From Planctomycetota bacterium (GTDB taxonomy: Bacteria; Planctomycetota; Planctomycetia; Pirellulales; Pirellulaceae): a stretch of 34,264 bases of DNA. Shown here piece after piece: positions 1-34,264 of this stretch. Position 1 is the first letter of the stretch, and the number at the start of each line of letters is the position of its first letter. The notes beneath the pieces are model-generated. The model did not search any database and was not told where the DNA came from. It saw nothing but the letters and a program-made list of their open reading frames with translations. The DNA lies in assembly GCA_029979005.1 (NCBI GenBank), contig JAPOIJ010000038.1, forward strand, positions 1-34,264. Reading direction: 5' to 3'. The translations under genes and the position numbers were made by a program.

Positions 1-1416
1 ATCATTCTTGGTTTGATTGCTCCGTTTATCTTGATGTCTTTTATGGCGGCGGTTGGGGCTGTAGCTTTTCGCAATTCTTATCGGGGTGCTCAAACTGCGG
101 TTCTTTGAAAAGCGGCTCTGGAAAACAAGTTTGCAGGAAACTTTGCGGCTCGAGGTGCTGCGTCTAATTTAGATGAATATTTTCGAGCGGTTCGCCAACT
201 TTCGGAGGATGAGGATTTTCGGAATGATTTTTTAAATTTGATTGAAAATCCCGAGCTGACTTCGGTGCGACGTCGAATTGCCTATCCCGCATTGAATGAT
301 AGCTTGGCGGAAAAAGAACTCGACTCCGTGAGAGAACGTCTGGAAAGCGATAAGGATGTCCGCAAGATCGAAGGTATCCTGCGATCGAGGCTGACCGACC
401 GAGACAATCAATATCCTTCCAATGTCGATAGTTGGTTCGTTTGTGACCGATGGGGGAATCAGGTCGCTTCTGTATTTGCAGGGCGAAAGATTAATACGAC
501 TCGCGGGAAAAATTTTAGTTATCGAAGCTACTTCACAGGCAACTACGATGATCTTGAGATCTCGGCGCCGTCACTTTCGAGGGGGGCAGCCAGCGACGAT
601 GATGCTGCATTAAATAATCGAAGAGTAATTTCGCGGGCACACCTTTCTTCGGGTTTTTTGAGTACACAAACGGACGGACTCAAAGTTGCTTTTTCTGTTC
701 CGATTAAAGTGGATGGTGAGGTTGTTGGAATCGTTGCCCTGACCATCAATCTTGGAGATATCGCGGAATTTGATTTGAAAGCGACCGAAGGCAACCGCCC
801 CGAGTCGACCGAGGCTAAGATTGAAACTCATTATATGATGCTCGTGGATACGCGAGGTTCGAGTGTAACCGAGCAGGGAGGCCAGGAAGGATTGATTCTG
901 GAGCATCCGGCCATGGAGCAGGTTTGGCGAAATTCGGATGAACAGGAATTAGATATCGGTTTCGCAAAGGTAATGCTGCTCGACAGTGGTGATCCGTTGT
1001 CCCCGAAGAGATTGCTTTATGGAGATTCGAAAACGAGGGATTCTGCACTTGCAGGTGAAGTTTCTTTCGCGGGAAGTCAGGGGGAATATGAATTTGCCGC
1101 AATTATTGAGAGGATACCTTTAGGCGACTTGGTGATTGGAACGCGTAAAAGTGAGTTGCCTGATACGGTCAAGGGAATTGAAGTGTGGGCCGTACTAAAT
1201 TACGAAAACGAATTAACGGTTGTCGCTCAGCTTGCTTCCAAGCTCGCCAACCTTGGTGCGATGGCCGGTTTGGGCGGTTTCGTTTTCGTTATCGCTATGC
1301 TGCTATTTGTGAGGCGGCTGTTGGCAGAATCGAGAAGGAAACTGACCAAGTCGTTCGAACCTGAACGGACGGAATATAACCCTACGATTTCGTTGGAACC
1401 CAATTTTGACGATTGA
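1..1416 (+). pseudogene. Cache-type membrane sensor, 5'-truncated by the window edge, with an in-frame TGA
   Basis: The reading frame is open from base 1 apart from one TGA at 106-108. Before it lies a membrane helix (IILGLIAPFILMSFMAAVGA). After it the same frame continues as a helical stretch (from KAALENKFAGNFAARGA), a long extracellular region resembling a double-Cache ligand-binding domain (including VAFSVPIKVDGEVVGIVALT), and a second membrane helix near 1255-1310 followed by a short basic cytoplasmic tail. Helix-Cache-helix is a common sensor layout. In planctomycetes it often follows a Hanks-type kinase domain, which would lie left of the window (inference). No in-frame ATG exists between the TGA and the TTG at 238, so a natural restart looks unlikely. 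A CGA-to-TGA change would explain the break. Alternatives are a sequencing error or stop-codon readthrough. The Cache call is by pattern only. Confidence 0.55.
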
Positions 1417-1621
1417 TTGCGCTTTGGCGGTGACGGCGATCCATCGTTCGTCTATCGTCAAGGTGGAACAGAACGATCGTTTATCGCCCAGAATAGAGGG
1501 GCTGGTTAAAGATGGTGCCTATCGCTTAGATTTATACGTCAGAGGCGGGCGTTTGAGTGAATTTGGCCGCATTATCTAAGGCACGTTTATGTCCTTAAAT
1601 TTTCTTTTTTGAAGTAGGAAT

Positions 1622-2530
1622 ATGGATCAACCACGAACACCAATGGTATTTAAATCTCCTGTAATTGATCAGGTTGGAGTGGTGGAGCGGGCGAAGCGGT
1701 TTACGTCGCGAAGTATCAAAAGCGAGGCGAAGATGCGGGGACTTGAAATGGTTCTCAGCATGATTGATCTCACGACGCTCGAAGGAATGGATACGGAGGG
1801 CAAGGTTAAACAGTTGTGTTACAAAGCGCAGCATCTTCATGACTCAATCGAAGGCTTGCCGAATGTTGCTGCCGTTTGTGTTTATCCCAATTATGTCGGA
1901 TTGGCGAAACGCAGTCTCGCTGGATCTGGCATTAAAGTTGCGTCGGTTGCGACCGCGTTTCCAAGTGGAAATTCTTCTTTGGAAATAAAGTTGGCGGATG
2001 TGTCGATGGCAGTCTCTGAGGGGGCAGATGAGATTGATATGGTGATTTCGCGAGGGCGGTTCCATCGAGGCGATTACAATTTCGTATTCGATGAAATTGC
2101 CGCCGTTAAAGCCGCCTGTGGTGAGGCAAGATTAAAAACCATTCTTGAAACTGGTGAATTGGGAACGCTTGATAAAGTACGTCTTGCGAGTGACATCGCA
2201 ATCTCGGCAGGTGCAGATTTTATTAAGACTTCGACAGGGAAGATCCAGCCGGCCGCGACCATGCCGGTAACGTTGGTCATGCTGGAGGCAATTCGGGATC
2301 ATTTTCAAAAAACCGGATTGATGGTGGGCATGAAACCTGCTGGGGGAATATCGAAATCCAAGCTTGCACTTCATTACTTAATCATGGTGAAGGAAACGCT
2401 TGGTGATGACTGGCTCGATCCCAAGTGGTTTCGGTTTGGTGCCAGTTCCTTAGCGAATGACGTTTTAATGCAGATTGCCAAGCAGCAGACGGGAGCCTAT
2501 CAAGCGGCTAACTATTTTGCGATAGATTGA
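1622..2530 (+). CDS. deoC: Deoxyribose-phosphate aldolase (DeoC)
   Basis: This cytoplasmic class I aldolase cleaves 2-deoxy-D-ribose 5-phosphate to acetaldehyde and glyceraldehyde 3-phosphate in deoxynucleoside catabolism. The 302-residue product carries the family signatures in order: the CVYP segment (87-90), an EIDMVI strand (D139), the Schiff-base lysine in DFIKTSTGK (K202) and the second active-site lysine in GMKPAGG (K238). It is longer than the E. coli enzyme (about 259 residues) because of an N-terminal extension of about 40 residues. The ATG at 1622 follows a weak AGGA. Two aldehyde dehydrogenase genes follow on the same strand with gaps of about 85 and 66 nt, which suggests one operon in which the released acetaldehyde is oxidised. 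Upstream, 1417-1621 holds nothing convincing. Family assignment is firm; the in vivo substrate is inferred. Confidence 0.95.
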   Translation: MDQPRTPMVFKSPVIDQVGVVERAKRFTSRSIKSEAKMRGLEMVLSMIDLTTLEGMDTEGKVKQLCYKAQHLHDSIEGLPNVAAVCVYPNYVGLAKRSLAGSGIKVASVATAFPSGNSSLEIKLADVSMAVSEGADEIDMVISRGRFHRGDYNFVFDEIAAVKAACGEARLKTILETGELGTLDKVRLASDIAISAGADFIKTSTGKIQPAATMPVTLVMLEAIRDHFQKTGLMVGMKPAGGISKSKLALHYLIMVKETLGDDWLDPKWFRFGASSLANDVLMQIAKQQTGAYQAANYFAID

Positions 2531-2615
2531 GACAAAACTTTTCCGGCTAAACTTTTGGAATCAAATCACTAGCTGGTTTGTGCATCAGCGATTAATTTCG
2601 AAGCAGAAAATAATT

Positions 2616-4064
2616 ATGACTCGTAAGAACAGTAAATGGGATTTATCACCGGCCCCCGAGGGCACTGGTCATATCTCTCTGAAAGAACACTACGGCGTAT
2701 TCATCAATGGTGAATTTCAAACGCCCGACCATGGAAATCGTTTTCAGTCCATTAATCCCGCGACCGGAGAGGTGTTAGCGGAAATTACGGAATCTTCTTC
2801 GCAAGAGGTCGAACAGGCAGTCGCGGCAGCCCGTGCTGCTTATGACGGTGAGTGGTCCAAAATGGGAGGAAGAGAACGGGGGAAATATCTGTACCGGCTG
2901 GCACGGATGGTGCAGGAGCGATCCCGTGAGTTTGCGGTCATCGAGTCATTGGATGGCGGTAAGCCAATTCGGGAGTCTCGGGATGTGGATGTGCCATTAG
3001 CAGCTGCTCATTTGTTTTATTATGCCGGCTGGGCGGACAAGCTGAACTACGCATTCCCCAATCGAATCCCTCGGGCAATCGGTGTCGCCGGCCAAGTTAT
3101 TCCCTGGAATTTTCCGTTGTTGATGGCGGCCTGGAAAATTGCGCCCGCATTGGCAACCGGAAACACAGTAGTTCTGAAGCCGGCCGAGACAACTTCCCTG
3201 ACCGCATTGAAGTTGGCAGAGCTAATACAGGAGGCTGGTTTTCCACCCGGTGTTGTCAATATTGTAACCGGGCACGGCGACGTTGGTGCCGCCATTGTCA
3301 ATCATGAAGATGTTGACAAAGTTGCGTTTACCGGATCGACCGAGGTTGGCAAACTTATTCAAAAATCGATCGCGGGTACTAACAAGCGGTGTACGCTCGA
3401 ATTAGGCGGTAAAGCGGCAAATATTGTATTTGATGATGCTGCTATCGATCAGGCAGTCGAGGGCATTGTCAATGGGATCTATTTTAACCAGGGGCATGTT
3501 TGCTGTGCCGGCAGTCGATTGTTTGTTCAGGAATCCATTCATGACGAACTGATTGAAAAGCTCAAGCATCGTATGGGCACCTTAATCGTTGGTGATCCAC
3601 TGGATAAGAACACAGACGTCGGAGCGATTAATTCTCAACAACAATTGTCGACAATCGAACAATATATTGAGGTGGGTAAACAAGAGGGCGCGGAGTTTTA
3701 CCAAACGGATTGTGATTTGCCCTCGGATGGTTTTTGGTGCCGACCAACGCTGTTCACCGACGTTGCTCAGTCGAACCGGATCGCACAGGAAGAAATATTT
3801 GGCCCCGTGTTAGCCGTTCAGACTTTCCGGACGGTTGCCGAGGTAATCAAAAAGGCTAACAACACGCCTTATGGCTTATCGGCTGGCGTGTGGACTGATA
3901 AGGGTTCGAAGATTTTTAACATGACCTCACAAATGAAAGCGGGGGTCGTTTGGGCGAATACTTACAATTTGTTTGATCCGACCTCGCCATTCGGAGGGTT
4001 TAAAGAGAGCGGGTTTGGACGAGAGGGTGGTCTGCATGGCCTCTCTGCCTATCTGGATTTTTGA
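2616..4064 (+). CDS. NAD(P)-dependent aldehyde dehydrogenase, complete catalytic domain
   Basis: This enzyme oxidises an aldehyde to the carboxylic acid. From the ATG at 2616 the protein has 482 residues, the usual length for the superfamily. An in-frame GTG at 2580 would add 12 residues but has no better ribosome site. Visible motifs are PWNFP (163-167, with the oxyanion-hole Asn165), KPAE (188-191, cofactor ribose binding), FTGST (238-242), ELGG with general base E262, NQGHVCCAGSR with nucleophile C296, and EEIFGP (393-398). It lies between deoC and a catalytically empty ALDH-like gene. The pair has the combined length (482+302) and domain order of an ALDH16 protein split into two genes. 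With DeoC upstream, acetaldehyde is a reasonable but unproven substrate. Confidence 0.92.
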   Translation: MTRKNSKWDLSPAPEGTGHISLKEHYGVFINGEFQTPDHGNRFQSINPATGEVLAEITESSSQEVEQAVAAARAAYDGEWSKMGGRERGKYLYRLARMVQERSREFAVIESLDGGKPIRESRDVDVPLAAAHLFYYAGWADKLNYAFPNRIPRAIGVAGQVIPWNFPLLMAAWKIAPALATGNTVVLKPAETTSLTALKLAELIQEAGFPPGVVNIVTGHGDVGAAIVNHEDVDKVAFTGSTEVGKLIQKSIAGTNKRCTLELGGKAANIVFDDAAIDQAVEGIVNGIYFNQGHVCCAGSRLFVQESIHDELIEKLKHRMGTLIVGDPLDKNTDVGAINSQQQLSTIEQYIEVGKQEGAEFYQTDCDLPSDGFWCRPTLFTDVAQSNRIAQEEIFGPVLAVQTFRTVAEVIKKANNTPYGLSAGVWTDKGSKIFNMTSQMKAGVVWANTYNLFDPTSPFGGFKESGFGREGGLHGLSAYLDF

Positions 4065-4130
4065 GTAGCGTCATTCTTAATGGTCACGGAATTGAAAACG
4101 GAACAGTTCGTTTAATCGGGTGGAACTACA

Positions 4131-5039
4131 GTGGAAGAATCAAATAAAAACTCAAGCAAATCAGAACGGCTTGAGGTCTTGAAGACGTATAAAATGTATA
4201 TCGATGGCAAGTTCCCGCGAACTGAGTCGGCCCGATATTATCAACCCATGGTCAATGGTTTGTCTTTAGGGAACGTCTGCCTCGCGTCTCGAAAAGATGT
4301 TCGTAATGCGGTGGTTGCGGCTCGCTCAGCGCAGGCGGCGTGGGCAAGGCGTACAGCTTACAATCGGGCTCAGATTCTTTATCGGATTGGAGAAATGCTG
4401 GAGGGGCGATCCCAGCAGTTTCTTGATGAACTGGTCCGGCAGGGAGTCGATAAGGAAACTGCCGAAAAACAGGTCGCTGAGAGTATTGACCGTCTGATTT
4501 ATTATGCGGGTTGGTGCGATAAATATCAGCAGTTGTTCAGTTCCGTCAATCCAGTGGCATCGTCGCATTTTAATTTTTCTACGCTTGAACCGGTTGGTGT
4601 TGTCTTCACGGTTGCTTCCCGGACTTGTCCGCTTTTGGGTCTGGTCTCGTTGATTGCACCGGTAATTGCGTCGGGAAATACGTGCGTCGTTCTCGCCTCG
4701 GAGACGTGTCCTTTATCGGCAATTACATTTGCCGAAGTTTTGGCGACATCGGATGTCCCTGGTGGTGTGGTCAATATTTTGACTGGACGAATCGAAGAAT
4801 TAACCGAACACTTTAGCCGTCATTTAGACGTTAACGCGATTGCCTGCGATCGGCTTGATTCGGAGGTGAATACGAAAATTAAGGAATTCGCGGCAGAAAA
4901 TATCAAGCGCGTGAAAACTTATCATCAGGATTGGTCAACTGATGCTGCGGCAAGCCCTTATTTCATTCAAGACTTTTGTGAAGTGAAAACGACGTGGCAC
5001 CCGATTGAACAAATCACAGAATCTGGTGCTTCTTATTGA
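4131..5039 (+). CDS. Catalytically empty ALDH-like protein (ALDH16 C-terminal-domain type)
   Basis: This 302-residue protein starts with GTG at 4131. It aligns by eye with the N-terminal (cofactor-binding) half of aldehyde dehydrogenases: YKMYIDGKF (20-28), a helix with AQILYRIGEML (80-90), IYYAGWCDKY (123-132, matching FYYAGWADKL in the preceding ALDH), EPVGVVFTV (153-161), IASGNTCVVLASE (179-191) and PGGVVNILTG (210-219). The active-site elements are replaced or absent: SRTCPLL stands where PWNFPLL should be, LASE replaces KPAE, and FTGST, ELGGK and the nucleophilic cysteine are missing. ALDH16 enzymes carry a second ALDH-like domain of this kind without catalytic residues, so this is probably a structural partner of the adjacent ALDH. 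It could instead be a decaying duplicate, but the frame is intact. Confidence 0.8.
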   Translation: MEESNKNSSKSERLEVLKTYKMYIDGKFPRTESARYYQPMVNGLSLGNVCLASRKDVRNAVVAARSAQAAWARRTAYNRAQILYRIGEMLEGRSQQFLDELVRQGVDKETAEKQVAESIDRLIYYAGWCDKYQQLFSSVNPVASSHFNFSTLEPVGVVFTVASRTCPLLGLVSLIAPVIASGNTCVVLASETCPLSAITFAEVLATSDVPGGVVNILTGRIEELTEHFSRHLDVNAIACDRLDSEVNTKIKEFAAENIKRVKTYHQDWSTDAAASPYFIQDFCEVKTTWHPIEQITESGASY

Positions 5040-5160
5040 TCTGAGATTTTCGATGAGCCTTGTTGATGCCTATTTGTTGAATACTTGATCCGCGGCCAAA
5101 TTCTAACGCGTACACCTCTCCAGTAGTTTTTTTTAACATGGCATCCTAAAGCCATTTGCA

Positions 5161-5379
5161 CTACCGATTCATTAGCGACTGGATTTCGGAGTTAAATCCT
5201 TGTGTAAGTCCCATCGAATTAATGATGGCTAGTGTGGCCAGGAAGACGAGCACGGCGGCGAACGTGTTCGCGAATACGATTTTTCGCTTTTTCCTATTCG
5301 CCTTTTGAATCGCTTCTTGTTCCTTAAGCAAGACGGGTAAATAGTATTTAACGGTCGAAAGAGATTTTGGCTTGGGCAT
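5161..5379 (-). CDS. Small single-helix membrane protein, unknown function
   Basis: A 72-residue frame read leftward from the ATG at 5379. It has a basic, hydrophilic N-terminal half (KEQEAIQKANRKKRKI), one predicted membrane helix (about residues 35-56, VFANTFAAVLVFLATLAIIN) and a short polar tail, so its N-terminus would be cytoplasmic by the positive-inside rule. I do not recognise a family. No clear Shine-Dalgarno sequence is present. It lies downstream of polX on the same strand, 262 nt away. The composition looks protein-like and no other frame covers this stretch, but a chance frame of this size cannot be ruled out. Confidence 0.45.
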   Translation of the reverse strand: MPKPKSLSTVKYYLPVLLKEQEAIQKANRKKRKIVFANTFAAVLVFLATLAIINSMGLTQGFNSEIQSLMNR

Positions 5380-5483
5380 GGTGTCTAATTTAGGTAGGTT
5401 TTTGTTTGGGTTGTGTTGGACTGGAGGGTCACGACTAGTGAGACTGTCCGTGCCGAATTCTATTCGGTACCCCGCAACGGGTT

Positions 5484-5602
5484 AGGCTTGAAAAAGAGCA
5501 AGCCTCGTGCCATTGAATAAAACGTGGGTGTTTTAAGAGATCGACAGTCAGAGGTTGCTAAAACACAACCATTGAATGAATGGGCGTTGCATTTTTGCAA
5601 CG
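5484..5602. other. Intergenic stretch with two perfect short hairpins
   Basis: The 262-nt gap between the small membrane gene and polX contains two inverted repeats. One is a 7-bp stem, AGGCTTG (5484-5490) with CAAGCCT (5499-5505), enclosing an 8-nt loop. The other is CGTTGCA (5585-5591) with TGCAACG (5596-5602) around a TTTT loop, lying 40 nt past the polX stop. Neither is followed by a T-run in the polX direction, so they are not textbook intrinsic terminators. They could slow or end polX transcription, or protect its 3' end. No gene is visible here. Confidence 0.35.
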
Positions 5603-5641
5603 GTTGATTCGTCGTATTGACGCAAGAATTTTGCCAACCCT

Positions 5642-7369
5642 TTAGTGGTTGATCTTCTTTAAGAATTCAGCCAATGGGAGTGTGTTGGCAACATCCGAGG
5701 CGGATAGGCAACCGCGGCGAGCCTGTTTGATGCCGAAACGCATATTTGTTAAACCCTCGGTTCGATGCGCGTCGGTATTAATTATTACGGGGATGCCGTG
5801 TGTTTTAGCTGCTAAAAGGTGAATGTCGTTGAGGTCAAGACGGATCGGGTTTGCATTGAGTTCGATCATCTTTCGATTAGCCTTCGCCGCTTGGAAAACG
5901 GCATCGATGTCGACGTCGTACGCCTCACGTTTGTTCAAGAGTCGGCCGGTTGGGTGTGCAACCATCGAAACGTACGGGTTTTCGATGGCTCCGATTATTC
6001 GATCTGTAATTTGCTGCCGCGGCTGATTTTGTCCGTAGTGGACGCTGGCAATAATGAAATCGCCTTGAGCCAAAACCTCGTCGGGTAGATCCATTCCACC
6101 AGCTTCAAGAATGTCGCATTCAATGCCTTTCAGGATAACGAAATCATCGTCGGAGGTAGCATTCAATTGGTCAATTCGTTTCCATTGGTCCAACAACCTC
6201 TCCGGTGTCAAGCCATTTGCCATCGAGACTCGCTGGGAGTGATCAGTGATTGCGATATAGGACAGCCCGAGACCTCTCGCCGCGTCCGCCATTTCTTCGA
6301 TAGAAGCTTTGCCATCGGTCGCGGTGGTGTGCATGTGAAGATCTCCGCGGATGTCAGCGAGTTCGATGAGTTTCGGGAGTTCACTTTTTTCCGCCCAATC
6401 CAATTCCCGCCGCGCTTCGCGGATTTCCGGCGGAAAAAAGGGAAGGTCAAGTGACTCGTAGACCTCCAGTTCAGTCTGACCGGCTATTCGGCACTCTTTT
6501 GAATCATTCAGATCAAACACACCCCACTCATTCACCTTTAGTCCCATTTGTTTTGCGCGGCCCCGAACGAGTACATTGTGGTCTTTCGAGCCAGTGAAAT
6601 ACTGAAGTGCGGCTCCAAATGATTCAGTGGGTACAACCCGAAGATCAACTTGAAATTCATTTTCGAGACGAACCGACATTTTTGTTTCACCGCGCACAAT
6701 TACGGAGGTAATATCTTCGAACGTTCCAAAATGATCCATGACGGTTTGGCTGTCATCTGAATCGACCAGTAGATCAAGGTCACCCACGGTTTCTTTGCCT
6801 CGCCGGTAGCTTCCTGCGAATTCACATTGACGAATTGCTGAACAGCCGATCATGTGTTCGTTTAGCTGCGTTGCGATTTTATCGGCGTGTGCCCAAAGAA
6901 TGCGTTCATTCGCCAGAACTGCGATTGAAATCCCTTGCAGGATGGCTTCCTCGGTTTTTGCACCGAATCCGGATAAAAGCCTCACTTGCTGTGCTTCACA
7001 TGCCGCTTTCAGCTGATCTAAGGATTGAATTCCCAGTTCATTGAAAAGAGCGGCACATTTCTTTGGGCCGAGTTTTGGGACGTTTAATAAATCAAGAACT
7101 GTTTTGGGAACTGTTTCTAAGATCTCATCCAGTTGTTTGAGTTTTCCAGTGCTAACGAGTTCGTGGCACTTTTCGGCTACTCCTTTGCCAATGCCATCCA
7201 GTTTCGTAAGGTCTTCGCCGGCTTCGATCATACTGGCAATTGGATCGGGTAGTTCTTTGATAATTCGAGAACCATTGCGATAGGCGCGTAGGCGAAACGC
7301 ATTTGCCCCCGTAAACTCTAACAAGTCGGCTAACTGGGATAGGTTTTTTGAGATTTTTTCGTTGTTCAT
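5642..7369 (-). CDS. polX: DNA polymerase X with PHP phosphoesterase domain
   Basis: Family-X DNA repair polymerase fused to a PHP domain, used in gap-filling repair. From the ATG at 7369 it has 575 residues, close to B. subtilis PolX (570). The open frame extends 25 codons further to 7444, but that part is arginine-rich and unlike the family. Residues 1-150 hold helix-hairpin-helix segments (LDGIGKGVAEK, VPKLGPKKCAALF). The nucleotidyltransferase core shows GSYRRG (186-191), the metal-binding pair in GDLDLLV (D197, D199) and the third Asp in VDLRVV (D242). The PHP domain shows DLHMH (343-347), TDHS (375-378), GIECDI (415-420), ASVHYG (441-446), AHPTGR (471-476) and NTDAHR (531-536), so its metal site looks complete and 3'-5' exonuclease activity is expected. 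Confidence 0.95.
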   Translation of the reverse strand: MNNEKISKNLSQLADLLEFTGANAFRLRAYRNGSRIIKELPDPIASMIEAGEDLTKLDGIGKGVAEKCHELVSTGKLKQLDEILETVPKTVLDLLNVPKLGPKKCAALFNELGIQSLDQLKAACEAQQVRLLSGFGAKTEEAILQGISIAVLANERILWAHADKIATQLNEHMIGCSAIRQCEFAGSYRRGKETVGDLDLLVDSDDSQTVMDHFGTFEDITSVIVRGETKMSVRLENEFQVDLRVVPTESFGAALQYFTGSKDHNVLVRGRAKQMGLKVNEWGVFDLNDSKECRIAGQTELEVYESLDLPFFPPEIREARRELDWAEKSELPKLIELADIRGDLHMHTTATDGKASIEEMADAARGLGLSYIAITDHSQRVSMANGLTPERLLDQWKRIDQLNATSDDDFVILKGIECDILEAGGMDLPDEVLAQGDFIIASVHYGQNQPRQQITDRIIGAIENPYVSMVAHPTGRLLNKREAYDVDIDAVFQAAKANRKMIELNANPIRLDLNDIHLLAAKTHGIPVIINTDAHRTEGLTNMRFGIKQARRGCLSASDVANTLPLAEFLKKINH

Positions 7370-7666
7370 GTTCGGATGATAACGTTTGATAATTGAGTTG
7401 ATAAGACGGTGCCTCAGGAGATTCGAGGCGTAGGACAGTGACACTACTATCTAGCGATAATAATCGTTTGTTGGCACTTGGAATGAGTACAGTTTAAAGT
7501 GGGCTACTGGTTTTAAAGAAAGACTGTAGTCGAGTTAGTGGAGGCAACCTTTAAAGGGGGGGCCTCGCTGGTATCTCGATTGAAAAGTTTTCGCACTTGA
7601 ACGATTTAAACGTCAACAATGTTTTGGTGCATTAATTACCGTTGCATGATTCGTTGAGGAAATGTT

Positions 7667-8101
7667 TTGACTGTTACTCGAGATGGGCTGAAAGAAAAGG
7701 AGACCTTAAGACTTGATCGCCGATTGGCAATTTTAGTTTGCATTTTGTCGGTAGTCCTTTGCCTAGGTTATGCATGGTTTCGGAAAGACCTACCAGGGTG
7801 GTGGAGACGAAGTGGTGGGGGAATCCCCTACACGTTATTTTTTGTGACTTTCTTTTTTACATTGTCACCCAAACGACGTCTTCTGGAAATTGTCACATGT
7901 TTGGCAGTAGGCTGGTCCTGTGCCGCAGAATTTTTGCAACTATGGCAGCCAGAATGGTTGATGGAGTTTCGGGCAACGCCCTTTGGCGCTGCGCTGCTGG
8001 GAAGTTCATTTACATGGTCTGACATACCCCCTTATTTTATTGGAGGCGCTCTAGGTTATCTCGTTTTAAGAGTGGTGTTTGGGAGAAATGATCTAAAGTA
8101 G
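7667..8101 (+). CDS. DUF2809-family integral membrane protein
   Basis: A 144-residue protein with about four membrane helices (near residues 20-38, 53-68, 72-91 and 118-138). The segment EFLQLWQPEWLMEFRATPFG, followed by GSSFTWSDIPPYFIG, matches the DUF2809 pattern as I remember it (E-x2-Q-L-x2-P-x-W, R-x-T-x2-G, G-x2-F-x-W-S-D). The start is the TTG at 7667, supported by GAGGA at 7656-7660 with a 6-nt spacer; no upstream ATG is in frame. The biochemical role of DUF2809 proteins is not known to me. It is flanked by about 297 nt from polX, divergently, and about 200 nt before the next gene, so it may be transcribed alone. Confidence 0.8.
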   Translation: MTVTRDGLKEKETLRLDRRLAILVCILSVVLCLGYAWFRKDLPGWWRRSGGGIPYTLFFVTFFFTLSPKRRLLEIVTCLAVGWSCAAEFLQLWQPEWLMEFRATPFGAALLGSSFTWSDIPPYFIGGALGYLVLRVVFGRNDLK

Positions 8102-8304
8102 GCCAAAATAGACTTCCCCTGTGCTTGTCGTTTTGTATTCCAGTAATCGTTGCAGGTTTGAGGTGTTTGCCTGGGGGAATGAAATCGGTTTCAGGTCGTC
8201 TAGGGAAACCAAGTTTTGCTCGTTTGGAAAAAATGGCCGTCTTTCATTGATTTGCTGGGCTAGGCTTTCTCGGTAGAAAAATAATCTGCGTGAGAGAATG
8301 GCAA

Positions 8305-8706
8305 ATGAATGATTCAACTCGCAAGAACCGATTGCTGGTAGATTGGAAACTTCAGGGTTCGTTGTGTCTCCGGATTTCGTTTTATTGGCTCCTATGCCAA
8401 ACAACACTAGTCGCGACGATGCTTGGCTTCCTTGCACTGGAAGCTCAGGCCGATCTGCAGCCGTATGATGGAACGGCTTCACCATGGCGTTTCATTATGC
8501 CAGCGATCGTCGGTTCGAGTGTGTTCTTACCGCTTGTGTTGTTGGATAATTTAAGAATGTCAAATCGAATAGCTCAGACTTTAAGTCGATTTCGGAGTAA
8601 AGTTAATCAGCTTTACGAACGTCAACAAGTTGAGGGTGCCGTGGATGCTTCGGCTGATTGCGGAGATGAAATGACCGATGTCCATCAGGGGGTTGTTTCA
8701 TCATAA
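8305..8706 (+). CDS. Small two-helix HAMP-like membrane protein (planctomycete type)
   Basis: From the ATG at 8305 (GTG at 8290 is an alternative adding five residues) the product has 133 residues. A basic N-terminus (RKNRLLVDWKLQGSLCLRI) leads into helix 1 (about 20-47), a periplasmic loop with PYDGTASPWRF, helix 2 (about 62-81, ending LVLLDNLRMSNRI) and a cytoplasmic segment, AQTLSRFRSKVNQLYERQ. Helix, loop, helix, then SNR-x(5)-RFR is the start of a HAMP linker without any output domain. I recall similar orphan proteins in planctomycetes near TadE/TadG genes, and here the Tad operon follows after a riboswitch. It may be a membrane signalling adaptor (inference). The C-terminal 30 residues are acidic and low in structure. 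Confidence 0.7.
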   Translation: MNDSTRKNRLLVDWKLQGSLCLRISFYWLLCQTTLVATMLGFLALEAQADLQPYDGTASPWRFIMPAIVGSSVFLPLVLLDNLRMSNRIAQTLSRFRSKVNQLYERQQVEGAVDASADCGDEMTDVHQGVVSS

Positions 8707-8747
8707 GGTCGTTTGCCACGTTGTCTTGATGACGGAGACAATTACAA

Positions 8748-8761
8748 AAAATTATAATTTT
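8748..8761. promoter_or_regulatory. 14-bp perfect AT palindrome upstream of the riboswitch
   Basis: AAAATTATAATTTT is its own reverse complement. It lies 41 nt after the HAMP-like gene and about 90 nt before the aptamer core, in an AT-rich stretch that must contain the promoter of the riboswitch-controlled operon. It could be a regulator-binding site or part of the promoter. AT-rich palindromes of this length also arise by chance, so this is a position to note rather than a call. Confidence 0.25.
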
Positions 8762-8852
8762 AAACGTTCTGCTTAATTCATAAATTTACTGTCAGTGCGT
8801 CGATTGAGAGCAACTAAATAAACAAATACTACTTGGAGCTCGTTTGAGTTTT

Positions 8853-8927
8853 GAGATAAAGGCAAACCGATCGTGAGGTCGGGACGCAAAGCCATGGGTC
8901 TCCGGATGAGAGATCGCCAGGTTACCT
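8853..8927 (+). ncRNA. Cyclic-di-GMP-I (GEMM-I) riboswitch aptamer
   Basis: The conserved core of the class is present in order: GGCAAACC (8861-8868), GGGACGCAAAGCC (8881-8893) and GGTTACC (8920-8926). P2 is CCGATC / GGTCGG closed by a GTGA tetraloop (8867-8882), the GNRA loop that docks in this family. P3 includes GGTCTC (8896-8901) pairing with GAGATC (8909-8914, one G-U), followed by GCC. The base two positions before CAAACC is G, as in c-di-GMP binders, whereas variants that sense cyclic AMP-GMP have A at the equivalent position if my alignment is right. P1 is weak. The first start codon of the TadE/TadE/TadG operon lies 53 nt downstream. No hairpin plus T-run is visible in between, so control of translation at the GAGGGG before 8980 seems more likely than termination (inference). 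Confidence 0.92.
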
Positions 8928-8979
8928 GAAAATAAAAACAGAATTGTGTGCGATTCGTTCGTCCGCTAGAGGGGCTTCT

Positions 8980-9543
8980 ATGTATTGCTTAAGTAAAAAC
9001 GTACTCGTTAGCCGCAGTCAGGTTTGGGAATTCCGAATCGGACTAGCGTTAAGACGTCATATTTCTAGCGTTAGCAAATTCTTTAACACATCTCGTGTTA
9101 CTGATAATTTCATCAATCGCAGCAACGTCTCCAGTGTTCGTCGATTGCGTCGTTGTGGTGTTGCCACGATCGAGTTTGCTCTTGTCGCGCCTTTTATTCT
9201 GTTCATCATTTTTGGTGCGGTTGAATTTGCACGCATGATGATGGTCAAGCAGGCTTTGACTAACGCAGCGCGAGAAGGCTGCCGGCACGCGACGTTGGTA
9301 ACGACCCAATCTTCGGATGACTCTGAATCTTTTGTGCGTGAAATTCTAAAGCCAACGATTGCAAAAAGTAACGACTCAGAAATTGTAACGATAAATATTG
9401 AGCCAAGCTTCACGGTAACCCCTGAGTCCGGTGATGAAATCGTCATGGCAATTGAGGTGGCTTGCTCTGATATCACTTGGTTGCCAGAGATGTTCCTTTG
9501 TGGAGCGAAAATTCGCGGCTCTGCTTCAATGAGTCGTGAGTGA
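8980..9543 (+). CDS. TadE-like pseudopilin/assembly protein, first of the operon
   Basis: TadE-family proteins are minor pseudopilin-like components of the Tad (Flp pilus) export system in the inner membrane. From the ATG at 8980, preceded by GAGGGG with a 5-nt spacer, the protein has 187 residues; the TTG at 8944 is an alternative start. An unusually long basic N-terminus (about 60 residues) precedes the hallmark RRCGVATIEFALVAPFILF, where G60 followed by Glu at +5 fits a prepilin-peptidase site. Next come the membrane helix and FARMMMVKQALTNAAREGCR, the typical TadE helix. The rest is a beta-rich periplasmic domain. It is the first gene after the riboswitch, and its stop overlaps a GTG triplet just upstream of the next gene. 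No Tad ATPase or secretin genes are in the window. Confidence 0.85.
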   Translation: MYCLSKNVLVSRSQVWEFRIGLALRRHISSVSKFFNTSRVTDNFINRSNVSSVRRLRRCGVATIEFALVAPFILFIIFGAVEFARMMMVKQALTNAAREGCRHATLVTTQSSDDSESFVREILKPTIAKSNDSEIVTINIEPSFTVTPESGDEIVMAIEVACSDITWLPEMFLCGAKIRGSASMSRE

Positions 9544-9554
9544 TTGGAGAGACT

Positions 9555-10037
9555 ATGAAAAATTATTCATTTAATCGTTCTCGTAGGAACGTGCGTTTCA
9601 AGAGAAACCGGCGAGCAGCTGCGACGGTTGAAACAGCGATGCTAATTCCTTTGCTAATTTTGGTATCGCTTGGCGCGACTGACGTGGCCCAATATATCAA
9701 TCTTGCTCAGTCAATCACTAATGCAGCTCGACATGGCGCCAGGTTTGCAGCGAAGGATTCAACGCTGACTGTCGGCCAGGTTGAAGACGAAGTTGGGCGT
9801 GTATTTGCCGATCTTTTTCCGCAGTGCTCTGAAGAAGATTTTGAAACCGCCTTGGTGATATCTGTGACTAATTTGGACGGTGAACCGGTTAGTTCTGGAT
9901 CGCTGGATACGATCGACTCGGGCGACCCTCTCTGTGTGCAATTGCAATTTGACTTTGACGCAATTCGCTGGCTAAAAGGCTGGGAATATTTTGGGTTTGA
10001 GGTGGTTAGTTCCGAAGCGATTGGGAGGAGAGAGTAA
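9555..10037 (+). CDS. TadE-like pseudopilin/assembly protein, second of the operon
   Basis: The product has 160 residues from the ATG at 9555, chosen because GGAGAG (9546-9551) sits just upstream; the GTG at 9540, overlapping the previous stop, is less likely. After a basic leader (RSRRNVRFKRNRR) comes AAATVETAMLIPLLILVSLG with the TadE-type Glu in the helix start, then LAQSITNAARHGARFAAK, the same helix pattern as in the preceding gene. The remaining 100 residues form the periplasmic part. The two TadE paralogues differ a lot in sequence, so they are probably distinct subunits and not a recent duplication. The stop codon abuts the ATG of the TadG-like gene, so translation is likely coupled. 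Confidence 0.85.
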   Translation: MKNYSFNRSRRNVRFKRNRRAAATVETAMLIPLLILVSLGATDVAQYINLAQSITNAARHGARFAAKDSTLTVGQVEDEVGRVFADLFPQCSEEDFETALVISVTNLDGEPVSSGSLDTIDSGDPLCVQLQFDFDAIRWLKGWEYFGFEVVSSEAIGRRE

Positions 10038-11156
10038 ATGTCGAGGATTGGAAAAGCCGTTGCTGGGCGGCCAGGTCAAAGCCAACGTGTGCGTTCGGGC
10101 CGAGCTCGTCGAGGTAATGCCGTTGTTTTTGTGGCAATGATGCTACCTGTGATGTGCGGTTTTATTGCTCTGGCAGTAGATTATGGATTTTTGCTTTATA
10201 TTCGGGCTGATCTGCAACGTTCGGCGGATCACGCCGTTCTGGCTGCGGTGAGAGATTTGGAGCCGAGTGAAGATGGGAGTCAGAATCTCAATAATGTGCG
10301 TGCGAAGTTGAGGGAATTTGCTGAGCTAAATGCCGGGCATGGTATTTCAATTTTGGACGAGGATATTCAGATCGGTCGTTTCAATCCTGTCACGGTTTAT
10401 ACGGAATTCGAGCTTCTAAACGATGGGATTTACGATACGGTGGTGCTGACTTTACGGCGAGACGATTTAGCTAACTCATCGGTGTCGCTGTTCTTTGCCA
10501 AGCTGTTTGGAAACCAGACAACGGACGTTTCGGTTACCAGTACTGCAGTTTTGCAAAAGGCAAAACTCTTGACTGAAGGCGCCGATATTCTGCCGGTAGG
10601 GATTCCGATCTCAGTTTGGGATGTGCAGGCGGAAGAATCGATTTGGTCGATCTACGGTAACGGGAGGATAGAAGATGAATTCGGAAATGAGATCCCCGGG
10701 AACTGGGGAACCGTCAACGTCGGTTCTGATAGTAATTCGACGTCGGAATTGGTGGATCAAATTAACGTCGGTCTGAGGCAAGAGGATTTGGATAGTCTCG
10801 CCGAAAACGGCAGGATATCAACTAACGAATACATAGATAGTCAGGACCAAATTACGCTTTCCGGTGACCCCGGTTTTTCAGCAGGAATCAAATCCGCTGT
10901 GCTTGCGGCGCATGGGGAGAGTAAGTTAGTGCCGTTATTTGATCACCTGGAGGGTTCGGGCGGTAACTTGACTTTTGACATCGTTGGTTGGGGCGTCGTG
11001 CAGGTTGTCAATTCGTCTTGGAATGGAAGTAAAAACTCATCAATCACTGTTCGAAAATCGTATTTGTATGACGGGGATTTAAGGCCCCATCCGGATCTAA
11101 GCGAAGTTGATAATCTAATTAAGAATGCTTTTACCTCACCGGTGCTTGTTGATTAG
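10038..11156 (+). CDS. TadG-like pilus assembly protein
   Basis: The 372-residue product begins at the ATG directly after the previous stop, with a strong GGGAGGAG (10023-10030) ahead of it. The basic leader RVRSGRARRGNAVVFVAMML enters one membrane helix (about 27-50), followed by DYGFLLYIRADLQRSADHAV and LAAVRDL, the N-terminal pattern of TadG-like proteins (helix, Asp, then the R-x-x-L-Q-x-A-x-D-A region). The rest is a large extracytoplasmic domain of beta character with several Asn/Ser-rich stretches and no motif I can name. I see no clear von Willebrand MIDAS motif, which some TadG proteins have. It closes the riboswitch-led operon; a stem-loop follows the stop. Confidence 0.8.
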   Translation: MSRIGKAVAGRPGQSQRVRSGRARRGNAVVFVAMMLPVMCGFIALAVDYGFLLYIRADLQRSADHAVLAAVRDLEPSEDGSQNLNNVRAKLREFAELNAGHGISILDEDIQIGRFNPVTVYTEFELLNDGIYDTVVLTLRRDDLANSSVSLFFAKLFGNQTTDVSVTSTAVLQKAKLLTEGADILPVGIPISVWDVQAEESIWSIYGNGRIEDEFGNEIPGNWGTVNVGSDSNSTSELVDQINVGLRQEDLDSLAENGRISTNEYIDSQDQITLSGDPGFSAGIKSAVLAAHGESKLVPLFDHLEGSGGNLTFDIVGWGVVQVVNSSWNGSKNSSITVRKSYLYDGDLRPHPDLSEVDNLIKNAFTSPVLVD

Positions 11157-11167
11157 TTTTGATTCAA

Positions 11168-11218
11168 CCCCTTCGTCAGTCGCGATTTCGGAGTGTCGCT
11201 GACTGGCGTTGGTTGGGG
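11168..11218 (+). terminator. Stem-loop after the Tad operon, possible transcript end
   Basis: CGTCAGTC-GCGA (11174-11185) pairs with TCGCTGACTGGCG (11196-11208) with one bulged base and one G-U. Outside this, CCCC (11168-11171) can pair with GGGG (11215-11218) across an internal loop. It starts 12 nt after the TadG-like stop. There is no T-run after it, so it is either a factor-dependent terminator, a 3'-end stabilising structure or a chance repeat. Confidence 0.4.
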
Positions 11219-11436
11219 GATCACAAACGGCGGTGATGACGGGAAGATAAACCAATTTTTAAGACAAGTGATAAGGTTCACAAACAGTTTGGCTATTGAA
11301 TTAGAGTCAAGTTTTATCGCGCTGGTCGAAATTGCCGGTTTCGATGGGTTTTTCAGTATCTGATTCTTTCAGTATTTCTGAGAAATCGTTTTCGAGGCAT
11401 CTTTTGGTGGATGGCTGAGAGCTTTACGATAAAACA

Positions 11437-13623
11437 ATGATCCGGTATTGTCTGACAATTTTTCTAAGTGCATTCTTGCTGTTCCAGATACAGCCAATGA
11501 TTGCACGATTTATTTTGCCTTGGTTCGGTGGAACGGCAGCTGTTTGGACGACATGTATGATGTTCTTCCAAACTCTCTTGTTGCTTGGTTATCTTTACGC
11601 TCATTTAATGCGGCGCTTCGCTTCTCCGCGGGTTACCTGGTTGTTGCATCTTGGCTTGTTGTTGATTGCTTCCGGAACCGTATCTGTGATACCACCGGAC
11701 AGTTTGCGACCCACCGGTGATGGAAATCTAACACTTGAAATAATTCGGGTTCTCGGATTCACGATTGGCCTGTCGTTCTTTGTTCTCTCTAGTACGGGGC
11801 CGCTGATTCAAGCGTGGCAAGCGTGTTCGCATCAGGGGCAATCCCCCTATCGCCTTTATGCCCTTTCGAATTTAGGGTCGATTTTGGCATTAGTAACCTA
11901 TCCGTTTCTCGTGGAGAGATATTTGCCGATGGACAGTCAGGCGCTGTTCTGGACGATCGGTTTTTGTTGTTTTTCGATCATTTGTTGTTGGAGCGGATGG
12001 CAGACCGTTCATTTGCAAGTTTGGCCTGGGGCTGATGTTGCCAAACTGGTGGAAGAAGATGGAAAGTCGCTCGAACTCTCTCGGCCAAGTTTGATCCTGA
12101 CCTTGGTCTGGTTCATTCTTGCAGGTACTGCTTCGATCATGTTGTTAGCAACCACCAATTTATTGTGTCAAGAAGTGGCCTCCATCCCCTTTCTGTGGAT
12201 ATTGCCGTTAAGTCTCTATTTGTTGTCTTTTATCATCTGTTTTGACCGGCCGGCAATCTATCGGCGTTTAATTTTTATGCCGTTAGTTGTTGTTGGTTCG
12301 GTGATCGCTATTGGCTTGGTGCATCTCGGGCTATTCACTGGTCTGGCGTTTCAAATCATTGCGTTATCTACCGTTTGTTTCTCTGCAAGTATGGTCTGTC
12401 ACGGCGAGCTCGAACGTTCCAAACCGTCGCCCGATTACCTAACGAGTTTTTATCTTGTGGTTGCTTTTGGTGGCGCTGCTGGAGGAGTTTTCGTCTGTAT
12501 TCTGGCACCGCAGATTTTTTCAGGGTTTTTAGAATTTCACGTTGGCCTAATCGTAAGTTTACTCGTCGTTCTCTGTGTTCTCATCTTGCCGACAGGAACC
12601 CGAGCCGAGACCAATTCTCCAAGTATTAAACTTTTAAAATACGGCTCAGCAATGTCAGTTTTTGTTGTGCTTGCTGTCGTCCTATCGAGCGCTGTGTATT
12701 TCCTGGATCCAAGTTATCAGGAAGGGTTAGTTTTCCGAGGTCGAAATGAGTATGGTCTCGTTTCTGTTGTAGAGAAAGATGGTTACCGTCAGTTCATTAA
12801 CGGACGCGTCGAACACGGCGGACAGAAGGTCGGGACCGGAAAAGAAATGGAGCATATTAGCTATTATGTTCCTGAGAGCGGCGTAGGTGTCGCGTTTGAG
12901 GCCAGTCGTGATATTTCCGATGAAAGTCTTAACGTTGCGGTGCTGGGGCTAGGGGCAGGCGCGATGACAACTTGGCTGGAACCGGGTGATCAAATGGTCT
13001 TTTTTGAAATTAACCCAATGGTAGTTGATATTGCGGAAAACCATTTTAGTTTCCTAAAAAATTCGGCAGGAGATTCGCGGGTTAAACTTGGTGATGGACG
13101 CCTTCAATTGCAGAAGGAGATGGATTCGGGTGATAGTGAACCATACGATCTAATTTTTATTGATGCATTTTCAAGTGATTCCATTCCAATTCATTTACTG
13201 ACAACTGAATGTTTCGAGCTCTATTTAAATCGACTCAAACCCGGCGGAGTCTTGGTCGCGCATATTACGAATCGATTTATTGATTTACGACCGGTTATTT
13301 TAGACCAATCTCGTAGAAACGGATTGACACCAATCTTGGTTGATTACCAATCGCCTGACGGACGTCTGAAAACCCGCTGGGTATTGATGACAAAGAATAA
13401 AGATTTTACAAATTCGCAGAAGGTTCAATCATTTGAGCGGGATTGGGCGGAGGGTATTTCACCTGTCCATTGGAACGATGACTATTCGAGTGTGGCGGCG
13501 TTGTTAAATTGGTCGGTTGGAGTCGATCTTGAAAAAATGAATGCGGATCTGAAAGACTCGCTGACATCCACCCCGGCTTCCGTAGAGGTCGGTTCTGGAG
13601 ACAGTAATGAGGCGAACGAATAG
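11437..13623 (+). CDS. Membrane protein fused to a spermidine-synthase-like domain
   Basis: The 728-residue product has about a dozen membrane helices over residues 1-430, beginning with FLSAFLLFQIQPMIARFILP and WFGGTAAVWTTCMMFFQ, a conserved opening of fused MFS/spermidine-synthase proteins. A soluble C-terminal Rossmann domain follows with the nucleotide-binding loop VLGLGAGAMTTW (about 501-512), the acidic strand end FFEINP (about 526) and YDLIFIDAFSSDSIPIHLLT (about 568-587), as in polyamine aminopropyltransferases. Free-standing synthases are about 300 residues, so the membrane half is an addition. Whether these fusions make polyamines or have another SAM-linked or transport role is unknown. 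The gene starts 280 nt after the Tad operon, and that gap holds only the stem-loop. No speD-like partner is nearby. Confidence 0.85.
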   Translation: MIRYCLTIFLSAFLLFQIQPMIARFILPWFGGTAAVWTTCMMFFQTLLLLGYLYAHLMRRFASPRVTWLLHLGLLLIASGTVSVIPPDSLRPTGDGNLTLEIIRVLGFTIGLSFFVLSSTGPLIQAWQACSHQGQSPYRLYALSNLGSILALVTYPFLVERYLPMDSQALFWTIGFCCFSIICCWSGWQTVHLQVWPGADVAKLVEEDGKSLELSRPSLILTLVWFILAGTASIMLLATTNLLCQEVASIPFLWILPLSLYLLSFIICFDRPAIYRRLIFMPLVVVGSVIAIGLVHLGLFTGLAFQIIALSTVCFSASMVCHGELERSKPSPDYLTSFYLVVAFGGAAGGVFVCILAPQIFSGFLEFHVGLIVSLLVVLCVLILPTGTRAETNSPSIKLLKYGSAMSVFVVLAVVLSSAVYFLDPSYQEGLVFRGRNEYGLVSVVEKDGYRQFINGRVEHGGQKVGTGKEMEHISYYVPESGVGVAFEASRDISDESLNVAVLGLGAGAMTTWLEPGDQMVFFEINPMVVDIAENHFSFLKNSAGDSRVKLGDGRLQLQKEMDSGDSEPYDLIFIDAFSSDSIPIHLLTTECFELYLNRLKPGGVLVAHITNRFIDLRPVILDQSRRNGLTPILVDYQSPDGRLKTRWVLMTKNKDFTNSQKVQSFERDWAEGISPVHWNDDYSSVAALLNWSVGVDLEKMNADLKDSLTSTPASVEVGSGDSNEANE

Positions 13624-13696
13624 TCTTGGCAAATTTAGTGTTGGATTAGGGCATTGCGGTGTTACTCTTGCAAAACAATGATGAAGTGAAAAGTTG

Positions 13697-14560
13697 ATGG
13701 CATTGCAGAACAAAGAATTTGAGATCTCAAAATTTCAACGTGGAAAGGTTTTGCGATTCAGTGACAAAATTGCAACTGAAGAGCCTTTGGAAATACGCGT
13801 TGTCTTTGGCTCCGCCGGGAAAAGACGGAGTAAAAATGTTTCCATTACGATGAGAACACCAGGAAACGATTCAGAATTGGCTGCCGGTTTTCTATTGTCC
13901 GAGGGCATCATTAAATCGCCTAGTGATTTGATTGGATTTGAATCCGATGGTGCAATCCCGGAGGGGGGCGACGTCGGCAATTCGATCTTTGTGGAATTGA
14001 GTGAATCTGCGGAATTCGATCCCGCGAAATTTCAGCGACATTTTTATGCAACTTCCAGTTGTGGCGTCTGTGGGAAGGCGAGTTTGGAGACCTTGAGAAA
14101 CCAAGATGTTAAACCCATCACTGAATCTGTAACGATCGAGCGGGATTTGATTTTTCAGCTGCCTGATTTGTTACGTAAACATCAGGGAGTGTTTGACGTA
14201 ACGGGTGGTTTGCACGCATCCGGGCTGTTCGATCTTAAGGGGAAGTTTGTAGCTGCGCGGGAAGATGTAGGGCGGCATAACGCAGTGGATAAATTAATCG
14301 GGGCACAGATTTTGGCGAAATCCGACCAAACGGGAGAGCTGTGTTTAAGCGGGCATCTTTTGGTTGTCAGTGGTAGAGCCAGTTTTGAATTAATGCAAAA
14401 GGCGATTGTCGCGAGAATTCCAATGCTGGTGGCCGTAGGCGCACCGTCCAGTTTGGCCGTCGAACTGGCTAGAGAATTCAATATGATTTTGATCGGCTTT
14501 ACTTCTGCGGAGCGATTCAATGTTTACGCCGGTGAAGATCAATTAGGTTCAGATTTTTAA
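13697..14560 (+). CDS. fdhD: FdhD, sulfurtransferase for formate dehydrogenase maturation
   Basis: FdhD moves sulfur from a cysteine desulfurase onto the molybdenum bis-MGD cofactor of formate dehydrogenase, which is needed for activity. The protein has 287 residues from the ATG at 13697; the adjacent TTG at 13694 would add one. It shows the family markers EEPLEIRV (28-35), [13 protein letters not shown] (60-72), the functional cysteine pair in SSCGVCGK (C122, C125), and [13 protein letters not shown] and [16 protein letters not shown] in the C-terminal half. Its presumed client, the selenium-containing formate dehydrogenase, lies 2.7 kb downstream on the same strand, separated by proBA on the other strand. 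Its TAA overlaps the stop of proA: both are read from the same TTAA (14557-14560) in opposite directions. Confidence 0.95.
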
Positions 14561-15819
14561 CTCGGGCGTATCTGGCCGGAGCCATGCACGCGGTAGTTGA
14601 AACACGTCAATTGTTCAACACCGACTGGCCCCCGGGCATGCATCTTTCCGGTTGCAATTCCGATTTCGGCCCCCATCCCGAATTCTCCTCCATCGGCAAA
14701 TTGGGTTGAAGCATTGTGTATCAGAATTGCTGAATCAATTTCTTTTAAAAATTGGGCAGCGGTTTCATCGTTAGCGGTAACGATCGATTCGGTATGGTGG
14801 GAGCTGTATTGGTTGATATGTTCAATTGCCTCGGCTACCCCATTGACGAGTTTGATCGAGATGATTGCGTCAAGGTACTCGGTTTTCCAATCGGACTCGT
14901 CGGCAGCCAGGCAACCGTCGACGTCTTTGCGGATCAATTCGTCTGCTCGTACTTCACATCCGGCCTGCTGGAGACTTGTGACTAACGCCCGTACATGTTG
15001 GACAGGCCAAGATTTGTCGATCAGAAGTGTTTCGGCCGCTCCACAAATACCGGGCCGTCGCATTTTTGAGTTCAAAGCAATTTCAAGAGCCATTTCAAGA
15101 GCAGCTTCGCGGTCTACGTAGACGTGGCAAATACCATCGAGGTGGGCGAAAACAGGAACCCGGGATTCGTTTTGGACTCGAGAGACCAAGCTTTTACCTC
15201 CGCGGGGAACGAGAACGTCGAGGTTGCTATTCAGACCCTTTAACATCTCACTGACCGCAGCCCGATCAGTGGTGGGAACCAATTGAATGGAGGCGGCGGG
15301 GAGATTCGCTGAGCGAAGACCTTCTAGAAGGCAGTTGTGGATTGCTTGAGCGGAATGGTAGGAGTCACTACCGCCTCGAAGAATAACGGCATTTCCGGAT
15401 TTTAAACAGAGTGCCCCGGCGTCAGCAGTAACATTGGGTCGGCTTTCGTAGATAACTCCGATGACCCCGAGTGGTGTGCGTACACGGTCAATGCGGAGGC
15501 CATTGGGACGTTCAGTCGTAGAAATCACTTCACCGACAGGATTGGGAAGATCAGCTATTGCGTTCAAACCTGCTGCAATGTTTTCGATCCTCGTTTCATT
15601 TAGTTTTAGTCGATCCAGCATCGCAGACGGCAGATTGGCCTTCTCTGCTGCCTCCTGGTCGCGACGATTCGCAATCAAAATTTGCTCAGATTTTTTTAGG
15701 ATTGTTGTAGCAGCCGACCGGATGGCCGTTGATTTGGCGAGGTCCTCTGTTGTGGCCAGAATCCTTGCTGAGGCTCGGGCACGCTGGCCCAATTCTTCCA
15801 TCGTTTGAACAATGTTCAT
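14557..15819 (-). CDS. proA: Gamma-glutamyl phosphate reductase (ProA)
   Basis: Second step of proline synthesis: NADPH-dependent reduction of gamma-glutamyl phosphate to glutamate 5-semialdehyde. The 420-residue product has the normal family length. Motifs include the [15 protein letters not shown] stretch (116-130), [13 protein letters not shown] (141-153), VPRGGKSL (204-211) and the catalytic cysteine in [13 protein letters not shown] (C259). The C-terminal part has [19 protein letters not shown]. The gene follows proB on the same strand after 191 nt, so the pair is likely one transcription unit. It converges on fdhD with a 4-base overlap at the stop codons, so transcripts running past either end would be antisense to the other gene. 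Confidence 0.97.
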
Positions 15820-16010
15820 AGCGATCTACTATCTAAAGAGTAAATGATAACACGATTAATGAAAACTTCTTCGACCATCATCTTAAGTTATTTAGACTTG
15901 TTCAGTAATCCAGTGGTGATGGGTTTGCGAGCGGAGGGGGGACAAGGAATCGCGCCGAAGGATCTAGATGAGTCCAGTAGACGTGACATAAACTTCATCG
16001 CTTGATGAAT

Positions 16011-17144
16011 TTAGGGATTGAGCACAAGGTTGTCACGGTGAATCATCGTCGAGCGAATGGGCTGGCGAAGTAGTTCTCGAATTTCAACGCTTTGAAGCCC
16101 CGATATTTCGCGTGCTTCTTTTGAATCATATTCGATCAGTCCGCGGCCTATTTGAGCACCCTCCATATCGGCAATTTCGACGGTGTCCCCGCGTGAGAAA
16201 TTTCCAGTGACTTGGGTTACTCCTGCGGGTAACAGGCTCTTCCCAGCTCGCAACGCGGCAATTGCTCCGGAATCCACTACAATTAAGCCCGTTGCATCGA
16301 GACCGCCCGCGATCCATTTTTTTCGATCGTTGATAGGGTTGTTCGCGGGGGCAAACCATGTCGCACGTGCTCCCTCTGCGATAGCATTGATTGGGTTGTT
16401 AGGCTTGCCAGAACCGATGACCATAGTGGTGCCCGACGCCGTCGCAATTTTTGCCGCTTCAATTTTTGTTTTCATTCCTCCTCTGGAATTATGATTGATT
16501 GAATCCCCTGCCATATTCTCAATTTCGGAAGTAATGGTGGTGACCTCGTCCAAAAATGTTGCGTTGGGGTTCGAGGTGGGTGGTTCCGAGTAAAGTCCAT
16601 CGATATCAGATAGCAGGATCAGTAAATCAGCGTTGACCATTGAAGCAACTCTAGCGGCGAGTCGGTCATTGTCTCCGTAACGAATTTCAGCAGTCGCGAC
16701 TGAATCATTTTCGTTGATGATTGGAATGACTTTTGATTGCAACAATGTGTTAATTGTCGCTCTCGCATTGAGGTAGCGCCGTCGCGTCTCGGTATCTCCA
16801 AGGGTAAGTAAGATCTGTCCGCAAGATAGTCGATGTTGGTTGAGTGATTCGTTGTAGGCGCGGCTTAATTCGATTTGTCCAATAGCGGCGGCTGCCTGGC
16901 TTTCTTCAAGTTTAAGCTGATCGGGTTTTTGGAGGGAGCCTAATTGGTTTCGTCCGAGTGCAATGGCTCCCGACGAAACAATGAGAACTTCCTTGCCAGA
17001 TTGGACAAGGCTCGCTACGTCATCGACGAGTGAGTTGAGCCAGGTTTCTCGCAAATTATTGTCTGAATCTACCAGCAGCGCGGAGCCAATTTTGATGACG
17101 ATTCGTGAGAAGTTATTTAGATTTCGATTCAAAGGGGCGTCCAT
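16011..17144 (-). CDS. proB: Glutamate 5-kinase (ProB) with C-terminal PUA domain
   Basis: First and feedback-controlled step of proline synthesis: ATP-dependent phosphorylation of glutamate. The 377-residue product contains the amino-acid-kinase core with [10 protein letters not shown] (15-24), VSSGAIALG (57-65), INENDSV (143-149), RYGDND (155-160), LSDIDGLY (178-185) and [11 protein letters not shown] (221-231). A PUA domain occupies about 285-365 ([19 protein letters not shown] and RGDTVEI). This is the standard bacterial architecture and length. It is divergent from the formate dehydrogenase operon, with only 102 nt between the start codons, so the two promoters must lie close together or overlap. 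The 191-nt gap to proA holds nothing I can identify. Confidence 0.97.
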
Positions 17145-17246
17145 TCGAGAAAAACACGACGGTGGTCGAATTTATTGCGGCAAATTAACGGTGCATGAAC
17201 TGCATTATTCTTATATCCTAAAGGGAACATTATTACAGGACTAGTT

Positions 17247-18761
17247 ATGCAAAAACCGAATGCCAATCGTGAGAAAATCATTGAACTGCTTGAGCATGCG
17301 GGGGGAGTAACAGAGGAATCGGTAAGAGAGGTTCACAGGCAGACGGGAATAGCCGAAGCCGATATCTGGGGAACCGGTTTGTTTTATACTCTGCTTCGTG
17401 AACCGGGGAAGAGGATTCGTTTATGTGACGGCCTGACCTGTCAGATGTTTGGGGCTGATTCTCTGGCAACTGAACTCGCCGCTGCGGGGAAGTCGGTGGA
17501 GCGGGTAAGTTGTTTGGGGCAATGCGATTTAGCTCCCGCTTCGCTCGACGAAGATATGGAATTGGTGACTTACGCGAAACACCACACCGCGATTTCTCCA
17601 CCGAATGACCTGGCTATGAATCTCGCGGGCGACGTCGATTTGAATTACTCGGCGTTGGCAAAAGTCAGAGAGATGAATCCCGAGGATGTCATCGCAGTAT
17701 TGGAAGCATCCGGTCTTCAGGGACGCGGCGGGGCCGGGTTCCCAGCCCATTTCAAGTGGACTTCGGTTCGCCAGCAAGCTGAAACGGAGCGTTATGTTAT
17801 TTGCAATGCGGATGAAGCCGAACCGGGGACATTCAAAGATCGTGAGTTGATTCTCCGGCAAAGCCACAAAATGTTAGAGGGGCTTGCAATCGCCGCTTGC
17901 GTGATCGAGTCAAATCAAATTTATATTTACATTCGGGGAGAATATACGAACGAATATCGTGCGATCGAACGTGCATTGGAGGAGTCAAAAGACGCACTTA
18001 AAGATTTTGAATTTACAATCGTTAAAGGGCATGGTGCTTATATCTGTGGAGAAGAGACAGCTTTGCTGGAATCACTTGAGGGCAAGCGGGGAATGCCCCG
18101 GTTGAAGCCGCCCTACCCTACCGAATCCGGTTTTCGAGGTAAGCCGAGTTTGATTCATAACGTTGAGACCATTGCGTGCGTGCCGGCGATTATTCACCGG
18201 GGGGGAGAATGGTTCCGGAAGCTCGGTAAAACCGAAGCCGGAAGTAAACTCTATTGTATTTCCGGGCACGTCGTTGCCCCCGGCGTTTATGAGTTGCCGT
18301 TGGGTGTGTCGCTCGATGAGTTGGTCGAGGCCGCAGGAGGGTATGTAGGAAATCCAATTGCATTTTCGCCGGGCGGCGCGTCTTCGGGTTTTCTACCCAT
18401 CTCGGAGCGGGCATTGCCACTAGATTATAAACACCTCGCAGATGCGGGTTCGATGTTGGGAAGCGCGGGGGTGGTGGTGATTAACGATACCGTCGATATG
18501 GCAAAGGCGGCCGCCTGGCAATTGGAGTTTTTTGAGCGTGAGAGTTGTGGCCAGTGCGCGCCTTGTCGAATTGGAACGCAGTATATCAGACGGCAAGTGG
18601 ATCAATTTATCCAGTTGGGGGATCCGGTTTCGTTGGAATTGACGGGCGATGTCGGGTGGGAAATGGAAGAAGGTTCGATTTGCGGACTTGGCATGGTAGC
18701 GGCGAAGCCCTTGGAATCGGCGCGAAAACATTTTCCCGATGCTTTTAAAACGAGAGATTGA
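17247..18761 (+). CDS. NAD-dependent formate dehydrogenase beta subunit (NuoE-NuoF-like fusion)
   Basis: This subunit takes electrons from the alpha subunit and reduces NAD+ in the cytoplasm. The 504-residue product has an N-terminal thioredoxin-like [2Fe-2S] domain with ligands in CDGLTC and CLGQC (C60, C65, C89, C93), then a NuoF/HoxF-type domain with GRGGAGFP (159-166) and CNADEAEPGTFKDRE (186-200) for FMN and NADH, GAYICGEETALLESLEG (263-279), and the [4Fe-4S] site ESCGQCAPC plus SICG (C434, C437, C440, C479). This layout matches the beta subunit of soluble NAD-linked formate dehydrogenases and of NADH:ubiquinone oxidoreductases. The selenoprotein alpha gene follows after 57 nt, which makes formate the likely donor. 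I left the symbol blank because naming differs between systems (fdhB, fdsB, fdhB2). Confidence 0.92.
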   Translation: MQKPNANREKIIELLEHAGGVTEESVREVHRQTGIAEADIWGTGLFYTLLREPGKRIRLCDGLTCQMFGADSLATELAAAGKSVERVSCLGQCDLAPASLDEDMELVTYAKHHTAISPPNDLAMNLAGDVDLNYSALAKVREMNPEDVIAVLEASGLQGRGGAGFPAHFKWTSVRQQAETERYVICNADEAEPGTFKDRELILRQSHKMLEGLAIAACVIESNQIYIYIRGEYTNEYRAIERALEESKDALKDFEFTIVKGHGAYICGEETALLESLEGKRGMPRLKPPYPTESGFRGKPSLIHNVETIACVPAIIHRGGEWFRKLGKTEAGSKLYCISGHVVAPGVYELPLGVSLDELVEAAGGYVGNPIAFSPGGASSGFLPISERALPLDYKHLADAGSMLGSAGVVVINDTVDMAKAAAWQLEFFERESCGQCAPCRIGTQYIRRQVDQFIQLGDPVSLELTGDVGWEMEEGSICGLGMVAAKPLESARKHFPDAFKTRD

Positions 18762-18818
18762 ATTTGTAATCACTAAGATTGAGACGGTTTGTAATTAACT
18801 ACCATCAAGAATAAGCCA

Positions 18819-21557
18819 ATGAATTATCCGAATCAAAAACGCGTCGAGACGTTTTCAATTGAAATTAATGGCAAATCTTGCCGGGCGATTTCGGGAGAGA
18901 CGGTTGTCGATGTTGCTCGACGTGAGGGGATCGAAATTCCAACACTTTGTCATGACACCCGACTCGAGCCGGCCGGGGCGTGTCGCGTCTGTTTAGTGGA
19001 AGTTGAGGGGCAGCGAAGATTACAACCGGGGTGTGCTTGGAAAGTTCAGCCCGAAATGAAGGTGACAACAGAATCGGATCGGATTGAGAAGCACCGGACG
19101 ATTCTCTACAGCATGTATATGGCTGATCATCAGTTGGATGAAACTGGTTTGCCCGTAGCGACAGGTAACGGCAACCAGTTGAGAGAACTGTGCAAGACGA
19201 TTGATCCATTACCACTTGAGCCTGTGAAAGCTCCTCGCGCAGGTCGTCCAGAGGACGTAAATCCATATATTGAATTTAATCCGGAACTTTGCATTCTATG
19301 TGCCCGGTGCACGCGTTATTGCGATGAGGTTGAAGCAGTTAACGCGATTACCTTATCCAATCGTGGTGGTGAGACGACGATTGCCACCGCTGGTAATCGT
19401 GGGCTTCTTGACACTACCTGCGAGCTGTGTGGCGGTTGCATTGCGACCTGCCCAACGGGAGCTTTGATTGAGAAGAAAGCACCTGTGAATCTTGTAACGC
19501 TTGAGACCGAAGTGACTCGTTCGACGTGTAATTTTTGTGGAGTTGGCTGTCAGCTTGATCTGCATACGCACAATGATCGAGTTGTGAAAATTACGAGTCC
19601 GGAACCGGGGGAGACGTTAAATGACGGTAATCTCTGTGTGAAAGGGAGGTTTGCCTATGATTTCATTCATCACGAAGATCGGATTACAACGCCTTTAGTA
19701 CGCGGAGCCGACGGGGAATTGCATCCTGCTACCTGGGAGGAAGCGTTAACAGCAGTTGCCAGCGGTTTAAATGCGGTAAAGGAAAAGCATGGAGCAGATT
19801 CGCTTGGCTTCATTTCATCTTCGCGGTGTACCGGAGAAGAAAATTACCTTATGCAGAAATTGTCGAGAGCTGTTTTTGGGACTAACAACGTCCATCAATG
19901 TGCAGCCACCTGACATGCTCCCACCGTCGCCGGTCTGGTGACAATGTTCGGAGCGGGGGCTATGACGAATTCGATCGATGAAATACGTGACTCCGAGTTA
20001 ATGTTTGTAATCGGTTCCAATACGACCGAGGCACACCCGATCATAGCGATGGAAATGAAGCGGGCACGGCAGAAAGGTGCGAAATTAATTGTTGCGGATC
20101 CTCGTGAAATCTGGTTGGCAGAGATGGCGGATTTGCATCTGCAATTGAAACCCGGGACGGATGTTTGGCTGTTGTCAGCAATGGCGCACGTGATTATTGC
20201 TGAAGGTCTCCATGATCGCGATTTTATTGAAGCCAATACGGTTGGTTTTGATGCGATGGCGGAAAAAGTGGCGAAGTACAATCCCGAAAAGGCAGAGGAA
20301 ATTACGGGAGTTCCCGCAGACGACATTCGCCTGGCAGCGCGTCTTTACGCAAGTACAAAACATGCCGGCATCTACTACACTCTGGGGATTACCGAGCATA
20401 CGCACGGCACCGATAACGTTTATTGTTTGGCGAATCTAGTGCTAATGACGGGGCATCTAGGTGTTCGTTCGGCGGGGATGAACCCATTGAGGGGGCAAAA
20501 CAACGTCCAGGGTGCCAATGATGCAGGAGCGACTCCCATCTTTTATCCGGGGTATCAACCCGTTACGGATTCTGAGGTTCGAGAGAAATTTGAGAGTGCC
20601 TGGGGTGTAGAGTTGTCGCCAAATAACGGCATGAATCTCAATGTCATGATGAAGGAAATGGCGGTTGGCAATCTTAAGGCCGTCTATGTGATGGGTGAAG
20701 ACATTGTGATTTCTGAACCAAATGTTACCAAAGTAGAAGTCGGGTTAAATAATTGCGAATTCGTCGTTTGTCAGGAGATCTTTCACAATGAGACCACGCG
20801 GTTTGCCGATGTTATTTTGCCAGGTGCTTGCTTTGCCGAAAAAGATGGAGTTTTTACCAATAGTGATCGTAGGGTGCAGCGAGTTCGCAAGTCAGTGAAC
20901 CCGCCTGGTGAGGCGCGTGAAGATTGGCAGATCTTGTGTGACGTTGCTCGATCGGCTGGTTACCCAATGCCAGATTATAAAGATGCGGGTGAAGTTTTTA
21001 CCGAATACGCATCCTTAACACCTAAGATCGCTGGAATTTCTCATCAACGACTGGAGGATAATGTGGCAGGACTCCAGTGGCCATGTCCGGACGAATCACA
21101 TCCGGGGACGCCAACGCTACACATCGATGGACCCATGATCGGCCGGGCGCCATTTCAGGTGGTTGACTATCGCCCGAGTGCAGAATTGCCTGACAACGAG
21201 TACCCACTGGTGCTTTCAACGGGCCGTACACTTTACCATTACAATAGTGCCACCCAGACACGGCGGGATGCAGGACCAGTTGCAAAACAGCGCAGTAATT
21301 TTATTGAAATGCATCGTAGTGACGCGAGAAAGTTGGGGCTGGTGCACGGGGAAACGGTTCGCGTATTGTCTCGTCGAGGTGAGGTAGAAGCAGAAGTATG
21401 GGTTTCTCCACGTATGCGACCCGGATGTATCTGGATGCCGATGCATTTTTCAGAATCCAGAGCCAATCTCTTAACCAACGATGCTGGGGATCAAGTGACG
21501 GGTACGGGTGAATATAAAGTCTGTGCAGTGAGAGTTGAAAAAATCCGGAACGGTTAA
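18819..21557 (+). CDS. fdhA: Formate dehydrogenase alpha subunit, selenoprotein (Sec365 encoded by TGA)
   Basis: Catalytic Mo/W-bis-MGD subunit oxidising formate to CO2. Read through the TGA at 19911-19913, the gene gives 912 residues in one frame. In order: a [2Fe-2S] ferredoxin domain (C44, C55, C58, C72), two [4Fe-4S] sites (C158/161/164/168 and C201/204/207/211), the [4Fe-4S] site of the molybdopterin domain (CNFCGVGC, C237/240/244, plus C273), the active site HQCAAT-Sec-HAPTVAGL, then GAGAMTNSIDEI, GMNPLRGQNNVQGANDAG, and a C-terminal dinucleotide-binding domain with LSTGRTLYHYNS. In E. coli FdhF the same place reads CCARV-Sec-HGPSVAGL. A SECIS hairpin follows the TGA. Conventional gene calling would break this into two frames (18819-19913 and about 19938-21557). 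Sec synthesis genes are not in the window. Confidence 0.95.
19911..19942 (+). promoter_or_regulatory. Selenocysteine TGA codon and bacterial SECIS hairpin
   Basis: TGA (19911-19913) replaces the active-site residue of the formate dehydrogenase. Downstream, GTCGCC (19926-19931) pairs with GGTGAC (19937-19942) in a 6-bp stem (one G-U) around the loop GGTCT (19932-19936). The E. coli fdhF SECIS also carries a GGUC apical loop, 18 nt after its UGA; here the spacing is likewise 18 nt. The SelB elongation factor recognises this loop. Loop, spacing and reading frame all agree, so recoding and not termination is the expected outcome. Confidence 0.93.
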
Positions 21558-21632
21558 GCCGATGGCCAGGTCACTCGTAGATTGTCTTGCCGGCAGTCTC
21601 ATTTAAATGGATGTTTAGAATTCGAGGAACGA

Positions 21633-24452
21633 GTGGGTGATTCAGTTTTTCCAAAAATTGAGTTTGCTGGCCAGTTAAGGCCATCACAGCAAGAAGTGTT
21701 TGAAATTGCTAAGAAGCAATTGTCTCAAGGACAGCGTCGTCTACATATCGTCGCGCCACCGGGATCCGGCAAGACGGTGCTGGGGCTTTACTTATGGGCG
21801 GAGTTGGTGCGCAAGCCGTGTCTTGTTCTATCTCCTAATTCTGCAATTCAATCACAATGGGCCGCTCGCGTCGATCTCTTTAAAATCAATGGCGATCCCG
21901 TGGCCGATGTTTCTACTGATCCGCGAAAACCTGAATTGCTGACTTCCCTAACCTATCAATCGGTGACGTTGCCCTCACGTGGACTGAGTGAGATTGATCA
22001 ATCGGGGCTTGAATTATGGCGGAATAAGTTAATCGAAGAAAATCAGGTTGCGACCTTGGAGGAGGCGAATTGGTGGATCGAAGATCTTCGAGAAAAGAAC
22101 CCGGGTTATTATCAAAAACAGATCAGTGGATTCAAAAAGAAGGTGCGTGACGAAGTCGCCCGCGATGGAGATTCTGTTTCGTTATTGCATCGGTCCAGTC
22201 GTGAAACGCTAAGTCGATTGGTTGAGCGTGACGTGGGCTTAATCATTTTGGATGAATGCCATCATCTACTCGGGCATTGGGGGCGGGTTTTGGCCGATGC
22301 AATGTCGATGCTTGGCGATCCGATTGTTCTGGGTTTAACTGCGACTCCACCGGATCGAAAGGGGAAAGACGATCGTGACGTTGAGCGGTACGATCAGTTT
22401 TTTGGGCCAGTTGATTTTGACGTGCCCGTTCCTGCAGTTGTGAAAGATGGATATTTAGCTCCTTACCAGGACTTGGCCTACTTTGTACGTCCAACCAACA
22501 GTGAGTTGCAATTTATTGCAACGGCAGATAAGCAGTTGAGCGAATTAATCGAAGAGGTTTGCGATTGCGATTTTTTAATGAACCGGTCAGAGCGTTTACC
22601 TGAAGAGAGTCCCCCCTGCTCTACTCCCGTTCCCATGAATTTACCGGATTGGATTAGAGGGACGCTATCGGAGTTGACCTTGCCTGTTGGTGCGGCGACG
22701 AGTTGGGCGAATTTTGAACGGCGTGATCCGGTTTTTTCGCTTGCTGCGAGGCAATTTCTGGTTAGCCGCGGAATGGAATTACCACCCAAGGTGCCTGAAC
22801 TGGGTGTTGAACAGCTACCGTCGGTTGTACCTCCATTGGAGTACTGGGTTTCTGTATTGGATCGATTCATTCGTTATTTTTTGAGGCGTTCAGGTCAACT
22901 TTCGTTACAGGAGGTGGGGGAGAAGCTGACACAGAGTTTGAGAACGCTTGGTTTTCAGGTGACGGAAACAGGCACACGTCCCTGCGTCTCGCCGGTTGGC
23001 AGGGTTCTTGCTTATTCGAAAAGTAAGTCTGACGCGTTAGTGCCTATTCTCAAACAGGAAATGGATAATCTGGACAAGCAGTTGCGAGCCGTTGTTATTG
23101 CTGATTTCGAAAGGTCTTCCGCAGTCACATCAGAATTAAAAGACTTAATGGATCGTGAAACAGGAGGAGCGATCGCGGCATTTAAATCTGTATTGAGTGA
23201 CCCAAAGACAGACCTTTTAGATCCGATTCTTTTGACTGGTACGTCAATTTTGATTGACGATGAAATAGAAGAGGCCTTTCTTAAAGACTGTCGCGAATGG
23301 CTGGCGAGTCGCGATTTGACGGTTTCATTATCCTCGGAGGAAAAGGCAGGGTTTCGTCAAATTAGTGGTACGGGTTCAGACTGGGCGCCCCGAGTATACG
23401 TTGAGATGATCACTAGTTTATTTCAAAAAGGATTGACGCGCTGTTTAATTGGAACTCGGGGGTTATTGGGGGAAGGTTGGGACGCAAACAAAATAAACGT
23501 CCTGATTGATTTAACGACCGTCACTACCAAGATGAGTATCAATCAGTTGCGAGGCCGATCCTTTCGGCTTGATCCTGCTTGGGAAGACAAATTGGCAAAC
23601 AATTGGGATGTTGTGTGTCTAGCACCGGAATTCAATAAAGGGTTTGATGATTACCGACGCTTCAAGGATAAGCATCAGCATCTTTACGGAGTGAGTGATG
23701 ATGGGGTGATCGAAATGGGAGTTGGACATGTTCATCCAGCTTTTACGGAGGTGAAACCTGAAGGCGTACTCGGAGCCGCGTCGGTAATTAATACCGAGAT
23801 GTTAATGCGTAGTCGAAACCGGGATCACGTTCGGGAATTGTGGAAGATTGGTCATCCCTATCTTGCTAAGCCGATTAGTGCAATTGAAATAAAAACCTCA
23901 AATAGAGAATTTGGGTTTCCTGTCGGAATTAGAAAGAAACAGATTTGGACTGAGGAGTCACTCACGTCTGCGATGGCCGAAGCGGTCATGCTCAGCTTTG
24001 TTGAGCTTGGTTATTTTCGATCCGGATTGCGATATCGATTAGGTCAATTGACTGGCGGGTATGTTCGCGTATTTTTAGAGGAATCTAATTCGAATGAGGG
24101 GTTGCAGTTTAGCCAGGCGATCAAAGAACTACTCGGGCCGATTGACCGCCCCCGCTATCTAATCCCTCGGCAGGTAAAACGCCGTTACGAAACTTGGTTG
24201 TCGAGTCTTCTTCCTGAGTTGCTGGGGCACTACTTTGAAAAGACGAAAACCGAAATAGCGATGTATCATGCTGTCCCCACCGCTTTGGCGAAAAATAAAT
24301 CTGCTGTGACCGTTTTCCAGAAATACTGGAATCGACACGTTAGTCCCGGTGAGGCAGTTTATGCACATCGAGGAGAAGGCGAGGAGTTGGTGCATCGAGC
24401 TCGCAAAAGTAATGGGCAAGTAATCGTTCATGAAAAACGTTTGTTTTTGTAA
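21633..24452 (+). CDS. Large SF2 (DEAD/DEAH-like) helicase, function unknown
   Basis: The protein has 939 residues from the GTG at 21633, chosen because GAGGAAC (21624-21630) precedes it; a TTG at 21582 would add 17 residues. Helicase motifs are clear: a Q-like LRPSQQEVF, Walker A APPGSGKT (41-48), motif II LDECHH (about 205-210), motif III-like GLTATPPDR (about 233-241), then GTRGLLGEGWDANK (about 607-620) and motif VI QLRGRSFRLD (about 638-647). About 360 residues separate the two RecA-like lobes, far more than in compact helicases, and about 270 residues follow the second lobe without a nuclease motif I can see. It follows fdhA by 75 nt, perhaps by chance. It resembles restriction-type or repair SF2 enzymes, but no methylase or specificity gene is adjacent. 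Confidence 0.85.
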   Translation: MGDSVFPKIEFAGQLRPSQQEVFEIAKKQLSQGQRRLHIVAPPGSGKTVLGLYLWAELVRKPCLVLSPNSAIQSQWAARVDLFKINGDPVADVSTDPRKPELLTSLTYQSVTLPSRGLSEIDQSGLELWRNKLIEENQVATLEEANWWIEDLREKNPGYYQKQISGFKKKVRDEVARDGDSVSLLHRSSRETLSRLVERDVGLIILDECHHLLGHWGRVLADAMSMLGDPIVLGLTATPPDRKGKDDRDVERYDQFFGPVDFDVPVPAVVKDGYLAPYQDLAYFVRPTNSELQFIATADKQLSELIEEVCDCDFLMNRSERLPEESPPCSTPVPMNLPDWIRGTLSELTLPVGAATSWANFERRDPVFSLAARQFLVSRGMELPPKVPELGVEQLPSVVPPLEYWVSVLDRFIRYFLRRSGQLSLQEVGEKLTQSLRTLGFQVTETGTRPCVSPVGRVLAYSKSKSDALVPILKQEMDNLDKQLRAVVIADFERSSAVTSELKDLMDRETGGAIAAFKSVLSDPKTDLLDPILLTGTSILIDDEIEEAFLKDCREWLASRDLTVSLSSEEKAGFRQISGTGSDWAPRVYVEMITSLFQKGLTRCLIGTRGLLGEGWDANKINVLIDLTTVTTKMSINQLRGRSFRLDPAWEDKLANNWDVVCLAPEFNKGFDDYRRFKDKHQHLYGVSDDGVIEMGVGHVHPAFTEVKPEGVLGAASVINTEMLMRSRNRDHVRELWKIGHPYLAKPISAIEIKTSNREFGFPVGIRKKQIWTEESLTSAMAEAVMLSFVELGYFRSGLRYRLGQLTGGYVRVFLEESNSNEGLQFSQAIKELLGPIDRPRYLIPRQVKRRYETWLSSLLPELLGHYFEKTKTEIAMYHAVPTALAKNKSAVTVFQKYWNRHVSPGEAVYAHRGEGEELVHRARKSNGQVIVHEKRLFL

Positions 24453-24479
24453 ACAGAGACCGGACTGAAACGGCTTTCG

Positions 24480-24517
24480 TTGCGTTCTAGGCGACAACAG
24501 CTGCAATCTTTTTTTTT
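24480..24517 (+). terminator. Possible intrinsic terminator after the SF2 helicase
   Basis: Twenty-seven nt past the helicase stop, TTGC (24480-24483) can pair with GCAA (24503-24506), and GTT with AAC can extend the stem across a bulge. Two bases later comes an unbroken run of nine T (24509-24517). The stem is short, so efficiency may be low, but it is the only hairpin-plus-T-run I found in the window. Confidence 0.45.
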
Positions 24518-24753
24518 CGAGCTCTCTTGTTGTTTCCACCAATAGGGAAGGCGATATGGACAGCAAGTGCTTTATTGGCAATTCAAAAGGGGGGACAAAA
24601 ACGTCGCGTTGTTGGAAGAGGTGCTGGCATTGATCAAGTTTTGTTCCACACGTCATCCACTGGGGAATCCAGTATTTGTTGAACGTCCTCTATTTAATAT
24701 GGTACGTTTGAGAAACGGCAATTGGTGGAAATCGACCGGAAACAGGGTTCAAA
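24518..24753 (+). other. Upstream region of the RTX metzincin gene
   Basis: This stretch between the T-run and the next start codon presumably carries the promoter and 5' leader of the secreted-protein gene. Frames here are short and not protein-like. I see no clear -35/-10 pair and no strong Shine-Dalgarno; the bases before the start run ACAGGGTTCAAA. Confidence 0.4.
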
Positions 24754-26442
24754 ATGATGATGAATTTTTTCAAGGCGGCGATTAAGCGAGCGAAACAGCA
24801 AAGAACACAATCTGGAAATCGCCGGCGTGCTGCCAAGTTAAACAGTTTGAGCTTTCAACACTTAGAATCTCGAAACTTATTGGCCGGCATTTATTTTTCC
24901 TCTGGCGAAGTGACAATTGCTGGAGATGCACTGGCGAATGTTGGTGGTTTTTTTGAAGCGAGTGCTGAAACTTATCGAGCGCGCTTGGACGGTTTTCAAG
25001 ATCAAAGTTTTTCCAAATCAGCTGTATCCAAGGTCATCTTTATTGGGTTTGACGGAGACGATGAGTTCGTTAATGAAACTCCCGTCGAAAGTCTGATTCT
25101 TGGCAACGGTGGAAACGATACGCTTATAGGCGGCATTGGAATCGATGTAGTCAATGGTGGTGACGGGGATGATACTATTGTCGGCGATGGCGGTGACGAT
25201 CGTTTGATAGGCGGGCCAGGCGCAGATGTTATTGAAGGTGGGTTAGGAAATGACCGGGTTTTTGGAGGAGAGGGATTAAATCGGCTGTTTGGGGATGAGG
25301 GAGCTGATTTGATCTTTGGCGGTTCGGATGTAGATACAATTTTTGGGGGAGATGGTGCCGATCAAGTATTTCCTCTCGGCGGGGATGATGTTGTCAATTT
25401 AGGTGATGGAGGATTGCCCGGAGCTACCGATCCTGCTGACGCTGATTTAGTTCTTGGTGGAACGGGAAACGACGTTCTCTCGGGCGGCTTGGGATTGAAT
25501 ATTTTTTATGGCGGTGACGGCGAAGATCAGGTAACCGGCGGCGACGGCGAAAACCGAATGCACGGCCAAAACGGGAGTGATTCACTGATCAGTGGTGCTG
25601 GCAATGATTATTTAGCCGGTCAGTTGGGCGACGATACAATTTCCGGTGGAGATGGCAATGACTATATCATCCCGGGATTTGGCGATGACGTCGTTGATGC
25701 TGGCGACGGTGTTGATTATGTCGTTTTTGGTTTTGCGTTTAGCAGATTCAATATCACGTTAAACGGTGATGAATTGGTGGTCGACGATACCCTCGACGTC
25801 GAAGGGACTGATCTTGCCAATGCTACGGAGAACTTTCGATTCACAGATGGCGATCGCGTAGCCGAAGCTGACGTGATCGAGCGCGTTACAATAAATCCAA
25901 TCATTGTCTCTAATACAGATGGCTCGAATACCGCGGAGTTTCTGGGAACGGCGGTAGAAGAAGCAGAGATCAAACGGTTGATCGATGAGATTTATCTGCA
26001 AGCTCAAGTGGATGTTGAGTGGCTGGCTCCACAAACTTATAACAATACGTTCGCGAACATCGGTAATGGCGGGACGCGGCCGAACAGCGACCTTACGACA
26101 ATTGTTAATGCCGGTGATTCTGCAGGGGTTGGCGATTCATCCAGTTTAATTATTGATATGTACTTCGTTGAAATTGCCGCCGGATTTGCTGATACGACGG
26201 AAAATACAGCAAACGGCTTGGCCTACGTAGCAAGCAATGGAATCACGATGCATGTTGGTGATAATTTGCCAGGCTTTCTCGGGGGAAGAGATGTAGTGGC
26301 TCGAGTAGTCGCTCATGAAATTGGACATAATTTAGGTCTCAATCACGTGTCCGATAGCAACAATCTGATGAATGATGGTTCGGAGCTGAATGCTTCTCAA
26401 ATAACAACGATCGTCAATAGCTCCTTCACCCAGCCGTTTTAA
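24754..26442 (+). CDS. Secreted RTX-repeat protein with C-terminal metzincin protease domain
   Basis: The 562-residue product starts with ATG-ATG-ATG (24754, 24757 and 24760 are equally possible). A basic leader (RAKQQRTQSGNRRRAAKLN) precedes FQHLESRNLLAG (35-45 region), the N-terminal signature common in exported planctomycete proteins. Residues about 115-320 are calcium-binding RTX nonapeptide repeats (GGNGNDxxx type: GNGGNDTLIGG, GGDGDDTIVG and many variants). The C-terminal part holds the zinc site HEIGHNLGLNH (521-531: H521, E522, H525, H531) and a Met-turn methionine at M539 (NNLMNDG), which define a metzincin. Serralysins have the same two elements in the opposite order, protease first and RTX last. 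Calcium folding outside the cell is expected. Export route and substrate are unknown; no type I secretion genes are nearby. Confidence 0.9.
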   Translation: MMMNFFKAAIKRAKQQRTQSGNRRRAAKLNSLSFQHLESRNLLAGIYFSSGEVTIAGDALANVGGFFEASAETYRARLDGFQDQSFSKSAVSKVIFIGFDGDDEFVNETPVESLILGNGGNDTLIGGIGIDVVNGGDGDDTIVGDGGDDRLIGGPGADVIEGGLGNDRVFGGEGLNRLFGDEGADLIFGGSDVDTIFGGDGADQVFPLGGDDVVNLGDGGLPGATDPADADLVLGGTGNDVLSGGLGLNIFYGGDGEDQVTGGDGENRMHGQNGSDSLISGAGNDYLAGQLGDDTISGGDGNDYIIPGFGDDVVDAGDGVDYVVFGFAFSRFNITLNGDELVVDDTLDVEGTDLANATENFRFTDGDRVAEADVIERVTINPIIVSNTDGSNTAEFLGTAVEEAEIKRLIDEIYLQAQVDVEWLAPQTYNNTFANIGNGGTRPNSDLTTIVNAGDSAGVGDSSSLIIDMYFVEIAAGFADTTENTANGLAYVASNGITMHVGDNLPGFLGGRDVVARVVAHEIGHNLGLNHVSDSNNLMNDGSELNASQITTIVNSSFTQPF

Positions 26443-26470
26443 ACGCGTTTTCGATGCCGTCCGTTTTGGG

Positions 26471-26860
26471 TTAGTCGGAGTTTCTGTTTAACGTGTTGGC
26501 TGAGTTAGATTCGGTGTCAAAAAATTCGTCCTCCGGGTCAAACGCCGGGATGGGTATGTTGAGTATTTTCATTTTACCCAAGGCTCGATGGCGGCATTCC
26601 GGTTTGATCATGATGGTCATGCCTGGTTTTACATTGAACAACTCAGCATCCAACTCGATTTGTCCGCTGCCCTCGAGTATGTAATAAATCTCAGTTGTTC
26701 GTTTGTGGTAGTGAACGCGGGAGTTTTGACTGATTTCAACGAGATGTATAGTCGCAGTTTTTTCCGGCTCTGTCGTGCAAGCTCTTTTTGCGAGGCCACC
26801 GGGGCAATTCTGACTTTTCAGTTGTTCGAAGTTTTCAATTTTATATCGTTTTTTAGGCAT
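26471..26860 (-). CDS. Single-domain cupin protein
   Basis: A 129-residue small beta-barrel protein with the two cupin motifs. Motif 1 is VHYHKRTTEIYYILEGSGQI, with metal ligands H50, H52 and E57. Motif 2, VKPGMTIMIKPECRHRALG, has H91. The metal site is therefore complete. Single-domain cupins include isomerases, dioxygenases and small-molecule sensors, and the sequence alone does not decide between them. The last 20 residues (DTESNSANTLNRNSD) are polar and probably disordered. It is the last gene of a three-gene minus-strand group, 46 nt after the YraN-like gene, and converges on the RTX metzincin gene with 28 nt between the stops. The ATG at 26860 has no strong Shine-Dalgarno. Confidence 0.85.
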   Translation of the reverse strand: MPKKRYKIENFEQLKSQNCPGGLAKRACTTEPEKTATIHLVEISQNSRVHYHKRTTEIYYILEGSGQIELDAELFNVKPGMTIMIKPECRHRALGKMKILNIPIPAFDPEDEFFDTESNSANTLNRNSD

Positions 26861-26906
26861 GATGGTCTCGAGTTAGAGCAACTTGTATTTTTAGATGTTT
26901 TGTTGG

Positions 26907-27365
26907 CTAGAAAATTTCAAACGAGGTTTGCGCTTCGAACGCATGTTTATAATGGGTGATGACCGTCCTTGCTCCTGGAGCCGCACAAAGAACCGCGATG
27001 ACGTCAAACCGGGTTTGGCATTCCGTTAGATGATACTGCTTTAAATAATGCTTGGCGGCTCGGACGATTCGCGCCTGTTTCGCTATTCCCACAGATTCCG
27101 CGGGGATACTGTTTTTGAGCCGACTGCGAGTTTTGACTTCAACAAAGACGATCGTGTTTCGATCGACGGCAACTAAGTCAATCTCACCAGAGCGAACTAA
27201 GAACCGTTGAGAAGTAATATAATACCCCTGTTTCAATAGATGTCTTGCAGCAAGACGCTCACCGTAGAATCCGAGGGGAGTGTAGATGAAACAGCGGTCA
27301 AAGACGCGCGTAACCGGCTCGAAAAAAATAATTCGGAATATCAATCGGCGAAGAAACAAATTCAT
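26907..27365 (-). CDS. YraN/UPF0102 family protein with endonuclease-like fold
   Basis: The 152-residue product belongs to the UPF0102 (YraN) family, which has a restriction-endonuclease-like fold and is widely conserved, though its cellular role is unsettled. Visible features are GFYGERLAARHLLKQGY (32-48), the acidic GEIDLVAVD (60-68) and FVEVKTR (74-80), with E61, D63, E76 and K78 forming a PD-(D/E)xK-type site, and a C-terminal CQTRFDVIAVL segment. An N-terminal extension of about 30 residues, partly hydrophobic, makes it longer than the usual 115-125. A later start is possible, but no in-frame Met lies closer to the domain. It sits between the TPR-like gene (85 nt upstream) and the cupin gene. 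Confidence 0.88.
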   Translation of the reverse strand: MNLFLRRLIFRIIFFEPVTRVFDRCFIYTPLGFYGERLAARHLLKQGYYITSQRFLVRSGEIDLVAVDRNTIVFVEVKTRSRLKNSIPAESVGIAKQARIVRAAKHYLKQYHLTECQTRFDVIAVLCAAPGARTVITHYKHAFEAQTSFEIF

Positions 27366-27450
27366 AAAAAAAGGACTCCATTCAAGCAGTTTCCACTGTT
27401 GAACCGAATCCTTGGTTGTTTAAGCCGGATCGACCGATGGATGGGTCGAA

Positions 27451-28365
27451 TTAGGGTGTATTATCTTTTCCAGCAGTGGGTTGTTCGCCTTCAGCTTTCT
27501 TTGGTTCTTCAGTAGCTGGTTTCTCTTCTGCTGGTTTCTCTTCTGCTGGTTTCTCTTCTGCTGGTTTCTCTTCTGCTGGTTTCTCTTCTGCTGGTTTCTC
27601 TTCTGCTGGTTTCTCTAGATTTTTTGGCACAAAATCGTTGTTTGGTGCCTCTATCTCTGGTGGGAGATCGATTAAGGGGCGATTGGGGAGCTCTGCCCCC
27701 GGGGCTTCGCCTATCTCAACTTTTTCGTAATTTTTAAACTTTTCATAGAGCGCTGCGTATCGTTTGTCTGCGGTTCGTTCGAGTCCTTGCAGAGCTAAAT
27801 TAGAGAATGCGGAATCGTTTGCTTCGGCAATCAGCGTTTCGTAATTCTTGTTTGCAGCGGGCAGATCTCCGAGTGTCTCAAGGCAATAAGCGAGAGAATA
27901 AAGTGAACGAAGGTGCAGCATCGAAGTCTTGTTGGCCTGCGGGGCGTTAACTATTTTTTGAAAATCGTCGCGGGCCTTTTCCAAAAGTTGCTGAGCCGCA
28001 ACCTTGTCAACCATCATTTCTGTTACGCCGTTTTGCAGTCGGTTGTCGGCAGACATTTGCATCGCCCATAGGCCTGCTTTGGTGTCGCCGTACTCGTCCG
28101 AAACAATATCAAGGGCGTTGAAGTCTCCCGAAACGTAAGACATTGAAGATGCCTGAGCGAGTGCCCGCCACTCCCCTTCTGACTTTGCAAGACTACTGTT
28201 AATTAAGAAAACGATGGCAATAAAACCGAGGGTTCCTGCGATCATCACTAGAACGATGGTCGTGATGTGCGGTTTGATATTCTCGTAGAATTGCTCGGCT
28301 GCTGTCAGTTCTTCGACTTCTTCAACCGGTGGTTTTCCAAATTTTCTTTTATTTTTCTTGGCCAT
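27451..28365 (-). CDS. Membrane-anchored TPR-like (YfgM-type) protein with a (KPAEE)n tail
   Basis: The 304-residue protein has a basic cytoplasmic N-terminus (MAKKNKRKFGKP), a single membrane helix (about 36-57, IVLVMIAGTLGFIAIVFLIN), an alpha-helical TPR-like region (about 60-215; segments such as LHLRSLYSLAYCLETLGDLPAANKNYETLI) and a low-complexity acidic/proline tail made of repeated EKPAE units. This is the layout of YfgM-type ancillary proteins of the inner membrane, which associate with the secretion machinery; the equivalence is by architecture only. The tail is encoded by perfect 15-bp repeats (separate entry). It is the first gene of the minus-strand group with the YraN-like and cupin genes, and divergent from the UvrD-type helicase across a 280-nt gap in which I see no gene. 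Confidence 0.75.
   Translation of the reverse strand: MAKKNKRKFGKPPVEEVEELTAAEQFYENIKPHITTIVLVMIAGTLGFIAIVFLINSSLAKSEGEWRALAQASSMSYVSGDFNALDIVSDEYGDTKAGLWAMQMSADNRLQNGVTEMMVDKVAAQQLLEKARDDFQKIVNAPQANKTSMLHLRSLYSLAYCLETLGDLPAANKNYETLIAEANDSAFSNLALQGLERTADKRYAALYEKFKNYEKVEIGEAPGAELPNRPLIDLPPEIEAPNNDFVPKNLEKPAEEKPAEEKPAEEKPAEEKPAEEKPAEEKPATEEPKKAEGEQPTAGKDNTP
27515..27616 (-). repeat. Perfect 15-bp tandem repeat coding for EKPAE units
   Basis: Six exact copies of GCTGGTTTCTCTTCT (27515-27604) plus a 12-base partial seventh copy. Read on the minus strand they encode EKPAE repeated in frame. The copies are identical at every base, including wobble positions. That points to recent expansion by slippage, and because 15 is a multiple of three, copy-number change would keep the frame. 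On the plus strand the same bases read as repeats of a serine/alanine/glycine/phenylalanine frame, which I consider an artefact. Confidence 0.97.
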
Positions 28366-28645
28366 TGGGGCTGGTCGCCTGTCTCGTGGATGGGTCGGAA
28401 TTCGACCGCATGCTTTTGGGGAAAATTTTCAAAAACGCAGTATACGGGCGTTTTGAACTGATGGTCAATAGCGACCCGGCATCTCCCGCCCCCCTCATCT
28501 AAAGAGAGATCGCGCGTTACATTAGCGTGGGCGCGACAAAAAGCTCGGTTTCGGCTTGTTAGGCGGGGATTGAAGTTAATTCCATGTGCTTTTCACTGCC
28601 GTTGTGGGCTTGGTAACTAGAAAACCTGAATCTATTTGAATTTTA

Positions 28646-30637
28646 ATGAGTGGACTGAATCCCGATCAGTATGAAGCCGTAAATACCCTATCTGGCCCAC
28701 TTTTGGTCCTGGCAGGTGCCGGAACGGGAAAGACGCGAGTAATTACCTTTCGTATTGCAAAACTGATTAAATCCGGTGTGCCGGGGGAACGCATTCTTGG
28801 AATGACGTTCACGAATAAAGCGGCTAACGAGATGAAAGAGCGACTGGGTAAGATGCTGGGTGTAAGCATGGGAAAGTCTTACTCCGCCAAGAAAAATGGG
28901 AAGGATGAAGTTGATCATACCCCTACTATTTCGACCTTTCATTCCCTTTGTGTCCGGATCCTACGGCGGCAAATTGAGCCACTTGGCTATCCGCTCAAAT
29001 TCGCGATCTACAACCGCGGCGACCAGGAAGGATTAGCGAGAAATGTACTTCGGGAAATAAACGTTTCGGATAAACTGCTCGCGCCGAATCAATTGCTCTA
29101 CTGGATTGGGCATTGGAAGTGCAAGTCTATGAGCCCGGCCCAGGCAGAGGTTGCCAGTGAAACAGATGCACAGCATCTCGCAGCGATTGGTTACAAGCGA
29201 TATCAGCGGCAATTAAAGTTGATGGGAGCCGTTGATTTTGATGATCTGTTGTTGTTGACCGAAAAGCTGTTCAACGAACATGAATCAGTTCGCGCAGCCG
29301 AGGCGGCGCGGTTTGATCATATTCTTGTCGACGAATATCAAGATACCAACACGAGTCAGTATCGGATCGTCAAAGCGTTGGCCGAACATCGCAATCTTTG
29401 CGTCGTTGGCGATGATGATCAGTCGATTTACGGATGGAGGGGGGCCGAGGTTGAGCATATTTTGAGTTTTAATCGTGACTGGCCCGATGCAAAGGTTGTT
29501 CGTCTGGAAGATAATTACCGCTCCACGGAGGCAATTATCGAGGTTGCTAACACACTGATTAAGTTCAACAAGACAAGGCACGATAAAGTTCTGCGAGCCG
29601 CTCGGTCAGGTGGTGAGAAACCCGCAATCCTTCAGTTTCCAAACGAAACGGTCGAGGCTCAGGAAACTGTTCACAGCATTCGAAAACGGCTTGAACAAAA
29701 AGGGCGTGAACCTCGTGATTTTGCTATTTTGTTTCGAACCAATGAGCAGCCAAGAATCTTTGAGACCGAACTGCGCAAGGCAAAGCTTCCTTATATCCTA
29801 GTTGGAGGGATGTCGTTCTTTGATCGGAAGGAGGTCAAAGATCTGCTGTCTTATTTGCGTTTGCTCGGTGGGGCGCCGGATGAAGTCTCTGTGTTGAGGA
29901 TCATAAACACACCGCCTCGTGGAATTGGCAAGAAGTCGATCGAGACTTTACTTAAGCACGCAATCGACCATAAAGTTTCGCTTTGGGATCTTGTAACAGG
30001 AGCTGAAGAACGACCGGCTCTCAATGCCAAAACGTTGCGAGGTCTGGAAGATCTGGCTTCCCAAATTGAGGAAACGCTTTACCAAACCGGAGACGATTCG
30101 CTAGTCGATTTATCGAGAAATCTAATACAAAATATTAGGTATCGAAATGAAATTGATCGGATTTATTCCGAACCCGAAGAGCGAGAGTCGCGTTGGGCGG
30201 TGGTGGAACAAATTGTAAATGCACTCAGCGAATACGAACAAACGGCAGCAAAACCTAGACTCGATGACTTTCTCGACAAGCTCTTGCTTGGGGAACAGGA
30301 TGCGAACGATGAAAAGGAAAAGCAGCTAAAAAAGAATGCCATTGCGTTGATGACAATGCATAGCGCCAAGGGTTTGGAGTTTCCAGAGGTTTATATTGTG
30401 GGATTAGAGGAAGGGATTCTGCCCCATCACCGCTCATTGGAAAACGATGCATCGATCGATGAAGAACGGCGGCTCTGTTACGTCGGGGTAACGCGTGCGG
30501 AAGAAAGGTTGACTTTGTCAATGTCGCTGACGCGATTGAAGTGGGGAAAGCCGCGCGATACTAAACCGAGTCGATTCCTATATGAACTGACGGGAAAAGC
30601 GGATCACCCAAATTATCAGCAACCACGTGGAACTTAG
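28646..30637 (+). CDS. UvrD/Rep/PcrA-type SF1A DNA helicase
   Basis: ATP-driven 3'-5' DNA helicase of replication restart and repair. The 663-residue product shows the complete motif set: the Q motif LNPDQYEAV (4-12), Walker A AGAGTGKT (23-30), Ia MTFTNKAANEMKER, Ib TFHSLCVRILRR, II ILVDEYQDTN, III VVGDDDQSIYGWRGA, IV LEDNYRST, V LMTMHSAKGLEFPEVYIVGLEEG and VI EERRLCYVGVTRAEERL. Length is nearer to Rep (673) than to UvrD or PcrA (about 720-750), and the C-terminal extension is short, but I cannot separate the subfamilies by eye, so no symbol is given. The ATG at 28646 lacks a clear Shine-Dalgarno. It stands alone, with 320 nt to the next large gene. Confidence 0.95.
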   Translation: MSGLNPDQYEAVNTLSGPLLVLAGAGTGKTRVITFRIAKLIKSGVPGERILGMTFTNKAANEMKERLGKMLGVSMGKSYSAKKNGKDEVDHTPTISTFHSLCVRILRRQIEPLGYPLKFAIYNRGDQEGLARNVLREINVSDKLLAPNQLLYWIGHWKCKSMSPAQAEVASETDAQHLAAIGYKRYQRQLKLMGAVDFDDLLLLTEKLFNEHESVRAAEAARFDHILVDEYQDTNTSQYRIVKALAEHRNLCVVGDDDQSIYGWRGAEVEHILSFNRDWPDAKVVRLEDNYRSTEAIIEVANTLIKFNKTRHDKVLRAARSGGEKPAILQFPNETVEAQETVHSIRKRLEQKGREPRDFAILFRTNEQPRIFETELRKAKLPYILVGGMSFFDRKEVKDLLSYLRLLGGAPDEVSVLRIINTPPRGIGKKSIETLLKHAIDHKVSLWDLVTGAEERPALNAKTLRGLEDLASQIEETLYQTGDDSLVDLSRNLIQNIRYRNEIDRIYSEPEERESRWAVVEQIVNALSEYEQTAAKPRLDDFLDKLLLGEQDANDEKEKQLKKNAIALMTMHSAKGLEFPEVYIVGLEEGILPHHRSLENDASIDEERRLCYVGVTRAEERLTLSMSLTRLKWGKPRDTKPSRFLYELTGKADHPNYQQPRGT

Positions 30638-30690
30638 CTATTGCGTTAATGTATTGGGGTTGCCGCTTCTGAGTAAGGTATGCCATCGAT

Positions 30691-30804
30691 ATGTCTTTGA
30701 CTCTGGTTGTTGTGACAGTTTTGCCACTGGGGATCGGCATTTGGCTATATCTCAGTTTCTATGATTGGTTGTGTGGGATTGGGGAAGCATGTGTTACGAG
30801 TTAA
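30691..30804 (+). CDS. Possible 37-residue single-helix membrane peptide
   Basis: The 320-nt gap between the helicase and the kinase contains an ATG-led frame of 37 codons giving MSLTLVVVTVLPLGIGIWLY followed by LSFYDWLCGIGEACVTS, one clear hydrophobic helix with a polar end. AAGG lies about 12 nt upstream, farther than ideal. No family is recognised. Short hydrophobic frames occur by chance, so this is a candidate only. The rest of the gap (30638-30690 and 30805-30957) shows no gene and must include the kinase promoter. Confidence 0.25.
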   Translation: MSLTLVVVTVLPLGIGIWLYLSFYDWLCGIGEACVTS

Positions 30805-30957
30805 GATGCTGGGGATACTAATTTTGTTTTTTCCGTTTTTGTTTTGCTCTGCAAACTATGCCACATAAAATGTCGATAGAGCACGTCGTCAGATTTTATT
30901 CATAGGCAAGCGTTAGGAATTTTAATCATTCCTGTCAGGTAAAAATCGGAGCTGCAT

Positions 30958-32265
30958 ATGGATTCAACAAGACATGGAAACTTATCGGAGACGAAAACCT
31001 CCGACGATTTCGAAATTGTCGATGCGGATCCGGATGAATACATTGAAGCAACCAGTCGATATCAACTTGGCGGCGAAATTGGTCGGGGCGGCATGGGGGT
31101 GGTTTTTCGAGCCCGTGATCTTGATCTGAATCGGGATGTCGCAGTTAAGCTGCTAAGTTGTGGCCATGGTACTTCTGATAAAGCGGTCAAAGCCTTTATT
31201 CAGGAGGCTAAGATCATGGGGAGGTTGCAGCATCCGGGAGTCGTCCGCATATACGAGTTTGGGAGAACCGCGGGTGGCCGACCCTTTCACGTCATGAAGC
31301 TCGTTGAGGGAGAGACGCTCGGCTCGCTAATAAGAGAACGCAGGAATCGAGAGAATCCAGATGCTCGATTACTGCGGGTTTTTTCTTATGTCTGTCAGGT
31401 GATGGCCTACACCCACTCCCAGCATTTTATTCATCTAGACCTTAAGCCGGCTAATATCATGGTTGGTGAATTTGGCGAAGTGCACCTTATGGACTGGGGG
31501 CTCGCTCGGTCCGTTGATTCAGAGGATGTGTCTCACCCGTCGGCGACGGGATTTTTGGTAACTGATAACCCGGAGCAAACCACAGTTGAGAACGGACGCG
31601 TCCATGGTACGCTTCCTTACATGGCACCGGAGCAAGCCAATGGAGAACGCGTCAACAAGCGAACAGACGTGTTTTGTTTAGGAGCAATCCTGTGCGAAAT
31701 TCTTACCGGTCATCCACCCTATTTAGGAGAGTGCGCGGTGGAGGTCTTGCAGTTAGCGAAAGACGCCAATCTGGCCGATGCGTATGCTCGGCTGGACCGT
31801 TCAGTCTATGACAAAGCACTCATTCGGCTGGCGAAATTATGTCTTCAGCCAAATCCGACCGATCGACCATGGGACGCAGCGATTTTGGCAAAAGAAATGG
31901 CGATTTATAGTGACTCGGCGCTAGACCGTTTGAAAAACGATATTAGTCAGTTTTTCGAATTGTCGCTTGATCTGTTTTGTATTGCCGGTTTCGACGGATA
32001 TTTTCGCCGGATCAATGGTAACTTTAATCGGGTGCTAGGTTATACCGAGCGCGAATTGCTGGCCCGGCCATTTTTAGATTTTGTGCATCCGGATGATCGA
32101 GAGATGACAAAAGAGGCGATGGCGAAACTGGAGTTTGGTGAGCCGGTATTTGGGTTTACCAACCGTTACATCACGAAGACGCAAGAGGTGATTGAGTTCG
32201 ACTGGACTGCAAAGTCAGTGGTTGAGAAACAGTTGGTGTTTGCGGTAGCTCGCCGCGCAAAATAG
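30958..32265 (+). CDS. Cytoplasmic Hanks-type Ser/Thr kinase with C-terminal PAS domain
   Basis: The 435-residue product starts at an ATG with GGAG nearby (GGAGCTGCAT before it). The kinase domain (about 35-315) has the glycine loop GRGGMG (42-47), VAVK (K64), the helix-C glutamate in QEAKIM (E83), HLDLKPANIM with catalytic D161, DWG (179-181) in place of DFG, and HGTLPYMAPEQANGERVNKRTDVFCLGAILCEILTG. HLD replaces the usual HRD, so the arginine that contacts a phosphorylated activation loop is missing. Residues about 330-435 form a PAS domain (FFELSLDLFCIAGFDGYFRRIN, then NRVLGYTERELL and FVHPDDRE), which ends the protein. There is no membrane helix. PAS domains usually sit before histidine kinases or cyclases; here it may gate the kinase by binding a small ligand or cofactor (inference). 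The partner and stimulus are unknown. Confidence 0.92.
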   Translation: MDSTRHGNLSETKTSDDFEIVDADPDEYIEATSRYQLGGEIGRGGMGVVFRARDLDLNRDVAVKLLSCGHGTSDKAVKAFIQEAKIMGRLQHPGVVRIYEFGRTAGGRPFHVMKLVEGETLGSLIRERRNRENPDARLLRVFSYVCQVMAYTHSQHFIHLDLKPANIMVGEFGEVHLMDWGLARSVDSEDVSHPSATGFLVTDNPEQTTVENGRVHGTLPYMAPEQANGERVNKRTDVFCLGAILCEILTGHPPYLGECAVEVLQLAKDANLADAYARLDRSVYDKALIRLAKLCLQPNPTDRPWDAAILAKEMAIYSDSALDRLKNDISQFFELSLDLFCIAGFDGYFRRINGNFNRVLGYTERELLARPFLDFVHPDDREMTKEAMAKLEFGEPVFGFTNRYITKTQEVIEFDWTAKSVVEKQLVFAVARRAK

Positions 32266-32287
32266 TCAGTGTTGTTTTTTGCCGGTT

Positions 32288-33895
32288 TTATTTGGCGAGC
32301 GCTTGAGTGATTGCTTTCGCGACCTCTTTGCCCAGCACCTGCGACCCTTCTGCGGAGAAATGAACATTGGCTGGACGTTGAATTTCCTTGAGTCGGTCTA
32401 ACGAGAAAGAATAAAGATCGTTAACTTCAATGCCGTTTTCCCGGGCAATTTTCATTGCAATTTCGTTGTAGATCGGCGGCGACGTTTCTTCTCGTAATGG
32501 TCTTGCGCCGGCAGGGACAGGCGTTGTTGTGCAAAGAATCAACCGGGCGTTTGTCTTTTTTAGCTTTCCCACAATCTCTGTTAATTGCCGTTGGTATTCC
32601 TCCGGATTAGTTTGCAGGGGATCGGTTGCAATGTTTGAATTTTTCCCGGTTTCAGCATCAACATGCTTTAGATCATGCAGTCCAAAATTAAAATGAATGA
32701 CGTCCCAGTTTCCACCATCAATCTTTAGCCAACGGTCAATGTTGGCAATCCCGTTGTCGGTGCCGGCGCAGTTCTCAGGCTTTTTTTCGTTTTGCATTGG
32801 CCGGATTACAACGGCGTCATTTGCCAATAGTCTCTGGACTGTAGGTGTGTAGCCAATTGAAATGGAATCTCCCAGCAACAGCACACGCGCCTTTTGTTTT
32901 CGGGCTGCATCGACATCGTCGCTTAACAGCTGGAGCATTGCTTCTCCCAGTGCGTTGCCAAGTAGAAAGTAGCTTTCTGCGTTACCATACCAGTGGTGTC
33001 CGTGACCTTGATTTGGTGAATTTTCGGGTAAGCGAGCAAACTCACTTGTTTTCACATAGGCAACATTTTTGATTCCTTTGGCAGCAACGGCCGCCTGAGC
33101 ATTACGAAATTTTTTCATGCTCCCATCCGCTTTTGGACCCCCGTTGCCTAGTTCGCCAAAAACAAAAGGCATATCTGGGACGCCAACTTGTTTACGAATA
33201 TCAGAAATGAAATTTACTAAATTGTCGGTGTATTCATTGATTGCGTCTTGGTCGCACATGTCGTTCCAACCTTGCTGCCAAACAAATCCGGAGATGACAA
33301 GATCGTGGTTTTTAAGTGCGGGGATTTTGTTAGACGCGTTTTCCATCGCCTCTCCGAGCTGTTCCAGCATTCGGATGTAAAACGGACCGACCTCCCCGCC
33401 GGAGCTTGGCGGGCGGAAGGCCGTCATAAGACTCTTTCCTCCCCATGCGGTTTTAATAATTAGGATCGGGCTGTTGAACGCATCGCCAACCACGTGTCCA
33501 AATTGCATTTCTGGGCCAAAATGATGGGGCTCACCACCATATGCTGCGAATCCGATTGAAATTCCACCCGTTTTTAGTTCGTTGTCGGTTCGATACCAGC
33601 AAAATGCGTCGTCTCGCACCCGCCAGCTGCCGTCAGGATTAAGAAGGTGTGCCATTCGTAGTTGGTTTTCCGGGGATCGCATCACTGTGGTCAGGATGCC
33701 TTTCCCGCCGTTGTAGTATTCGGGGTGATCCAAATCGACGACGGCATGGCCTTGCATATTTGATTGGCCAGCAAGAATGAACACCCGTGCGATTGGACGT
33801 TGACTCGTTTGAGCATCGAGAGCTTCGATAAACTGGCTTGATTGCGTGGAAGCGAAGGTAACCAGGATTAGACTAAGTGTTTTCAGTGGTTGCAT
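32288..33895 (-). CDS. Secreted double-SGNH esterase (SASA/sialate O-acetylesterase-like plus GDSL domain)
   Basis: The 535-residue product has a hydrophobic N-terminus that could be a signal peptide (about 1-28). Domain 1 (about 35-325) is a SASA (DUF303) carbohydrate esterase with the nucleophile block ILAGQSNMQGH (S45), IKTAWGGKSL (147-156), WQQGWND (206-212) and HHWYGNAESYF (300-310, candidate catalytic His). Domain 2 (about 336-535) is a second SGNH hydrolase with LLLGDSISIGYT (S344), HFNFGLHD (401-408, block III Gly/Asn) and NVHFSAEG (H512); the Asp normally three residues before that His is Ala here. Removal of acetyl groups from algal or other polysaccharides is plausible, as planctomycetes carry many such enzymes. 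It converges on the kinase gene with 22 nt between the stops. Confidence 0.88.
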   Translation of the reverse strand: MQPLKTLSLILVTFASTQSSQFIEALDAQTSQRPIARVFILAGQSNMQGHAVVDLDHPEYYNGGKGILTTVMRSPENQLRMAHLLNPDGSWRVRDDAFCWYRTDNELKTGGISIGFAAYGGEPHHFGPEMQFGHVVGDAFNSPILIIKTAWGGKSLMTAFRPPSSGGEVGPFYIRMLEQLGEAMENASNKIPALKNHDLVISGFVWQQGWNDMCDQDAINEYTDNLVNFISDIRKQVGVPDMPFVFGELGNGGPKADGSMKKFRNAQAAVAAKGIKNVAYVKTSEFARLPENSPNQGHGHHWYGNAESYFLLGNALGEAMLQLLSDDVDAARKQKARVLLLGDSISIGYTPTVQRLLANDAVVIRPMQNEKKPENCAGTDNGIANIDRWLKIDGGNWDVIHFNFGLHDLKHVDAETGKNSNIATDPLQTNPEEYQRQLTEIVGKLKKTNARLILCTTTPVPAGARPLREETSPPIYNEIAMKIARENGIEVNDLYSFSLDRLKEIQRPANVHFSAEGSQVLGKEVAKAITQALAK

Positions 33896-34241
33896 GGGCT
33901 CAGTATCCTAGGTGCTCTAACCGATGATGGAATGTTAGTGACTCGTAAATACATGCTATCGCAGATTTAAAGACAAAAAAAGCCGCGGGCGTCCTCCGGT
34001 CGGATTCAGGCTCTAGCTCACTTCTCTTTAGTTCTAGGGCTTGCTGTTGCGAAGGAATGCTAGCGTCCGCGAGTCCCTTGTTTGCCTAAAGCGCCGTCTC
34101 GGAGCACTGTTTTACAGTGACCGATGTTTGACGTTGACCCGTTTTGCGAATGAACGTAATTTCCACACACATATTAATAGTTTAGCGCGCGATTCGCGTC
34201 TAAATTGAGTGAAAGCAAGAGCGAGCCAGGGAAGGCGCGAT
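33896..34241. other. Gene-poor stretch with one hairpin, upstream of a gene at the right edge
   Basis: This 346-nt gap between the esterase start and the next probable start codon holds no protein-like frame. A perfect 6-bp hairpin lies at 34105-34119 (CACTGT, TTT, ACAGTG); CGG/CCG can extend it outward across unpaired bases. It has no T-run after it. The region should contain promoters for both flanking genes. I did not find a tRNA or a known riboswitch. Confidence 0.4.
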
Positions 34242-34264
34242 ATGACATTGCGAAATGCATTTAA
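34242..34264 (+). CDS. Start of a gene running off the right edge
   Basis: ATG at 34242 begins MTLRNAF and is still open at the last base. AGGGAAGG lies about 7 nt upstream, one of the better ribosome sites in the window. Too little is visible to name it. Confidence 0.35.

Follow-up and report, generated by a model that had tools for sequence, protein, structure and literature searches.

The natural c-AMP-GMP (GEMM-Ib) riboswitches share the fold of the c-di-GMP-I riboswitches and carry an A at position 20. A related subclass, c-di-GMP-I-GGC, represented by the Rfam model RF03167, reportedly has its source in Weinberg et al. (2017, NAR). A full-text search by the name of this subclass returned passages which merely list or use the model, and no binding test was found in them. 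The c-di-GMP-I riboswitch Vc2 (RF01051) is described in the accessible passages of the literature as a translational OFF switch with P1 as its key element (PMC9262584) and as contacting its ligand through G20, A47 and C92 (PMC4744006); its G20A mutant has been described as binding cGAMP (PMC7288161, accessible part). According to the accessible part of a review (PMC7266159), riboswitch aptamers usually come first and the expression platform trails. In a literature search that covered few subscription papers, and is therefore weak evidence of absence, no upstream expression platform in riboswitches was found, and no title pointed to a c-di-GMP riboswitch with an upstream anti-Shine-Dalgarno platform.

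The riboswitch described here appears to have such a leading strand. It is located in the window, by which we mean the whole analysed stretch of 34,264 nt (contig JAPOIJ010000038.1), which belongs to a 5.06-Mb draft genome of a marine planctomycete in 322 contigs. The aptamer and the genes that follow it, together with a promoter-like site, are positioned as follows.

8729 to 8758, forward strand: promoter-like site ATGACG-18-TATAAT (10 of 12, consensus match only)
8852 to 8930, forward strand: c-di-GMP-I-GGC riboswitch aptamer (RF03167 68.2 bits, RF01051 66.0 bits; G20 = 8861, C92 = 8925)
8980 to 9543, forward strand: TadE-like protein 1 (Pfam TadE, 61 bits, cut-off 22.9)
9540 to 10037, forward strand: TadE-like protein 2 (Pfam TadE, 39.5 bits)
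10038 to 11156, forward strand: TadG-like (Tad domain) protein (Pfam Tad (TadE/G-like), 40.6 bits, cut-off 22.3)

When the whole window was searched with cmscan, RF03167 was the single match above the gathering cut-off (cut-off 59 bits, E 2.8e-14), with model positions 1-80 of 80 aligned, and the aptamer agrees with the model in sequence and structure over all 80 positions. The initial annotation had proposed a GEMM-I core, and RF01051 indeed matches at 8851-8929 well above its cut-off of 35; RF03167 prevails in clan competition, so that the best model is the GGC subclass rather than GEMM-I in general. The aptamer itself is thus a further member of an already known class. It shares with Vc2 the P1-P2-P3 junction, G20, C92 and the GNRA-capped P2, which had been recognized from the outset and is capped by GUGA in the RF03167 alignment. 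Residues are numbered as in Vc2 on the basis of this alignment and the residue list in the accessible part of PMC7288161 (G14 = 8855, G20 = 8861, C92 = 8925). On the same basis, the joining strand before GG reads AUAAA in the window and CACAG in Vc2. Where c-AMP-GMP riboswitches carry A20, the window has G; among 138 loci, G20 is present in 137 and C92 in all. Because the Vc2 contacts G20 and C92 are kept and the genome holds seven GGDEF matches, c-di-GMP is the likely ligand. The sole A20 aptamer among the 138 loci (L106, G180:C9) is situated before a Flp pilin and might reflect a change of ligand.

The 3' end of the aptamer lies 49 nt from the start codon of the first TadE gene. This ATG was chosen by eye, the longest open frame starting at TTG 8944; an ATG is found at the matching position in eight relatives (L141-L147, L178). 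The genes directly downstream are, by Pfam, TadE, TadE and Tad, as had been proposed at first sight, and are of the TadE/TadG pseudopilin type of a Tad pilus operon. The named relatives encoding the TadE protein are metagenome-assembled genomes labelled Mariniblastus, Pirellulaceae and Planctomycetaceae. In the window, the operon has no Flp pilin, prepilin peptidase or CpaB. The genome's only Flp pilin match is located on another contig (G000:C151:10648-10779, L140), where by eye a prepilin-peptidase-like frame and then the start of a CpaB-like frame follow; no c-di-GMP-I-GGC riboswitch at this pilin was among the matches listed in the genome search. Likewise, no second site in the genome was found among the 150 of 488 first-look candidates scored for RF03167 or the 150 of 427 scored for RF01051. 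The initial annotation saw no terminator hairpin before the start codon, and none was found in 8700-9100.

The leader contains four strands which can pair in alternative ways. If the promoter-like site is used, strand A would be within the transcript.

8832 to 8841, forward strand: strand A, CUUGGAGCUC, a putative anti-Shine-Dalgarno strand and the 5' arm of hairpin A:B
8842 to 8845, forward strand: loop GUUU of hairpin A:B, which can pair with AAAC 8936-8939 once P1 forms
8846 to 8855, forward strand: strand B, GAGUUUUGAG, the 3' arm of A:B and also the 5' strand of P1 (G14 = 8855)
8926 to 8932, forward strand: strand C, CUGAAAA, the 3' strand of P1
8936 to 8939, forward strand: AAAC, which pairs with loop GUUU in the P1-formed fold
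8972 to 8978, forward strand: strand D, GGGCUUC, overlapping the Shine-Dalgarno sequence GAGGGG; partner of 8835-8841

A:B is a predicted 10-bp hairpin that shares strand B with P1 and strand A with A:D. It excludes both helices, since B is the 5' strand of P1 and A is the partner of D. P1, which had been called weak, extends 5' and 3' beyond the Rfam model and is not weak when its flanks are counted. The Shine-Dalgarno sequence, earlier placed at about 8970-8975, is present at exactly 8969-8974, followed by ATG at 8980. An alternative helix hiding GAGGGG had also been suspected; such a helix exists over part of the motif, with its partner at 8835-8841, upstream of the aptamer. The leader thus has, as a property of its sequence and not of its function, a helix at the ribosome-binding site whose formation is tied to that of an aptamer helix, by competition or by dependence. 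The suggestion that the platform acts on translation agrees with its position at this site and with the lack of a terminator; that the platform lies partly upstream of the aptamer had escaped notice. An aptamer and mutually exclusive helices are common to the typical riboswitch and the window, but here the putative anti-Shine-Dalgarno strand leads instead of trailing. Strand A and hairpin A:B lie outside RF03167, which covers the aptamer alone, and annotation restricted to the 3' side of aptamers would overlook leading platforms. The distinguishing feature is the putative masking strand 5' of the sensor, unlike the usual layout.

Folding of single sequences did not provide the hiding helix in a usable form, as the resulting fold was mixed and had P3 broken, and a comparison of relatives was needed. 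In the comparisons made here, same or near-identical leaders were dropped (L170-L176 against L141-L147, L060 against L147, L216 against L178, L230 against L026, and L032 and L209 against L001). Nine distinct window-type leaders, few in number and related, were compared first. Conservation in these nine begins about 20 nt 5' of the aptamer. The sequences of A:B, B:C and A:D vary in the set but remain matched. A:B is paired in 90 of 90 cells, a value reached by none of 500 shuffles, and slid versions of the hairpin are just 14-58% paired. Two-sided changes occur at five of the ten A:B pairs, all five contributed by L178, the most distant leader, which differs at most positions and yet has the hairpin complete. 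For B:C (six pairs), 96.3% of the cells are paired with two-sided changes at three pairs; for GUUU:AAAC (four pairs) the values are 91.7% and two pairs, as exemplified by GUUG/CAAC in L142. Together, the five two-sided pairs of these helices stem from L178 and L142, and 0 of 500 shuffles matched the whole structure. A:D is paired in 78 of 81 cells, that is, at eight or nine of nine positions in every one of the nine leaders, with two-sided changes at two of the nine. An alignment of 36 matches, which was fitted to the model and so favours the structure, has A:B paired in 86.5% of the cells and two-sided changes at nine of ten pairs. We assign A:B to the window type and some relatives, not to all leaders, because in a shuffle test for upstream hairpins at 137 loci p<=0.05 was obtained at 12 of 53 other loci and at 3 of 84 Flp-class loci. 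The upstream hairpin as a property of the Flp class was rejected on the latter count.

When the duplex of A with D was compared to shuffles in single leaders, the outcome was mixed (p 0.001 to 0.32; 0.31 and 0.15 for the window), and a comparison across leaders was therefore made. A covariance model built from the nine leaders matches 119 of the 241 family genomes at E<=0.001, many of them probably by the aptamer alone. From its matches and earlier loci, 33 leaders in four context groups were assembled, their start codons being picked by eye after the sequences had been viewed; L038, L049, L220, L225, L233 and L235, in which the start or the gene is unclear, were left out, no CheY-like frame opens in L234 and L236, and the frames of L217- and L218+ run for 36 codons only. 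The upstream 24 nt, comprising A, the loop and part of B, so that the energies cover more than A:D, pair with the leader's own Shine-Dalgarno region at -14.3 kcal/mol and with those of other leaders at -10.3 kcal/mol (0 of 20000 permutations). Within groups, this difference was found for the TadE leaders (10 leaders, 4 of 20000) and the CheY-like leaders (11 leaders, 5 of 20000); the seven TadG-like leaders (2288 of 20000) and five miscellaneous leaders (8052 of 20000) gave no such support. Examples of matched strands are GGGACUCU with AGAGUCCC in L232, GAGACUCU with AGAGUCUC in L219 and GGGUCUCU with AGAGACC in L237. In a first test of complementarity between upstream and downstream regions, the Flp leaders had given 0 in 10000 and the other leaders a weaker 0.0007.

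Taken together, the c-di-GMP-I-GGC riboswitch probably controls translation of the TadE-TadE-TadG operon through a four-strand switch in which high c-di-GMP represses. In the absence of ligand, B (8846-8855) would hold A (8832-8841) in the local hairpin, so that P1 would be blocked and D (8972-8978) would not be held by A. Binding of c-di-GMP would stabilize the aptamer, B would then pair with C (8926-8932) as P1, and the released A could pair with D across the aptamer and hide the ribosome-binding site. High c-di-GMP is accordingly predicted to repress translation, making the element an OFF switch. The simple reading of the initial annotation, attachment when c-di-GMP is high, does not fit this predicted sign, which follows from the logic of the strands. 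Since transcription yields the regulatory strand ahead of the sensor, a small RNA would suffice for testing both the order of cotranscriptional folding and the sign of control.

Folding energies bear on this model in several ways. When the nine leaders were folded without coding sequence, seven of the minimum-energy structures contained A:D and two A:B, and the probability of A:D without ligand exceeded 0.5 in six; when the native aptamer is forced, A:D reaches a probability of 1.0 in all nine. The probability of the Shine-Dalgarno sequence being unpaired, computed without coding sequence, did not separate the A:B state from the aptamer state. Further runs included 45 nt of coding sequence and the best upstream hairpin as picked by a script (just 5 bp in L226). 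Here, the free ensemble differs by no more than 0.2 kcal/mol from that with A:B forced in seven of ten TadE leaders, including the window, and is more stable than the latter by 1.6, 2.4 and 3.4 kcal/mol in L145, L143 and L146, respectively. On average, A:B is favoured over the aptamer state by 4.1 kcal/mol in the TadE group, a margin such as a ligand-driven switch would need, with L143 and L146 having the aptamer state more stable; in the TadG-like group A:B is favoured by 7.8 kcal/mol. For the CheY-like leaders the balance is reversed, the aptamer state being favoured by an average of 2.6 kcal/mol even without ligand, and these computed energies speak against a purely thermodynamic switch there. 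Of the 32 leaders with an A:B hairpin, 24 have a higher cost of opening the ribosome-binding site when the aptamer is formed (6 of 10 TadE, 11 of 11 CheY-like, 5 of 7 TadG-like, 2 of 4 others). The window's own RNA shows the reverse, with 4.6 kcal/mol in the aptamer state and 5.9 kcal/mol in the A:B state, as do L141, L144 and L226. As the window's RNA opens slightly more easily in the aptamer state, the sign of control is something we infer from strand logic.

This reversal is also in line with the same parts working with the opposite sign, whereby the 5' strand of P3, AAGCC, would hide GGCUU without ligand and c-di-GMP would turn translation on. The A:B-forced fold of the window does pair GGCUU with AAGCC, so that this state is not clearly open, and the class includes on-switches such as Vc1, as stated in the accessible part of PMC4744006. 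However, AAGCC:GGCUU is, by eye, not kept in L143 and L145 (GGAGUUCC), whereas A:D is kept in nearly all cells of the nine-leader comparison, and the aptamer state still forms A:D; we consider an ON switch unlikely, albeit the most serious contender. It is also conceivable that A and D merely lengthen P1, with no switching by A:B and the site hidden by static, ligand-independent structure, as might be suggested by the predominance of A:D in the minimum-energy folds without coding sequence and by the mean stability of the aptamer state in the CheY-like group. Against this, A:B is complete throughout the nine leaders despite the divergence of L178, and most TadE leaders have an essentially A:B free ensemble once coding sequence is included; a purely static role appears a little less plausible still. 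Switching between the two folds in cells is an assumption of the four-strand model.

The remaining alternatives concern the ligand and the level of control. Another cyclic dinucleotide, e.g. 3',3'-cGAMP, might be bound, as the joining strand of the GGC subclass differs from that of Vc2 (the window has A at positions 15, 17 and 19), and the literature searched yielded no binding test of the subclass. G20 and C92 are kept, though, the genome has its GGDEF matches, and it is the G20A mutant of Vc2 that is described as binding cGAMP (PMC7288161, accessible part), all of which makes a different ligand improbable. Finally, transcription termination or Rho instead of translation would have room to act in the Flp leaders, which are longer and mostly have the pilin motif 200-330 nt past the aptamer, so that other platforms could be accommodated there. 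However, the upstream strand has its match in the Shine-Dalgarno region, as the comparison across leaders showed, and 8700-9100 of the window holds no terminator-like site; control by termination is thus very improbable, and repression of translation by c-di-GMP is the reading we retain.

The c-di-GMP-I-GGC riboswitch recurs among planctomycetes. Of 296 genomes from the order, 133 match RF03167 at E<=1e-3 and 104 exceed the cut-off; in the phylum, 126 of 392 match at E<=1e-8. In the genus, the aptamer is above the cut-off in 8 of 28 genomes, which are those with a TadE relative at least 59% identical to that of the window; a TadE relative of some kind is present at E<=1e-5 in 27 of the 28. The gene order TadE-TadE-TadG is found in all ten named GTDB loci of the operon and the riboswitch leader in eight of them. 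From the listed matches in the order, 131 loci, including the window and excluding the weakest listed matches, were examined. A frame of a Flp-pilin cluster is near the aptamer in about 84 of them (85 were counted, L003 wrongly, its motif being upstream of the aptamer), as judged by sequence motif and clustering and not by Pfam. Prepilin-peptidase-like frames accompany it in 72 and CpaB-like frames in 50, as named by eye; the other 46 loci include Tad-domain, CheY-like and unrelated frames. It may be hypothesized, with roughly even chances, that the c-di-GMP-I-GGC riboswitches of planctomycetes in this family commonly have a leading platform, a 5' hairpin whose 3' arm is both a Shine-Dalgarno decoy and the 5' strand of P1. 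Such hairpins would precede TadE, TadG-associated and CheY-like genes, with sequences that drift but stay matched, while in Flp leaders the 5' strand would pair downstream as a different platform. The distribution suggests that in many planctomycetes Tad-type pilus and CheY-like genes are under c-di-GMP control.

In the Flp leaders, the 5' flank of the aptamer contains a strand (GGCCUGC and variants) whose complement is found 50-210 nt past the aptamer. This outer helix was analysed in 84 distinct Flp-class loci, e.g. L013, L023, L019, L067 and L078. The 57 leaders with a non-consensus upstream arm have better own than mismatched pairs (19.2 and 16.9, 0 of 20000); for the 27 with the consensus arm, own pairs are not better (13857 of 20000), and 23 of these 27 have GCAGGCC downstream. 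No Rfam family besides RF03167 was found on the 18 Flp-class loci searched.

Several other gene contexts were observed. By eye, a CheY-like response regulator follows the leader in L026, L219, L222, L228, L229, L232, L237, L123 and L080, and CheW-like frames, also named by eye, follow in L026, L038, L080 and L123, which suggests, from gene neighbourhood, that c-di-GMP may also act on a chemosensory system. In L217 (G349:C84) and L218 (G350:C98), two riboswitches of the class face away from one another on opposite strands, with about 0.8 kb between them, and a complementary Shine-Dalgarno-like stretch accompanies each; at both loci, one of the two frames opens 36 codons only. Some distant planctomycetes of family f63 (e.g. 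G519, G591 and G684) have at least 11 RF03167 matches each, all candidates scored being matched. In L028, L029, L033, L055 and L063, frames that by eye resemble RecJ are found roughly 0.4-1 kb downstream of the aptamer, as is, in L029, a frame that by eye resembles ribosomal protein L33.
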